64,000 bases of DNA, from positions 496,001-560,000 of the forward strand of contig NZ_JABUOU010000001.1 in the NCBI RefSeq assembly GCF_013344475.1, given 5' to 3'. A program made the translations under genes and the position numbers. Shown here piece by piece: positions 1 to 64,000 of this stretch; within the stretch, counting starts at the first letter, position 1, and each line of letters opens with the position of its first letter. Source of the stretch: Martelella limonii (GTDB taxonomy: Bacteria; Pseudomonadota; Alphaproteobacteria; Rhizobiales; Rhizobiaceae). The notes beneath the pieces are model-generated. The model did no database searches and was not told where the DNA came from. It was given only the letters and a program-made list of their open reading frames with translations.

Positions 1-1
1 G

Positions 2-640
2 AAGGCCTATCAGGGCGTGAACGAGATCATCACCACGCTGATGATGTCCTTTCTGGGCGTGCTTCTGGCCTCCACCCTGGTCAAGCTGGTGTTCCGGGAC
101 CCGGCAACCACTGTGCCGCAGACCCGCACGCTTCCGGTCGACGACCGGCTGCCGCGCCTGTTCGACACCTCGATTTCGAGCGGGCTGATCTGGGGCCTGA
201 TCGCCGTGCTCGCCGTCCATCTGATGATGACCCGCACGGCCTTCGGGCTGCGGTTGCGGATGGTCGGCGCGAACCCCGTCGCCGCCACCCATGCGGGCCT
301 CTCCGTGCCGCTCCTGACCATGGCCACCTTCGCACTTTCGGCGGGCCTTGCCGGGCTTGCGGGCGCCTCGGAAATTCTCGGCGTTGCCGGCAACGTGCCC
401 GCCAACTGGAACCCGGCCTACGGGCTGATGGTCATCCCGCTGGTGTTTCTCGCCCGCTTCAACGGCATCGGCGCGATCGTGCTCGTGTTCTTCTACTCGG
501 CTCTGATGATCGGCAGCGAGAGCGCCGCGCGCCGTCTCGGCGTGCCCCAGAACTTCACCCTCGTCCTGGTCGCGAGCCTGCTGATCTGCCTCGGGCTCGG
601 CGAATATATCGACCAGCACAAACGCAAGAAGGAGCGTTGA
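2..640 (+). CDS. BMP-family ABC importer permease, 5'-truncated by the window edge
   Basis: Inner-membrane permease of the simple-sugar/nucleoside ABC class (BmpB/NupP type, related to RbsC). The reading frame is open from base 2 and reads KAYQGVNEIITTLMMSF. That is the conserved loop and helix found well inside these permeases, so the true start lies left of the window. Several hydrophobic helices follow, including the LRMVGANPVAATHAGL segment typical of the family. A second permease of the sister type begins one base after the stop, so the two form the usual heteromeric pair. The ATPase and binding-protein genes are presumably upstream. The vitamin B6 degradation genes that follow on the same strand suggest, by inference only, that the cargo could be a B6 vitamer. 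Confidence 0.9.
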   Translation, partial: KAYQGVNEIITTLMMSFLGVLLASTLVKLVFRDPATTVPQTRTLPVDDRLPRLFDTSISSGLIWGLIAVLAVHLMMTRTAFGLRLRMVGANPVAATHAGLSVPLLTMATFALSAGLAGLAGASEILGVAGNVPANWNPAYGLMVIPLVFLARFNGIGAIVLVFFYSALMIGSESAARRLGVPQNFTLVLVASLLICLGLGEYIDQHKRKKER

Positions 641-641
641 G

Positions 642-1577
642 ATGAGCGGATTGCTGACCGAGGCGTTTCTGTCGTCTCTGTTCACGGGCGCGATCGTCGC
701 CGCCATCCCGATGCTTCTCGCCGGTCTCGGCGAGCAGATGTCGGAAAAGGCGGGCGTGCTCAATATCGGCATCGAAGGCATGATGCTGATGGGCGCCTAT
801 CTGGGCTTTCTCATTGCCTTCAAAACCGAGTCCCTCTGGCTCGGCTTTCTCGGCGGCATGCTCGGCGGCGTGCTTGTCGCCATCGTCATGGCCGTGCTCT
901 GCGTGCGTCTCGGCCTCAACCAGATCGTGATCGGCATCGGCCTGACGCTCGGCGTGGAGGGACTGACGGCGCTGCTCCATCATTTCCAGTTCTCGCGAAC
1001 CTATCCGCGGCTGCCCGCGCCTGAGCGGGTGAACATTCCCGGACTGACCGACCTGCCGGTGATCGGGCCATCGCTCTTCGGCCGTCATCTGATCGTCTAT
1101 TTCGCGCTGCTGGCGGTCGCGGTGCTGGCGTACCTTTACCGGCGCACCAATCTCGGTATGACGCTTCGCGCGGCCGGCGAACGACCTGCGGCCCTCGACG
1201 TCGCCGGCGGCAACGTGCTCGGCATTCGCGTTTTCGCGGTCCTGTTCACCGGCGCCATGGCAGGCCTCGGCGGTGCCTATCTCGCCAATATCGGCGCCGG
1301 CCTGTTTCTCCCCTTCATGACCGGCGGCGCCGGCTTCATCGGCATCGTGCTGGCCATGCTGGCGCGGGGACGGCCGCTCTGGGTGCTGATCGGCTCGCTG
1401 ATCTTCGGCGCGGCCCTGTCGCTGACCACCGCCCTGCAGGTCGCGGGCTCCAACATTCCGACCGACGTCATCCAGATGCTGCCCTTCGCGGCGGTGATGC
1501 TGGTTCTCGTGCTGTTCGGACGCCGGGCCAAACTGCCGGCGGCGCTCGGCGCGGCTTACGAACGCGGCGCCCGCTGA
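642..1577 (+). CDS. BMP-family ABC importer permease (second subunit)
   Basis: Second inner-membrane permease of the same importer, 311 residues, BmpC/NupQ type. The N-terminal half has the family hallmark in which the membrane-embedded protein reads MSEKAGVLNIGIEGMMLMGA (about residues 28-47). The C-terminal half repeats the hydrophobic pattern, with LRAAGERPAALDVAG about two-thirds in. The start is the ATG directly after the preceding stop; the ribosome site GGAG lies inside the end of the upstream gene, indicating translational coupling. The lactonase gene follows after a 57-base gap in the same direction. The cargo cannot be read from the permease; a role in pyridoxine or pyridoxamine uptake is inferred from the neighbours. 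Nucleoside or another small heterocycle remains possible. Confidence 0.92.
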   Translation: MSGLLTEAFLSSLFTGAIVAAIPMLLAGLGEQMSEKAGVLNIGIEGMMLMGAYLGFLIAFKTESLWLGFLGGMLGGVLVAIVMAVLCVRLGLNQIVIGIGLTLGVEGLTALLHHFQFSRTYPRLPAPERVNIPGLTDLPVIGPSLFGRHLIVYFALLAVAVLAYLYRRTNLGMTLRAAGERPAALDVAGGNVLGIRVFAVLFTGAMAGLGGAYLANIGAGLFLPFMTGGAGFIGIVLAMLARGRPLWVLIGSLIFGAALSLTTALQVAGSNIPTDVIQMLPFAAVMLVLVLFGRRAKLPAALGAAYERGAR

Positions 1578-2441
<864 letters not shown>

Positions 2442-2451
2442 GGAGGGCCAG

Positions 2452-4415
<1,964 letters not shown>

Positions 4416-4483
4416 GGCCGCATCGCCGAACGCCGGTGCGGACCGGCGGGCTGAGAATGAGGGTTTACTCCCAAAATGAAGCA

Positions 4484-4513
4484 GAGTGCGGCCGGTTCAC
4501 GGCGGCCGCACTC
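4484..4513. terminator. Perfect 11-bp hairpin between convergent genes
   Basis: GAGTGCGGCCG pairs with CGGCCGCACTC across an 8-base loop, between the end of the pyridoxal dehydrogenase gene and the convergent end of the AraC gene. Position and stability suit a bidirectional transcription stop. No T-tract follows on either strand, so intrinsic termination is uncertain and the hairpin may instead act as an mRNA 3' end protector. Confidence 0.45.
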
Positions 4514-4587
4514 AGATGCCCCCGCCCGAACGGGTGCTACTCCAAAAGGCTTGCTCCGCAGACCTTCGGCCTTGTCCCGCCGGCACG

Positions 4588-5547
4588 CTAGTCCGTCTGC
4601 TGATCGCTGCCGGGATATTCGACCGGCTCCTTTTGCAGCACGGGCGCGACCGCCTCCGTATTCATCGTCATGATGCTGGCGGCGAGCCCGATCTTCCTGA
4701 ATTCCGTGGGACTGACGCGGAAGTAGCGGCGAAAGGCCTTTGCGAAATAGTTCGGGTCTGAAAATCCGGCCATGCCGGCGACTTCCTTGATCGTGTGATC
4801 GCCGCTGGCCAGAAGCCTTGTCGATTGTTTCAGTCGGCGCAGCAGCACATATTCGGCCGGCGGCATGCCTTCCGACTGGGCAAACAGCCGCGAGAAATGG
4901 GAGCGGCTGAAGCCCGATATTTCCGCAAGGCTTTCGACCGGAAGCGGCTTCTCCAGATTGGCGTCGATATGGTGCAGCACCCGCTGCATTGCGCGGCTCT
5001 CCACCGGCGGCATGGTGTGGGCGCCAAAGACGTCATCATAAAGCAGCATGGTGACTTCATAGGCAACGGCGGAGGCCCGGGCAGGGGTGTCGGTTTCCGA
5101 CGAGATCAGTCGCCGGAGACAATCGGCAAGCTGGTTGACGGTCGTCTCCTTCAGCTTGAGCACCGGCCCTGTCGTTGCCAGCACCGCTCGCTGGATTCGC
5201 ATGGCCTCCTCGCCATTGAGAGAGATCCAGAAGAACTCCCAATAGCCGTCTTCCTCCAGCCAGTAGCAATGGTTGTGCGGCACCAGCGTGAGCATGGTCT
5301 CACCGGGCCTGACGCGGAAGGTCTGGTTCTCGAACCTGAGATTTCCGGCGCCCGCGATCGTGTGTTGAATCACCGAGAAAGGGCTCTGGCCCCGTCGCCT
5401 CCCATCCCATTTGTAGTCCGGCTGGGTGCGGATCTCGTAGCCCGTACTGACCGGCATTGCGTGCAGGTCCTGGTGGCCGCGGGGCAAGGAAATCAGCCGC
5501 CCGATTGGCGCCCTGTCGCGCAATTCCTGCAGCACAGAATTACCCAT
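4588..5547 (-). CDS. AraC-family transcriptional regulator (AgpT-like)
   Basis: DNA-binding regulator, 319 residues, with an N-terminal sugar-sensing cupin-like region (IQHTIAGAGNLRF, VRPGETMLTLVPHNH) and a C-terminal pair of helix-turn-helix motifs (LAEISGFSRSHFSRLFAQ and IKEVAGMAGFSDPNYFAKAF, then FRVSPTEFRK). The frame is open further upstream, but the ATG giving MGNSVLQELRDR is chosen because the extension reads across the promoter and into the opposing glycosidase gene. It diverges from the GH4/ABC operon, as agpT does at the S. meliloti alpha-galactoside locus, so it probably activates that operon in response to galactosides. The palindrome at 5584-5598 between the two starts is a candidate operator. 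Confidence 0.88.
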   Translation of the reverse strand: MGNSVLQELRDRAPIGRLISLPRGHQDLHAMPVSTGYEIRTQPDYKWDGRRRGQSPFSVIQHTIAGAGNLRFENQTFRVRPGETMLTLVPHNHCYWLEEDGYWEFFWISLNGEEAMRIQRAVLATTGPVLKLKETTVNQLADCLRRLISSETDTPARASAVAYEVTMLLYDDVFGAHTMPPVESRAMQRVLHHIDANLEKPLPVESLAEISGFSRSHFSRLFAQSEGMPPAEYVLLRRLKQSTRLLASGDHTIKEVAGMAGFSDPNYFAKAFRRYFRVSPTEFRKIGLAASIMTMNTEAVAPVLQKEPVEYPGSDQQTD

Positions 5548-5583
5548 GAAAGCACAATCCCTCTCTGTGATGTCCTGCCGAGT

Positions 5584-5598
5584 GCTGCATAATGCAGC
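5584..5598. promoter_or_regulatory. Candidate operator palindrome in the AraC/GH4 divergent promoter
   Basis: GCTGCATAATGCAGC is a perfect 15-bp palindrome centred on one A, 37 bases upstream of the AraC start and 143 bases upstream of the GH4 start. Its location in the shared promoter region suggests a regulator site. Which protein binds it is not shown; AraC proteins usually prefer direct repeats. Confidence 0.35.
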
Positions 5599-5740
5599 TC
5601 GGGAGTTTGAAACACAAGCGCTACAGGCAGTACCCATCCGTTTGACCGGGATCCCTTCATGGGGATTTCGCAGCGGCTTTCGATTGTCTGTTGCACTGGA
5701 TTTTACCCTGTATGTTGGTTCTTGTTTCGGGGAGGCGGAC

Positions 5741-7213
5741 ATGAGCGCTTTCAAAATAGCCATTATCGGCGCCGGCAGCGTCGGTTTCACCAAGACGCTC
5801 TTCAAGGATATCCTGTGCGTGCCCGAGTTCGCGGGCATCGAGGTCGCACTGACCGATATCAGCGAAAAAAATCTCACGATGGTCAAAACCATCCTTGAGA
5901 AAATCGTTGAGGCGAACGGCCTGCCGACGAGGGTCACCGCGACCACGGACCGCCGCAAGGCGCTTGAAGGTGCGCGCTATGTGATCTCGTGCGTGCGGGT
6001 CGGCGGGCTTGAAGCCTATGCGGACGATATCCGCATTCCCTTGAAATATGGCGTCGACCAGTGCGTCGGCGACACGATCTGCGCGGGCGGCATCCTTTAC
6101 GGCCAACGCAACATTCCGGTGATCCTGGACTTCTGCAAGGATATCCGCGAGGTCGCCGAGCCGGGGGCCCGTCTGCTCAACTATGCCAATCCCATGGTGA
6201 TGAACACCTGGGCTGCGACGGAATACGGCAAGGTGGACACGATCGGTCTTTGCCACGGCGTCCAGCACGGGGCGGAGCAGATTGCCGAAGTGCTCGGCGC
6301 AGAGCCCGGTACGCTCGATTATATCTGCTCCGGCATCAATCATCAGACCTGGTTCACCGACCTGCGCGTCGACGGCCGCAAGATCGGGAAGGACGAGCTG
6401 ATCTCCGCCTTCGAGGCCCATCCGGTGTTCTCCAAGCAGGAGAAGGTTCGCATCGATGTTCTGAAGCGTTTCGGCGTCTATTCGACCGAAAGCAACGGCC
6501 ATCTTTCCGAATATCTCCCCTGGTATCGCAAGCGTCCTGAGGAGATCACCCGCTGGATCGACATGTCCGATTGGATCCATGGCGAGACCGGCGGCTATCT
6601 GCGTTACACGGCGGAAAACCGCAACTGGTTCGAGACCGAGTATGACGGCTTCCTTGCGGATGCAGCACAGCCGATCGACCCGAAGAAGCGCTCGAACGAA
6701 CATGCCAGCTATATTCTGGAAGGGCTGGAGACCGGCCGGGTATATCGCGGTCATTTCAACCGCAAGAACAATGGTGTGATTACCAATCTTCCGGACGACT
6801 GCATCATTGAATCGCCCGGTTTCGTGGACCGGTTCGGGCTCAACATGGTGGCTGGCATCACGCTGCCCGAGGCATGCGCGGCAACCTGCATGTCCTCGAT
6901 CAATGTGCAGCGCATGTCGGTTCATGCCGCGGTTACCGGTGATCTCGACCTGCTGAAGCTTGCGGTTCTGCACGATCCGCTGGTCGGCGCCGTCTGCACG
7001 CCCGAAGAGGTCTGGCAGATGGTCGATGAGATGGTCGTCGCCCAGGCCGCGTGGCTGCCGCAATATGCCGGTGCCATTGAAGGCGCGCGCGAGCGTCTTT
7101 CGAAGGCGACCGTCAAGACACGCGAATGGGACGGGGCCGCCCGCCGCCGGGTCCGCTCGGTAGAGGAGATGCGCGCGGAAAAGGAAGCCGAGCGCGCGGC
7201 GGCCAACGCCTGA
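5741..7213 (+). CDS. GH4-family glycosidase (alpha-galactosidase/alpha-galacturonidase type, AgaL1-like)
   Basis: NAD- and metal-dependent glycoside hydrolase of family GH4, 490 residues, cytoplasmic. The N-terminal Rossmann motif is IAIIGAGSVGFTKTL (residues 6-20). The NYANPMVMNTWA segment (about 147-158) and the presumed Mn ligands Cys171 (GLCHGVQHG) and His201 (GINHQTWF) are visible. The start at the ATG after GGAGGCG is preferred over an in-frame extension that overlaps the divergent regulator. The first CDS of an operon running through the ABC importer to a second GH4 enzyme, it likely hydrolyses an imported alpha-galactoside after uptake. GH4 members differ in specificity, and a uronide or another glycoside cannot be excluded. 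Confidence 0.88.
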   Translation: MSAFKIAIIGAGSVGFTKTLFKDILCVPEFAGIEVALTDISEKNLTMVKTILEKIVEANGLPTRVTATTDRRKALEGARYVISCVRVGGLEAYADDIRIPLKYGVDQCVGDTICAGGILYGQRNIPVILDFCKDIREVAEPGARLLNYANPMVMNTWAATEYGKVDTIGLCHGVQHGAEQIAEVLGAEPGTLDYICSGINHQTWFTDLRVDGRKIGKDELISAFEAHPVFSKQEKVRIDVLKRFGVYSTESNGHLSEYLPWYRKRPEEITRWIDMSDWIHGETGGYLRYTAENRNWFETEYDGFLADAAQPIDPKKRSNEHASYILEGLETGRVYRGHFNRKNNGVITNLPDDCIIESPGFVDRFGLNMVAGITLPEACAATCMSSINVQRMSVHAAVTGDLDLLKLAVLHDPLVGAVCTPEEVWQMVDEMVVAQAAWLPQYAGAIEGARERLSKATVKTREWDGAARRRVRSVEEMRAEKEAERAAANA

Positions 7214-7359
7214 TCACGTCCATATCCATCGGTCCGGCGCATAGCCGGACTGTAGCATCGCTGTGCTTGGAGACCTGTGGGTAGGAGCCGGGCTTTCGAA
7301 ACAGCATCTGGGAGGCGGAAGGCCTTCAGACCAACGCATCAGAAAAGGGAGGAAAATCG

Positions 7360-9456
7360 ATGACATCTCGCATTTTGACCCGTCGATTGGCGGGAATCTT
7401 GGCAGCCGGCATATCGACCATGGCACTTGCAGCCGGTGCGGTTGCATCGGACATGACGGTGGTGCCGGTGCAACCGGACTTTCCGGCCCAGTCCAAGGTC
7501 ACCTATGTGCCGCGCGACGCGATCGAGGAATTCAAAGCGCTACCGTCTTACTCCGAGCCAGAATGGGTGACGGAGCAATTTGTCGAGACCGGAAAGCTGC
7601 CGCCTGTCGCAGAGCGCCTGCCGAAGGAACCGCTCGTGTTCAAGACCGGGAACATGCCCGATGGCGTCGGCGACTACGGCGGTACGTTGCGCCATGTCAT
7701 CGGCGGCCGTCCGGAAGGCTGGAACTACCAGGCCGGCCAGGTCCAGGGGTGGGGCGGGATCGACATCGGCATGTTTGAATGCCTCACCCGCACCGCGCCG
7801 CTTTATCAGGTCGAAGCCAGCGACATGGAACCCTTGCCCAACCTTGCTAAGAGCTGGGAGTGGTCGGAAGACGGCCATACGCTGACCATGCACCTGATAG
7901 AAGGCGCGAAATGGTCTGATGGCGCTCCTTTCACCTCTGAAGACGTGATCTTCATGTGGGAAGACAATATTGTCGACCCGAATGTCAGCCCTCTCAACGG
8001 CGCAAGCAAGGAAAGCTTCGGATCGGATACCGCGCTGAAGGCAATCGATGACTACACCGTCGAATGGACCTTCGCCGAAGCCTTCCCGCGTCAGTATCTC
8101 TTCAACATGGCCTATGGCAATTTCTGCCCCGGCCCGGCGCATATCCTGAAAACCAAGCATCCGCGCTATGCCGATACGACCTATGACCAGTACAAGAATG
8201 CGTTTCCGCCCGAAATGCTGAACTGGCCGGTCATGGGCGCATGGGCGCCGGTCGAATACCGCTCCGACGACATCATCGTTCTGCGCCGCAATCCCTATTA
8301 CTGGAAGGTCGACGAGGATGGCCGCCAGCTGCCCTATATCGACGAGCTGCAATACAAGCTCTCCACCTGGGCTGACCGCGACGTGCAGACGATTGCCGGT
8401 TCCGCCGATCTTTCCAACCTGGAGCAGCCGGAGAACTTCGTGGTCGCACTGCGTCGCGCCGCCGAAGAAACTGCTCCCGCCCGTCTTGCCTTCGGTCCGC
8501 GCCTGATCGGCTACAACATCCGCATGAACCTTTCCGGCAATGGCTGGGGCGATCCTGACGAGCGCGCCCAGGCAATTCGTGAACTCAACCGCAATCCGGA
8601 TTTCCGCAAGGCCGTGACCATGGCGCTCGACCGTCAGGCGATCGGGGATTCACTGGTGCGCGGTCCGTTCACGGCGATCTACCCGGGCGGCCTCAACTCC
8701 GGAACCAGCTTCTATGACCGGGAGTCGACCTATTACTACCCCTATGATCCGGAAGGGGCGAAGGACCTGCTCGCTTCTCTCGGCCTCAAGGACACGGACG
8801 GCAACGGTTTCGTCAACTGGCCTGCAGACACCCTCAATGGTGAGGACGTCAGCATCGTGCTGCTGGTCGGGTCGAACTACACCACCGACGTCAACCTTTC
8901 GGAGGCCGTGATCGGCCAGCTCCAGCAGGTCGGCCTCAGGGTCATTCAGAACGCACTCGAAAACAATCAATATGACGCAATGCGTTCCGCCGGCGAATTT
9001 GACTGGCAAATTCTGCGCAACCCCACGTCGCTGGCCTCAGTGGTTCAAGGTACAAGCGAGCTTGCTCCCGTAGGTCCGCGCACCAGCTGGCATCATCGCG
9101 CCGGCCCTGACGGAACGCTCGACCTGATGCCTTACGAACAGGAGATGGTCGATATCGTCGAAAAGTTCATTGCGACTGACGATGACGACGAGCGCGCCGA
9201 GCTGATGAAACAGTATCAGTCCGTGGTCACCCAGAATGTCGATATGGTCGGACTGACGGAATATCCAGGCGCACTGATCGTGAACAAGCGCCTCGACAAT
9301 GTTGCCGCCGGTGCACCGATCTTCATGTTCAACTGGGCTGAGGATGCAATCATCCGCGAACGCATGTTCGTTCCTGCAGCCGACCAGCAGGATTACGAGC
9401 TGTTCCCGAAAACCCTGCCGGGTGAACTGGGCGGCGACGGCCCGGTCAAGGGCTGA
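7360..9456 (+). CDS. ABC importer periplasmic binding protein, SBP_bac_5 family (AgpA-like)
   Basis: Solute-binding protein of 698 residues from the peptide/nickel/oligosaccharide family 5. An N-terminal Sec signal (positive MTSRILTRRLAG, hydrophobic core to about residue 28, cleavage near AVAS) sends it to the periplasm. The family pattern is visible in LAKSWEWSEDGHTLTMHLIEGAKWSDGAPFT-type text at about 155-185 and in the central FRKAVTMALDRQAIGDSLVRG. The protein is long for the family, as expected for the AgpA/oligosaccharide subgroup. It lies 146 bases after the first GH4 gene, with ribosome site GGGAGGAAAA, and is followed by two permeases and a fused ATPase. Probable role: capture of alpha-galactosides such as melibiose or raffinose; the substrate is inferred from the two flanking GH4 genes. 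Confidence 0.9.
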   Translation: MTSRILTRRLAGILAAGISTMALAAGAVASDMTVVPVQPDFPAQSKVTYVPRDAIEEFKALPSYSEPEWVTEQFVETGKLPPVAERLPKEPLVFKTGNMPDGVGDYGGTLRHVIGGRPEGWNYQAGQVQGWGGIDIGMFECLTRTAPLYQVEASDMEPLPNLAKSWEWSEDGHTLTMHLIEGAKWSDGAPFTSEDVIFMWEDNIVDPNVSPLNGASKESFGSDTALKAIDDYTVEWTFAEAFPRQYLFNMAYGNFCPGPAHILKTKHPRYADTTYDQYKNAFPPEMLNWPVMGAWAPVEYRSDDIIVLRRNPYYWKVDEDGRQLPYIDELQYKLSTWADRDVQTIAGSADLSNLEQPENFVVALRRAAEETAPARLAFGPRLIGYNIRMNLSGNGWGDPDERAQAIRELNRNPDFRKAVTMALDRQAIGDSLVRGPFTAIYPGGLNSGTSFYDRESTYYYPYDPEGAKDLLASLGLKDTDGNGFVNWPADTLNGEDVSIVLLVGSNYTTDVNLSEAVIGQLQQVGLRVIQNALENNQYDAMRSAGEFDWQILRNPTSLASVVQGTSELAPVGPRTSWHHRAGPDGTLDLMPYEQEMVDIVEKFIATDDDDERAELMKQYQSVVTQNVDMVGLTEYPGALIVNKRLDNVAAGAPIFMFNWAEDAIIRERMFVPAADQQDYELFPKTLPGELGGDGPVKG

Positions 9457-9568
9457 CGATCGGAAGCGTCGCGGCTGCTCCCGCAAGGGTGCCGCCGCCA
9501 ACTTCCCGGGCCGGTGACCTTCTCTCCTCGGGTTGCCGGTCCGGATAGACAAGGGACGCAAGGACAAA

Positions 9569-10582
9569 ATGGTTCGATTTCTCTTCAACAGGATCGTGTC
9601 GGGGCTGATGCTGCTCTTCGTGCTCAGCATCGTCACCTTCGCCATCATCCAGGCGCCGCCCGGCGATTACAGCGATTACATCCGCTCGCAGGCGATCAAC
9701 CAGGGCGGAGCCTCTTTCGAGCAGGCAGATGCTCAGGCACAGGCCTATCGAAAAGCCCATGGCATGGATGCACCGATGCCGGTCCAGTATGTCAACTGGA
9801 TCACGGGCATCATCTTCCACGGTGATTTCGGACAGAGCCTCTACTATAACAAGCCGGTGTCTGATGTCGTCGCCGAACGGCTGCCGCGCACGCTGGCACT
9901 GGCTCTGACCTGCCACATCCTCGCGTCCATTCTCGGCATCGGTTTCGGCATCGTCGCGGCGACCCGCCAATATAGCTGGATCGATACCGCTCTGTCGGGG
10001 GTCGCCTTTCTCGGCATGACGGTGCCGCGGTTCCTGATGGCCCTCATCATCGTCTATGTCCTTGTCTTCCATTTCGATGTCAGCGAAGTGGGCAGTTTCT
10101 TCTCGCCGCAATATGGCGGTGCGCCCTGGTCCTGGGGCAAGTTCACAAATCTTCTGCAACACATATGGCCGGTGATCGCCATCGCCACCTTTGGCGGGCT
10201 CGCCTACAACATGCGGGTCATGCGCGGCAATCTGCTCGACACGCTCAACATGCAATATGTCGAGACGGCGCGCGCCAAGGGGCTTTCGGAGCGCAAGGTG
10301 ATCATGCGCCATGCGGTGCCCAATGCGCTGCATCCGCTGGTGATGTATCAGGGCGTGGTGCTGCCCTACATGCTGACCGGCGAGATCGAGGTCGCCATCA
10401 TCTTCGCGCTGCCGACCGTCGGCCCTGCAATTGTCGGTTCCATGCAGGTCGGTGACGTCTATGTCACGGCCACCTTCATGCTGCTGCTCTCGGCCATGCT
10501 GCTGATCGGCAACATCATCGCCGACCTTCTGCTCGTGGCGCTGGATCCGCGTGTCAGACAGACCGGGAGGGCGCAGGCATGA
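9569..10582 (+). CDS. ABC importer permease, DppB/OppB type (AgpB-like)
   Basis: Inner-membrane permease of 337 residues. TM1 is FLFNRIVSGLMLLFVLSIVTF, followed by the periplasmic loop and the BPD_transp_1 domain. The cytoplasmic coupling region YVETARAKGLSERKVIMRHA (about 229-248) is typical of DppB. The start is the ATG preceded by AAGGAC; an earlier in-frame GTG would place 12 unhydrophobic residues ahead of the conserved N-terminus. Translationally linked to the next permease through an ATGA overlap. Forms the translocation pore with the DppC-type partner for the oligosaccharide importer of this locus. Confidence 0.92.
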   Translation: MVRFLFNRIVSGLMLLFVLSIVTFAIIQAPPGDYSDYIRSQAINQGGASFEQADAQAQAYRKAHGMDAPMPVQYVNWITGIIFHGDFGQSLYYNKPVSDVVAERLPRTLALALTCHILASILGIGFGIVAATRQYSWIDTALSGVAFLGMTVPRFLMALIIVYVLVFHFDVSEVGSFFSPQYGGAPWSWGKFTNLLQHIWPVIAIATFGGLAYNMRVMRGNLLDTLNMQYVETARAKGLSERKVIMRHAVPNALHPLVMYQGVVLPYMLTGEIEVAIIFALPTVGPAIVGSMQVGDVYVTATFMLLLSAMLLIGNIIADLLLVALDPRVRQTGRAQA

Positions 10583-11703
10583 GCGATAACATTCTTCACA
10601 CCATCGACGCGGTCAAGGAACCGGACGCCAACAAGAACGAAACCTATCTGGCACTGGTCTGGCGGCGTCTGAAGCGCTCGTTTTCCGGCATGATGGGGCT
10701 GGTCCTGGTGGTCTTCCTGCTCGTCATCGCTGTCTTTGCCGACTTCCTGTCGCCTGCCGATCCGCGGGCCACCGGCGTAGCCTACCAGCCGCCGCAGATG
10801 GTGACCGTGTTCGGCAAGGACGGAGAATTCGTGTTCCCGCCGCGCGCCTATCCCCTGGGCGACACCGGCGAGCTCGATCCGATCACCTTCCAGCCGCTCG
10901 TCGGCAAGGATTACGACAATCCGCAGATCGTCGGCCTGTTCGTGAAAGGGGCGCCCTACAAGCTTTTCGGCGTCATCCCGGCGAACCGGCATTTCATCGG
11001 CGCCACCGATGGCTCGGTGATCCACTTCTTGGGCACTGACAAGCTCGGCCGGGACGTGTTGTCGCGCATTCTCTACGGTTCGCGCATCTCGCTCCTGATC
11101 GCATTGACAGTGGTCAGCGTCGTGACCATCGTCGGAACATCGGTCGGGATGACGTCGGGCTATTTCGGCGGGCCGGTGGATGCGTGGATACAGCGGTTCG
11201 TGGAACTGGTGCTTGCCTTTCCGCAGCTTCCCTTCTATCTGGCGCTGGCCTCGCTCATACCGGTGACGGCGCCCACCAAGGTGTTCCTGGGTTTCGTCAT
11301 CGCGGTGATGTCTGCACTTGGCTGGGCGCAGATGTCACGGGAGGTGCGCGGCAAGACCATGGGGTTGGTGCGCATGGATTATGTGCGGGCTGCAATCGCG
11401 GTTGGTGCGACCGACAAGCGCATCATCTTCCGCCATATCCTGCCCAATGTGATGAGCCATGTGATCGTGGCCGTCACGCTTGCCATCCCGACGGTCGTCC
11501 TGCTCGAGGCTTTTCTCGGCTTCCTCGGCTTCGCCGTCAAACCGCCGATGATTTCCTGGGGGCTGATGCTGCGCGACACGTCCAACTACGCCGTCATCGG
11601 CGCCTATCCCTGGCTGCTGTCGCCGGTCGCCTTCGTACTTCTGACGGTCTTCGCCTTCAACGCCTTCGGCGATGGCCTGCGCGATGCCATCGACCCCTAC
11701 TGA
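10579..11703 (+). CDS. ABC importer permease, DppC/OppC type (AgpC-like)
   Basis: Second permease of the importer, 374 residues. After TM1 (MMGLVLVVFLLVIAVFADFL, about residues 35-54) there is a periplasmic insertion of roughly 90 residues before HFLGTDKLGRDVLSRILYGSRIS. This is longer than in simple dipeptide permeases but is seen in the oligosaccharide subgroup. The coupling segment YVRAAIAVGATDKRIIFRHI is present. The start ATG overlaps the stop of the first permease by four bases, and the ATPase gene begins 17 bases after its own stop. Confidence 0.92.
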   Translation: MSDNILHTIDAVKEPDANKNETYLALVWRRLKRSFSGMMGLVLVVFLLVIAVFADFLSPADPRATGVAYQPPQMVTVFGKDGEFVFPPRAYPLGDTGELDPITFQPLVGKDYDNPQIVGLFVKGAPYKLFGVIPANRHFIGATDGSVIHFLGTDKLGRDVLSRILYGSRISLLIALTVVSVVTIVGTSVGMTSGYFGGPVDAWIQRFVELVLAFPQLPFYLALASLIPVTAPTKVFLGFVIAVMSALGWAQMSREVRGKTMGLVRMDYVRAAIAVGATDKRIIFRHILPNVMSHVIVAVTLAIPTVVLLEAFLGFLGFAVKPPMISWGLMLRDTSNYAVIGAYPWLLSPVAFVLLTVFAFNAFGDGLRDAIDPY

Positions 11704-11719
11704 GAAGGAGACGCTTGCG

Positions 11720-13390
11720 ATGACTGATGAAATCGGACATGACACGGCGCCTGCCACACGGCGCGACCATGGCGAACAGCAGGGCGCGCCGATTATCGAT
11801 GCGCGCCATGTCGCCGTCGATATCGAAGTCGAGGACGGCACGGTCAATGCCGTGCGCGATGTCTCCTTTCAGCTCTATCGCGGGGAGACCATCGCGATCG
11901 TCGGCGAATCCGGCTCCGGAAAATCCGTCACCGCCCGCACCATCATGGGGCTGTTGCCAAAGCGGGCACGCGTCGGCAAGGGCGCAACAATCACCTATGA
12001 CGGCGCGGATGTGCTGAAGTTTTCCGAGAAGCAGCGCCGCCAGATGCGCGGCGCGCGGATATCGATGATCTTCCAGGAGCCGATGAGTTCGCTGAACCCG
12101 ATCTACACGATCGGTGCGCAGATCGTCGAGGCCATCCAGACCCATCGCCGCGTCAGCCGCAAGGATGCGGAGGCCGAGACGCTGGAACTTCTGAGGCAGG
12201 TGCAGATCCCCGAACCTGAAGCCCGGCTGAAGCAGTACCCGCACCAGCTTTCCGGCGGCCAGCGCCAGCGCGTCATGATCGCGATGGCGCTGGCCAACAA
12301 GCCGGACGTGCTGATTGCCGATGAACCGACGACCGCGCTCGACGTCACCGTTCAGGCGCAGATCCTCGGGCTCATCCGGGAGCTGCAGCTGGAGCTCGGC
12401 ATGGCCGTCATCCTCATCACCCACGACCTGACGGTGGTCAAGCACTTCTCGGACTATGTCTATGTGATGAGCAAGGGCGTGGTGCGCGAGCACAATACAA
12501 CGAAGGCGCTGTTTGCCGATCCGCGCCATCCTTACACGCAGAAGCTTCTGGGCTCCGAGCCATCCGGCGAGGCGAACGCGCTTCCCGAGGGATCGCCGAT
12601 GATACTGGAGGGCAGGGATGTGCGCGTCGCATTCACGCTGAAGACCGGCACATTCTTCAAGTCGAGCTACAGCGAGCTCCTGGCCGTCAACGATCTGTCG
12701 ATCGCCCTGCGCAAGCACGAGACCCTCGGGCTGGTGGGCGAAAGCGGGTCCGGCAAGACCACGTTCGGCCAGGCGCTGATGCGGCTGATCCATTCCGATG
12801 GCGGCGCGGTCCTGTTCGACGGCGAGCATATCGAAGGGCATTCGCGTGACCAGATGCGGCCGCTGCGTTCCCGTATGCAGGTGGTGTTCCAGGACCCGTT
12901 CTCATCGCTCAATCCGCGCATGACGATCGGCCAGATCATCGAGGAAGGGCTGATCGTCAACGGCATCGGGTCGTCCGGCAAGGACCGCAACGAGCGGGTG
13001 CGCGATGCACTTGTCGATGCCGGCCTGCCGGGCTCGATCACCCACCGGTTTCCGCACGAGTTTTCCGGCGGTCAGCGCCAGCGCATCGCCATTGCACGCG
13101 CGGTGGCGCTGGAGCCGGAATTCATCCTGCTCGATGAGCCGACCTCGGCGCTCGATCTTTCCGTCCAGGCCCAGATCATCGAGCTTCTGCGCAAGCTCCA
13201 GCGGGAACGGGGCCTGAGCTATCTCTTCATCTCGCATGACCTGAAGGTCGTGCGAGCGCTATGCCACCGTGTCTGCGTGATGCAGCACGGCCAAATCGTC
13301 GAACAGGGCCCGGTGCGCGATGTGCTGGAAAACCCGCAGACAGAATATACGAAGCGGCTGGTCAAGGCCGCTTTCGAAGTTGCCGCCTGA
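11720..13390 (+). CDS. ABC importer ATPase with two fused nucleotide-binding domains (OppD-OppF type)
   Basis: Cytoplasmic ATPase, 556 residues, carrying both nucleotide-binding domains in one chain. The first has Walker A GESGSGKS (62-69), signature LSGGQRQR and Walker [13 protein letters not shown]. The second has Walker A GESGSGKT (about 340), signature FSGGQRQR and [12 protein letters not shown]. Each domain ends with the oppD/F-type C-terminal extension ([22 protein letters not shown]). The ATG after GAAGGAG is chosen; an upstream in-frame start overlaps the permease gene. It powers the importer encoded just upstream and is followed, 17 bases later, by the second GH4 gene. Confidence 0.94.
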
Positions 13391-13407
13391 ATTTGAGGAA
13401 TTCAAAC

Positions 13408-14781
13408 ATGACAAGACAACCAAAAATCACCTTCATCGGCGCCGGTTCCACCGTCTTCATGAAGAATATCATCGGCGATGCGTTGCAGCGTCCGGCTCTG
13501 AAGGACGCATCCATCGCACTGATGGACCTCAATCAAGAGCGTCTGGCGGAAAGCGAAATCGTCGCCGGCAAGCTTGCGAAGACGCTCGGGTCGAAGGCCA
13601 AGATCACGACCCACACCAATCAGCGCGCAGCACTCGACGGCGCCGATTTCGTCGTTGTCGCCTTCCAGATCGGCGGTTACGAACCCTGCACCGTCACCGA
13701 TTTCGAAGTGCCGAAGAAATATGGCCTCCGGCAGACCATTGCCGATACGCTGGGCGTTGGCGGCATCATGCGCGGTCTTAGAACCGTGCCGCATCTCTGG
13801 TCGATCTGTGAGGACATGATGCAGGTTTGCCCGAATGCCATCCTGCTGCAATATGTGAACCCGATGGCGATCAACACCTGGGCGATTGCGGAAAAATATC
13901 CGAAGATCAAACAGGTCGGTCTCTGCCATTCGGTGCAGGGCACGGCCGGCGAACTGGCGCGCGATCTCGATATCCCTTACGAGGAAATCCGTTACCGCTC
14001 CGCCGGCATCAACCACATGGCGTTCTTCCTGAAATTCGAGCATCGTCAGAAAGACGGCAGCTACCGCGATCTCTATCCCGATCTGCTGCGCGGCTACCGT
14101 GAAGGTCGGTTCCCGAAACCGTCCAGCTGGAACCCGCGCTGCCCCAACAAGGTGCGCTATGAGATGCTGACGCGGCTTGGCTATTTCGTGACCGAAAGCT
14201 CGGAGCATTTTGCCGAGTATACGCCCTATTTCATCAAGGAAGGCCGCGAGGACCTGATCGAGAAGTTCGGCATTCCGCTGGATGAATATCCGGTGCGCTG
14301 CGTGGAGCAGATCGCGAAATGGAAGGATCAGGCCGAGGAATACAGGAAGGCGGATGAAATCAAGGTCGAGCAGAGCAAGGAATACGCTTCTTCGATCATG
14401 AATTCCGTCTGGACCGGAGAGCCCTCCGTGATCTACGGCAATGTCCGCAACAATGGCTGCATCACGTCGCTGCCGGAGAACTGCGCTGCCGAAGTGCCCT
14501 GCCTTGTGGATGCATCGGGCATCCAGCCGACCTTTGTCGGCGATCTGCCCCCGCAGTTGACGGCGCTGATCCGCACCAACATCAATGTCCAGGAGTTGAC
14601 GGTTTCGGCCCTCGTCAACGAAAATCGGGAACATCTCTACCATGCCGCGATGATGGATCCGCATACGGCCGCCGAGCTCGATCTCGACCAGATCTGGTCG
14701 CTCGTCGATGACCTGCTGGCAGCCCATCATGACTGGATCCCGGAATGGGCGCGTGTGGAACGGCAGGCGCGCTCGGCCTGA
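13408..14781 (+). CDS. GH4 alpha-galactosidase (MelA/AglA-like, AgaL2-like)
   Basis: NAD/Mn-dependent alpha-galactosidase of family GH4, 457 residues. It shows ITFIGAGSTVFMKNI (7-21), LQYVNPMAINTWA (148-160), and metal ligands Cys173 (GLCHSVQG) and His203 (GINHMAFF). These positions match the MelA/AglA group much better than the first GH4 protein does. The ATG 17 bases after the ATPase stop has an AGGAA ribosome site; the longer in-frame extension reads through the ATPase end. The last gene of the operon, followed by a strong terminator. The two GH4 enzymes are only distantly alike, so they probably split substrates rather than duplicate one activity. Confidence 0.92.
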   Translation: MTRQPKITFIGAGSTVFMKNIIGDALQRPALKDASIALMDLNQERLAESEIVAGKLAKTLGSKAKITTHTNQRAALDGADFVVVAFQIGGYEPCTVTDFEVPKKYGLRQTIADTLGVGGIMRGLRTVPHLWSICEDMMQVCPNAILLQYVNPMAINTWAIAEKYPKIKQVGLCHSVQGTAGELARDLDIPYEEIRYRSAGINHMAFFLKFEHRQKDGSYRDLYPDLLRGYREGRFPKPSSWNPRCPNKVRYEMLTRLGYFVTESSEHFAEYTPYFIKEGREDLIEKFGIPLDEYPVRCVEQIAKWKDQAEEYRKADEIKVEQSKEYASSIMNSVWTGEPSVIYGNVRNNGCITSLPENCAAEVPCLVDASGIQPTFVGDLPPQLTALIRTNINVQELTVSALVNENREHLYHAAMMDPHTAAELDLDQIWSLVDDLLAAHHDWIPEWARVERQARSA

Positions 14782-14962
14782 GGCTGATCGACCGGTTCAG
14801 CCGCGAGGGCAGGGGCGACAAAAAGCACAATGCAGCCAGGTGGAAACACCTGACTGCTTGAAAATGCTTCGAAACGATGAGGCAGATCGTCTTGGCGTTT
14901 CCGTGACGCGCAAAGGCGAATGCGCCGTGTCCATCTGTATCGGAACCCACGAGCCGGTTTCA

Positions 14963-15000
14963 GACCGCCCCCCTTTCAAGGCGGGGCGGTCTTTCTTTTC
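14963..15000 (+). terminator. Rho-independent terminator of the alpha-galactoside operon
   Basis: The nine-base arms GACCGCCCC (14963-14971) and GGGGCGGTC (14983-14991) are perfectly complementary, with a further CCTT/AAGG pairing inside the loop. They are followed by TTTCTTTTC. The T-rich tract lies only on the plus-strand side, so it ends transcripts coming from the second GH4 gene. It lies in the 338-base gene-free stretch 14782-15119, in which nothing else is recognisable. Confidence 0.85.
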
Positions 15001-15119
15001 AAGCCCGCTGCTTCTTCCATGCGCGCGTTCTTGGGGCATCAGCAAGACGTTCCGTCGCCTCGATCGCATGGCTTGCGGCGTGGCGGGGCGGCGAGATTAG
15101 AGCGCGATCAGGCCGCTTC

Positions 15120-16277
15120 TCAGGAATGCGCCTTTGCCTTGTCGACGGCCTGTCGGTCGCCGGCGTTTGCGCGAGGCGCGTCGAGAAGTCCCATCAGCCG
15201 TTCTGTGTCGATCGCGCGGCAGGTGCCGACGGCGGGGCGGGCGAGCGGCACATCGGTCGCGGCGCAGAGTGCGTTCAGGATCGCTTCGTCCACGGCTTCG
15301 ACCGCGGCGAGATAGACCGGATCGAGAAGCTCGTCGTTCAGCATTGTCATCGTCCGCCATGGGCCCGAAAGCTGCGGCAGCGCCATGGCGTTGGCGGTTG
15401 AAAATGCCAGAAAGATATCGCCGGAATTGTTGCCGCCCGGTGTGCCGGACCTGCTGATGCCGATCGAGGCGCGGCGCGACAACCGTTCCAGTTGACCGGG
15501 CGAGAGCGGCAGATCGGTCGCGAGCACGACGATGATCGAGCCGCGCTCGGTCTGCATGTCGGGGATCCGGTCTTCATTCATGCTTTGCCCGACGCGCTTT
15601 CCCGCGACCGTGAGCCAGGGCCTGAGCCCATGATTGGCCTGAACGAGCGTGCCGACCGTGAAGGACTTTCCGTCGATCTCGACGATGCGGGAAGCCGTTC
15701 CCGTGCCGCCCTTGAACTCATAGCAGATCATGCCCGCGCCACCGCCGGTATTGCCTTCTGCGACCGGTCCCGGTTTTGCGGCGTCGATGGCGGCGCGCGC
15801 GTGCTCCTCGCGGATGTGCAGGCCGTTGATGTCGTTCAGCACGCCATCATAGGTCTCGGCGACAACAGGCATGGCCCACAGATGCGCGTTTTCCCAATGC
15901 GCGCCATAGGTCTCGATCATCCAGCGCACGGTGGCATGGTGAACGATCCCGACGGAATGGGAGTTCGTCAGCATCACGGGGCCGCAGAACCATCCGCCAT
16001 CGCGCACCCAATGGGCGCCGGTCATTTCGCCATTGCCATTGAGGCTGAACTGGCCCGCGAAGACAGGCCGCGGAACCGGATCGCGGCCGCGCGGCAGGAT
16101 CGCTGTCACGCCGGTCTGGACGGGAATGCCGCGCGAGGCGAGCGCCGGGTCCTCGGACGACAGAAGTTCCACCGTGCCGACCTCGATGCCCGGGATGTCT
16201 GTGATCGCGTTGAGCGGTCCCGGCTGGCCCTGCAGCGGGATGCCGAGCGCGCGCGCGCGGAGCTTGGAGGTCGTCAT
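15120..16277 (-). CDS. P1-family aminopeptidase, DmpA/BapA-like (S58)
   Basis: Member of the self-processing N-terminal-nucleophile aminopeptidases (D-aminopeptidase DmpA, beta-aminopeptidase BapA), 385 residues. The probable autocleavage/nucleophile site is Ser285 within GGNNSGDIFLAFSTAN. The conserved GNTGGGAGM segment and VGTLVQANHG are also present. No signal peptide is visible, so it is cytoplasmic. Its ATG overlaps the stop of the permease gene by four bases (ATGA), making it the last gene of the Pot-type operon. This arrangement suggests that the imported compound is a small peptide or amide later hydrolysed by this enzyme; that link is inferred. The exact substrate class (D-, beta- or ordinary L-peptides) cannot be read from the sequence. 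Confidence 0.88.
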   Translation of the reverse strand: MTTSKLRARALGIPLQGQPGPLNAITDIPGIEVGTVELLSSEDPALASRGIPVQTGVTAILPRGRDPVPRPVFAGQFSLNGNGEMTGAHWVRDGGWFCGPVMLTNSHSVGIVHHATVRWMIETYGAHWENAHLWAMPVVAETYDGVLNDINGLHIREEHARAAIDAAKPGPVAEGNTGGGAGMICYEFKGGTGTASRIVEIDGKSFTVGTLVQANHGLRPWLTVAGKRVGQSMNEDRIPDMQTERGSIIVVLATDLPLSPGQLERLSRRASIGISRSGTPGGNNSGDIFLAFSTANAMALPQLSGPWRTMTMLNDELLDPVYLAAVEAVDEAILNALCAATDVPLARPAVGTCRAIDTERLMGLLDAPRANAGDRQAVDKAKAHS

Positions 16278-17089
16278 TGTTTTCTCGATCTGAAATAGAG
16301 GCCGATTGCGGCAATCATGATGGTGAAGACCAGCATCGACGTCGCGATGGCATTGATCTCGGGTTTGATGCCCCGTCGAAGCATGCCCCAGATGTGAATT
16401 GGCAGGGTCGTGTCGCCCGGCCCGGCGATAAAATAGGTGATGACGAGATCGTCCATCGAAATGATGAAGGCGAGCAGGGCAGCCCCCATCACACCCGGGG
16501 CAATCGAGGGAAGCGTAACGCGCAGGAACGTCTGACGCGGCGTGGCGCCAAGATCGGCGGAGGCTTCCTCCAGCGCCATGTCGGTATGGGCGAGCCGCGC
16601 GGAAACAGTGACGAAGACATAGGAAATGAGAAAGGTGCAGTGGCCGATGATGATCGTCACGGTCGACAGGTTCATGCCGATGGTGACGAAGAAGATCAGA
16701 AGCGCGATGCCGAGAACGATATCGGGCATGACCATCGGGACGACAAGCAGCGTGTTGTACATCCAGGCGAGGCGGAACCTGTAGCGGGCGACGGCAATTG
16801 CGAGTGCCGTTCCGGCGATCGTCGAGATGAGCGCGGTGGACGATGCAACGGTCAGGCTGGTGTAGATCGAGGCATAGAGCTGCGCACGGCTGTCGATATA
16901 TGTCGAACTGTCGGCGATATGGGTCTCGAAACCGAAGATGAGTCGGTACCAGTCGAAGGTGAAGCCATCCCAGATCATCATGTTGACCGGGTTGGCATTG
17001 AACGAGAAAATGACCACGAACAGGATCGGCAGGTAGACAAAGGCCATGAATGTCAGGCCATAGAGGGTGAGCAGACGAGATTGTTTCAC
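16274..17089 (-). CDS. ABC importer permease, PotC type
   Basis: Inner-membrane permease of 271 residues, PotC/YdcV-like. TM1 is LLTLYGLTFMAFVYLPILFVV, and the EAA coupling loop reads LEEASADLGATPRQTFLRVTLP (about 182-203). The GTG whose last bases overlap the TGA of the PotB-type gene is taken as the start because the conserved N-terminus begins there. A much longer in-frame extension reads antisense-like through the upstream permease and is not real. Works with the PotB-type partner and the PotA-type ATPase of the same operon. Confidence 0.9.
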   Translation of the reverse strand: MKQSRLLTLYGLTFMAFVYLPILFVVIFSFNANPVNMMIWDGFTFDWYRLIFGFETHIADSSTYIDSRAQLYASIYTSLTVASSTALISTIAGTALAIAVARYRFRLAWMYNTLLVVPMVMPDIVLGIALLIFFVTIGMNLSTVTIIIGHCTFLISYVFVTVSARLAHTDMALEEASADLGATPRQTFLRVTLPSIAPGVMGAALLAFIISMDDLVITYFIAGPGDTTLPIHIWGMLRRGIKPEINAIATSMLVFTIMIAAIGLYFRSRKQ

Positions 17090-17973
17090 CGTGATGCCTC
17101 CCCGCGTCTCGAGAGCTTCAGCTGGACGACCAGCAGAATGAGGATGGCCGCCATGACGAGCATGGCCAGGGCCGCTCCGAACGGCCAGTTCCGCGCCGAC
17201 AGGAATTGCTGCTCGATCAGATTGCCGATCATCACCACCTTCGCCCCGCCGAGTACCGAAGGCACGATGAAGTTGCCGAAAGCAGGGATGAAGGTGATCA
17301 CCGACCCGCCGGCGATGCCTGGCAGCGTGGCGGGCAGGATGATCCGCCGGAATGTCTGAAAGCGGTTTGCACCAAGATCGGCGGAAGCCTCGATCAGGCT
17401 GCCGTCCAGTTTCTCGACCGAGGCGTAAACCGGCAGGAACATGAATGGAATGAAGACATATGTCATGCCGATGATGACCGCGAAATCGGTGTAGAGGAAC
17501 TCGATGGGCTCGCTGGTGAGACCGAGCCCCATCAGCGCCTGGTTCAGGAAACCCGTCGGCCGCAGGATCAGCACCCAGGCAAACAGACGAACGATCAGGC
17601 TGACGAAGAACGGCAGCGTGACCAGGAAAATGCTGACTTCCTTCAGCGCAGGCCGCATCCGGCTGACCCAGAAGGCGGCAGGGTAGCTCACGAGCAGCGT
17701 GGTCAGCACGGTGAGGGCCGCCAATCGCAATGACCGTAGGAATATCCAGAGATAGACCGGATCGAACTTCTCGTACTTGGTATCTGCCCAGCCGAGAATG
17801 CGGCCGTAATTGAGATGGAAGAATTTCCATTCGACGCCGCCGTACAGGCCCGGCGTGAGAAACGAGTAGACCAGCATGATCGCGAGCGGCGTGAAAAAGA
17901 ACACCAGAAGGAAGACGGTCGGCACGCTCAGCAAACCGAACAGTGAAAGCGAGGAACGGGTCGAGAGTTTCAT
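17086..17973 (-). CDS. ABC importer permease, PotB type
   Basis: Inner-membrane permease of 295 residues, PotB/YdcU-like. The first helix is LLSVPTVFLLVFFFTPLAIML, followed by a periplasmic loop and five more helices. The coupling loop is LIEASADLGANRFQTFRRIILP (about 214-235). Its start overlaps the end of the ATPase gene by four bases and its stop overlaps the PotC-type start, so translation of the operon is tightly coupled. Cargo is probably a polyamine, opine-like or peptide-derived cation; the terminal aminopeptidase gene argues for the last. Confidence 0.92.
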   Translation of the reverse strand: MKLSTRSSLSLFGLLSVPTVFLLVFFFTPLAIMLVYSFLTPGLYGGVEWKFFHLNYGRILGWADTKYEKFDPVYLWIFLRSLRLAALTVLTTLLVSYPAAFWVSRMRPALKEVSIFLVTLPFFVSLIVRLFAWVLILRPTGFLNQALMGLGLTSEPIEFLYTDFAVIIGMTYVFIPFMFLPVYASVEKLDGSLIEASADLGANRFQTFRRIILPATLPGIAGGSVITFIPAFGNFIVPSVLGGAKVVMIGNLIEQQFLSARNWPFGAALAMLVMAAILILLVVQLKLSRRGEASR

Positions 17974-19028
17974 GCTTGCTCCGGCACAAAATGGAACTGG
18001 CCGGGCTCGGCATGCAGCGTGATACTGACGCCGGGTTCGATGGTCCTTTCGCTGGCGCGCACCAGTGCCTGGATCGTCCCGAGGGCGGCGTTTTCGATCT
18101 CGAGCGTATAGTCCTTGCCGCTGTAATAGCTTTCCCTGACGACGCCTGAGAATGCGAGCGTGTTGTCGCCATGTCCGTCAAGCGAGAGCGCTTCGGGCCG
18201 GATCATCAGTGTGGCCTTGTCGCAGCCAAGATCGCAGGAAACGGTCTGACCGTCAGAGAGCCTTGCCGTCCCTGAGGCCACATCAACCGGGAAGAGATTG
18301 CTCTCGCCCAGGAATTTTGCGGCAAACAGGTTGACCGGACGCCGGTAGAGTTCCTCCGGCTTTCCAAGCTGCTGGATCTTCCCGTTTGCAAGAACAGCAA
18401 TCCGGTCCGACATCGTAAGCGCTTCTTCCTGGTCATGGGTCACGAAGATGAAGCCGATGCCGAGTTCCGACTGGAGGTTCTTCAATTCCTTCTGCATCTT
18501 CTGCCGCAGGTTTTTATCGAGCGCGGAAAGCGGCTCGTCGAGGAGCAGAAGTTTCGGTTTCGCAATGAGCGCGCGCGCCAGCGCGACACGCTGCTGCTGC
18601 CCCCCGGACAACTGCCCGATACTGCGCCTTTCAAGACCGCCAAGGCCGACAAGTTCCAGGATTGCGCCGACCCGGCTTGCGGTTTCCCTGCGATCCGTTC
18701 CTGCAACCTCGAGCGCATAGGCCACGTTCTTTCCGACGCTGAGATGCGGAAACAGCGCGTATTTCTGGAACACGGTGTTGACCGGTCTTCGATAGGCCGG
18801 CATGTCGGTGACGACCATGCCGTCAACCGCCACATCGCCCTTGTCGAGGCTTTCAAAGCCGGAAACGGTGCGCAGCATCGTGGTCTTGCCGCAACCGGAT
18901 GGTCCAAGCAGCGTCAAAAACTCGGATGACGAAACCTTCAGGGAGACGTCATCCAGCGCGGTGATGGTGCCGCCCTCGGGCGTGCGATAGGACTTGCTTG
19001 CCTTGAAGATTTCGAGAAGCGGTTGCAT
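17970..19028 (-). CDS. ABC importer ATPase, PotA type
   Basis: Nucleotide-binding subunit, 352 residues. Walker A is GPSGCGKT (about 42-49), the signature is LSGGQQQRV, Walker B is LLLLDEPLSALD, and there is a C-terminal TOBE domain (LMIRPEALSLDG onward). Shares a four-base overlap with the PotB-type permease gene and follows the binding-protein gene by 55 bases. Energises the importer whose binding-protein gene appears frameshifted in this sequence. Confidence 0.93.
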   Translation of the reverse strand: MQPLLEIFKASKSYRTPEGGTITALDDVSLKVSSSEFLTLLGPSGCGKTTMLRTVSGFESLDKGDVAVDGMVVTDMPAYRRPVNTVFQKYALFPHLSVGKNVAYALEVAGTDRRETASRVGAILELVGLGGLERRSIGQLSGGQQQRVALARALIAKPKLLLLDEPLSALDKNLRQKMQKELKNLQSELGIGFIFVTHDQEEALTMSDRIAVLANGKIQQLGKPEELYRRPVNLFAAKFLGESNLFPVDVASGTARLSDGQTVSCDLGCDKATLMIRPEALSLDGHGDNTLAFSGVVRESYYSGKDYTLEIENAALGTIQALVRASERTIEPGVSITLHAEPGQFHFVPEQA

Positions 19029-19083
19029 GTCGGCCTTCCGTCATGGGTGGGCCGGGCGAGGTTCGTCCGGCCGCCATTTATGC

Positions 19084-20105
19084 TTACTGGGTGGTCTTGA
19101 TGCGGGTCCATTCGCGGTCGTAGAGCTGCAGGTCGCGACCGAGATCCTCGAAGATCTGAAGCTTGTCCAGAACGTCCTGTGGCGGATAGATCGTCGGATT
19201 GGAGGCAATCGCTTCCGGGATCAGCGACCGTGCCGGAACGTTCGGCGTCCCGTTCATCTGCTGCTCGACGTTCAGCGCCGCAATCTCGGGCTGGAGGTAG
19301 AACTGCAGGAAACGGATGGCGTTTTCCTTGTTGGGCGCGGATTCCAGAACGCACATGTCCTCCTGGTACATCGTCGCGCCTTCCTCCGGGATGATATAGC
19401 CCAGCACGTCCGGATGCTCGGCGACGAAGATGTTGGCGCCGACATACCAATGCGCGGCAGCAACGTCGCCCGAAATCACAAGGGGAATGGAATCGTAGGA
19501 AAAGGCCGAGACCGGTCCGATATGATCGATGATGTACTGTGCTGCGGCATCGACTTCGTCTTCGTCGGTGGAATTGACGGAGGTGCCGTTCATGATGTGG
19601 CCGATGCCGATGGTTTCGCGCAGGTCATCGAGCAGGATGATCTTCTTGTCCTTGTCGGCAAGCGCGAAAAGGTCCGCCCAGCCCTTGATGTCGCCGGCTT
19701 CGGCCTTGTTGTAGACGATGCCCACATTGCCGAATGCGTAAGGGAGGCAGTAGGCTGCATCCGGGTCGGTCTTTGCCCGGACGAATTGAGGATCGATGTT
19801 CTCGAAAGCAGGGTCGGTGCCGATGTCGGTCTTGGCGAGAAGGCCGAGCTTGAACATGATGTCGTGCATGTGGACCGATGGGAAGACGACGTCGTAACCG
19901 GTCGCGCCGGCCTGGATCTTCGCAAGCATTTCCTCGTTGGAGCCATAGGTGTCCAGCGTCACGTCTATGCCTGTCTCCTCCGTGAATTTCTCCAGGACGG
20001 CGGGTTGATATAGTCACCCCAATTGTAGAGGTGCAATTCCTCTGCGCCGGCCATTGCGGGCGCGAGTGCGGCGAGCGCCGCTACTGCCGTTCGTGCTATT
20101 CTCAT
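19084..20105 (-). pseudogene. ABC importer binding protein, PotD type, with a -1 frameshift near the N-terminus
   Basis: Spermidine/putrescine-type periplasmic binding protein (SBP family 1/8 group), about 340 residues if repaired. From the ATG at 20105 the frame gives a signal peptide (MRIARTAVAALAALAPAMAG) and then EELHLYNWGDYINP. It then breaks at about 20000-20004, where CCCGCCG stands where one more G is needed. Adding one base restores AVLEKFTEETGIDV and joins the long frame beginning with TLDTYGSNEEML. The rest, through VPARSLIPEAIASNPTIYPP, is intact, and the whole span is 3n-1 bases. This is either a true one-base loss that inactivates the importer or a sequencing error at a short C/G run. 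The intact downstream genes favour a recent event or an error. Confidence 0.85.
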
Positions 20106-20120
20106 TTCGGCTTCCCCTGA

Positions 20121-20238
20121 TTTCTGTTTCTGTGCTCAGAACCGATTGCATGCACATTTTCTGTGCGTGATGAACTATTGCGCAAAAAATCTGCATCGAT
20201 TATGACATTTAAGTCAAATGTTATTTTTCTGTCAGAAA
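20121..20238. promoter_or_regulatory. TTTCTG/CAGAA operator cluster in the divergent PotD/RpiR promoter
   Basis: The hexamer TTTCTG occurs at 20121, 20127, 20158 and 20226 in the plus orientation. Two copies face an inverted partner: TTTCTG-TGCT-CAGAA at 20127-20141 and the palindrome TTTCTGTCAGAAA at 20226-20238. A further inverted repeat, ACATTT-AAGTC-AAATGT, lies at 20205-20221. The region is AT-rich against its surroundings and separates the two start codons, so it most likely holds both promoters and the binding sites of the RpiR-type regulator. Confidence 0.5.
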
Positions 20239-20249
20239 TGGAGGCGGAG

Positions 20250-21113
20250 ATGGCAAGCGGTTTTGCTTCATATCCGGATGCAACTTTCGAGAGATTGACC
20301 GCAACGATCCGCAGCGAGATCCCCAATCTTCCGAAGCAGGAGGCCAAGGTTGCCCAATTCCTGCTTCTCAATCTCGGCTCCCTGTCCTTCGAGACCGGCA
20401 AGTCTATCGCCCAGAAGGCAAGGGTCTCCGAAGTGACGGTGGGGCGCGTATTGCGCCGCTTCGGTTGCGACGGCATGAAGGAACTGAAGGAGCTGCTGCG
20501 GCAGCGCTACTCCGTCTCCGGTACGGTTGCGAATAAGAAGGACGATATTTCAGCGCGTTGGCGCTCGACGTTGAATGCCGAGCTCGATGCGATCCGGACA
20601 GTGTTCGCCCAGTTGGACGGGCAGCTTTTCGAGGAGGCGACGCGGCGTCTTTCGAGCGCAGAGGAGGTGTTCGTCACGGGCTTCCAGACAGTCCGTGGCC
20701 TGGCGGAAGACGCGGCGCGACGGCTCTCCCTTGCACGCTCCCATGTTCGCTATCTTTCGCCCCATGATGGCATGCTGGCGGAATGGCTGTCATCGCCGGC
20801 GCCGGAAAACAGCTGCCTCTTGATGGTCGATGTCGTGCCCTATGCGGGCGAGGCGCAATCGCTGGCGCAATTGGCGCGCCAGCAGAACCGCAGTGTCGTT
20901 CTGGTCACGGACGAATATTGTCACTGGGCGAACGAGGTTGCGCATGCGACGCTGTTTGCGCCGTCATCGACGGGGCTGTTTCTTGAATCGACGCTGGGGC
21001 TGAATGTGGCGCTCGCGCTTTTGATTGACGGCGTTGCGCGTGCTTCACCTGACGACGCGCAGGCGCGGCTGCGGGAATGGAAAGGTTTGACGCGTCAGTT
21101 GAAGCTCTTTTGA
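20250..21113 (+). CDS. MurR/RpiR-family transcriptional regulator
   Basis: Regulator of 287 residues with an N-terminal RpiR helix-turn-helix (IPNLPKQEAKVAQFLL, then IAQKARVSEVTVGRVLRRFG) and a C-terminal SIS-like sugar/phosphosugar-binding domain (VFVTGFQTVRGLAEDAARRL onward). The ATG with GGAGG five bases upstream is preferred. Earlier in-frame starts exist up to 20163 but lack a ribosome site and would read across the operator region. Divergent from the Pot-type operon and probably its regulator. RpiR proteins paired with Pot-type importers and an aminopeptidase are common in rhizobia, so the effector need not be a sugar phosphate. Confidence 0.85.
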   Translation: MASGFASYPDATFERLTATIRSEIPNLPKQEAKVAQFLLLNLGSLSFETGKSIAQKARVSEVTVGRVLRRFGCDGMKELKELLRQRYSVSGTVANKKDDISARWRSTLNAELDAIRTVFAQLDGQLFEEATRRLSSAEEVFVTGFQTVRGLAEDAARRLSLARSHVRYLSPHDGMLAEWLSSPAPENSCLLMVDVVPYAGEAQSLAQLARQQNRSVVLVTDEYCHWANEVAHATLFAPSSTGLFLESTLGLNVALALLIDGVARASPDDAQARLREWKGLTRQLKLF

Positions 21114-21348
21114 CCGTTTTGCGCCGCACTCTCTCGGCAAGGTTGAAATGGCGTGCTGGGTCCGTTGCAATCTTGGTTTGACAAGTCATGGATGCAAGTT
21201 GAAATAGAAGGGGTCAATTGATCTGTTAAGGCGTGCTTGGCTCAGGGGTGTTTTCCTGCTGCGTTGATCGCGAGGCCGACGCCCCAATCATCGGGTGGCG
21301 GTCTCCGGATCATGCGCCGGCCGGCTTGACGGTCACAGTGAATTGCGA

Positions 21349-21798
21349 GTGGTTCTGGTGGATCAACCCATTGTCAGCGATCTTGTCGCTATCGTGCAGA
21401 CGTCGCTTGCGCCCGTTTTCCTGCTGGCGGGAACGGCAGGCTTCCTCAGTATCTATACCGTCCGCCTGGGGAGGGTTTCGGACCGCCTGAACGAAATCGC
21501 TGACAGCGGGCGGGCGCTGCGTGAACAGGACCCGGAGCTGAGACGGCGTGCATTGACACTTGTTGTCGCGATGATCCTTGGTGCGGTTGCCGCAATCTGC
21601 ACGGGCAGCGCGATCCTGAACCTGCTTGCCGGCGCCCTTGCGATCGGATGGCGCGAGGAAAACCTGTTATGGCTTTTCGGCGGCGCAATCGTTTCTCTCA
21701 TCGCCTCGCTCATCGCATTTCTGTTCGAGCTCCTGATTTGCGGACGAACGATGCTGCGCCAGTCGAAAATGGGCCAAACGCCAGAAGGACATGAATGA
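21349..21798 (+). CDS. DUF2721-family membrane protein
   Basis: Small inner-membrane protein of about 149 residues with three predicted hydrophobic helices: SLAPVFLLAGTAGFLSIYTV, LTLVVAMILGAVAAICTGSAI and LLWLFGGAIVSLIASLIAFLF. The first helix followed by RLGRVSDRLNEI matches the DUF2721 pattern; the function of the family is unknown. No ATG is available. GTG codons at 21295, 21349 and 21358 are possible starts, and the one giving VVLVDQPIVSDLVAIVQ is chosen because family members begin shortly before the first helix. It stands alone between the RpiR gene and a convergent outer-membrane protein gene. Confidence 0.65.
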   Translation: MVLVDQPIVSDLVAIVQTSLAPVFLLAGTAGFLSIYTVRLGRVSDRLNEIADSGRALREQDPELRRRALTLVVAMILGAVAAICTGSAILNLLAGALAIGWREENLLWLFGGAIVSLIASLIAFLFELLICGRTMLRQSKMGQTPEGHE

Positions 21799-21838
21799 TC
21801 GGGCAATCCCGGCAGGCGCTGGCCTGATCTATCTTGGC

Positions 21839-22606
21839 CTAGAAACCGAATGTGACGCCGATTGCGGGGCCGGACTGGGTGGCGTTGAAAACGATGCCGT
21901 TGCTGTCATAGTCGACATATTGGTGGCGCCAGGCAAGGTTCAGCCCGACATTCTTGTTGATTGCGTAAGTGACGCCGGCAAACGCGCCCCATTCGATCTC
22001 TGCACCGGCGCCAAAGCCCCCGATCTCTGCAAGACCGAACAGACGCCATTTTTCCGAGAGATCGAAATAGCCGCTGACGCCGATAAGAGGATCCACCCAG
22101 CTTTCCGTTTCGGTGCGGTTGAATGTATTTCCGGCTCGTGCGGTTGTGAGCGTGAACTGGTTGTCCAGCCACCAGGCCCGCGCACCGAGATAGGCCTCGA
22201 ATGAGCCCTTGTCCGACGTGGCGAGCGCATATCCGACGCCCATCGAGAGCGTGGTCGTCTGGCTGGTGAGCTTGACGTTGTCGATGAGGATGCCGCCGAC
22301 AGCCTTGCTTGTGGTTGTCTTTACGTAGTTGGCATCGAGATGAAGAACCCACGGGTCATGTCTTGCCGTCGCGAACACCATTCCCGCGAAATCGAGATTG
22401 TCCAGAATATCGCCGAATGAAAGATCGACGGAGGCTGCGGGCAGGCCAGGTATCGTGCCTACCTTACCGTCCAGCCCCGACATCCAAACATAGGGCGTGA
22501 TCTGGAACTCCCAGTCGGATTGTGCGGCGGCATTTCCCGCGAAAGGCATGATCGCGCAGACGGCGACCGGCAGTGCGGTGATATGAAGGGCCGGTTTCAT
22601 TTTCAT
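21839..22606 (-). CDS. Outer-membrane beta-barrel protein
   Basis: Secreted protein of 255 residues with a Sec signal (MKMKPALHITALPVAVCAIMPFAGNAAAQS) and alternating hydrophobic strands ending in aromatic residues (VGLNLAWRHQYVDY, ending PAIGVTFGF). The terminal phenylalanine is the usual signal for outer-membrane insertion. The pattern WEFQITPYVWMSGLDG near the mature N-terminus is found in a family of uncharacterised proteobacterial barrels. The ATG after GGGAA is taken as the start; two ATGs lie six bases apart and either may be used. It follows the DUF1254 gene by 65 bases on the same strand and is probably co-transcribed with it. Role unknown. Confidence 0.75.
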   Translation of the reverse strand: MKMKPALHITALPVAVCAIMPFAGNAAAQSDWEFQITPYVWMSGLDGKVGTIPGLPAASVDLSFGDILDNLDFAGMVFATARHDPWVLHLDANYVKTTTSKAVGGILIDNVKLTSQTTTLSMGVGYALATSDKGSFEAYLGARAWWLDNQFTLTTARAGNTFNRTETESWVDPLIGVSGYFDLSEKWRLFGLAEIGGFGAGAEIEWGAFAGVTYAINKNVGLNLAWRHQYVDYDSNGIVFNATQSGPAIGVTFGF

Positions 22607-22671
22607 TTCCCATGTTCCTGCCTTTCGGGCCACCCGTCGCAACAGGAGGCCCGAGCGTTCCGGACGAATGA

Positions 22672-24114
22672 TCAGCTTGCCTTTTTCGCCGGCGGAATGA
22701 CCCAGGAGCCATCGATGATCGAGGGATTGGATTCCTTTGGCCAGTAAAGGCGAAGCATCAGGATGAACTTGCCCTTGGGCGAGGGGAGCCAGTTGTTCTC
22801 CTTGTCCGCCCCCGGACTTTCGTTCTGGATATAGATATCCACCGAGCCATCGGCGTTGGCCTTCAGATCCTGCCGGGGGCTGATCGAATATCGGTTCAGC
22901 GGATTGGCAACGAAAAAGTACTTGTCGTCGTACATGGTCAGGGACCAGAAGCCGTTGACGGGCGGCAACTGACCTTTTGGGAACGACATGATATATTTTT
23001 CGCTACCCATATAGTCGCGCGAGAGCAGACCCGATCCCGGATTTGTGCTGGTCGGATAGACCGCATCCTGTGGGCGGTTCGCGCCGAGACCGATGGCGGT
23101 GATCAGGGCGCGCTGGATATAGTTGGTGCCGTAAAGGCCGGTCTTGGTGGTGTAGGCCCAGCCATTGATATCGGTAATGTCGCCGTCGCTCTTCTTGAAA
23201 TGCAGCATGATCTTGCCGAAGGCGATTTTCGGCACATGAGCCTGCAGGGCGACATCCAGCTTGGATGCATCGAAATCCTGGCCCGGCACGATGCCAATCG
23301 TCGCAAGCCGCTCGAGGATCGGGGCATCCGCTGCCGCTGGAGGATTGGTCTTCATCAGTTCGCAGAAAAGCGTGAAGTAAGCGACGGCATCCAGCGCGTT
23401 GACCTGATCGCGCACCGCCGTCTTCATGTCGATCGAAGGATCGACCTTGCCTTCCGGCGGCGTGTAGCTCTTGCCGTAGGCGCTGAGCGGCACGGCCGAG
23501 ATCTCATCCTGTATCCGGTGAACCTCGGCGTAGTCTTCCGGCGTGCCCGTGCAATAGATGCGGCCAAGCAGCCAGAAAAGATCTGTCGGGCTCTTGTATT
23601 CGGTCATGCCGGGGGGAAGCGTTCCGGTCCAGCCCGGTCCCGTCACGGCATAGGTCTGGGCGCCGGTACCGGTTGTTCGCTTGCCGGGCACGTCGAAAAC
23701 ATTGGTCCAGCCGTCGAGCATGGGAAACAGCGCGTATCGGCCGTCCATATCGGGGAGGGAGAAGACATAAGGCTCCTTTCCGACGTCAAAGAAACCGTAT
23801 GTGTAGAGCGTATCGGCGTTCGGCGCGGTGACATCCCGAAATGCGGCGTTGGGGTATTCGCGCAGGCGGCCGATCTGGCCCATCGGCGCCTTGGTGCCGA
23901 GGGGTCTCGGCACATTGGTCAGCACCCGGCGCGTATATTCCATGGTGACGAGCGGGTAGGCGTAAATATAGGCGTCGAGGGCGGTCCAGAAATCCCCTCG
24001 CTCCAGCACGCCGTCCGCCAGCGCACCCTCCTCGGCAAAGACCGCCTTCGGGATGGCTGCTGCGAAGGAAACGCCCAAGGCGCCCGTGCCAAATGTCCTG
24101 CGTGTAATATTCAT
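22672..24114 (-). CDS. Secreted DUF1254/DUF1214-domain protein
   Basis: Exported protein of 480 residues. The N-terminus MNITRRTFGTGALGVSFAAAIP looks like a Tat signal with its twin arginine. The DUF1254 domain occupies the first half (AYPLVTMEYTRRVL, PNADTLYTYGFFDVGKEPYVFSLPD). The DUF1214 domain occupies the last third (NGFWSLTMYDDKYFFV, YSISPRQDLKANADGS, WLPSPKGKFILMLRLYWP). The biochemical role of the family is unsettled. The start was placed at the ATG of the signal peptide; the frame extends 17 residues upstream without a signal. It is divergent from an AraC regulator, probably its controller, and a perfect inverted repeat lies just upstream of its start. Confidence 0.88.
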   Translation of the reverse strand: MNITRRTFGTGALGVSFAAAIPKAVFAEEGALADGVLERGDFWTALDAYIYAYPLVTMEYTRRVLTNVPRPLGTKAPMGQIGRLREYPNAAFRDVTAPNADTLYTYGFFDVGKEPYVFSLPDMDGRYALFPMLDGWTNVFDVPGKRTTGTGAQTYAVTGPGWTGTLPPGMTEYKSPTDLFWLLGRIYCTGTPEDYAEVHRIQDEISAVPLSAYGKSYTPPEGKVDPSIDMKTAVRDQVNALDAVAYFTLFCELMKTNPPAAADAPILERLATIGIVPGQDFDASKLDVALQAHVPKIAFGKIMLHFKKSDGDITDINGWAYTTKTGLYGTNYIQRALITAIGLGANRPQDAVYPTSTNPGSGLLSRDYMGSEKYIMSFPKGQLPPVNGFWSLTMYDDKYFFVANPLNRYSISPRQDLKANADGSVDIYIQNESPGADKENNWLPSPKGKFILMLRLYWPKESNPSIIDGSWVIPPAKKAS

Positions 24115-24130
24115 GGCGACACCCTCTCGT

Positions 24131-24156
24131 TCAATGAATCCTCCCGGATTCATTGA
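24131..24156. promoter_or_regulatory. Perfect 11-bp inverted repeat upstream of the DUF1254 gene
   Basis: TCAATGAATCC and GGATTCATTGA flank four bases (TCCC), 17 bases upstream of the DUF1254 start on its own side of the divergent promoter. It could be an operator or a hairpin in the 5' leader. A binding site for the divergent AraC protein is possible, though AraC sites are seldom such symmetrical repeats. Confidence 0.4.
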
Positions 24157-24255
24157 GAATTTCAAACAATGCGTTTTGATGTATTCTTCCGAGGATTGTT
24201 ATTATAAAAATCTCATTCGGAATTCGGTTTCGGGGACAAATAAAGGCGCGAGATA

Positions 24256-25272
24256 TTGCCTGTATCCATCACGCAAAGGGCTGGCGTTTTTTCCGAACTG
24301 CCAAAACTTCTTCGCGAGAAAGGCGCCGATCCCGCACGCGTTTTCGCCGGCAGCGGGATCGATCCCGACACCCTGGACGTCCAGTCGCGCATCCCCTTTG
24401 AGGGCGTGTTGCAGGTGCTCGATCGCGCCGGGGCGATGACGGGCATTCCGCATATCGGCCTTCTGGTGGGCCTCAGTTTCGATCTGCTGAAGCATCATGG
24501 CCCGATCGCGCAGCTGATGATGACCGCGACCACATTGAAGCAGGCGCTGCTCGATTTCGTCACATGGCAGCCGGGCTACTCGAGTGGCGCCATTGTCTAC
24601 CTCGAGAGCTTTGGAGATGAGATCGCGTTCGGATACGCCACATTCGCTGCCGCGTCGCCCGGAAACCGCATGTTGCATGACCTTGTCGTCGGCGTCGGAA
24701 TACGCATGATCCAGATTCTGTCCCATGGGCGGGTGAAGCCGATCGAGATCCACTTCACCTGCCGCGAGCCGGACAACCTTGCCGAATACCGGACGCTGTT
24801 GCCCTATCCGAAGCAGTTCAATCAGAGCCGAACCTGCATTTTCCTGGAAACCGAAAAGATGACTGCGCCCCTGAAGGACGCAGACGAGCGGGCGCGCGCG
24901 CGTCTACTGGAGCAGATCGAGAGCGCCATTTGGGCGAGGCCCCCGACGATGACGCAGAGGGTCAACCATTCGCTGAGGCATGTTCTTCATCATGACAAGC
25001 CGAAGATGGCGCTGGTCGCAGCCGAACTCGGTGTTCATCCGCGCACGCTCAGGAGACGGCTTGCCGATGAAAACACATCATTTGAAGCCCTGCGCGACGA
25101 GATGCACTTCACCGTGACCTGCGAATTGCTGGAGATGACGGACCTGTCCGTCGGCGAGATCTCGGCATTCCTCGCCTTTGCTTCACCCGGCGTCTTGTCG
25201 GAGAGTTTCCGTCGCTGGAGCGGTTCGTCGCCATCGCAGTGGCGAAAGCTATCCCGGCAGCAGGTCACTTGA
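24256..25272 (+). CDS. AraC-family regulator with an AraC_binding_2/OruR-type N-terminus
   Basis: Regulator of 338 residues. The N-terminal domain (LPKLLREKGADPARVFAGSG, FDLLKHHGPIAQLMMTATTL) is of the ArgR/OruR-like type often found in lipid- or aromatic-responsive AraC proteins. The C-terminal part has the AraC double helix-turn-helix: VAAELGVHPRTLRRRLADE, then VGEISAFLAFASPGVLSESFRRWSG-like text and SPSQWRK. The start is a TTG after AAAGGCG; no better in-frame start fits the conserved N-terminus. Divergently placed against the DUF1254 gene, which is the likely target. Confidence 0.85.
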   Translation: MPVSITQRAGVFSELPKLLREKGADPARVFAGSGIDPDTLDVQSRIPFEGVLQVLDRAGAMTGIPHIGLLVGLSFDLLKHHGPIAQLMMTATTLKQALLDFVTWQPGYSSGAIVYLESFGDEIAFGYATFAAASPGNRMLHDLVVGVGIRMIQILSHGRVKPIEIHFTCREPDNLAEYRTLLPYPKQFNQSRTCIFLETEKMTAPLKDADERARARLLEQIESAIWARPPTMTQRVNHSLRHVLHHDKPKMALVAAELGVHPRTLRRRLADENTSFEALRDEMHFTVTCELLEMTDLSVGEISAFLAFASPGVLSESFRRWSGSSPSQWRKLSRQQVT

Positions 25273-25666
25273 AACGCGGCAGCCGTTTCAGCCCTGAGGC
25301 GGCAATCCTCGTCGTTGAAGCCCGCAGGATGGCGGATTGACGGCCAAGCTGGTCGCGCCGGCTGCCGCGCCCGTTTCCGGAGCGGACGAGCGAATGACTT
25401 TCACCGCTGATTCTGACCCTGGACGGTCAAGCCGATCGCGTACTTATCTGGCCGGCACACGCGACCTGCCGCGTGCTCTCGTGCGCCTCGGTGGCAGGGA
25501 TCTCGTCCGTTGTCGCTCTCATTCCGATCATGGCGCTTTCAATCAGGATCAACATGTCTGAAATAACGCGCAGCACCAATGCGGATAAAGAGCTCGTGAT
25601 GCGTGTCTGAATAGCCCCGGAAATCGTAGACAGCTTCCTGCCTAACAGTGAGGTAAGAAGGCGATC

Positions 25667-25726
25667 ATGAGCAAATCGAATTTCAGTGACGATTTCAAAC
25701 GCGAAACGCGTACTGGCGTTGCTTGA
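25667..25726 (+). pseudogene. IS3-type transposase orfA remnant
   Basis: The frame MSKSNFSDDFKRETRTGVA followed by TGA matches the first residues of IS3-family OrfA proteins and then stops. It is preceded by TAGACAGC and a GAGG ribosome site, as in such elements. Only about 60 bases of the element are recognisable. It lies in the 587-base gene-free stretch 25273-25859, together with the Lrp-like fragment; nothing else is supportable there. Confidence 0.5.
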
Positions 25727-25728
25727 AA

Positions 25729-25809
25729 CGGATCGAGAAATGCGGTATCATCGAGGGCCACCGAGCCATTCTAAACCGCCACAAGTTCGGCTGGGCATGC
25801 TGGGCCTGA
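25729..25809 (+). pseudogene. Lrp/AsnC-like regulator fragment
   Basis: A 26-codon frame reads RIEKCGIIEGHRAILNRHKF and a few further residues before a stop. This resembles the recognition-helix end and start of the ligand domain of Lrp/AsnC proteins (R-x-E-x-x-G-I-I-x-G pattern). It adjoins the IS3 remnant immediately upstream, so the rest was probably lost through an IS-associated deletion. The short length keeps the call tentative. Confidence 0.4.
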
Positions 25810-25859
25810 TCGCTTTTTTTCAGCAAGAGCCTCTGCCGGAGCATGGGACGCGGCCTGCC

Positions 25860-27353
25860 TCAGCGGGAGGCATGAGGTCGGTAGAGGGCGCGGAAGCGGG
25901 CATAGCCGTCATCATAGATCGCCCGGTTCGACACATCGGGCTTGATCGTGACGCCTTGCCCGACAAAGGCCGTAACGCCCGCCCAGTCATCGACTAGCCC
26001 GGCGCCCATGGCCGCCGTCCAGGCAACGCCCAGGCACGAACCGGGGTGTCCGGTCAGGCATTGCACGGGCTGTTGCAGCACATCAGCGACGATTTGCATC
26101 CAGATTGCACTCTGCGCACCGCCATCGGACACCAGAAAACGCGTGGTCGCAAGACCGATGTCGTTGAGCACATCGACGTGGTGTCTCAGTGCATAGGCAT
26201 AGGATTCCAGGAGCGCGCGCCACAGATGGCCGATATCATGGGAAAGGGTGAGGCCCGAAATCAGGCCGCGCGCATCGGGATCGTGGATCGGCGTCTTCTC
26301 CCCCAGAAGATAGGGCAGGATGATCACACCCTCCGCGCCCGCCGGACGGTTTTCCGCCAGCCGGTCGAGATAGCGATAGGTCGATATGCCTTCGGCCTCG
26401 GCAGCTTGCTGCTCCTTGCCCGCAAAGGTGGCAATGAACCAGTTGAGCGCCGAGCCTCCCGTCGACATGCAGCCATTCGGCATATAAAGGCCGGGGATCA
26501 GGTGGTAGTCGAGAAACAGGCGCGGATCGGGGCGCACCTTGTCCGTCGCCGTCAGGATATCGACAGCGCCGCCGAATTTCAGAAGAACATCGCCGGCTTC
26601 CTGCACGCCCGCGCCGAAGGCCGAAGCGACCATATCGGCCGCGCCGCCGACAACCGGCGTACCCGCGCGAAGGCCGGTCAGCGCGGCAGCCTCCTCGCTC
26701 AATCCGCCCAGCACTTCATGCGAGGCGATTTTCGGCGGAATGGCACCGGGCCGAAGATGGGCCCAACCGATCAGATCGTCATCGAGTTCGCCGCGCGCGA
26801 CATCGACGAAACCTGCTTCCAACGCCCAGTTCTGCTCCACCGCGCGTTTGCCGGTGAGCTTGAAATTGATGAAATCATAAGAGCCGAACACCGTGGCGAT
26901 GCGGGCGAAGACGTCCGGCTCGTGCTTTTCGATCCAGCGCAGCTTGGCGGTCACCAGCTGCTGGTTGATGCCGTTGCCGGCCTTTTCAATGAAGGCGGCC
27001 TCGTCGCGCTCCTGCCGCATGGCCTCGACCTCGCGCCCCGAGCGCCCGTCGCTTTGCTGAATGCTCGGCCGCAGCACCGTCCCGGCTTCATCCAGGAGCA
27101 CCACTGCGGGCAGCATGCCGGTGACCCCGACCGCACCGATATCGGCCGGGTCGGTGCCTTCCAGCGCCAGCAGTTCGCGGGTGATCGCCTGGACGTTGTC
27201 CCACCATTCAGCCGGGTTTTCCTCCGCCCAGCCATGATGCGGCGAGGAGAGCGTGACGGGTCTCGAGGCGATCCCCACGACCCGGTCAGGCAGTTCGATC
27301 AGGATGCCGATCGTGGATGTCGTCCCGATATCGAGACCGATCACATAAGCCAT
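25860..27353 (-). CDS. FGGY-family carbohydrate kinase
   Basis: ATP-dependent sugar or polyol kinase, 497 residues, close to the usual length of xylulokinase-like proteins. The N-terminal phosphate-binding motif GLDIGTTSTIG is at residues 5-15. The FGGY_N core includes WWDNVQAITRELL and GVTGMLPAVVLLDE. The C-terminal half has the second ATPase motif LVSDGGAQSAIWMQIVADVL and the adenosine motif LGVAWTAAMGAGL. It is the second gene of a minus-strand pair with the BtpA-family protein (18-base gap) downstream of the DeoR regulator. The substrate is unknown; the flanking SDR and Ugp-type importer point to a polyol, sugar acid or deoxy sugar. Confidence 0.88.
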   Translation of the reverse strand: MAYVIGLDIGTTSTIGILIELPDRVVGIASRPVTLSSPHHGWAEENPAEWWDNVQAITRELLALEGTDPADIGAVGVTGMLPAVVLLDEAGTVLRPSIQQSDGRSGREVEAMRQERDEAAFIEKAGNGINQQLVTAKLRWIEKHEPDVFARIATVFGSYDFINFKLTGKRAVEQNWALEAGFVDVARGELDDDLIGWAHLRPGAIPPKIASHEVLGGLSEEAAALTGLRAGTPVVGGAADMVASAFGAGVQEAGDVLLKFGGAVDILTATDKVRPDPRLFLDYHLIPGLYMPNGCMSTGGSALNWFIATFAGKEQQAAEAEGISTYRYLDRLAENRPAGAEGVIILPYLLGEKTPIHDPDARGLISGLTLSHDIGHLWRALLESYAYALRHHVDVLNDIGLATTRFLVSDGGAQSAIWMQIVADVLQQPVQCLTGHPGSCLGVAWTAAMGAGLVDDWAGVTAFVGQGVTIKPDVSNRAIYDDGYARFRALYRPHASR

Positions 27354-27371
27354 GCAAGCCTCCCGGCGCGG

Positions 27372-28172
27372 TCAGCGCAGCGTCGCGACCTTGTCCATGA
27401 AGCGCGTGACGCGGTCCTTGTCGACCGGATTCCAGGTGTCGCCATCGACCTTGAAATGCGTGCCGATGATGCAGCCATCGGCAACCGACATGACGTCGGT
27501 CACATTGTCGATATTGACGCCGGTATTGGCAAAAACCGGCACTTCTTCAATCGTCTCACATACGGTTTTCAGCTCCGACTGGTCGGCGGGTTGGCCGGTG
27601 ATCGGGCCGGAGACCAGAATGGCATCGGCCATCGACGAAAAGACCGCGCTCTTTGCGCGCAGGGCGATCGGGCGCTGGTCTAGCGGGTGGGCGAATTCGG
27701 CGTTGATGTTGAACAGGAGCTTCATGTCCCCGGCGCCGAGATTGGCGCGAAGCCGCGCGGGTGTGGCGCAATCGGGCGCCCAGACACCCATGTCGGAGGC
27801 AAAGACGCCGGTGAAGATCTCGCGCACGAAGCTTGCGCCGGTAACCGCGCCGATCGCCACGCTCGCTTCCGGATCCCAGAGATAGTTGACGCCGAAGGGC
27901 ACCTTGATTTCCGGTTTCAGCGCCTGGACCACCGCGGTCATAGCGGCAATGCCCTCAACGGGAGCCTTGCGCACATAGGGGCGGTCGTTCTCATTGCCGA
28001 ACATGATTGCGTCGACGCCGCCGGCCTGCAGCTTCTCGATATCGGCAAGGACATCCGCGATCAGCTTGTCGAGACCGCCATCCTTGTCATATTGCGGAGA
28101 GCCGGGCAGGGCGCCGATATGGGCCATGGCGATCACCGCCTTCTTCCTGGCGCCGAAGAACTCGAAAATCAT
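27372..28172 (-). CDS. BtpA/SgcQ-family protein
   Basis: Cytoplasmic TIM-barrel-like protein of 266 residues matching the BtpA family: AVIAMAHIGALPGSPQY (12-28), GGVDAIMFGNENDRPY (about 51-66), PFGVNYLWDP, and C-terminal ANTGVNIDNV with GCIIGTHFKVDG. The founding cyanobacterial member affects photosystem I stability, but bacterial members in sugar loci (SgcQ) are thought to be enzymes of unknown reaction. Here it sits between a DeoR regulator and a carbohydrate kinase gene, supporting a metabolic role such as an aldolase- or epimerase-like step (inference). The ATG is preceded by GAGTACT only, so the ribosome site is weak. Confidence 0.85.
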   Translation of the reverse strand: MIFEFFGARKKAVIAMAHIGALPGSPQYDKDGGLDKLIADVLADIEKLQAGGVDAIMFGNENDRPYVRKAPVEGIAAMTAVVQALKPEIKVPFGVNYLWDPEASVAIGAVTGASFVREIFTGVFASDMGVWAPDCATPARLRANLGAGDMKLLFNINAEFAHPLDQRPIALRAKSAVFSSMADAILVSGPITGQPADQSELKTVCETIEEVPVFANTGVNIDNVTDVMSVADGCIIGTHFKVDGDTWNPVDKDRVTRFMDKVATLR

Positions 28173-28185
28173 TGAAGTACTCCAT

Positions 28186-28219
28186 CTGAGAAAGCAGTCT
28201 GGCTGAGAAAGCAGTCTGG
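28186..28219. repeat. 17-bp perfect tandem duplication
   Basis: CTGAGAAAGCAGTCTGG occurs twice head to tail between the DeoR gene and the BtpA-family gene, ending 13 bases upstream of the latter's start. It lies in the leader of the BtpA-kinase transcript and could alter leader length or binding. A slippage product is the simplest explanation. Confidence 0.8.
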
Positions 28220-28243
28220 CGGGCAGCGCCCGTATAGTGCGGG

Positions 28244-29095
28244 TCAGGATGCCATTTTGCGCGCGGGCCTTGCGATGCGGACCTCGACCTCGGCGTCGGC
28301 AAGCGCCTTCGCAAGGTCAGCCGGCGGCTCGGTATCGGTGATCAGCGCATCGAACTGTTGAAGTTCGGCGACATGGACCAGCGACATGCAGGAAAACTTG
28401 GAAGCGTCGCACAAAACCACCTTCCGCGTTGAGCGGCTCAGGAACACGCGTTTCATCTCGGCATCGTCGAAGGAATAGTCGTATATCCCCTGGGGGGTCA
28501 GCCCGGAGATGCCGATGAAGGCGATGTCGAACCAGAGCGCGCCGAATTCGGCGATCGCCGCCGGGCCGGAGATCGACATTTCGTCGCCGCGCATGCGACC
28601 GCCCGGAAGATAGACCTCGGCAAGGCCCTCGCCGAGGAAGAAGGCGTTGCGCACCGAACTGGTAAAGATCTTGGTGTGCTGGCGATCCTGCAGCCGTCTG
28701 GCCAGAAGCAGCGTCGTGGTGCCGACATCGAGCGCTATGGTGCGCGCGCCGGCGCACAGCGCATCGGCTTCAGCGGCAATGGCCTGCTTGGCGAGCGCGT
28801 TCTTGACGGTTCTGAGCTGGAACGACGGTTCGCCGGGAAGGGCTGCCGGGGCGGAAGCGGGCTCTGAGCTCTGTTCGGAGCGCACGGCGCCGCCATGGGT
28901 GCGGGCAAGCTTGCCTTCCTTTTCCAGTTCGGCGAGATCGCGCCGGACCGTCATCTCGGAAACACCGAGCTGTCCCGCAACATCGGAAACGGAAAGTGCC
29001 CCGATCTCGGCCAGAACGTCAAGGATGCGCGCATGGCGCACCTGGGCCAGAACCTTGGTCTTTTCTCCGGTCTTTTCTCCCTGGCCACCCTGCAA
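28244..29095 (-). CDS. DeoR-family transcriptional repressor
   Basis: Regulator of 283 residues. The DeoR N-terminal winged helix reads ILDVLAEIGALSVSDVAGQLGVSEMTVRRDLAELE (about 24-58 in broken segments), followed by GKLARTHGG. The DeoRC sugar-phosphate sensor domain carries TIALDVGTTTLLLARRL and ISGLTPQGIYDYSFDDAEMK. The exact start is uncertain: residues 1-20 are polar and could be trimmed to a later start. It heads the BtpA-kinase genes and diverges from the SDR-ATPase genes. Repeated TTCGAAC sites in the divergent region are its likely operators, so it probably represses the whole locus until a phosphorylated intermediate appears. Confidence 0.88.
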   Translation of the reverse strand: MQGGQGEKTGEKTKVLAQVRHARILDVLAEIGALSVSDVAGQLGVSEMTVRRDLAELEKEGKLARTHGGAVRSEQSSEPASAPAALPGEPSFQLRTVKNALAKQAIAAEADALCAGARTIALDVGTTTLLLARRLQDRQHTKIFTSSVRNAFFLGEGLAEVYLPGGRMRGDEMSISGPAAIAEFGALWFDIAFIGISGLTPQGIYDYSFDDAEMKRVFLSRSTRKVVLCDASKFSCMSLVHVAELQQFDALITDTEPPADLAKALADAEVEVRIARPARKMAS

Positions 29096-29112
29096 GATGT
29101 CTCCTTTCGGCG

Positions 29113-29246
29113 TGTTCGAACATGCCGTCGCGATCCGCCGCGATTAGTTCGATATTGAACCTCATGACTACCAGCACGTTCGAACAAATTCAAACATTAT
29201 TTTCTCTTGTTGTGTATGTTTTTGTTGATATATGATCGAACTAATC
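29113..29246. promoter_or_regulatory. DeoR operator array
   Basis: Four related sites lie between the DeoR and SDR starts: the palindrome TGTTCGAACA at 29113-29122, GATTAGTTCGAT at 29142-29153, GTTCGAAC at 29178-29185 and ATCGAACTAATC at 29235-29246. The second and fourth are exact reverse complements of each other, 81 bases apart, and all share TTCGAAC or its close variants. The array fits cooperative or looping repression of two divergent promoters by the DeoR protein. Confidence 0.6.
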
Positions 29247-29263
29247 AACAAGGGGAACGAAAA

Positions 29264-30043
29264 ATGACACACCCGGTCTTTCCTGAGCTTGAGGGTCGCA
29301 AGGCCGTTGTTACGGGCGGCGCCACCGGTATAGGGCGCGCCCTCGTCGAGGCGCTCAGACGCCAGAAGGTCGATGTCGCGCTGTGCGATATCAATCCCGA
29401 GACGGCGGCGAAAACGGCCTCCGAGACGGGTTCGCACGCAATCGCGATAGATGTGCGCAAGCGGGCTTCGGTAGAGGCGGCATTCGCCGAGGCGGAAGAA
29501 AAGCTCGGCGGCTTCGACATGCTGTTTGCCAATGCCGGCGTCTCTTCCATGCAGCACGCGCTGGAGCTGACGGATGAGGAGTGGGATTTCAATTTCGACG
29601 TCAACACGCGCGGCATCTTTCTCACCAACCAGATCGCCGGCCGCCGCTTCAAGGCGAATGGCAAGGGCGTAATCGTCAACACCGCCTCGCTTGCTGCCAA
29701 GGTCGGCGCGCCGTTGCTTGCGCATTATTCGGCGAGCAAGTTCGCGGTACTCGGCTGGACACAGGCGCTGGCGCGCGAGCTCGCCGGCGACGGCATCCGC
29801 GTCAACGCCATCTGCCCCGGTTTCGTCAGAACCTCGATGCAGGAGCGCGAGGTTGAGTGGGAAGCCAGCCTGCGGGGAATGACGCCGCAAGAGGTGATCG
29901 CGGACTACGTCTCGCAGACCCCGCTTGGCCGCATCGAGACACCCGAGGACGTCGCCGATGTGGCCATCTTCCTCGCCAGCAACTCCGCCCGCTTCATGAC
30001 AGGCCAGGGCGTGAACGTGACCGGCGGCGTCTACATGACGTGA
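29264..30043 (+). CDS. Short-chain dehydrogenase/reductase
   Basis: NAD(P)-dependent oxidoreductase of 259 residues. The cofactor motif is TGGATGIG (17-24), NAG follows at 90-92, and the catalytic residues are Ser142, Tyr155 and Lys159. Asp42 after the second strand (ALCDIN) favours NAD over NADP. The ATG after AAGGGGAACG is the start. Together with the kinase and the downstream importer ATPase it probably oxidises the imported polyol or sugar; the precise substrate cannot be told. A short GC hairpin (GCCCGC at 30045-30050 with GCGGGC at 30057-30062) sits between it and the ATPase gene. Confidence 0.9.
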   Translation: MTHPVFPELEGRKAVVTGGATGIGRALVEALRRQKVDVALCDINPETAAKTASETGSHAIAIDVRKRASVEAAFAEAEEKLGGFDMLFANAGVSSMQHALELTDEEWDFNFDVNTRGIFLTNQIAGRRFKANGKGVIVNTASLAAKVGAPLLAHYSASKFAVLGWTQALARELAGDGIRVNAICPGFVRTSMQEREVEWEASLRGMTPQEVIADYVSQTPLGRIETPEDVADVAIFLASNSARFMTGQGVNVTGGVYMT

Positions 30044-30093
30044 AGCCCGCCTTGCAGCGGGCAATGAACTGACAGGGATAACCGGGTAAGCCA

Positions 30094-31257
<1,164 letters not shown>

Positions 31258-31296
31258 GCGGAGGCCGAAGGTCTTCAGGGCCCTCAGCCGCGCTTG

Positions 31297-32115
31297 TCAG
31301 TGAATGCCCTTGGTCAGCCCCTGCACGAAATAGCGGTTGAGAAACAGGATCACGATCACGATCGGGATGGTGGAGAAGTGCGCCAGCGCACCGAGCGTGC
31401 CCCAGGTGATGTCCTTGGTGCCATAGGCCGAGAGAAGCGCCACGGAGAGTGGTTTTGATTCCAGCCGGGTCAGGAACATCGGGTATAGGAAGTCGTTCCA
31501 GGAAAACATCAGGCAAAACAGCACGCAGGCGATGATGCCGGCCATCACGGCGGGCAGCGCCACCTTGAAGAAGGCGCCGAACTGGGTGCAGCCATCCGTC
31601 AGCGCGGCCTCCTCGAGTTCCGGGGGAAGCCCGCGGAAATAGGAAAACATCAGCCAGGTGACGAAGGCCGCGTTCAGCATGGAGTTGATCAGCACGACCG
31701 ACATCCAGCTTCCCAGAAGGCCGATATCGCGCATCATCAGGTAAAACGGTATGAGCGCTGCCACCGACGGGATCATCCGGATCGCCATCAGGAAATAGGC
31801 AATGCCCATGGCATAGCGGCTTTTCGAACGGGCCAGCGCATAGCCCGCCGGGACGCCAAGCGCCAGCGACAAGACGACCGAGCCCGTGGCAATGAGCACG
31901 CTGGAGCGTAGCAGGCTCCAGACATCGAACAGCCGAAAGATCGTGCGGAACTGGTCGAGCGTGGGCGAGAAGGCGAATGTCGGCGGTATCGAGAAGATCG
32001 CGCTTGAAGGCTTGTAGGCGGTGGTCGCCAGCCACAGGAAGGGCGCCAGAAAGAACGCCAGCATGACGAGAAGAAAGGCGCGGCGGCCGGTCTGAAGCCA
32101 ATAGCGTGCGGTCAT
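31297..32115 (-). CDS. ABC importer permease, UgpE/MalG type
   Basis: Inner-membrane permease of 272 residues, carbohydrate importer class CUT1. TM1 is AFLLVMLAFFLAPFLWLATTA, and the coupling loop reads LPPELEEAALTDGCTQFGAFFKVALP (in parts, about 168-193). The C-terminus RYFVQGLTKGIH is the family ending. The ATG overlapping the TGA of the MalF-type gene is the start; the longer in-frame extension is a shadow of the upstream gene. Confidence 0.93.
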   Translation of the reverse strand: MTARYWLQTGRRAFLLVMLAFFLAPFLWLATTAYKPSSAIFSIPPTFAFSPTLDQFRTIFRLFDVWSLLRSSVLIATGSVVLSLALGVPAGYALARSKSRYAMGIAYFLMAIRMIPSVAALIPFYLMMRDIGLLGSWMSVVLINSMLNAAFVTWLMFSYFRGLPPELEEAALTDGCTQFGAFFKVALPAVMAGIIACVLFCLMFSWNDFLYPMFLTRLESKPLSVALLSAYGTKDITWGTLGALAHFSTIPIVIVILFLNRYFVQGLTKGIH

Positions 32116-33083
32116 TTCCCGTTGGCCCTCCTGTCTGCATGGCGGATCATGATCACGAAGCCCGCGGCAATCAGGGCGATGATCAGCAGGGTGAGGTTGG
32201 CGATCGCCGAGGCCTTGCCGATATTGAAGAATTCGAGCCCCTGCTTGACCGCGTGCAGCATCAGCGTGTTGGTGGCGTTGCCCGGTCCGCCGCCTGTTGC
32301 CACATAGACCGTGTCGAAGACACGGAAAGCGTCGACGGTGCGCAGGATCAGCGCCAGGAGAATGGCCGGCAGCATCAGCGGGATCACGACGATCCTGAGT
32401 TTCTGAAGCCCCGTTGCGCCATCGACGGAGGCGGCTTCGAGGATATCTGCGGGAAGCGCCTTCAGGCCCGCAAGCAGGATCAGCGCCACCAGCGGCGTCC
32501 ACTCCCAGACATCTATGAAAATCAGCGTGGCCAGGGCGGCGTGCTGGTCTGCCAGCAGGCCACGCGGATCGGTCAGTCCCCATTGGGCGAGGAAATAGCC
32601 GATCATGCCGTAATCGGCGGCGAGAAGCCCCTTGAAGATCAGGCCGACGACCAGCGGCGTGATGGTCACGGGGATCAGGATCAGCGCCAGTGCCAGCCGG
32701 TTGAACCGGTCATCGCGCCACAGCGCCAGCGCCAGCGCAAAGCCGAGCAGCAATTCGAAGAAGACCGCGCCGAGGGTGAAGATCGCGGTGTTGATCAGGG
32801 CCTGACGGCTCACCGGATCGGTGATGATTTCGACGTAATTGTCGAGGCCGGCGAATTTGGTTCGCTGCGGACGGATCAGATTGTAGTCGTAGAGACTGTA
32901 CCAGATGCCCTGCGCCAACGGCCAGATGCCGACAACCAGCACATAAGCTACGACCGGCACGGCCATGATGGCGAGAAAGACCTTTCGTCTCGTGGCAAAG
33001 GCCATTCCCTTGGGCTCGATCAGCCCGGAGGGCAGGGGGTCTGCGATCGCACGCACGCGCGTAACCTCGATTTCAAGAAACAT
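32112..33083 (-). CDS. ABC importer permease, UgpA/MalF type
   Basis: Inner-membrane permease of 323 residues. TM1 is VFLAIMAVPVVAYVLVVGIWPLA (about 34-56), preceded by a cytoplasmic N-terminus, and the EAA loop reads ILEAASVDGATGLQKLRIVVIP. Couples by a four-base overlap to the UgpE-type gene and follows the binding-protein gene by 57 bases. The N-terminal 25 residues are poorly conserved, so a start a few codons later is possible. Confidence 0.92.
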   Translation of the reverse strand: MFLEIEVTRVRAIADPLPSGLIEPKGMAFATRRKVFLAIMAVPVVAYVLVVGIWPLAQGIWYSLYDYNLIRPQRTKFAGLDNYVEIITDPVSRQALINTAIFTLGAVFFELLLGFALALALWRDDRFNRLALALILIPVTITPLVVGLIFKGLLAADYGMIGYFLAQWGLTDPRGLLADQHAALATLIFIDVWEWTPLVALILLAGLKALPADILEAASVDGATGLQKLRIVVIPLMLPAILLALILRTVDAFRVFDTVYVATGGGPGNATNTLMLHAVKQGLEFFNIGKASAIANLTLLIIALIAAGFVIMIRHADRRANGK

Positions 33084-33140
33084 GCGAAGGCCGGACCGCG
33101 CGGCATGAAAACGCGCGGTCCGCGGAATTCGTCGCAGGGC

Positions 33141-34421
33141 TCAGAACAGGTCTTCGGCCTGTGCCTGTGCGGCATCCAGTGCTTCCTTCGGATCGGCATC
33201 GCCGACCAGAACGGAATTGACCGCCGTTCCGAGGAAATCCTGGATCTGCGGATATTCCGGAATGCGCGGACGGTAATCATAATTGCCATTCTCGAAGGTT
33301 TCGGCAAGCACCGGCAGGAACGGGAATTTCGCCATCAGGTCCGGATCGGTCATCTCGCTCTTGCGCAGGAAGCTGCCGGCGCCCATAAGGTTGAATTCCT
33401 TATGGATTTCAGGGCTGGTCAGCCATTTGATGAAGGCCCAGGCGGCTTCCTGTTCTTCCGGCGAGACATCGGCGTTGATCGCCATGCCCCAGCCGCCAAT
33501 GCCATAGCTCGGCGCCGCGTCGCCTGAATGCGGGGCGGTGGTGATGGCAACGTCATCGACGACCTTGGAAATTTCGGGATTGTAATAGCCCGGCGCGCCA
33601 ACCGACCAGGTCTGCATCATGCCCGCAACGCCCTGGCGAAAGCTTTCCTCGCGGCCGCCCCAGTCATAGCCGGCAGCACCGGGAGGAGCTGCATTGCGGA
33701 ACAGGTCGCGATAGACCTTCAGGCTTTCCACATTGGCATCCGAATTGAGCGTCGGCATGCCGTCCTCGCCCATGATCGAACCGCCCATTTCGCTGTTATA
33801 CTGCATCCAGTCCTGGGCGCTTGCCGGGCCCTTCTGGCCGTTGGCGACGAAGCCGTAGAGGCCGGCGGCAGGATCGGTCAGCTTTTCGGCGGCGGCGACG
33901 AATTCTTCCATCGTCGTCGGCGCTTCAAGGCCGGCCGCGTCAAGGCGGGTCTTGTTATAGGCCAGAACGTTGGCGTAGCCGGCAAACGGGAAGGCGACCT
34001 GCTGGCCTTCATAATTGCCGAGGCCCATCATCAGGTTGGGATAGATGTCGTCGACGTCGATCTCGTCGGCATCACGTTCGATCAGTTCGGAAAGCTCGAC
34101 CGAATAGCCGTTTTCGGCGTATTCGCCGGCCCAGACGATGTCCATGGTGACGAGGTCGTAGCCCTCAGTGTCGCCGATATAATCGGCGGTCGTCTTGGTC
34201 AGAAGAGAGCCGTAGTCGAGAATGTCGACCTTGACGGTTGCGCCTGTCTCCGCCTCGAATTTCGGCGCCAACGCGGCGATCACAGGCGCGAACTGGTCGT
34301 TCTGCGAGGCGATGGTAAGTGTGATGCCGGAAAAAGGCTTGTCCTGCGCAAGGGCCGTCGAGCCCATCAGGCAGGCAAGCAGCCCGACTGTCGCATATCT
34401 TGCGGCGTTTGCGTTTTTCAT
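33141..34421 (-). CDS. ABC importer sugar-binding protein, SBP family 1
   Basis: Periplasmic binding protein of 426 residues for a CUT1-type importer. The signal peptide is MKNANAARYATVGLLACLMG with cleavage near ALAQ. The family-1 pattern is seen in LAPKFEAETGATVKVDILDY, FPFAGYANVLAYNKTRLDAAG and AINADVSPEEQEAAWAFIKWL. First gene of the minus-strand unit; its promoter shares the 209-base region with the divergent flavoprotein gene. Probable ligand a polyol or sugar; specificity is not evident. Confidence 0.9.
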   Translation of the reverse strand: MKNANAARYATVGLLACLMGSTALAQDKPFSGITLTIASQNDQFAPVIAALAPKFEAETGATVKVDILDYGSLLTKTTADYIGDTEGYDLVTMDIVWAGEYAENGYSVELSELIERDADEIDVDDIYPNLMMGLGNYEGQQVAFPFAGYANVLAYNKTRLDAAGLEAPTTMEEFVAAAEKLTDPAAGLYGFVANGQKGPASAQDWMQYNSEMGGSIMGEDGMPTLNSDANVESLKVYRDLFRNAAPPGAAGYDWGGREESFRQGVAGMMQTWSVGAPGYYNPEISKVVDDVAITTAPHSGDAAPSYGIGGWGMAINADVSPEEQEAAWAFIKWLTSPEIHKEFNLMGAGSFLRKSEMTDPDLMAKFPFLPVLAETFENGNYDYRPRIPEYPQIQDFLGTAVNSVLVGDADPKEALDAAQAQAEDLF

Positions 34422-34503
34422 TCTGTTCCCCTTTTATATCATGCATCTGTTGTTTTCATAAATGTCATGATCGATCAGCACTATACATCAAACAAAAACG
34501 CAC

Positions 34504-34519
34504 TCAAGCGCACTTGACA
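34504..34519. promoter_or_regulatory. Inverted repeat overlapping a TTGACA box in the divergent promoter
   Basis: TCAAG-CGCA-CTTGA (34504-34517) overlaps a consensus-like TTGACA (34514-34519) within an A-rich stretch between the binding-protein and flavoprotein genes. A -10 box is not clear; TAAAAA follows at about 15 bases. The repeat could be an operator for the plus-strand operon. Weak evidence. Confidence 0.3.
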
Positions 34520-34630
34520 AAAAAACAATTCAAGTAAAAAATCACAAAAAAGAACATAATCGCCCAAATTTCAGACAAAAGCGGCCAGATTTGCCTGGAA
34601 TTTAAGCAAACGCTTCATCGGGAACCAAAA

Positions 34631-36085
34631 ATGCAGCGCTTCACCGACAACCAGCCTTCGTTTTCCGGCGGGATCGAGCATCGACTCGAACAACTCGCCG
34701 CGCGTGCGGCCTGGGAGATGGCGTGTATCGAGGCCGAAGCGCCGGTCTGGCTGAAGAAGCCGGAGAAAGATGCGCACTATAATGTCGTCATCGTTGGCGG
34801 CGGGCTGAACGGGCTCTCCGCCGCCTTCGCTCTCAGACGCCGGGGGATCGAGGGCGTCCTCGTTATCGATCAGGCCGAGGCCGGGCGCGAGGGCCCGTGG
34901 ATCACTTCCGCGCGCATGAAAACGCTGCGTTCGCCTAAAACGCTGGCCGGTCCCGATTTCGGCATCCCGAGTCTCAGCCCGCGCGCCTGGTATGAAACGG
35001 TCTATGGCGCCGAGAGCTTTGCGGGGCTGGAGAAGATCGGTCGTGAGGACTGGATGCGCTACATGCTCTGGTTCCGCAAGGCGAGCGGTGTCACGGTCTA
35101 CAATGAGACGCGGCTGGAAGCCGTCGCCGAGGCAGGAAGCGGCGTGCGACTGACGATCTCCGGCCACGCGCCTTTGCCGCGCGACATTACCTGCCGCCGG
35201 CTGATCCTGGCGAACGGCATGGATGGCTGCGGCGGCCCCTATGTGCCGGACAACATCCGCGCGCTTGCCAAAGAGTTCTGGACCCACAGCGCCGAAGAGA
35301 CCGATGACAGCCACCTGAAAGGCAAGGATGTCATCGTGCTCGGCTCGGCCACTTCCAGTTTCGATTGGGCGGTGACGGCGCTGGAAGCCGGGGCGCGGCG
35401 CGTCACCATGGTGGCGCGCGCCGGAGCGCTGGCCTGCACCGAAGTGCTGGCCTGGACCAATTTTCCTGGCTATCTCGGCAGTTTTGCCGAGCTGCCGGAT
35501 GATGAAAAATGGCGCTTCTCGCAGCACTACTATGACCTCAAAGTGCCGCCGACGCAGGATCAGTATGATCGCGCCACATCCTATGCGAATTTTGTGATGG
35601 AACTCGGCAGTGGCGTCATATCGCTCGCCGTCGTGAACGGCCGAATCCGCGCGGAGACAAAGAACGGAATGATCGAGGCCGATCATATTCTGCTTGGAAC
35701 CGGCTACGGCGTCGACTTTTCCATGCGGCCGGAACTTTCAGCGCTGGAAGGGCGCTTTGCCCATTGGCGCGATCGTTTTACCCCGCCTCAAGGCGAGATG
35801 TGTCCGCCGGTCTTGCAGGCGCCCTATCTTGGGTGCACATTTGAGTTGACGCCGATGGACGCGGAGAGGGACAGGTGGGTGTCGCGCATCCATATGTTCA
35901 ATGGCGGCGCGGTGCCGAGCCTCGGTCCGATCAGTAACGGCATTACCGGCGTCAAATACGGTATTGCCCGCATCGCCGACGGCATGACGCGGGCTTTCTT
36001 CCTGGAGGATGCCGCGCATTTTCAGGAAGAGCTTGCGCATTATCGCGAGCAGCATTTCAATCCGCGCGACAGGATCTCGGCCTGA
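34631..36085 (+). CDS. FAD/NAD(P)-binding flavoprotein oxidoreductase
   Basis: Flavin-dependent oxidoreductase or monooxygenase-like protein, 484 residues. The FAD-binding motif is VIVGGGLNGLSAAFALRRRG (about 53-72) and the second dinucleotide motif is VIVLGSATSSFDWAVTALEAG (in parts, about 235-255). LILANGMDG precedes the second domain and ILLGTGYGVDF lies near residue 358. The layout is that of flavin monooxygenases, but the FMO fingerprint is not obvious, so a hydroxylase, dehydrogenase or N-oxidase role is equally open. First gene of an operon with a questin-oxidase-like protein and two amidohydrolases, suggesting an oxidative step before hydrolysis of a nitrogen heterocycle (inference). 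Confidence 0.8.
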   Translation: MQRFTDNQPSFSGGIEHRLEQLAARAAWEMACIEAEAPVWLKKPEKDAHYNVVIVGGGLNGLSAAFALRRRGIEGVLVIDQAEAGREGPWITSARMKTLRSPKTLAGPDFGIPSLSPRAWYETVYGAESFAGLEKIGREDWMRYMLWFRKASGVTVYNETRLEAVAEAGSGVRLTISGHAPLPRDITCRRLILANGMDGCGGPYVPDNIRALAKEFWTHSAEETDDSHLKGKDVIVLGSATSSFDWAVTALEAGARRVTMVARAGALACTEVLAWTNFPGYLGSFAELPDDEKWRFSQHYYDLKVPPTQDQYDRATSYANFVMELGSGVISLAVVNGRIRAETKNGMIEADHILLGTGYGVDFSMRPELSALEGRFAHWRDRFTPPQGEMCPPVLQAPYLGCTFELTPMDAERDRWVSRIHMFNGGAVPSLGPISNGITGVKYGIARIADGMTRAFFLEDAAHFQEELAHYREQHFNPRDRISA

Positions 36086-36103
36086 CCGGCCGGGGAGGGC
36101 AAT

Positions 36104-37135
36104 ATGACGACACCGCTGACGCTCGATACCGTTCTGGCAAAAGCCCAGACACGCAGCGTCGAGTTTCCCTATCTTCTGGCCAATCATGTGCCGATGGTGT
36201 TGATCGCGCTCGATCGTCTCGGCGCTTCTCCGAAACGCCTAGACGAGTGGTACGAGACCTATCGCGACGCCCATGCCGTGCCGCCGATCGCCGCGCCCGT
36301 TGGCCCGATCAATCCCGGCAACTGGCAGGAAGCGCTCGGCGACCGCGGGCGCGAGGCGGATTATCGCGGCTTTTTCGTGGGCGAAGTTCAGCGGCTCGGC
36401 ATCGACAAGGCGATCCGCACCTATCTGCCGGCGATGACGCAAGGCATTGCCGCAAGCGCCACCCATCCCCTGATGCGGCTTGCCTATGGCGTGTTGAAGA
36501 ATGACGCCCGCGAAGTCGGGCACGCGCTTGGCTATTGGGCGGCAACCTATCTGCCGTTGCCGGGGCCGGGCCGTTTCGAGGCCGATACCGATGATCCGGC
36601 GGAGGTACTGGCCGGAATCGCCGATATCGAGGGCATCCGCGATTACGAGACGGAGACCGATCTGCTCTGGCACAATATCCGCGCCGTCGGCGCGCTGCCG
36701 GGCTTTGCTCCGGTGATCGACCGGCTGCGTTTTCACGACAATACGGTGCGACGCATGACTGAAGTGTCGCTCATCGCCTTTGCCTTCACGCTCGATTTTT
36801 CCGCCCTTCACGCGGTGACCGGCATGCACTGGATGCGTCTTGTCACGCCGCATGTGGATGAGGACAAGGTCGAGCCGCTCTACCGCGCCTTCTGGCAGGT
36901 GATTGCCGCACTCGTCCCCAAGATCGGCTTTCCGGTGTTCCCGACTGCCGACGAAGTTCAGGCGATGCGCGAGCGCGACGCCCCCGAATGGCCGGAGATC
37001 AAGGCGGCTGCCATCGCCTCCTATGACGAGCACGACGTCAGCCTGACCTTTTCCGCGTCCGAGGAGCAGAAAGCCTGGGGCGGGGACAGACTCTACCGCG
37101 TCGCCGCCGCCCGCCGCCTTCGCCTGATTGACTGA
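36104..37135 (+). CDS. Questin-oxidase-like protein (DUF4243/PF14027 family)
   Basis: Protein of 343 residues matching the questin oxidase family, best known from fungal anthraquinone cleavage (GedK) and aflatoxin biosynthesis (AflY). Family signatures visible are ANHVPMVLIALDRLGAS (about 27-43), YLPAMTQGIAASATHPLMRLAYG (in parts, 107-129), HALGYWAATYLPL and LHAVTGMHWMRL. No cofactor-binding motif is apparent. Eighteen bases separate it from the flavoprotein gene and 24 from the amidohydrolase gene, so it is part of the operon. It may perform a Baeyer-Villiger-like oxidation, possibly aided by the flavoprotein; that pairing is inferred from position only. Confidence 0.82.
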   Translation: MTTPLTLDTVLAKAQTRSVEFPYLLANHVPMVLIALDRLGASPKRLDEWYETYRDAHAVPPIAAPVGPINPGNWQEALGDRGREADYRGFFVGEVQRLGIDKAIRTYLPAMTQGIAASATHPLMRLAYGVLKNDAREVGHALGYWAATYLPLPGPGRFEADTDDPAEVLAGIADIEGIRDYETETDLLWHNIRAVGALPGFAPVIDRLRFHDNTVRRMTEVSLIAFAFTLDFSALHAVTGMHWMRLVTPHVDEDKVEPLYRAFWQVIAALVPKIGFPVFPTADEVQAMRERDAPEWPEIKAAAIASYDEHDVSLTFSASEEQKAWGGDRLYRVAAARRLRLID

Positions 37136-37159
37136 GGCCAGATCGACTGAGGAAAGCCC

Positions 37160-38350
37160 TTGCCTGGACAGATCGCCGTTGAAAATATCCGCAATGCTAA
37201 GGGCGAGCGCGTCACGCTCCTGATCGAAGCCGGGCGCGTTGCCGCTCTCGGCCCTCCGGAAACCCTGGATATTGCGCAGACTGCGGAGCGCGTCGACGGT
37301 GGCGGGAAGATGATCCTTCCCGGTCTTGTCGACGGCCATATCCATCTCGACAAGACTCTGATCGGCCTTCCCTTCATTCCGCATATTCCCGGCGAAACCG
37401 TTGCCAAGCGGATTGCCGCCGAGCGTGAACTGCGCCGCACAGTGGCGCTTCCGGTGACGGCGCGCGGCGGGGCGCTGATAGAGAAGATCGCGGCGCTCGG
37501 CACGGTTGCCGTCAGAAGCCATGTGGATATCGACACCGAGATCGGCCTAAAGGGCCTTGAGCAGGTGCTGTCGCTGAGAGAAAGCCACGGCCATCTGATC
37601 GACATCGAGATCGTCGCCTTTCCGCAATCGGGCATCATGCGCGATCCGGGCACGGCAGACCTTTTACACGAGGCGGTGGCGCACGGTGCGGATCTCGTCG
37701 GCGGACTGGATCCGGCGGGCATCGACAATGACATCAAGGGACATCTCGATGCGGTCTTTGCCGTTGCCGAAAAACACAATGTCGGGGTTGACCTGCACCT
37801 CCATGATGGCGGGGGGCTTGGCGCGTTCGAACTGCGCCAGATTGCCGAACGCACGATTGCCGCTTCGCTTCAGGGCCGGGTGGCCGTCAGCCATGCCTTC
37901 TGTCTTGGCGAGCTGGATGATGCGGATTTGGGCAGGACCGCAGAGCTTCTGGCACGCGCCGAAGTCTCGATCATGACCAATGGGCCCGGTCCGGTTCCGA
38001 TGCCGCCGGTCAAGCGGCTTCATGCAGCGGGCGTGCGCGTCTTCTGTGGCTCCGACAATATCCGCGACGCCTGGTCGCCCTTTGGCAATGGCGATCTGAT
38101 CGAGCGTGCAGGCATTATCTGCGACCGACAGGATTTTCGCGCCGACGATGATCTTGAGCGGGCCTTCGCGCTCGTGACCCATGCCTCCGGTGCCGTGCTT
38201 GGCCGCGCGGAACCGCTTGTCCCTGGCGCGCCTGCCGATTTCATGCTGGTCGCGTGCGGCAGTATCGCCGAGACGCTGGCCGATCGCCCCGTAGCCCGCA
38301 CGGTATTCAAGGCAGGCCGTAAGGTCGCCGAAGCCGGGCGGCTGGTGTGA
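37160..38350 (+). CDS. Amidohydrolase, cytosine-deaminase-like
   Basis: Metal-dependent hydrolase of the amidohydrolase superfamily, 396 residues. It has the HxH motif His60/His62 in LVDGHIHLDK, a further His in VDLHLHDGGG, VSHAFCLGE (about 244-252), and the metal/catalytic Asp in CGSDNIRDAW, the pattern of CodA-type deaminases. The start is TTG, 24 bases after the questin-oxidase-like stop, with GAGGAAAG upstream. Likely deaminates or opens a small nitrogen ring; cytosine itself is not proven. The next gene encodes a related protein, so the two may be paralogues working on successive intermediates. Confidence 0.87.
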   Translation: MPGQIAVENIRNAKGERVTLLIEAGRVAALGPPETLDIAQTAERVDGGGKMILPGLVDGHIHLDKTLIGLPFIPHIPGETVAKRIAAERELRRTVALPVTARGGALIEKIAALGTVAVRSHVDIDTEIGLKGLEQVLSLRESHGHLIDIEIVAFPQSGIMRDPGTADLLHEAVAHGADLVGGLDPAGIDNDIKGHLDAVFAVAEKHNVGVDLHLHDGGGLGAFELRQIAERTIAASLQGRVAVSHAFCLGELDDADLGRTAELLARAEVSIMTNGPGPVPMPPVKRLHAAGVRVFCGSDNIRDAWSPFGNGDLIERAGIICDRQDFRADDDLERAFALVTHASGAVLGRAEPLVPGAPADFMLVACGSIAETLADRPVARTVFKAGRKVAEAGRLV

Positions 38351-38354
38351 GCCG

Positions 38355-39596
38355 ATGGCCGGTATCGACTTCCTCATCCGCAATGCCCGCCTCTCCGGAG
38401 GCGAGACGCCGGTGGATATTGCCTTTGCCGGCAGCCGCATTGCCTCCGTTGCAACCGGCATCGCCTGCGATGCGCCTTCGTTCGATGCCGGCGGCAGGCT
38501 CGCGACCCCGGGACTGACCGAAACTCATATCCACCTCGACAAGGCGGGCATCATCGGTCGTTGCGCCCTGTGCGAGGGCACGCTGTCTGAGGCGGTGCGC
38601 GAAACCGCGAAGGCCAAGGCGGCCTTTACCGAAGAGGATGTCTATGCCCGCGCGGCAAAGGTGGTCGAACAGGCCATAGCCCACGGCACAACGGTAATGC
38701 GCACATTCGTGGAGATCGACCCACGCGCGGGCTTTCGCTCCTTCGAGGCGATCAAGGCGATCCGCCGCGACTATGCCGATGCGATCGAGATCATCATCTG
38801 CGCCTTTGCCCAGGAGGGGCTGACGAATGATCCGGGCACGGAGGAGATGCTGGCCGAGGCGCTGGCAAAGGGCGCCGATCAGGTCGGCGGCTGCCCCTAT
38901 ACCGATCACGATCCGGCAGCCCATGTGAGAAAGATTTTCGACCTTGCCGAGCGCTTCGGCGTCAATGTCGATTTCCACGTGGATTTCGACCTGAAGCCGG
39001 AGGGTTCCAATCTCGGCGTGATAATCGCCGAGACGAAGAAGCGCGGCTATCAGGGCCGTGTCTCTGTCGGGCATGTGACCAAGCTTTCAGCGCTTGCCCC
39101 CGAGGCATGCGCGGCAGCGCTCACCGAGCTTGCCGAAAATGGCATCGCCCTGACGGTGCTTCCGGCGACGGATCTCTATCTGAACGGTCGGGAATTCAAC
39201 CATCTGGTGCCGCGCGGCGTGACGCCGGGCCACAGGCTGATTGCGGCAGGCGGCGTTGCGACGCTCTCGACCAATAATGTCCTCAACCCGTTCACCCCCT
39301 TCGGCGATGCCTCCCTGATGCGGATCGCCAATCTCTACGCGAACATCGCCCAAATCGGCACGGCCGGGGAGCTTCAAACCGTCTATGACATGATCAGCGG
39401 CCAGGCGGAGCGCCTGCTCGGACGCGAACCCTCGCAGATTGCGGCGGGGGCGCCCGGCACTCTGGTGCTGCTCGATGCCGAAACGCCGGCGCAAGCCGTG
39501 GCAACGATCGCGCCGACGATTTGCGGCTGGCGCAACGGTCGAAAGACATTCGAGCGGCCACGACCACGGCTGTTCTGTGCACCCGACGGACCTTGA
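38355..39596 (+). CDS. Amidohydrolase-family protein with altered metal site
   Basis: Amidohydrolase-superfamily protein of 413 residues, related to cytosine deaminase and triazine hydrolases. HxH is present (His58/His60 in TETHIHLDK), as are VDFHVDFDL and VSVGHVTKLS. At the position of the essential Asp of CodA-like enzymes (GHDDV, or CGSDN in the neighbour) it reads LSTNNVLNPFTPFGD, with Asn in place of Asp. A changed reaction or a regulatory role is possible, though a conserved subfamily with this change may exist. It begins four bases after the preceding stop. Last gene of the operon before a LysR gene on the same strand. Confidence 0.82.
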   Translation: MAGIDFLIRNARLSGGETPVDIAFAGSRIASVATGIACDAPSFDAGGRLATPGLTETHIHLDKAGIIGRCALCEGTLSEAVRETAKAKAAFTEEDVYARAAKVVEQAIAHGTTVMRTFVEIDPRAGFRSFEAIKAIRRDYADAIEIIICAFAQEGLTNDPGTEEMLAEALAKGADQVGGCPYTDHDPAAHVRKIFDLAERFGVNVDFHVDFDLKPEGSNLGVIIAETKKRGYQGRVSVGHVTKLSALAPEACAAALTELAENGIALTVLPATDLYLNGREFNHLVPRGVTPGHRLIAAGGVATLSTNNVLNPFTPFGDASLMRIANLYANIAQIGTAGELQTVYDMISGQAERLLGREPSQIAAGAPGTLVLLDAETPAQAVATIAPTICGWRNGRKTFERPRPRLFCAPDGP

Positions 39597-39678
39597 ATTT
39601 TCGAGAGACGCCGCACGGCACGCGAATTGCATGGTTCTCGTTTGGGAGACCGTTTTGCGCTTGTGAAAGGCGTCTTGC

Positions 39679-40677
39679 ATGATCACGGATCAGGACGGCA
39701 CGATTGATGTTCGATTTTTACGCACGACCTTCCTTCTGTTGAGCGAACAGAATGTCTCACGCGTTGCCGGAAAGCTCGGCCAGAGCCAGCCCTCGGTGAG
39801 CGCGGTTCTCAAGCGCGCGCGCCATGTTTTCGATGACCCTCTGCTGGTCCGGAGCGGGCAGGGCATGGCTGTCACGGAACGCGGCGAGGCCGTGCGCGCC
39901 TCGCTGTGTCGAATCCTTGCCGAACTCAGCGAAACCATCAGTCCGGAAGAGGCGTTCGACGCCGCCACCACGGCCTTCGCCATGCGCGTTTCGGCGATGA
40001 GTTGTTTAAACGGCTTCCTTATACCGCCGATTGCCGAGCGGCTGCGCAGAGAAGCGCCGCTGGCCTCGATCGATTTCTTTGCGCCAGCCGAGAGCGATGA
40101 CCTGACCGAGCAGCTCAGTTCCGGCGCTACCGACCTGCTTGTCGCCAACTGGCCGTCGCCGCATGAAAGCCTGCGCTCCAGCACGATCTTCGATTGCGAG
40201 ACGGCCTGCATCGTCAATGCGGATCATCCTTTTGCAAACGCCGGTGAAATGTCGATGGAAGCGTATCTCTCCCTGCCGCACCTGTCCATCGGATCCGTCG
40301 TCCGTCCGGCCTTCAGTCCGATCGGCGGGCGTCTCAAGCAGCTTGGCGTCAATCGCCAGGTGGCGCTTTCCGTGCCCGAATATGCATTGGTGCCGCCCGT
40401 CATTGCCCGCACGGATCTGGTCTTCACCACGGCGCGGCCCTATGCCGATTTCGTAATGGAACGCTATCCGGATTACGATCTGCGCGTTGTCGGCGCGCCG
40501 CGCGAGTTCGGCAATATGCGGCTTTATCTCCTTTGGCACGAGCGGGCGCACAAGAGCGTGGCGAACAGGTGGGTGCGCAATCTTATTCGTGATGTTTCAA
40601 AGCGGTACGGAGCGGATCTGGAATCACATCCGACGCCTGCCGCCATGACCGGTCTTGCCGCATTCGCCGGAGTATAA
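39679..40677 (+). CDS. LysR-family transcriptional regulator
   Basis: Regulator of 332 residues with an N-terminal winged helix-turn-helix (LRTTFLLLSEQNVSRVAGKLG, QSQPSVSAVLKRARHVFDDPLLVRSG; about 14-58) and a LysR substrate-binding domain (TTAFAMRVSAMSCLNGFLIPP onward). Belongs by pattern to the NodD/NahR-like branch. Located 82 bases after the amidohydrolase operon and 181 bases ahead of the creatininase operon, both on its own strand. It may control either; the repeats at 40693-40769 lie on the creatininase side. Confidence 0.9.
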   Translation: MITDQDGTIDVRFLRTTFLLLSEQNVSRVAGKLGQSQPSVSAVLKRARHVFDDPLLVRSGQGMAVTERGEAVRASLCRILAELSETISPEEAFDAATTAFAMRVSAMSCLNGFLIPPIAERLRREAPLASIDFFAPAESDDLTEQLSSGATDLLVANWPSPHESLRSSTIFDCETACIVNADHPFANAGEMSMEAYLSLPHLSIGSVVRPAFSPIGGRLKQLGVNRQVALSVPEYALVPPVIARTDLVFTTARPYADFVMERYPDYDLRVVGAPREFGNMRLYLLWHERAHKSVANRWVRNLIRDVSKRYGADLESHPTPAAMTGLAAFAGV

Positions 40678-40692
40678 GCGCACGCCTATACC

Positions 40693-40769
40693 GCATATAA
40701 GACTGGGCATAATTGCCGAATATCAACCGACATGATCATATCGTAGGCATAAATTGTGATTGCATAAAA
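40693..40769. promoter_or_regulatory. Repeated GCATAWW motifs upstream of the creatininase operon
   Basis: GCATATA (40693), GCATAAT (40707), GCATAAA (40747) and GCATAAA (40762) lie on the same strand in two pairs spaced 14-15 bases apart. They sit in an AT-rich stretch between the LysR gene and the creatininase gene. Binding by the LysR protein or a promoter function is possible. Confidence 0.3.
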
Positions 40770-40858
40770 CTTAGTCTGGTTGTTCAGCCGTGCCCGAGCC
40801 ATGCCACTCGCGCCGCCGGCGGAGCTTTTCCCGGACCACGGATGGAAGGAATTCGGAA

Positions 40859-41674
40859 ATGCCGCTGAAATCGCATTGGTGGTGGGACCACACGACCAAA
40901 GACTTCACCGACATGGACATGTCGGAATTCGTCGCGATCCTGCCGGTGGCAGCCGTCGAGCAGCATGGCCCGCATCTGCCGGTCCGGGTCGATTCCGCCA
41001 TCAATGCCGGCATCATCAACCGTGCCGTCGAGATCATGCCGGACGATATGAAGGTTCTGGTTCTGCCGATGCAGGCGGTCGGAAAGTCGGTGGAACATCT
41101 GGAATATCCGGGCACGCTGACGCTGTCCTACGAGACGCTTGCGCGGCTCTGGTTCGAGATCGGCGAGAGCGTGGCGCGCGCCGGATGCAAGAAGATCATC
41201 TTCGCCAATTCCCATGGCGGCCAGCCGCAGGTGATGGAGATCGTCTGCCGCGAGCTTCGCATCAAATGCGGCATGTTTGCCGTCTCCTCATGGGTGTCCG
41301 CTGGCGCCAGCCAGGCCGATCTTTACAGCGAGCACGAGTTGAGACACGGCATTCACGGCGGCGAATCCGAAACCTCGACCATGCTCCACCTCCATCCCGA
41401 ACTGGTTGACATGCAATATGCCGACGATTTCCAGCCGATGTCGGTGGAAATGGAGCGCGGCAAGCAGGTGCTGACGGCGGAAGGGCGGATCGGCTTTGGC
41501 TGGCAGACCCAGGACCTGCACCCCTCCGGAGCCTGCGGCAATGCCGCCGCCGCTGACGCAGAGCGCGGCAAGATCCATGTCGAGCGCTCGGCTCAAAGTC
41601 TTGTGGCGCTGGCCGAGGAGGTTCTCGCCTTCCCGATGGAACGGCTCACCCAGAAAACCATGTTCAAGGGCTGA
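40859..41674 (+). CDS. Creatininase-family amidase
   Basis: Metal-dependent amidohydrolase of the creatininase family, 271 residues. Metal ligands are visible as Glu34 and His36 in AAVEQHGPHLPV, Asp45, the NSHGG motif (about 118-122) and the glutamate in HGGESETST. Family members hydrolyse creatinine, formamides or related cyclic amides. The ATG after GGAAGGAATTCGG is chosen; the in-frame extension upstream shows no conservation. It starts an operon with a CocE-type hydrolase and a Pot-type importer, suggesting uptake and hydrolysis of an amide. A degraded second creatininase copy lies at about 48 kb. Confidence 0.88.
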   Translation: MPLKSHWWWDHTTKDFTDMDMSEFVAILPVAAVEQHGPHLPVRVDSAINAGIINRAVEIMPDDMKVLVLPMQAVGKSVEHLEYPGTLTLSYETLARLWFEIGESVARAGCKKIIFANSHGGQPQVMEIVCRELRIKCGMFAVSSWVSAGASQADLYSEHELRHGIHGGESETSTMLHLHPELVDMQYADDFQPMSVEMERGKQVLTAEGRIGFGWQTQDLHPSGACGNAAAADAERGKIHVERSAQSLVALAEEVLAFPMERLTQKTMFKG

Positions 41675-41678
41675 TCGC

Positions 41679-43295
41679 TTGCTGGCACGAAATCCGACAT
41701 CCGCGATCTCAAGAAGCGTCGAGCACCTCACCTTGAAAGACGGTGTGGCGCTGGCGGCGGATGTCTACCGCCCGGCGGGTGAGGGGCCGTGGCCCGTCCT
41801 TTTGATGCGCCAGCCCTATGGCAAGGAAATCGCCTCCACCGTCGTGCTTGCCCACCCCTCCTGGTATGCCCGCCACGGCTATGTCGTGGTGGTGCAGGAT
41901 GTGCGCGGCATGGGCGCGTCGGAAGGTGATTTTGATTGCCTGCGTCAGGAATTGAGCGATGGCGCGGAAACGGTGGCTTGGGCGAAGGTCCTTGATGACG
42001 CTAACGGCAAGATCGGACTTTACGGCTTCTCCTATCAGGCGATCACCCAATATCTGGCGCTTGCCGGCGGCGCAAAGGTGGATGCCATGGCGCCGGCCAT
42101 GGGCTCCTTCGCGCCGGCAAAGGATTGGGCCTATGAGGGCGGTGCGCTGCGCTATGCCGGCATGGTCGGCTGGGCGCAGCAGATGGCGCTGTTGAAGGCC
42201 GCGCATGACGGCGACCGCGAGACCCACTCGGCCTTGTCCGCGCTTGGCGGTCTGGAAGAAACGGCCCGTTACCTCAGTGGCCGCCCGAAGCTTTCCCACC
42301 TCAAGCGCTGGCTGGACAATGCCGAAAACGACTGGGATCAGGTTTCTCCGCAACGCCTGCTGAAGGGCCGCGCGCTCGATATTCCGGTGCTGCACACCGG
42401 CGGCTGGTATGATTTCATGCTGGAAGGTACGCTTGCCGCCGACCGGGCCTTTCGCACGGCGTCGCCCGCGACTGCGCATCTTGCCATCGGCCCATGGACG
42501 CATATGCCGTGGAACGGGACGATCGGGGGAGCGCGCATGCCTGAAGCCGAGACCTGGTCCGTCGACCGCGCCAATGTCGCCTTCTTCGATTTCTATCTGA
42601 AGAACAAGGGCAATCCACCGCCCGCCTTCACCCTTTTCGATATCGGAGACCGTCGCTGGAGAACCTTCGATCGGTGGCCCGCGACCTCACAAAAGACACT
42701 CGCGCTTGCCTCCGGCGGGCTTGCCGCGACGCTTGTCAATGACGGCAGGCTTGCCGATATGGCGGAGAGCACCGAGGGCGAGGATGTTCTCGTCAGCGAC
42801 CCCTTCCGCCCGGCGCCGCTTGTCGGCGGTCATATGGGCGACCCATCAGGCTTTGCCGATCGGGCGACGAGCGACGATCGGTCCGACGTTGCCGTCTATA
42901 CCACAGCGCCCTTCGCGCAGGAATTCACCCTTTGCGGGCCCGTCAGGGCCGACATCACCATCTCCACTGAAGCACCGGCCTTCGATCTCGTTGCAACGCT
43001 CTCTCTGGTCACCCCCTCGGGAAGCGCAAACGTGATCCAGACCGGTATAACCCGGACAAAAAATACGGGTTCGCCGGTGAGCGTCGGTCTCAGGGCTGGA
43101 TTTGTCACAGTGCCGGCGGGCTTCAGCCTCCGCCTGTCGCTGCAGGCCGCAGCCTGGCCCGCCTTTTCTCTCCATGCACAGGACCCGGCCGATGCCGGCG
43201 AGATGGACGCAAAGCCGTTGACGCTTGCGATCCGCCACGACGCCAGCCGTCTTGTGATTTCCGTTTTGAATGAGGATACCGTCCATGGCGCCTAA
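41679..43295 (+). CDS. CocE/NonD-family hydrolase (X-Pro dipeptidyl-peptidase type)
   Basis: Alpha/beta hydrolase of 538 residues in the CocE/PepX group (cocaine esterase, glutaryl-7-ACA acylase). The N-terminal catalytic domain has LAADVYRP, LLMRQPYGKE (about 41-50) and the nucleophile Ser118 in GLYGFSYQ; VLHTGGWYDFMLEGT and IGPWTHMPW supply the Asp and His region. The C-terminal jelly-roll domain follows after about residue 330. The start is a TTG four bases after the creatininase stop, because the longer in-frame extension reads through the creatininase gene. No signal peptide, so cytoplasmic. Likely cleaves an ester or amide brought in by the importer encoded next. Confidence 0.85.
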   Translation: MLARNPTSAISRSVEHLTLKDGVALAADVYRPAGEGPWPVLLMRQPYGKEIASTVVLAHPSWYARHGYVVVVQDVRGMGASEGDFDCLRQELSDGAETVAWAKVLDDANGKIGLYGFSYQAITQYLALAGGAKVDAMAPAMGSFAPAKDWAYEGGALRYAGMVGWAQQMALLKAAHDGDRETHSALSALGGLEETARYLSGRPKLSHLKRWLDNAENDWDQVSPQRLLKGRALDIPVLHTGGWYDFMLEGTLAADRAFRTASPATAHLAIGPWTHMPWNGTIGGARMPEAETWSVDRANVAFFDFYLKNKGNPPPAFTLFDIGDRRWRTFDRWPATSQKTLALASGGLAATLVNDGRLADMAESTEGEDVLVSDPFRPAPLVGGHMGDPSGFADRATSDDRSDVAVYTTAPFAQEFTLCGPVRADITISTEAPAFDLVATLSLVTPSGSANVIQTGITRTKNTGSPVSVGLRAGFVTVPAGFSLRLSLQAAAWPAFSLHAQDPADAGEMDAKPLTLAIRHDASRLVISVLNEDTVHGA

Positions 43296-44310
43296 GCCTT
43301 ATCTCTCCCTCGACAATGTTTCGGCGACCTATGGCGATACCACGGCTGTCTCGGGCCTGACGATCGAGGTGCCGAAGGGCGAGCTTCTGTCGCTTCTCGG
43401 CCCGTCCGGCTGTGGCAAGACGACGACGCTCAGGATGATCGCCGGTTTTGTGGAGCCCTCAGGCGGTCGCATCATCCTCAATGACAAGGACATCAGCCAC
43501 AAGCCGGTGCACAAGCGCAATATCGGCGTGGTGTTCCAGTCCTATGCGCTGTTTCCGCATCTGACCGTGATCGACAATGTCGGTTTCGGTCTTCGCATGC
43601 GCAATGCCTCGCGGGCCGAATGGCGGGAGAGGGCGGCGAAGACGCTGGAAACCGTCGGCCTCAGCCCCTATGCCGATCGCTATCCCAGCCAGCTTTCCGG
43701 CGGTCAGCAGCAGCGCGTCGCCCTTGCCCGTGCACTGGTGATCGAGCCGGACGTACTGCTTCTGGATGAGCCGCTGTCGAACCTCGACGCCAATCTCAGG
43801 GCCGATATGCGCAACGAAATCCGTTCGCTGCAGCAGCGACTCGGCATCACCACCATTTTCGTCACCCATGACCAATCCGAAGCGCTTTCGATGTCGGATC
43901 GCGTTGCGGTGATGAGCAAGGGCGTGATGAGCGAGATCGGTACGCCGCTTGCCCTTTGCGATGCACCGAAGAGCCCCTTTACCGCGACGTTCCTCGGCCA
44001 CCGCACTGTAATCGACGGCAAGGTGGAAAACGGCGTGTTTTCGGCCCCCGGCATCACCTGTGAAGGCGCGCCGGAAAAGGCCACCAAACTGGTGCTGCGC
44101 GCCTCGCGCCTGCGCATCGGCGAGAACCATTCTCCGCTTTCGGTTTCGGGCACGCTCGTCAATGCAGCCTATCTTGGCGAGACCTATGAGGCCGATATCC
44201 AGGCTGCCTGCGGCATGATCCGGCTTGTCGTTCCCTCCGACACGCCGCCGCCGCCGGTCGGCACTGCCTGCCGGGTCACCGCCGAACCGGGCGGGACCAC
44301 CTTTATCTGA
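43285..44310 (+). CDS. ABC importer ATPase, PotA type (second locus)
   Basis: Nucleotide-binding subunit of 341 residues. Walker A is GPSGCGKT (about 39-46), the signature is LSGGQQQRV, Walker B is LLLDEPLSNLD, and a TOBE-like C-terminus follows. Its ATG overlaps the last codons of the CocE-type gene by 11 bases, showing operon structure. Energises the importer encoded by the next two genes. Confidence 0.92.
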   Translation: MAPKPYLSLDNVSATYGDTTAVSGLTIEVPKGELLSLLGPSGCGKTTTLRMIAGFVEPSGGRIILNDKDISHKPVHKRNIGVVFQSYALFPHLTVIDNVGFGLRMRNASRAEWRERAAKTLETVGLSPYADRYPSQLSGGQQQRVALARALVIEPDVLLLDEPLSNLDANLRADMRNEIRSLQQRLGITTIFVTHDQSEALSMSDRVAVMSKGVMSEIGTPLALCDAPKSPFTATFLGHRTVIDGKVENGVFSAPGITCEGAPEKATKLVLRASRLRIGENHSPLSVSGTLVNAAYLGETYEADIQAACGMIRLVVPSDTPPPPVGTACRVTAEPGGTTFI

Positions 44311-44338
44311 AAAACATAAAACCAGGAGAACAGCAGTC

Positions 44339-45391
44339 ATGAACATCAAGAGACGTTCCTTCAATACAATGATTTTGGGCGGCGCTGCCTCGCTTGCTGC
44401 TCCCTATTCCTTCGTTCGCGCCCAGACGCCGGACCCGAAGCCCGGCGATGAACTCGTCGTCGGCATCTGGGGCGGCACCCAGGAAAAGATCGTCAAGCAG
44501 TATATCGAGCCGGTTCTGGTCGACAAATACGGCTGCAAGATATCCTACGTGCTGGGCGGCACCGTCGAGCGTCGCGCCCGCGCCTATGCCGAGCGCGGCC
44601 GTCCGAGCTTCGACGTGCTCTACCTCAACATCTTCGAAAGCCGTCAGGCGGTGAAGGACGGCGTCACCCAGCCGGCGACCGATGCCGTCGAAAACGCCCA
44701 GTATCTCTACCCGATCGCCAAAAAGGGTGGGTACGGCGTTGCCATCAACCCTTGCACCATCGTCTACAACAAGACCAAGGCTTCGGCCCCGATTACCTCA
44801 TGGAAGGACATGTGGAAGCCGGAATGGCAGGGCCGGATTGCCTGGCCGGACGGCCTCGGCGCCGAAGGCATTTCCGCGCTGATGATGTCGACGCTTTCCT
44901 GGTTCGGAGACCAGACCAAGATGGCGCCGGAAGGTTTTGACAAGGTCAAGGAACTCAAGCCCTTTGCCGCTATCCAGGGCAGCCAGGCGCAGCTTTTCGA
45001 CATGTTCGATCAGGATATCGCCGATCTTTCTGTTGAGTTCGGCAGCTTCTGCGAAAAATACATCGAGGAGCGCAATCCTGACTTCGCGCTCGCCGATCCG
45101 GAAGAAGGCAAGGCGCTCGCCATGAACGTCGCTTGCATTACCGAAGGCACGAAGAACCAGAAGCTGGCGGAAGAGTGGATCAACCTGCATCTGTCGCCGG
45201 AGGTCATGCTCGCCTATGCCAAGGAAATCTACTACTCGCCGACCGTCGACAATGTCGATATCCCGGCTGATCTCAAGAGCAAGCTTATCATGCCTGACCA
45301 GATCGACACGCTGGTGGACTTCGACTGGGATTACATCAATGCCAACCGCAACAAATGGCAGTCCATCTACGACCGGGAGATCGCCGGATGA
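44339..45391 (+). CDS. ABC importer binding protein, PotD type (second locus)
   Basis: Periplasmic binding protein of 350 residues. The leader MNIKRRSFNTMILGGAASLA has a twin arginine followed by a hydrophobic stretch and cleavage near VRAQ, so Tat export is plausible. Typical positions include VVGIWGGTQEKIVKQYIEPVL, YGVAINPCTIVYNKTKA and MPDQIDTLVDFDWDYIN. The ATG after CAGGAG is used; the upstream in-frame extension overlaps the ATPase end. The same family as polyamine, opine and iron-binding proteins; the amidase and hydrolase genes in this operon suggest an amide- or ester-containing ligand. Confidence 0.9.
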   Translation: MNIKRRSFNTMILGGAASLAAPYSFVRAQTPDPKPGDELVVGIWGGTQEKIVKQYIEPVLVDKYGCKISYVLGGTVERRARAYAERGRPSFDVLYLNIFESRQAVKDGVTQPATDAVENAQYLYPIAKKGGYGVAINPCTIVYNKTKASAPITSWKDMWKPEWQGRIAWPDGLGAEGISALMMSTLSWFGDQTKMAPEGFDKVKELKPFAAIQGSQAQLFDMFDQDIADLSVEFGSFCEKYIEERNPDFALADPEEGKALAMNVACITEGTKNQKLAEEWINLHLSPEVMLAYAKEIYYSPTVDNVDIPADLKSKLIMPDQIDTLVDFDWDYINANRNKWQSIYDREIAG

Positions 45392-47076
45392 GGAAATGGC
45401 TTGGGCCGGCGCTTTCAGCGCCGGTCACCATCTGGCTCATGATCGCTTTTGCCGCGCCGCTTGTCGCGGTGGTATTCCTGTCGCTGCATGAATATTCCGA
45501 TCCGTTCGGTCCGCTGATCCAGTCGCCCTCGCTGCAGCAGTTCATCGATATCGCATCCGACAGTTTCTACTATCGGGTGGTGTTCGAGACGATCTGGCTT
45601 TCGCTCGCCGTGACCATTGTCTCTGCGCTGCTCGGCTATCCCGTGGCCCATTGGCTGGCGCGCATGCCCGGCAAATACCGCGCCTTCGCCTTTGCCATCG
45701 TTCTCATCCCGCTTTTGACCAATGTGGTCGTGCGTTCCCTCGGCATCATTCTTCTGCTGTCGCCCGAAGGGCTGATGAACATCGTCACAGGCTGGTTCGG
45801 CATTCCGCCGGTCAAGACCATGCTGTTCAATCATGGCGCGGTGATCGTGGCGCTGACACAGGTGTACATGCCCTTCATGGTGCTGGCGCTCTATGATAAT
45901 CTGCAGAATACATCGCCGCGTGTGCATGAGGCGGCGCAGAGCCTTGGCGCGTCGCCTGCAATCCGATTTATGACTGTCGATCTTCCGCTTTCCTTGCCCG
46001 GGCTCAAGACCGGCACGATCGTGGTGTTCCTGCTGTCGTCGACTTCCTATGTCTCGGCCACCATGCTCGGTGGCAAGAAGGTCTGGACCACCGGCATGCT
46101 GGTGCTGCAGGAGGCCATGCATAACCTCAATACCTCGCTTGCCGCAGCCCTTGCGCTGGTGATGACGCTGACGGGACTGCTGTTTGCCGTGCTGGCCACC
46201 ATCGCGCTCAACCGGCTGATGACCTGGCGCTATGGCGGCAAGAGCCGTCCGGTTTCGCTTCCGCGCTTTGTCGAGCCGGTGGTCAATCTTGCCGGTCCCG
46301 TTGTTTCCCGGCTGTTTTTTGCCGCCGCCATTGTGCTGCTGCTTCTGCCGCTCGGTCTCGTCTTCGTCCAGAGCTTCAACGATGTCGAACTGGCAACCGC
46401 TGCCGGCTTCAGGGGCTTCACGTTGCGTTGGTATCACGAGGTTTTCGTTTCGGGCTACTACACCGATTCCTTTGTCGTCTCGGTCAAGGTGGCGCTTGCG
46501 GCCCTTGTCGTCTCGCTGATCATCGCGGTGCCGGCGGCCTTTGCGCTGGCGCGGTTTCCCTTCCGTGGCCGTTCGGCGCTGCTCGCCTTCTGGCTGCTGC
46601 CGTTGACGTTGCCGCATGTGGCGCTTGGCGTTGGCATGCTGAAACTGCTGCAGATCTATGTGGCGGTGCCCGCTTTCATTGGCCTTGTCGCCATTCATGT
46701 GGTCGTGATCCTGCCCTTTGCGATCACGCTTCTGACCGCTTCGGTGATCGGACTTGACGAGGCCCAGGAAGAGGCGGCTGCAAGCCTCGGCGCCAATGGT
46801 TGGAAGCGTTTCCTGCTGGTGATCATGCCGGGGCTGATGCCGGGCCTGTTCGCCACCTCGATCGTCGGTTTCCTGCTGAGTTTCGACGAAGTTACCGTGA
46901 CGAGCTTTCTGACCACGGCGCGGCTGACGACACTGCCGGTTCGGCTCTATGCAGAGGCGTCGTTCGAGTTGAGACCGACGGCACACGCGCTCTCCTCGGT
47001 GCTTATCCTGCTGACCGTCGTACTGCTTGCCATTGTCGGCCGCTTTGTCCGCCTCGACAGGCTCTACGCACGGTAA
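45388..47076 (+). CDS. ABC importer permease, fused PotB-PotC type
   Basis: Inner-membrane protein of 562 residues carrying both permease halves of the importer in one chain. The first half runs from TM1 (APVTIWLMIAFAAPLVAVVFL, about 11-31) to the coupling loop VHEAAQSLGASPAIRFMTVDLP (in parts). The second half begins about residue 300 with VSRLFFAAAIVLLLLPLGLVF and has its own loop LDEAQEEAAASLGANGWKRFLLVIMP. Such fusions are known in iron and opine importers. The ATGA overlap with the binding-protein gene sets the start. Ends the operon; only a decayed LysR fragment follows. Confidence 0.92.
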   Translation: MRKWLGPALSAPVTIWLMIAFAAPLVAVVFLSLHEYSDPFGPLIQSPSLQQFIDIASDSFYYRVVFETIWLSLAVTIVSALLGYPVAHWLARMPGKYRAFAFAIVLIPLLTNVVVRSLGIILLLSPEGLMNIVTGWFGIPPVKTMLFNHGAVIVALTQVYMPFMVLALYDNLQNTSPRVHEAAQSLGASPAIRFMTVDLPLSLPGLKTGTIVVFLLSSTSYVSATMLGGKKVWTTGMLVLQEAMHNLNTSLAAALALVMTLTGLLFAVLATIALNRLMTWRYGGKSRPVSLPRFVEPVVNLAGPVVSRLFFAAAIVLLLLPLGLVFVQSFNDVELATAAGFRGFTLRWYHEVFVSGYYTDSFVVSVKVALAALVVSLIIAVPAAFALARFPFRGRSALLAFWLLPLTLPHVALGVGMLKLLQIYVAVPAFIGLVAIHVVVILPFAITLLTASVIGLDEAQEEAAASLGANGWKRFLLVIMPGLMPGLFATSIVGFLLSFDEVTVTSFLTTARLTTLPVRLYAEASFELRPTAHALSSVLILLTVVLLAIVGRFVRLDRLYAR

Positions 47077-47108
47077 CCCGAAATGACCGGTCGGCTTCGG
47101 TCGGCCGG

Positions 47109-47404
47109 TCAGTCCGTCATGTCCCGCATCACGGCCCTGGTGTTTTCGACGAAGACGCTGGCAAAGTCCGAGATGTTCCGGCGACCGCCGATCAGCATCA
47201 ATTGCTGGGTGTCGGACTGGAACTCCCTGACCAGCACATAGACGAGGCGGCCCATGCGGCTTTCGAATGCAATATCGAAGGGTGTCAGGAAGGTGAGGTA
47301 ACCTTCGCTCATCGCCAGATGGCGCATCATCTCGATCGAATTGGCCTCGACCGAAAACGATATCTGCAGATTGGATCGTGCAAACACCTGTTCGATATGG
47401 GGGC
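47109..47404 (-). pseudogene. LysR-type regulator, C-terminal remnant
   Basis: About 95 codons match the end of a LysR substrate-binding domain: VEANSIEMMRHLAMSEGYLTF, then LTPFDIAFESRMGRLVYVLV and QQLMLIGGRRNISDFA. The helix-turn-helix and most of the sensor domain are missing. The homology ends abruptly where the gamma-glutamyltransferase remnant on the other strand begins, marking a deletion junction at about 47404. Confidence 0.7.
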
Positions 47405-47810
47405 GACGGGGTTTTCTTCCAGAACCGCGGCGCTGGCTTCTCACTTTTGCCCGGCCCCAACCAACTGGCGCCTGGAAAACACCCGTTCCACACGCTCAAC
47501 CCCGCGCTTGCGCATCTGAAAGATGGCCGCGTGATCACCTATGGCATGATGGGCGGGGAGGGCCAGCCGCAGACCCAGGCCGCCGTGTTCTCGCGCCGCG
47601 CTGGTTGCTTGGTCGCACCTGGGGGAGGAGGCCACGACGTTGAAGCTTGAGGATCGGTTTGATCCGGCACTCGTCGCGGCGCTGAAGGAGGCCGGCCACG
47701 ATGTCGAAATTCTGTCTGCTTACAGAGATGCTGACGGTCACGCAGGTGCCGTGGTGTTGCACGAAAACGGGCTGATGGAAGCGGCAACCGATCCGCGCGC
47801 GGATGGCCTG
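47405..47810 (+). pseudogene. Gamma-glutamyltransferase, C-terminal remnant in three frames
   Basis: The C-terminal part of a gamma-glutamyltranspeptidase-family protein is recognisable as FFQNRGAGFSLLPGPNQLAPGKHPFHTLNPAL (in pieces), GGEGQPQTQAAVFSR, then APRWLLGRTWG and KLEDRFDPALVAALKEAGHDVE. These pieces lie in three successive frames, with a stretch of about 15 residues missing after VFSR. The N-terminal three quarters, including the nucleophile threonine region, are absent. Clearly non-functional. Confidence 0.75.
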
Positions 47811-47920
47811 CGCTGGTGGATTGATACCGTTCAGGCCTCATGGCGCGTGCTGAGAAGACCGTCGATGACATTTCTGTTGGCCTTTTGGCGACCGATCAAT
47901 GATGTTTTCCGAGGCGGCTA

Positions 47921-48625
47921 TTGAAGGCGCGGCAGGGCGAGGTCGAAGCGCGCCGCAGCGGCCGTATCGTTGGCGGCGCGGGCGTTTTGCGCCGTATCGA
48001 GATCGCCGTCGATATCGGCCTCCGCTACAAGGCCGATTATGCCGGTTCGCTCGCCCATCCCGCGCCCGATCTGATGCAGTCCTGGACGCGGGTGCTCGAC
48101 TGCGCGGTGCGCTCCACAGGGCTGAAACGCATCCTGATCTTCAACAGCCATGGCGGACAGGCGGGGTTGCTTGCCGCCGTCGCGCTCGACCAGCGCGTGC
48201 GCCACAACATTCTGGGTGCCTATGCCACCTGGTTCGATGCCGGCTATCCCGAAGGGCTTTTTACCGAGGCCGAGATCCGCACCGGCTTTCACGGCGGCGA
48301 TATCGAAACGTCGCTGATGCTGGCGCTGCACCCGGAACTTGTCGTGACGAAAAACCTTTGTGACTTTCCGTCATCGGTCGATGAAATCGAAGCAGGCGCC
48401 GGGCAGCTTTCCGCCTATCCTGGCGGCGGGCGCGTCGGCGGCCTGGGCCGGAAGGCGCAGGACCTCAACTCTGACGGCGTGACCGGCGATGCGGGCCGGG
48501 CAACGGCCGACAAGGGCAGGGCGCTGCTGGAATATACGGCGCAGCGCCTCGCGACGTTGATCACGGACCTGTCAAACGCCCCGATGCCCTCGGACAACCG
48601 GCCGCCTGGAAAATATCGCGCTTGA
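47921..48625 (+). pseudogene. Creatininase-family gene, truncated at the N-terminus
   Basis: From about codon 30 the frame matches the creatininase family: LRYKADYAGSLAHPAPDLMQ, LKRILIFNSHGGQAGLLAAV, and FHGGDIETSLMLALHPELV with the metal-site Glu. The first third of the family, with the E-x-H-G-P-H metal motif present in the intact copy at 40859, is missing and replaced by unrelated basic residues. An active metal centre is therefore not expected. It is not a close duplicate of the intact gene. The last 30 codons are also atypical. Confidence 0.65.
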
Positions 48626-49513
48626 GGACTGGGTGCCGATGGGCACCATTGCAGCAGCCTCCGCCTCGATGCCGACAACACCCCTCCGCGAGCGTTGCCC
48701 TCCGGCTTGCCCCACCGCTTTACGGTTTAAATTCATAGACAAGTTCATGTCATTGATTTTGCTCGCTTTCAGGTGTTTCCAGGCGTGCTGGACACGAGCA
48801 GGCGGTCAATGTGATGCAAAAACGACGAAGGTCGATTAGATTTCGAAGCTCTTCATGTCTAATGCATTGATGATGTTAAAGTAAATTAATTATCAGAGTA
48901 GATCGCATGGCGGAGGAGGTGTCCGTCGATCTGATATCGGAGAGGTTAAAAAATTAATGATTACAGTACCATATGTTTTAAAGTGTTGAGATTTGTGTAG
49001 CATTATGTGTAGCAAAACAAAACATGATCGCAAAGATACCTTTCGAGGCGACGCAGGCGAAGGCGGTCTCTCCTAGGGGTGACATCGTGCTCCGCGGCTA
49101 CCGCGATCAGCGTGTCGATGATCGCGGTCCGTTGCGCACTGTCGCAAACATCATGGCCCGAAGCCGATTTGCTAACGGCTCCGTTTAAACGGCGCGCTGA
49201 TCCGCGTGTCTACGCTCAATGTTGCGTTCGCCGTCGATGCAAAGCCATTGCTCAAAGCAGGCCAGCGATCTCCGACCTGCTCTGCACCGGGTCTCAGTCG
49301 TCATCACGATGGTGTTGTCACGTTAACGTTGCCGCGCCGAGAGGTGCCAGATGTTCCTGGCTTTTCGGGCGGTGCTTGGAACTGAAATTGAATGTAAGCA
49401 TTGTCGAAATCTACGACCAACCCGAAACGTCGGCAATCGGGGACCGGTTAACGTGACACCGCCCCGTTGCGTAGTCCCATCGCGGTGTCGCGCAAGGACC
49501 GCGTCTAGACCTG
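48626..49513. other. 888-base stretch without a supportable gene
   Basis: The left half (about 48700-49030) is AT-rich. It contains a nine-base direct repeat TGTGTAGCA at 48994-49002 and 49006-49014. The right half has one open frame of 125 codons with low-complexity residues and no recognisable family. A minus-strand stretch at about 49085-49180 reads IIDTLIAVAAEHDVTP, faintly like aldo/keto reductases, but too short to call. Confidence 0.6.
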
Positions 49514-50391
49514 TCAGTGCCGCCATTGCCGTACATGGTCGACGAGCGCCCTCAGCTTTGGCGCCATGTGCTTTCGCTGAGGGAAATAAAGCGAGAAGCC
49601 CGCAAATGGCGGCAGATATGTCTCCAGCAATGGCATCAGCGCGCCACTGTGGAAGTGCTCATCGAAACACTCCCAGGGGCCGAATGTGATACCGCCATCG
49701 GCGAGGGCGAGCCGCAGCATGAGACGCAGATCATTCGTGGTCACTTGCGGATTGACGGCGACTTCAAAGGGATGGCCGTCTTCGAAAATTCCCATCGCCA
49801 CGGTGCGATCTCGGGCGCAAGGCGCCAGCCTATACAGCGGTGTGTGAGCAGGTCGCGCGGATGCGTCGGCACGCCGTTTCGGGCTAGATAAGCAGGCGCT
49901 GCCGTTGCGATCTCCCGCTGTGGTCCGCCGACGGGCACGGCAATCATGTCCTGTTCGATCACTTCACCCAGCCGCACGCCTGCATCATAGCCATGGGCAA
50001 CTATATCGAACTCCTCATCCGTCACCGTCACATCCACGGTAACTGAGGGGTATTTCTCGGTGAAACGCGCTAGCAAAGGCCCATACAGAAACGGTTCGGC
50101 GATGGAGGTTACCGCCAGGCGAAGCCTCCCGCGCGGCAATGCGTCGCGTGCTTCGAGCGCAATGCGAACCACATCCATGGGCTCGCGCAGCTGATCCACC
50201 AGCCGTTCACCTGCCTCGGTCAATCGCACTGAGCGGGTTGTTCGCATGACTAGATGCTGCCCCAATTCACCCTCCAGCCGCTTGACTCCCTGGCTGACGG
50301 CGGAGCGCGTCACACCCAACCGGTCTGCGGCGGCGCGAAAGTTGTGCTCTTCGGCAACAACCAGCAGCAGCGGAAGAAGGTTCAGATCCAT
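49514..50391 (-). pseudogene. LysR-family regulator split by a frameshift
   Basis: The first frame, beginning MDLNLLPLLLVVAEEHNFRAA, has a complete LysR helix-turn-helix and most of the sensor domain up to APEIAPWRWEF. The remainder continues in another frame from about 49790: EDGHPFEVAVNPQVTTNDLRL, then ALADGGITFGPWECF and FSLYFPQRKHMAPKLRALV. The frame offset corresponds to loss of one base (or gain of two) at about 49785-49797. If repaired the protein would be about 292 residues, normal for the family. It diverges from the secreted-protein gene at 50504, which also carries a mutation. Either a sequencing error or true loss. Confidence 0.85.
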
Positions 50392-50503
50392 TGTCCAGTA
50401 TCACTAACCAATTCGTCTATTGCAAAGGGAATTCCAAAGGCAATCGGCTTCGTCCATCTTGCTCTCGCTGAAAAGCAGCAATGTGAAAACCCGAAAGAGA
50501 GAA

Positions 50504-51070
50504 ATGAAAAGTCTTAAACACCTTATTGCCGTCACCATTATCGTGTCGGCTTCCACGCCCGCCATGGCGGTATCCATTGGCTGCCCGGCGAGCGGGGAAG
50601 ATGCGCCGCTGGCGCTGCACAAACACTGGATCACGGAAGGCTGGGAAAAGCGTGAAAGCGACCCCGACTTCGTTTTTGCGGAGAAGATGACCCGCTACTA
50701 CGATCTCGAGGATCCGGTAGGCGTCTTCTACGACAACTTCGCACCGGGTGCGATACAGCTCTTCGAGAACAGCGCAGTCTATGGTGCGAATTGGGAAGGA
50801 TTGCAGGCAGATGCCAAGTCCGTTCGTCACGCTTTGACCGAGGGACACAGCGAATTGCTTGGCGAACGCGTGTCGTCGATGACGATCGGGTTCGTTGGCA
50901 CGCTAACCCGCCTTGACGGCACTGTGCTCCCGTTCAATGGCCGGTCCCAGCTGGGCTGAGCTTGCGACGACGGCAAATGGAAGGTTCGCCAGGAACTGAA
51001 CTATGCCTGGGTGGTCGAAGCAGCGGACATACAGCACTATTACGACGCGCTCGAAAATGACAAATCATAG
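50504..51070 (+). pseudogene. Secreted SnoaL-like protein with an in-frame TGA
   Basis: An exported small protein of 188 codons. The signal peptide is MKSLKHLIAVTIIVSASTPAMA, followed by a domain resembling SnoaL/NTF2-like folds (FVFAEKMTRYYDLEDPVGVFYDNF, in parts). A TGA at 50957-50959 interrupts it after RSQLG. The same frame then continues with ACDDGKWKVRQELNYAWVVE and about 18 further residues, ending at TAG. One base change from TGG (Trp), common at this position in such proteins, would restore it. The 151-codon upper part might still be made. It precedes and overlaps a small Atu4866-like gene. Confidence 0.7.
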
Positions 51071-51308
51071 AGTGCCCCACCCTTATGTTGGCCTGTGGGT
51101 CACCAAAGACCATGACATCCGGCACGAACTTCTGCCCAACGGGCGCTATGTCGAGGCACGTGGAAATCGCGAAAAGGCCTATGAAGGTCGCTACGAAGTG
51201 GCCGAATCGCATATTGATTACCGGGATGATACCGATTTTACCGCCGATGGCGAGTTCGTCGCGCCGAATGTCTTGCACCATGCCGGCATGGTATTGATCC
51301 GTCAGTAA
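51057..51308 (+). CDS. Atu4866-domain small protein
   Basis: Small protein of 83 residues matching the Atu4866 family first defined in Agrobacterium: HPYVGLWVTKDHDIRHELLP, NGRYVEARGNREKAYEGRYE, and HIDYRDDTDFTADGEF with HHAGMVLIRQ at the end. The fold is a small lipocalin-like beta-barrel; the function is unknown. The ATG overlaps the end of the preceding (interrupted) gene by 14 bases, so the two were translated together. A start further upstream is in frame but reads the neighbour in a shifted frame. Similar proteins are often fused or adjacent to SnoaL-like proteins and a divergent LysR gene, as here. Confidence 0.85.
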   Translation: MTNHRVPHPYVGLWVTKDHDIRHELLPNGRYVEARGNREKAYEGRYEVAESHIDYRDDTDFTADGEFVAPNVLHHAGMVLIRQ

Positions 51309-51420
51309 GCCTTCCCTACCACCAACCCACCCATCAAGCGTCCTGACGGAGACCTTGGGTTGGTGGTGGAACCCTCGGAAGAAGGACGATAGCGAAGCGT
51401 CTGTGATTAGGCGTGGAATA

Positions 51421-51680
51421 AGGACCCCGCTAGAGGGGTGATCGGCTTCCAAAGTGGACCCCGTCTAGCACAGGGGCTACAACAGCCTCCGGTTTATCTC
51501 GGAGGCTTTTTATTTGGATGCTTGTTGTGGAAACAATTGCGAAGATGCGCCGGCTTGCCCTGACGCAAGGCATGCCGATCAAAGCGATCTGCCGGGAGTT
51601 GGGCATTTCGCGTAGAGTGATACGGAAGGTTGTGCGCGGTGGTGAGACACATTACGTTCACGATGCCATCGGCGATATGA
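51421..51680 (+). mobile_element. IS21-family element, left-end remnant with istA start
   Basis: The stretch begins with GACCCC repeats (GGACCCCGCTAGAGGGGTG and GTGGACCCCGTC) of the type found at IS21 left ends, then the usual leader hairpin. The start of IstA follows at 51518: MLVVETIAKMRRLALTQGMP, then IKAICRELGISRRVIRKVVR, a helix-turn-helix. Homology fades after about codon 45, and the frame runs antisense into the end of the response-regulator gene. istB and the right end are missing. Confidence 0.7.
51485..51511 (+). terminator. Hairpin with T-tract in the IS21 leader
   Basis: GCCTCCG (51485-51491) and CGGAGGC (51500-51506) pair across an eight-base loop and are followed by TTTTT. Similar hairpins occur in IS21 leaders, where they can protect the element from outside transcription. 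Here it would also stop transcripts from the Atu4866 gene. Confidence 0.7.
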
Positions 51681-51704
51681 CCGGGCGGTGCAAGGCAAGC
51701 TTGG

Positions 51705-52457
51705 CTAGAGACCGTGAAAATGCTGGGAGTAGTCGTCAGTAATCTGACGCAGGCGTTTCGATGCGGCGCGACCGAGTGGGGTGGGTTGCTTGTCCGCAGC
51801 GAAATATATCAGGCTACGCCCGCCCGGTTCCCATTTGATCGTGCGAATCTTTTCCAGGTTGACGATCAGCGATCGGCTGAGGCGAAAGAAGGGTGGCGAT
51901 TTCAGGTCGGATTCGAACTTGCCAAGAAGTCCTCCCGCAAGATAGCTCTGATCGGTGTCGAGGTGCACTCTGGTGAAATCGGCTTCCGCCTGAAGCATGG
52001 TGATCGCATCTATCGATACCACAACGGAAGACATCATCGATTTCAGAAGTAGGCGGGATGCCGCTGCGGGCCTGATCGCGGCGTCGCTTGTCTGTGAGGT
52101 CTGGCGCAACCGCTCTCTCAGTCTGACGATGGCGGTTTGGAGGCGTTCGGGGTCGACAGGCTTTACGAGGAAGTCGAGGGCTGCGGCGTCGAAAGCGTCG
52201 ATGGCATAAAGACTATAGGCCGACACGACGATTACGGATGTCTCGGGGGGAAGATCGGCGACCAGGTCAAAGCCTGTTCCGGAGGTAAGTTCGATATCGA
52301 GAAATATGGCGTCCGGACGGACTGAGGCAACAAGTTCGCGGGCGCGATCCAGCGTTCCTGCTTCGCCGACAATCTCGATGTCCTCGAATTCGGCAAGCAT
52401 GCGCTTCATCCCGCGACGGGCCGGTGGCTCGTCATCAATCAGTATCACACGGGGCAT
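51705..52457 (-). CDS. LytTR-family response regulator
   Basis: Two-component response regulator of 250 residues. The receiver domain has the acidic pair at Asp8-Asp9, the phosphoacceptor Asp54 in IFLDIEL, a Ser/Thr position in IVVSAYS and Lys in FLVKPVDP. The C-terminal LytTR DNA-binding domain spans about 135-245 (VSIDAITMLQAEADFTRVHL, FFRLSRSLIVNLEKIRTI). Its start overlaps the end of the kinase gene by 13 bases, so the pair is co-expressed. The gene's end abuts the IS21 remnant but looks complete. The probable target is the large autotransporter gene transcribed away from this pair; this is inferred from proximity. Confidence 0.92.
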   Translation of the reverse strand: MPRVILIDDEPPARRGMKRMLAEFEDIEIVGEAGTLDRARELVASVRPDAIFLDIELTSGTGFDLVADLPPETSVIVVSAYSLYAIDAFDAAALDFLVKPVDPERLQTAIVRLRERLRQTSQTSDAAIRPAAASRLLLKSMMSSVVVSIDAITMLQAEADFTRVHLDTDQSYLAGGLLGKFESDLKSPPFFRLSRSLIVNLEKIRTIKWEPGGRSLIYFAADKQPTPLGRAASKRLRQITDDYSQHFHGL

Positions 52458-53605
52458 GCGGATCCCCTCAGTTCGAGGCGCGCCACAACGGTGGCGCCGG
52501 CCTGCTTCAAGGTCAGGCGGTATCTATCAGAATAGTGCAGCGAAAGGCGCTTGCGGGTATTGTTGAGGCCGATTGTCGGCCGGGCGGGCGGCTGCGGCGG
52601 GAGCGCCCCGGAATTTCTGACTTCGATCAGGATCGTCTCCTCATCGAGCCTACTCACTTCAATGCGGATCTCGATGGTATCGTCGGGATGGCGAAGGCCG
52701 TGCTTGACTGCGTTTTCGACCAGCCCCTGAAGGATCATGTGTGGCACCAGAACATGCACGGCAGAGTCATCAACCCTGACCTCGCAGTTCAGACGTTCCT
52801 CAAACCGCAGTTCCTGAATGCGCAGATAGGCGCGCATGGCTTCCAGTTCGTCGGTGAGCGGGCAGCAGGCATTTGTCGGTTGGTCGAGGCAATATCTGAG
52901 ATAGGAGGAAATACGGCGCACCATTTCCAGGGCATCATCGGGACGATCGTGTATTTCGGAAGCGATCGAATTCAGCGCGTTGAAGAGAAAGTGCGGTGCA
53001 AGCTGCAGGTGAAGGCGCTCAAGTTCCAGCCGCATTGTTTCCGCGCGCGCCTCTGCGGCGCGCAACCTTGCATTTCGTGCGTCGATAAGGGCGGAGAGCC
53101 AGAAATAAAACAGGCACCAACCGATCAACAGGAAGGCGTAGAACAGCGCATTCATCGGCAGGCTGATGGAAAGGTCGATGCCGCCGAGAACGCTCCGGCG
53201 CACGATGTCTGCGAGTGATGCCAGCAGCACGCCGCCTGCCACCGAAAAGCAAAGCAGAAAGAGAATCACGGGCAGGGATGCAATGCGCTGACAGCGAGAC
53301 AGGAACAGGACGTGAAGCGCCGTCGTCGCCGCAAAGGCGACCGGCTCAACGGCCAGGGTCATTGCGGTTGCAAGCAGAATATCGTTGAAGGCGATCAGCC
53401 GCGATATCCAGCTGACCAGCGCGAGAAATCCCCAGATTGCGACTTGTGAAATCCAGAAGGTGCGCAGGAGCGGCGCTGGCTGAGGGGATACCTGTTCCCC
53501 AGGAGCGCCGGTCAGGCCTTCGATTGATCTGTCATTCGGCGTTGCGCCTGCCATGTCCGCGCGTGTCCCCGTTTGCGTCAAGCGTCTGGTTTCTTTTACG
53601 CGCAT
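52445..53605 (-). CDS. LytS-type membrane sensor histidine kinase
   Basis: Histidine kinase of 386 residues. About four membrane segments lie at residues 50-72, 78-102, 112-134 and 151-172, then a coiled-coil-like linker (RAAEARAETMRLELERLHLQ). The His_kinase domain follows with His205 in LAPHFLFNALNSI and an HATPase region containing ILQGLVENAVKHGL and GLNNTRKRL. The extended N-terminus is polar; a start at the Met at residue 18 is equally likely. First gene of the pair with the LytTR regulator. The membrane part has no extracellular sensor domain, so it senses within or near the membrane. Confidence 0.9.
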   Translation of the reverse strand: MRVKETRRLTQTGTRADMAGATPNDRSIEGLTGAPGEQVSPQPAPLLRTFWISQVAIWGFLALVSWISRLIAFNDILLATAMTLAVEPVAFAATTALHVLFLSRCQRIASLPVILFLLCFSVAGGVLLASLADIVRRSVLGGIDLSISLPMNALFYAFLLIGWCLFYFWLSALIDARNARLRAAEARAETMRLELERLHLQLAPHFLFNALNSIASEIHDRPDDALEMVRRISSYLRYCLDQPTNACCPLTDELEAMRAYLRIQELRFEERLNCEVRVDDSAVHVLVPHMILQGLVENAVKHGLRHPDDTIEIRIEVSRLDEETILIEVRNSGALPPQPPARPTIGLNNTRKRLSLHYSDRYRLTLKQAGATVVARLELRGSACPV

Positions 53606-53778
53606 TGGCGGCGGGCCCGAATGTCAATTCATCGATAAAAACGAGGCTTTCATCGAATTGCTGCTGAAATGCCGTCCGGGCCGGTGCTTGGTAAGCGGCG
53701 TATTGAATTTCGCGCGCATCTGATTCTTTTCATATCGGAACCACGCGCAGGCAGTCACAGACTTCGGAGTTTTTCCAA

Positions 53779-56700
53779 ATGGGCAATCACATTCTTCCGG
53801 CTATTGAAGCAGCATGCTCGCACAGGGGCGCTGCACCGCGCAACATGCGGGCGATGATGTTTGCCTCGGTATCCGCCGTCTGTCTACTGTCGTCGCCAAT
53901 GGCCCATGCGAATGGCTGCGATGAGAGTTCCGATCCCATTACCTGTACGTTCGGCTCCGGCACAGTATCCGGCAACCTTTTCTTGACGGCCGCTTCGGGA
54001 AGTTACGGTGACGACGGGGCTGCGATCAAGGTCACGCAGGACGGCGCGACGCAAGCGCTGAGCATCACCTCCGGCACGCATTATTCCGGATGGACGATGG
54101 GCTCTGCAGGTGCGGGCGGCGATGAAAACGGCGGTGCTGCCGGCGCCGGGGGCTGGATCGAGTTCGACAATATCGGCGGCTCGTTCAACGCAACCGCCAA
54201 CGTCACGGGGGGATACAATTTTGCGCCCCTGATCCGTATGGAAAGCATTGGTGGTTCGGGCAACCAGAACAACAACAATTACAAGTCCAGCGGCGGCGCC
54301 GGCGGTGCCGGCGGTGCGCTGACCTTCACGAGCAATTCCGGCACGACCTATACGCTCAACGGTTCCGCAAATGCCGGCTCGGCGATCCTTTACGCGCTCA
54401 CCATCGGCGGCGCGGGTGGCAATCAGAACAGCGGCTTGACCGAAGACCAGTATGGCGGGGTCGGCGGCGCGGGCGGTGCCATCACCTTCAGCGGTGATGG
54501 GGCGGGATCGGCCAATGTCGGTTCGTCATCGTCGCGCTTTTCCGGCATTGCCGATGGCGGCGGGTTCCTGGCCGAATCTGTCGCGGGCGGCGGCGGTTAC
54601 AGCAATGGCAATGCCGGCGCGGGCGGCACGATCTCGATATCCGGCATGCCATCGGTCTCGATCTACTGGAACGCGACCGGTGCGGGAAGCAGCGGGCTGT
54701 TCGGTCTGGGCGGCTTGAGCGTCGGCGGCGGCGGCTTCAACAACAGCAAGAATGATGCCTCGGATCCGGGCGGCGCGGGTGGCGCAGGCGGCAGCGTCAC
54801 GGTTGAGAGCAACAACGACATCGTTCTGGATGTTGCCGGCGCCACCCCCGGCGTCAGTGCGGCGATGTCGGCGCAGAGCATTGGCGGAATGGGCGGAACC
54901 GGCCCGACCAAGGACAAGCCCGGCGGCAATGGCGGCGCCGGCGGCGCCGTTGCGATTGGCAATAGCGGCGGAGCGATGTCGATCAGGACCGCCGGCGATT
55001 ATGTCTACGGCGTGATCGGCCAGAGCATCGGCGGCCAGGGCGGCGATGGCGGCGACGGGGCGGCGCTTGCTGGCCAGGGCGGCGGCGGCGGTTTTGGCGG
55101 CAATGGTGGCAGCGTTACCGTCAACTTCAGCAATGCCGGCACGCTCACCACAACCGGCGAACTGGCTGCGGGCATCGTTGCGCACTCGATCGGCGGCGGC
55201 GGCGGCACGGGCGGCGATTTCGTCAGCGTGCTTGGCGGCCAGGCGGGCAATGGCGGCAACGGCGGCGATGGCGGCAATGTGCTGGTGAGCAGCGACATGG
55301 CGATCACGACGGGCGGCGACAATGCCTTCGGCGTGGTGGCGCAGTCGATCGCCGGAAGCGGCGGCACGGGGGGCATCGACGTCTCCACCCTCGTCAGCCT
55401 GGGCGGCGATGGCGCGGGCGGCGGCACGCCCGGCAACGTCACCGTGAACTACCTCGCCGACATCACGACCGCCGGGTATAACGCGCTCGGCATCATCGCC
55501 CAATCGGTTGGCGGCGGCGGCGGCGCTGCCGGCTCCTCGTCGGGGCTGGTCAGCGTCGGCGGCAATGCGGCGGGCACCACAATCGCGAACGGCGGCACGG
55601 TCGGGGTTTCCAGTACCGCGAAGATTTCGACGGGCGGGGATTCCTCGATCGGCATTCTGGCCCAGTCGGTCGGCGGCGGCGGCGGATCGGGCGGGGATTC
55701 GCTCGGCATGGCCGGCGTTGGCGGCCAGGGCGAGGCTGGCGGCAGCGGCGGCACGGTTGCGGTTTCCAATCTCGGCGCCATCAGCACGGCAGGCGACTAT
55801 TCTCCCGGCGCGGTCCTGCAATCGGTCGGCGGCGGCGGCGGCAATGGCGGCTCGGTGCTGACGCTGTCGACTATAGCTTCGATCGGGCTTGGCGGCATGG
55901 CGTCGCAGGGGGGCGATGGCGGCACGATCTGCATAGACAATACCGCGCAGTGCGGTGAGCTTGATACCTCGACCTCCCAATTCACCGCCTATGACCCGGC
56001 GCTTGCCGCAGCGAGCGCGTCCGGGAATGCGGCCATCAGTACGCTCGGCGACTTTTCGCCGGGCATCATCGCCCAGTCGGTTGGCGGCGGCGGCGGCAAT
56101 GGCGGCAGCGCCAAGAACGACAGCGTCCTCTCGTTCTACGCGCTCCAGACCGGCGGCTTTGGCGGCGCGGGTGGAGCGGGCGGGGTGGTCTCCGTTCGGC
56201 AGAACAATCTCGATATCACGACGTCCGGCGCACAGGCTGCCGGCATCATCGCCCAGTCTGTCGGCGGCGGCGGCGGCACCGGCGGCAACGCCAGCTATTT
56301 CGATGCGTCGGTGGGTTTCAACGCGGCATTCATCCTCGGCGGCAGCGGCGGCACCGGCGGTTCAGGCAAGACCGTCACCGTTGACCTCAACAATGCAACG
56401 ATCTTGACCGGCGCGATCCTTCAGGATGGCCAGGCCAGCATTCCCGCGGATTCGCCCGGCATCATCGCCCAGTCGATCGGCGGCGGCGGCGGCAATGGCG
56501 GCTCGACCTCGGCCAAGGATTTCCTGATCGCGGCCCCGACCGGAACCGGCGTGCCGGTCGCATTCAATTACCAGTCGGCGCATGGCGGCAATGGCGGCAA
56601 TGCCGGCGATGGCGGCGATGTCGACATCAGCCTCGATTCCGCGACGCGGGTAACGACCATCGGCGATGGGTCGCACGGCATGCTGATCCAGTCGGTCGGC

Positions 56701-59700
56701 GGCGGCGGCGGCAATGGCGGGGATTCCTCCGTCCTGTCGACCACGCTTGGTGACAAGGATACGGTCGAACTGACGGCCAGCGTCGCCTTCGGCGGCGGTG
56801 CGGGCAATATCCTCGGCGATACTAGCCTCGGCGCGACAAATGTCGGCTATGTTTTCAAAACGTCCGGCGGCGGCAATGGCGGCGCGCTGGACGTTGTCCT
56901 GGGGAATACCGAGGCCGCGAATTCGACGGGAGACGCGACCACGCCGATAAGGGGCGCGACGCCTGAGGCCACGATCCTGACCTACAGCGATGCATCCTAC
57001 GGCATGCTCGCGCAATCGATCGGCGGCGGCGGCGGCAATGGCGGCATCGGCAACAGCAATGCCTATTCCCAGGGTGGCACCGCCTCGCTGAAGGCAGATA
57101 TCGGTCTTGGCGGCAAGGGCGGCAGTGGCGGCACCGGCGGCAGCGTGGTCATCACCGAAGGCGGCGATTTCAACATCCAGACGCAAGGGTCCGGCTCGCG
57201 CGGCATCGTCGGCCAGTCGATCGGCGGCGGTGGCGGCACATCGCAGGGCGGCACCCTCTATCTGGCCGGTGAGGCGGGAGATTATGACGGCCGGCTTGAT
57301 GTCGGTATTGGCCTCACGGGCGGCTCCGGCGGCGCGGGCGGCACGATTTCCGGCGCCATCAACGGCGGCGTCGAGACGTTCGGCGGCGACGCCGACGCGG
57401 TTGTTCTCCAGTCGATTGGCGGCGGCGGCGGTATTGGCGGCTCGCTCGGCAGCGATGCCTCCTCGCACAAGATCCTCGATCTTATCGGCAATATCGAGGA
57501 CCAGCTCGGGCGACTGACCGATTCCGGCAGCACCTATCAGCTTACGGTTTCCGTCGGCGGCAAGGGCGGCGAGGGCGGCGCCGGCAACGCCGTCGATCTC
57601 AGTCTCGGCGGCAAGGTCACCACCGTGGGCGACTGGTCCGATGGCGTGGTCCTGCAGTCGATCGGCGGCGGCGGCGGCCAGGGCGGCTCTTCTGTTGCAA
57701 CCGGCAGCGCGATCACGGCCAATGTCGAGGTCGGCGTCGGCGGCAAGGGCGGCAAGGGTGGTATTGGCGGCCCGGTCCAGTTCGATCTCTGGGGTGACAA
57801 CTATATCCACACCTATGGCTATGGCGCCTACGGCCTTCTGGCGCAGTCGATCGGCGGCGGCGGCGGGCAGGGCGGCGATGGCTCGGACAGCCAGACCGGA
57901 ACGCTTGCAATCGGTGGCGATGGCGGCGGTACCGGCGGCAGCGGCGGCGCGGGCGGAGCGATCTCCACGCTGGAAAGCATCACGCCCCATGTCGTCACCC
58001 ATGGTTCGGACGCGATCGGCATCGTCGCGCAGTCGGTTGGCGGCGGCGGCGGCCAGGGCGGCGTTGGCAGCAGCGCGTCCGGAACCCGTATCGACAGCGA
58101 CGTGATGAGCGTGACGATCGGCGGCAAGGGCGGGGTTGCCGGCGATGGCGGCACCATCGATCTCGAATTCGGTTCCGGAACCGATATCGCCACCGATGGC
58201 GACCGCTCCTTCGGCCTGTTGATGCAGTCGATCGGCGGCGGCGGCGGGATCGGCGTCACCGGAACGGCGAGCGGCGGCCTTGATATCACCATTGGCGGCT
58301 CAGGCGGCGCTGCCGGCAGCGGCAAGGCGATCACGTTCAACATGGCGGCCGATGACGGGCAGGGGATCAGCACCAGCGGTGCTGGCGCGCATGCGCTTGT
58401 TGCCCAGTCGATCGGCGGCGGCGGCGGTATTGGCGGCGACGCCACGGGCGGAATTCTGACGCTTCTACCATCCTATCCTTCGGGATCGACCGGTGCGAGC
58501 GGTGATGGCGATGTCATCAATCTGGCGCTCGACGGGGCGCTCGTGACCACCGGCGCGGATTCCTTCGGCATTCTCGCTCAGTCGCTCGGCGGCGGCGGCG
58601 GTTTCGGCGGCGAGGGCGCGGGCAGCGGCGCTGCCGGGCTTTCATCGACGGCAGCCTCCGGCACCGGCGGGCCTATCACGATCAATTCCGCCGCGTCGAT
58701 CTCGGCCACGGGCGCGCGCTCCATGGGCATTTTCGCCCAGAGTGAAGGCGCTTCCGGTAATGGCAGGGTCGGTATCACGCTCAGCAGTGACGGCATGGTG
58801 TCCGGTGGTCAGAGCAATAACGCGTCAGCGATCTGGGTCGTCGGCGGAACCGACAATGCGATCACGCTGACGGATACCGCGAGCATTCAATCCGGCGCGG
58901 CGGCGACCGGAAACCAGTACAGCAACAACTATGCCGTCCTGTTTTCCCAGAATGGCGCGTCGGGCAGTTCGTTGACCGTCAACAATACCGGCACCGGAAC
59001 GGTCAGCGGCAGCATCGGCGGCGATGTGCAAAACACCGATGACATAGCCATGTTCGTGAACAACGGCATCGGCGGCACGCTTTCGGACGGCTATATCTAC
59101 GATGCTGATATCGTCAATGCCGGCACGTTCGAGATCGGCCGGTTCCGCCAGCCCGGAACGACGGTCGTGTCTGGCAATTTCGAGCAGACCGCCACAGGCT
59201 GGCTGATCCCCGACATCGACCTGAACAACGCGAATGCCGACCTGTTTCGGATCGAGGGCGATGCCGCGCTTGACGGCACGCTCGGCCTCAATCCTATCAG
59301 TCTGCTTCCGAGCCGTTCGGCGCGGTTCCTGAGCGTTGCGGGCGCGGAAAGCGGCGAATTGACGCCGCGGGACTCGACCCTTTTCGACTACCGGATCGAC
59401 GCGATTGGCAACGACCGCTATTTCCGCGTGGCCGGCGCCGATTTCACTCCGAACCTTACGAATGATCTCAATCGCGATCAGCACGCGCTGGCCGGAACGC
59501 TTCAGAATATCTGGGATGCCGGCGGTAACGACGCCTTCGGCAGCCTGTTCGGCGCCTTTGCAAGCGAGACCGACGGCGCGCCGGAAAAATATGCCGGCAC
59601 GCTCGACGAGTTGCGCCCCCGCGCCGCCTTCGCCACGGCGGTGGAGCAGAGTTTCGAAATGCTGGAATTCGGCTCCAGCCTGATGAGCTGCCCGGAATTC

Positions 59701-60549
59701 GAGGGCGATAGCGTGACGGTGGAGGAGGGAAGTTGCGCCTGGGCATCTGTCTCCGGCAGCAATGACCGACGCGCCTCCGTCGCCAATGCGGCAAGCTACG
59801 ATCTCGACACCTTCACCTTCCAGTTCGGGGGGCAGAAGGAGTTCACGCCTGGCTGGTTCCTCGGCGGTTCGATCGCCTATCAGCAGAGCTGGCTGTCGCA
59901 GGACAGCGGCTCCGTCAGCGGCGATGGCGATGCGGGTTATGCCGGCGTCAGCCTGAAGCACGAGGTTGGCGGCTGGACCTTCGCCGGCGCGCTCGCCGCA
60001 AGCTATGGCAGCTATGATATCGACCGCGCGATCAACATTCCCTATGTGAACGAGGTCGTCTCAAGCTCTCCCGATGTTGCTGCCGGGTCGTTTACCGGGC
60101 GCATCTCGCGGATGATCGATGCCGACACCTTCTATCTGAAGCCCTACGTCGATCTCGACGCTGTCTACACCCATCAGAACGGCTACACCGAGAGCGGCGT
60201 CTATGGTCTGAGGATAGACGGCAACGGCCAGTGGAATTTCGCGGCCTCGCCGAACATCGAGATCGGCACGCGCTACAATTTCGACAGCGGCGAAACGCTG
60301 CGTCTCTACGGACGCCTCGGCATGACCGTGGTTTCGGGAGACGACTGGACGACGTCGGCCTCGTTCACCGGGTGGCAGGGTCAGAGCTTCCAGACCTCGC
60401 TCGATTACGACAATACATTTGCCACGGTGGCCGCGGGTTTCCAGCTCACGACGCTCAGGAATGTCGACCTGCGACTGGAATATGAGGGGCATTTCTCCGA
60501 GGAACTAACTTCGAGCGCCGGCAAGCTGCGCTTGAGCATGCCGTTCTAA
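53779..60549 (+). CDS. Giant glycine-rich autotransporter (type V secretion)
   Basis: Surface protein of 2256 residues. An extended signal region (residues 1-54; hydrophobic core MMFASVSAVCLLSSPMAHA near 26-45) is followed by a passenger of about 1900 residues. The passenger is built of imperfect repeats of 50-100 residues, each closing with a motif like AQSIGGGGGNGGS; about 17 copies have five consecutive glycines and a few more are degenerate. Such repeats should form a beta-helix with glycine-rich turns. The C-terminal autotransporter barrel covers about 1986-2256 and ends in SMPF, the Phe needed for outer-membrane assembly. No protease or lipase motif is seen, so adhesion or biofilm is the likely role. 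The ATG has GGAG nine bases upstream; an alternative at 53845 would shorten the leader. Divergent from the LytS/LytTR pair. Confidence 0.93.
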   Translation: MGNHILPAIEAACSHRGAAPRNMRAMMFASVSAVCLLSSPMAHANGCDESSDPITCTFGSGTVSGNLFLTAASGSYGDDGAAIKVTQDGATQALSITSGTHYSGWTMGSAGAGGDENGGAAGAGGWIEFDNIGGSFNATANVTGGYNFAPLIRMESIGGSGNQNNNNYKSSGGAGGAGGALTFTSNSGTTYTLNGSANAGSAILYALTIGGAGGNQNSGLTEDQYGGVGGAGGAITFSGDGAGSANVGSSSSRFSGIADGGGFLAESVAGGGGYSNGNAGAGGTISISGMPSVSIYWNATGAGSSGLFGLGGLSVGGGGFNNSKNDASDPGGAGGAGGSVTVESNNDIVLDVAGATPGVSAAMSAQSIGGMGGTGPTKDKPGGNGGAGGAVAIGNSGGAMSIRTAGDYVYGVIGQSIGGQGGDGGDGAALAGQGGGGGFGGNGGSVTVNFSNAGTLTTTGELAAGIVAHSIGGGGGTGGDFVSVLGGQAGNGGNGGDGGNVLVSSDMAITTGGDNAFGVVAQSIAGSGGTGGIDVSTLVSLGGDGAGGGTPGNVTVNYLADITTAGYNALGIIAQSVGGGGGAAGSSSGLVSVGGNAAGTTIANGGTVGVSSTAKISTGGDSSIGILAQSVGGGGGSGGDSLGMAGVGGQGEAGGSGGTVAVSNLGAISTAGDYSPGAVLQSVGGGGGNGGSVLTLSTIASIGLGGMASQGGDGGTICIDNTAQCGELDTSTSQFTAYDPALAAASASGNAAISTLGDFSPGIIAQSVGGGGGNGGSAKNDSVLSFYALQTGGFGGAGGAGGVVSVRQNNLDITTSGAQAAGIIAQSVGGGGGTGGNASYFDASVGFNAAFILGGSGGTGGSGKTVTVDLNNATILTGAILQDGQASIPADSPGIIAQSIGGGGGNGGSTSAKDFLIAAPTGTGVPVAFNYQSAHGGNGGNAGDGGDVDISLDSATRVTTIGDGSHGMLIQSVGGGGGNGGDSSVLSTTLGDKDTVELTASVAFGGGAGNILGDTSLGATNVGYVFKTSGGGNGGALDVVLGNTEAANSTGDATTPIRGATPEATILTYSDASYGMLAQSIGGGGGNGGIGNSNAYSQGGTASLKADIGLGGKGGSGGTGGSVVITEGGDFNIQTQGSGSRGIVGQSIGGGGGTSQGGTLYLAGEAGDYDGRLDVGIGLTGGSGGAGGTISGAINGGVETFGGDADAVVLQSIGGGGGIGGSLGSDASSHKILDLIGNIEDQLGRLTDSGSTYQLTVSVGGKGGEGGAGNAVDLSLGGKVTTVGDWSDGVVLQSIGGGGGQGGSSVATGSAITANVEVGVGGKGGKGGIGGPVQFDLWGDNYIHTYGYGAYGLLAQSIGGGGGQGGDGSDSQTGTLAIGGDGGGTGGSGGAGGAISTLESITPHVVTHGSDAIGIVAQSVGGGGGQGGVGSSASGTRIDSDVMSVTIGGKGGVAGDGGTIDLEFGSGTDIATDGDRSFGLLMQSIGGGGGIGVTGTASGGLDITIGGSGGAAGSGKAITFNMAADDGQGISTSGAGAHALVAQSIGGGGGIGGDATGGILTLLPSYPSGSTGASGDGDVINLALDGALVTTGADSFGILAQSLGGGGGFGGEGAGSGAAGLSSTAASGTGGPITINSAASISATGARSMGIFAQSEGASGNGRVGITLSSDGMVSGGQSNNASAIWVVGGTDNAITLTDTASIQSGAAATGNQYSNNYAVLFSQNGASGSSLTVNNTGTGTVSGSIGGDVQNTDDIAMFVNNGIGGTLSDGYIYDADIVNAGTFEIGRFRQPGTTVVSGNFEQTATGWLIPDIDLNNANADLFRIEGDAALDGTLGLNPISLLPSRSARFLSVAGAESGELTPRDSTLFDYRIDAIGNDRYFRVAGADFTPNLTNDLNRDQHALAGTLQNIWDAGGNDAFGSLFGAFASETDGAPEKYAGTLDELRPRAAFATAVEQSFEMLEFGSSLMSCPEFEGDSVTVEEGSCAWASVSGSNDRRASVANAASYDLDTFTFQFGGQKEFTPGWFLGGSIAYQQSWLSQDSGSVSGDGDAGYAGVSLKHEVGGWTFAGALAASYGSYDIDRAINIPYVNEVVSSSPDVAAGSFTGRISRMIDADTFYLKPYVDLDAVYTHQNGYTESGVYGLRIDGNGQWNFAASPNIEIGTRYNFDSGETLRLYGRLGMTVVSGDDWTTSASFTGWQGQSFQTSLDYDNTFATVAAGFQLTTLRNVDLRLEYEGHFSEELTSSAGKLRLSMPF

Positions 60550-60563
60550 GCCGTGTCCTCTAC

Positions 60564-60805
60564 CTAATCGAGGGGGGCATCTGACCTGCACCCCTCCGTC
60601 CCTCGTTCAAATCGAGAGGCTGCTGGTTCGTGATTGTGGTAGTATGGTTGTCTTTTCTGAGCAAGTAGCTGTGTGGCGCCTGCATCAAGCTCTTCTATTT
60701 CTTGCCGCGCTTCGTTCGGCGTTTTATTGCCCAGCGATGAGTGCGGCCTGACATTTTTGTAATCATATCGCCACAGGGCCAGTTTTCGGCGCGCTCCCTC
60801 AAATG
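60564..60805 (-). pseudogene. IS3-family transposase, C-terminal remnant
   Basis: About 80 codons match the end of an IS3-family OrfB: GARRKLALWRYDYKNVRPHS, SLGNKTPNEARQEIEELDAG, ending at TAG. The rest is missing on the right, where the complete IS element begins at 60806. The other side of that element does not continue this transposase, so the loss involved a deletion as well as insertion. Confidence 0.75.
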
Positions 60806-60844
60806 TGAACCGCGCCGGTTTTGCCGGAGACCGTTTGGTTTAAG

Positions 60845-61750
60845 TCATGCGGCCAACGCTGGTGCGTCCAGCTTGGCATAGTATCGTTCTTCGGCCTCTG
60901 CGGGCGGAATGTTTCCGATCGGCTCCAGAAGGCGTCGGTTATTGAACCAGTCGACCCATTCGAGCGTTGCGAACTCTACGGCTTCGAAGTTGCGCCATGG
61001 ACCTCGCCGATGGATAACCTCCGCCTTGTAGAGCCCGTTGATCGTTTCTGCGAGAGCGTTGTCGTAACTGTCGCCAACACTTCCGACAGACGGTTCAATG
61101 CCTGCCTCTGCCAGCCGTTCGGAATAGCGAATAGATACGTATTGCACGCCGCGATCCGAGTGATGGATAAGGCCGCTACGATGAACGGGCTCTCGATTAT
61201 GAAGCGCCTGATCCAGAGCGTCGAGGACGAAGCTCGTATGGGCAGTGCGGCTTGCTCTCCAGCCGACAATGCGTCGTGCAAAAGCATCGATCACGAAAGC
61301 CACATAAACAAAGCCCTGCCATGTTGCGACATATGTGAAATCGGAAAGCCAGAGCATATTCGGAGCTGGTGCTTTGAAGTGACGATTGACCCGATCGAGC
61401 GGACATGGCGCGGTTGTGTCCGGCGTCGTTGTTCTGGGGGGCCTGCCTCGGATCACGCCTTGCAGCTCCATCGTCCTCATGAGCCGGGCGACAGTGCATC
61501 GGGCAATATCGAAGCCCTCGCGCTTTAACTGCCGCCAGACCTTGCGCACGCCATAAACCCGGAAATTCTCGTGGAACACGCGGCGTATCTCGATCTTCAT
61601 GGCCATGTCGCGTCGAGCGCGGACCGACAGGCGATCCACGTCAGTGCGCTTGGCAACGGCATCGTAGTAGGTGGATGGGGCAATCGGCAGAAGCCTGCAG
61701 ATCGGCTCGACCCCAAGTACGGAACGATGTTCATCGATGAAGGTGATCAT
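60845..61750 (-). CDS. IS3-family transposase OrfB (DDE integrase)
   Basis: Transposase catalytic subunit of 301 residues. An N-terminal HTH_21 region ([20 protein letters not shown]) precedes an rve integrase core with the DDE triad: Asp in WLSDFTYV, Asp in [10 protein letters not shown] and Glu in [11 protein letters not shown]. The C-terminus [19 protein letters not shown] is typical. Four bases overlap orfA, and a -1 programmed frameshift making an OrfAB fusion is expected for the family. Appears intact and potentially active. Confidence 0.94.
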
Positions 61751-62076
61751 CGCTTCAGTGAGCGGTCGAGCTCCGCCTGGGCAAAATACGCAGACGCCTT
61801 GCGCAAGATCTCGTTCGCCTGACGAAGCTCCCGGTTCTCGCGTTCCAAAGCCTTCATCTTCTCCGCGACATCGCTCGGTAAACCGGCCCGCTTGCCGCTA
61901 TCCACCTCAGCCCGCTTCACCCACTCATTGAGCGTATGTGCCGAGCAACCGATCTTTGCAGCTATCGAGGAAATGGTTGCCCACCGCGAGGGATGTTCGG
62001 CCTCGTGTTCCATCACCATCCGAACAGCCCGGGTGCGGACCTCTGGCGAATACTTATTGGTCGTCTTGCTTGTCAT
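61747..62076 (-). CDS. IS3-family transposase OrfA
   Basis: DNA-binding subunit of 109 residues: helix-turn-helix [20 protein letters not shown] and [20 protein letters not shown], then a leucine-zipper-like coiled coil ([20 protein letters not shown]). Its end overlaps orfB. Binds the terminal inverted repeats and dimerises. Intact in length and motifs. Confidence 0.93.
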
Positions 62077-62295
62077 AGACCCTACTTCTCATGAGTTGGG
62101 GTCTCCGGCAAACCCGGTGCGGTTCAGCTTCACGACACATCGCTTCCGAAACCAACCATTCCGTTTTCGGCGACTTTTCAGCATCTGCGCAGTGTGGGCC
62201 ATTCCAATTATAAAGACAAATGGTTGCAATAGCTAAAAGCAGACATCTGTCTCTCGGGAATTTTTCGTTATTGCTTTGGGACACACCATGTCAAT

Positions 62296-62937
62296 GTGGT
62301 AATGCTGCGTATGATTGGGGGGGGCATAAGGCAAGTGTTACAAATTTTGACATATGTTTTGAATGAGAATCTATCGCGCGTCGACAATCTCATCTCCCTA
62401 TACGGTCCCGCAACTCCTGGTCGCCGCAAAGTAAAGGACACCGATGTTTTACGTGCGGCTGTGGTGCTTCTACATGCGGGTCTCGAGGATTTTTTGCGTG
62501 GGCTTATGATATGGAAAATCGATACATACAGCTCAGCGACCCTAGACAGTTATGCGATTCCAAACGGCACTAGAAGACCGCCGGCTAAAATCTCTTTGGG
62601 TGACTTGGCCTCTCACAAAGGAAAAACAGTCGATGAGCTAATCGTCGAATCGGTGCGAGCGCATCTAGATGAATACCAAAGCTTCAATGATTTGGGTGAG
62701 GTTAAGAAAGCGCTGAAGCAATGTGGAATCCCAGCGGATTCAGTTGAAGCTGAAAATTTTTTCGGGTTGCCGGAGCTTATCGCGAGGCGGCATAACATTG
62801 TACATAAAGCGGATAGGAACTCGGTCGCTGGTGGGCAAGGTAACCATCGAACCAAGTCGCTAGGAATAGGAGCAGTGAAAGCCTACCTGGAATCAGTTCA
62901 AAGCCTTCGCGATTTTGTAGTTCAACACCTAAACTGA
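62296..62937 (+). CDS. HEPN-domain protein (probable RNase-type defence or toxin protein)
   Basis: Protein of 213 residues, mostly alpha-helical. A C-terminal HEPN-type motif R-x4-H is seen as Arg165 to His170 in ARRHNIVHKADR, and an N-terminal helix contains LRAAVVLLHAGLEDFLRGL, as in RiboL-PSP/MAE-type HEPN proteins. HEPN proteins are commonly metal-independent RNases in toxin-antitoxin, CRISPR and abortive-infection systems. No partner antitoxin is visible. The GTG start is from the longest frame; ATGs at 62302 and 62311 are alternatives. Codon use and base composition are AT-richer than in the rest of the window. It lies between the IS element and the mCpol gene (119-base gap) and may belong to the same defence patch, though a functional link is not shown. 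Confidence 0.65.
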   Translation: MVMLRMIGGGIRQVLQILTYVLNENLSRVDNLISLYGPATPGRRKVKDTDVLRAAVVLLHAGLEDFLRGLMIWKIDTYSSATLDSYAIPNGTRRPPAKISLGDLASHKGKTVDELIVESVRAHLDEYQSFNDLGEVKKALKQCGIPADSVEAENFFGLPELIARRHNIVHKADRNSVAGGQGNHRTKSLGIGAVKAYLESVQSLRDFVVQHLN

Positions 62938-63056
62938 CCTGCACATCAAGCGAAGAGCACTACCCTTAACGTCGATTCAAAGCACGGGCTTCCTCCCTTC
63001 CGAGACGGTTGGGCCAACTTGGCATGCGGAACCCATCATACTAGCACTTCTCAGCC

Positions 63057-63470
63057 ATGCAGCTGAGCGGAGAAACTGAAGTGAATACGACTTACATTAC
63101 AATCGATGGTGACGACATCGGTCAAAAAATCTCAGCGTGTTACTTTCGTAATGACAGTGAGGCACTTCTCGACCTCAACAGATCAATCGAAAACATTGTA
63201 GCCCACATTGCCACGCTCCTAGAGGACCAAGGCTACGTGGTGATTTTTTCCGCAGCTGACGGCGTAACAGCATTTTCTACTTCTCCTATCCTCTCGAACG
63301 CAGAGCTTTACGGTGAAATCAGCAAGATCGGAGGGAAGCAGTTAACTTTCTCAGCTGGCGTCGGGGCGACTTTAAGAGAGGCATACATAGCACTTCTAAC
63401 ATCAAAGAGTAACGGAAAGGCGCAATTAACAGCATATAGCGAGCTCGATAAAATATGTTCAGAGTATTAA
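63057..63470 (+). CDS. Minimal CRISPR polymerase (mCpol) nucleotide cyclase, OptS-like
   Basis: Small Palm-domain nucleotide cyclase of 137 residues (129 if the GTG at 63081, which has GGAG eight bases upstream, is used). ITIDGDDIGQKI (residues 14-25) supplies the first metal-binding acidic cluster. FSAADGVTAF (64-73) takes the place of the GGDD hairpin of Cas10. FSAGVGATLREAYIAL with SKSNGKAQ near the end matches the AK-x-x-GKN end of Cas10/GGDEF palms. Such stand-alone Cas10-like palms are the mCpol family, predicted by comparative genomics to make cyclic nucleotides. The next gene overlaps by 16 bases and encodes a two-TM beta-rich effector, the pairing that defines the Panoptes anti-phage system. 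Confidence 0.85.
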   Translation: MQLSGETEVNTTYITIDGDDIGQKISACYFRNDSEALLDLNRSIENIVAHIATLLEDQGYVVIFSAADGVTAFSTSPILSNAELYGEISKIGGKQLTFSAGVGATLREAYIALLTSKSNGKAQLTAYSELDKICSEY

Positions 63471-64000
63471 ATTTTATAACATTAATACGATACGTTGCTG
63501 TTTCTGCGTCCGTAATTAGCGTCGGACTCTATGAGTTACTCAGAAATTATTTAATTTCAGATCTACCAATAATAAGAATACTTAGCATAACTCCGTGGGC
63601 CGTGATATTAGTAATATTTTTAATTACAAATAAAAAGATTTCTAGATTTGTCTGGGCTATCTTTAGAAGATTCAACAGGTCTCTCTACCCTGATCTCAAC
63701 GGAACATGGCGCGGAGAAATTATAATCGAAGGGGGCAAGACAATAGAAGCTAGGGCCATCATAAGGCAAACGTTGATGCAGACCCAAATCGATCTTCATA
63801 CTGCTACAACGAAATCTCTAACACTGGAGACCACACCAGCCGAAGAGAGCGGACAATTGAAACTATATTATAGTTATAGGTCTACACCTAAGAATATTGA
63901 ATGGAGTACCTATACTGGATCGACGGTTTTTGACGTCAGGGCGGCAACGGAAGAGCCCGAGCGTGCTCTTGAGTTATCAGGTTACTATTTCACGGATCGA
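63455..64000 (+). CDS. Two-TM beta-rich effector (S-2TMbeta/Cap15-like, OptE-like), cut by window end
   Basis: The frame opens at an ATG inside the end of the mCpol gene and runs 182 codons to the last base without a stop. It starts MFRVLNFITLIRYVAVSASV. TM1 is about residues 8-30, TM2 about 44-62 (ITPWAVILVIFLI). A short basic linker (KKISRFVWAIFRRFNRS) leads to DLNGTWRGEIII, the start of a beta-rich domain like the Cap15 beta-barrel that binds cyclic dinucleotides. This is the SMODS-associated 2TM, beta-strand-rich effector architecture. Next to mCpol it corresponds to OptE of Panoptes, thought to be held inactive by the cyclase product and to damage the inner membrane when phage sponges remove that product. 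The C-terminus lies outside the window. Confidence 0.82.
   Translation, partial: MFRVLNFITLIRYVAVSASVISVGLYELLRNYLISDLPIIRILSITPWAVILVIFLITNKKISRFVWAIFRRFNRSLYPDLNGTWRGEIIIEGGKTIEARAIIRQTLMQTQIDLHTATTKSLTLETTPAEESGQLKLYYSYRSTPKNIEWSTYTGSTVFDVRAATEEPERALELSGYYFTDR

Follow-up and report, generated by a model that had tools for sequence, protein, structure and literature searches.

Does the two-gene locus at the right-hand end of a stretch of Martelella limonii DNA (64,000 nucleotides; hereafter the window) encode a Panoptes anti-phage pair, and what do its neighbours reveal about how such a pair is deployed? The first-pass annotation had proposed an mCpol cyclase paired with a Cap15-like 2TM-beta effector inside an island bounded by insertion sequences. 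Family profiles, a predicted structure and conserved gene order agree on the pair, and we place at about 0.9 the probability that the locus, with a type II CBASS operon beside it, is an optSE operon for Panoptes anti-phage defence, working by a mechanism that would follow that of tested relatives. It is thus a further example of an already described system. The genes are as follows.

63081 to 63470 (or from 63057), plus strand: optS, an mCpol (minimal CRISPR polymerase) cyclic-dinucleotide synthase, by Pfam, NCBIfam and PDB matches
63455 to 64000 and on to 64069, plus strand: optE, an S-2TM-beta (Cap15-like) membrane effector of 204 aa, by family models and predicted fold
63455 to 63470, plus strand: overlap of optS and optE, 16 bases, by ORF coordinates

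The optS and optE genes

The sequence contains a 137-aa open reading frame with the motifs ITIDGDDIG and FSAADGV (63057 to 63470, plus strand), followed by a second frame with DLNGTWRG that begins at 63455 and is open at the window end; frames, motifs and the overlap of exactly 16 bases are all as first described. The interval annotated earlier stopped at 64000 because the window, which spans positions 496001 to 560000 of contig C1, ends there. The window was extended rightwards as region L002, in which a position equals the window position minus 58000 (identity over the common 6 kb was confirmed), and the optE stop was found at L002:6069, equivalent to window position 64069 and contig position 560069, giving a full length of 204 aa. 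The earlier length of 137 residues for the first protein holds for the reading frame and probably not for the product: a GGAG (63069 to 63072) lies 8 bases 5' of an in-frame GTG at 63081, and aligned OptS relatives begin near this codon, so that a protein of 129 aa starting at GTG 63081 is more likely than one of 137 aa starting at ATG 63057. The overlap could possibly couple the translation of the two genes. A promoter and terminator scan around optSE returned a number of sites not above that in shuffled sequence.

Searches with OptS revealed matches above cut-off to Pfam PF18182 mCpol (4.1e-24) and NCBIfam NF033576 mCpol (1e-37), while its PDB matches at E <= 0.01 were only the Panoptes OptS 9mnr (2.8e-26) and the mCpol 9nwn (3.6e-26). 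OptS has the palm-domain cyclase fold in common with Cas10 of type III CRISPR systems (PMC12657218), to whose Pfam palm model it gave a weak match (0.0043, below cut-off); it differs from Cas10 and from GGDEF cyclases in being a single small domain, with no match to the GGDEF family at E <= 1 in the Pfam search. Sequence alignments with KpOptS placed four residues of interest.

63105 to 63107, plus strand: codon of Asp9, equivalent to catalytic Asp6 of KpOptS
63177 to 63179, plus strand: codon of Asn33, equivalent to Ser30 of KpOptS, a base-selectivity position
63189 to 63191, plus strand: codon of Glu37, equivalent to adenine-contacting Asn34 of KpOptS
63258 to 63260, plus strand: codon of Asp60, equivalent to catalytic Asp57 of KpOptS

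The Asp pair with a catalytic role in KpOptS (Asp6 and Asp57, PMC12657218; Asp57 also in PMC12657230) is thus preserved. In contrast, the base-contacting positions hold Asn (position 30 in KpOptS numbering) and Glu (position 34) instead of the Ser and Asn of KpOptS, and for this reason the base specificity of the enzyme probably differs from that of the E. coli and Klebsiella enzymes, as far as sequence can indicate. Position 34 is Asp or Glu in all seven rows made up of the window OptS and six alphaproteobacterial relatives (a class that we presume for some of the records), compared with 1 of the 17 other rows of the alignment. A carboxylate at this position could accept from either adenine or guanine, so residue 34 alone does not predict the product; nor do the homologues, given the different base-contacting residues and an identity of 43–50% in comparisons with KpOptS (about 43%) and four alphaproteobacterial relatives. 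At position 30, an exchange between Ser and Asn shifts the product between 2',3'-c-di-AMP and 3',2'-cGAMP (PMC12657218). A figure in PMC12657230 presents conservation at both base-contacting positions across 163 mCpol proteins, and variability there may therefore be in print already. The substitutions in the window OptS and its alphaproteobacterial relatives suggest that the decoy nucleotide differs between lineages; which phage sponges set off the alarm would then depend on the lineage too.

OptE matched Pfam Cap15_CD_rec at 9.7e-19. The second frame had been credited with two transmembrane helices and a beta-rich domain, in agreement with two hydrophobic segments (residues 7–25 and 39–57) and with an AlphaFold model of the full-length protein, in which helices at 7–32, 39–58 and 60–73 precede eight strands (83–194) that form a Cap15-like barrel. 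The gene following optS therefore encodes an S-2TM-beta effector, 44% identical to a Rahnella protein. In gene order, catalytic Asp pair, Cap15-type barrel and CBASS neighbour the locus is the same as described Panoptes systems (PMC12657218, PMC12657230).

By analogy with those systems, OptS, a Cas10-like mini-cyclase, would make a cyclic dinucleotide constantly, and this nucleotide, held in the OptE beta-barrel, would keep the two-helix membrane protein from oligomerising. A phage that blocks CBASS by sequestering or cleaving cyclic dinucleotides would also remove the OptS product; OptE without nucleotide would then oligomerise and break the inner membrane, and the cell would die before phage release. 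The neighbouring CBASS is probably guarded by this Panoptes.

Relatives and gene order

A profile scan of genome contigs with a three-sequence mCpol alignment disclosed 21 loci, to which plasmids added one and an E. coli region (L064) another, making 24 with the window; mCpol occurs in 18 of 5426 E. coli genomes, from which this one region was read. In 17 of the 24 (the window, L014 to L028 and L064), the neighbour of mCpol is an S-2TM-beta gene. Homologous loci thus bear out the proposed pairing: of these 17 optSE loci, 16, the window's among them, have optS first and an optE that either overlaps it or starts no more than 12 bases beyond it, and in L028 the two genes are divergent. For L015, L017, L024 and L026 the optE start was taken at a conserved M[FY]R and not from the longest frame.

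At least 13 of the 17 optSE loci have a CBASS CD-NTase in the surrounding DNA. This count is a lower bound, because the query, the window's own DncV-like protein, biases the search to that type and because some contigs end near the genes; seven further proteins were checked with PADLOC, and two were CD-NTases matching other models best. A second S-2TM-beta gene is present in 9 of the 17. The pairing of Panoptes and CBASS is already published: PMC12657230 counts 109 Panoptes loci, 89 of them with a CBASS nucleotidyltransferase, and PMC12657218 describes coupled CBASS operons carrying S-2TM-beta effectors and Ub-like genes.

Of 394 genomes sampled in the host family, the window's own was the one with mCpol; with no find in the other 393, the host group offers no argument for recent selection. 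PF18182 matched at E <= 0.001 in 9 of 398 phylum-sample genomes; beyond the window's own genome these were nine matches in eight genomes, in frames of 478–643 aa that we infer to be Cas10, two of the nine scoring above cut-off. No OptS was found in a search of phages or among IMG/VR viral contigs.

Three variations were seen among the mCpol loci. In Veronia pacifica (L021, 2050 to 2421) optS is open and the adjoining optE frame stops at 123 aa, before the barrel end, which may mean that the effector has been disarmed or that the sequence contains an error. Three Methanosarcinales loci (L029, L030 and L031) have mCpol frames of 150–168 aa, no S-2TM-beta neighbour that we could find, and an adjoining convergent frame of 495–510 aa, which in L029 is a CobB/CobQ-type amidotransferase. 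In Saprospiraceae (L033, 5766 to 6563) the gene after mCpol encodes 266 aa and weakly matches a Csm6 HEPN domain (4.4e-4, below cut-off).

The CBASS operon and the flanks

Beyond the window, the extended region holds these genes directly downstream of the pair.

L002:6395 to about 6949, strand opposite to optSE: Cap3 (JAB), PADLOC JAB 6.6e-41
L002:6946 to 8739, strand opposite to optSE: Cap2 (E1-E2), PADLOC E1-E2 3.4e-166
L002:8723 to 10006, strand opposite to optSE: DncV-like CD-NTase, NCBIfam NF041078
L002:10170 to 10925, divergent from Cap3, Cap2 and CD-NTase: a second S-2TM-beta protein (Cap15-like CBASS effector), PADLOC 2TM effector 1.1e-101

With CD-NTase, Cap2, Cap3 and effector in one place, this is, as judged from sequence, a type II CBASS operon. 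The CD-NTase scored 278 bits against NF041078, 'CBASS cGAMP synthase' (cut-off 150), matched DncV structures in the PDB and, aligned to the VC0179-like protein 4xj6, keeps the acidic motifs, which we take to be catalytic. Cap2 matched solved Cap2 chains (best 1.1e-9), and Cap3 reached 43 bits against the NCBIfam Cap3 model, below its cut-off of 200.

A similar arrangement was found on plasmid pSpoCB-3 of Sulfitobacter sp. CB2047 (NZ_CP072616.1), where OptSE likewise lies beside a DncV-like CBASS with a Cap15-like effector and the CBASS block is in the opposite orientation. The CBASS proteins of the two loci are 76% (CD-NTase), 70% (effector), 56% (Cap2) and 55% (Cap3) identical, whereas OptS and OptE are only 50% and 57% identical. 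Conversely, the plasmid OptS and OptE are 84% and 88% identical to those of Yoonia, while CD-NTase and effector are only 33% and 30% identical. Within the window locus, GC3 is 0.385–0.463 across optSE and the HEPN gene upstream, compared with 0.557–0.614 across the genes of CBASS. Since the OptSE and CBASS identities disagree between the window, plasmid and Yoonia loci, the simplest reading of the sequences is that Panoptes and CBASS modules have re-paired independently, in line with a published view of many co-association events (PMC12657230).

To the left of the pair lie two further elements.

60806 to 62126, left of the locus: intact-looking IS3-family element with 27-nt inverted ends 93% complementary, family assigned by eye from two frames
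62296 to 62937, plus strand: RiboL-PSP-HEPN gene, Pfam 1.1e-7, above cut-off

The HEPN gene could make the operon a three-gene unit, as a second effector or a regulator. It lies on the same strand 119–143 bases upstream of optS, its GC3 (0.463) is close to that of optS (0.462), and mCpol has HEPN genes associated with it in some cases (PMC12657218), but a phmmer search (E <= 1e-3) of 22 other mCpol loci found no homologue. We therefore did not count it as a part of Panoptes, and consider a three-gene unit unlikely.

For an island bounded by IS elements, as the first-pass annotation had it, a search that covered one element gave no support. This IS3-family element lies on the left side; no second copy of it was found on the locus contig, and its relatives in the same genome lie on contigs C38 (79%) and C11 (70%), with fragments on C39. 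A stretch of about 10 kb lacks blastn homology in the regions examined from four relatives, two of which share its left flank and the other two its right; homology ends at L002:2547 on the left and resumes at 12557. No relative with both flanks adjoining was found among those examined, so the insertion boundaries cannot be fixed. A tRNA as insertion site was discarded, as L002 contains no tRNA. Farther left, 53779 to 60549 (plus strand) encodes a glycine-rich repetitive protein of 2256 aa, autotransporter-like by eye; when a 4-kb stretch of it was searched against 12 further genomes from the genus, two gave full-length DNA homologues at 75–77% identity.

These surroundings raise the question of whether optSE is a degenerate or inactive passenger, an intact-looking, silent remnant of a mobile island beside an IS element. 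Its rarity in the family (1/394 genomes), the IS3-family element on the left and an unusual base composition (GC3 of 0.385 in optE against 0.56–0.78 in the CBASS genes and flanks, with the CBASS genes at 0.557–0.614) would suit such a remnant. Against this, both optSE frames are open, the catalytic positions and the OptE tail described below are kept, and the CBASS frames are likewise open and match their family models, which leaves an inactive passenger improbable.

Polarity of the effector and its C-terminal tail

Reading the locus as an operational Panoptes operon implies that two related membrane effectors stand kilobases apart, one expected to be switched off and the other on by cyclic dinucleotides. 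To which lineage does OptE belong? In a tree of 48 S-2TM-beta rows, a single branch (support 100/97) separated the 16 mCpol-adjacent OptE proteins from the other 32 rows, a split recovered in 100% of 200 bootstrap trees. Six matched rows were left out of this tree: the L021 OptE (123 aa), L082 (89 aa), L078 (490 aa), L091 (indistinguishable from L090 in ending and score), and L070 and L083, which repeat the two genes of the window. The window OptE is sister to five alphaproteobacterial OptE proteins (97/95), while the second S-2TM-beta protein of its locus falls outside the clade, with the Sulfitobacter plasmid's effector as neighbour. OptE is thereby of the OptE lineage and on a branch separate from CBASS Cap15 (PDB 7n34/7n35 and the L002:10170 to 10925 gene). 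In a smaller tree of 25 rows OptE did not form one group (two changes; one change in 26% of bootstrap trees), and the grouping therefore depends on sampling. E. coli is represented in the OptE clade by the L064 protein, whose gene lies beside Hachiman; the tested Panoptes system of ECOR31 also adjoins Hachiman (PMC12657230), and L064 is likened to it by this neighbour.

A further, improbable alternative is normal CBASS polarity, in which the OptS product would switch OptE on as a small extra CBASS-like arm and not an inhibited guard: nucleotide activates Cap15 relatives (PMC12657218), a Cap15-like CBASS effector is encoded in this very locus and PMC12657218 leaves such polarity open for other mCpol-linked effectors, but OptE groups at 100/97 with mCpol-adjacent effectors including the E. 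coli one beside Hachiman, and mCpol is active without further stimulus (PMC12657230).

The cause of the inverted response was left as 'subtle differences in the protein' (PMC12657218). Comparison of C-termini revealed a candidate. In each of the 16 complete OptE proteins examined, a GR[IV] motif is followed by exactly 16 residues, the last two being Phe/Tyr-Tyr, and in 15 of them the extreme C-terminus reads [DE][VI]S[FY]Y, the exception being the cyanobacterial L028 (DYEFY); the window OptE, with 16 residues after GR[IV], ends in DVSYY. This ending is absent from Cap15 proteins and was found in none of 35 rows of other S-2TM-beta proteins (nine from the same loci, 17 from an order sample, six from phylum and class samples and three viral, two of the latter with the same ending and score), several of which have other extensions after the barrel. 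A word search of the main article texts of PMC12657218 and PMC12657230 returned no mention of an OptE-type tail.

The Cap15 structure aligns to OptE up to residue 193 only, and the tail is irregular in the model, without a strand. The neighbouring CBASS effector differs here: its model, a rough one (five sequences, mean pLDDT 67.6, pTM 0.57) that was left out of the fold comparison, has helices, eight strands after residue 84 and a terminal helix at 238–250.

An extreme C-terminus so strictly conserved suggests a fixed contact, and the tail may be what inverts the effector's response; because OptE is one clade, a shared relic would explain it equally well. We offer tentatively, as a possibility less probable than not by a wide distance, that the tail inverts OptE (oligomerising when empty and not when nucleotide-bound) with a single origin in the OptE clade, and that OptS with Asn and Glu would supply a guanine-containing decoy nearer the cGAMP that the adjacent DncV-like CBASS would be expected to make. 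The ending is small and removable, which makes it a convenient candidate for what inverts the response.

One further position in OptE was compared with the synthase.

63800 to 63802, plus strand: codon of OptE Thr116, partner of OptS position 30 in the covariation, by alignment

This covariation was set aside as evidence, as the rows with Ser group in a single clade in each of the two trees and may represent one change. Counted without the cyanobacterial L028 (Ile) and the truncated L021, Ser at OptS position 30 pairs with Gly at OptE residue 116 in 4 of 4 loci, and Asn, Lys or Arg with Thr in 10 of 10.
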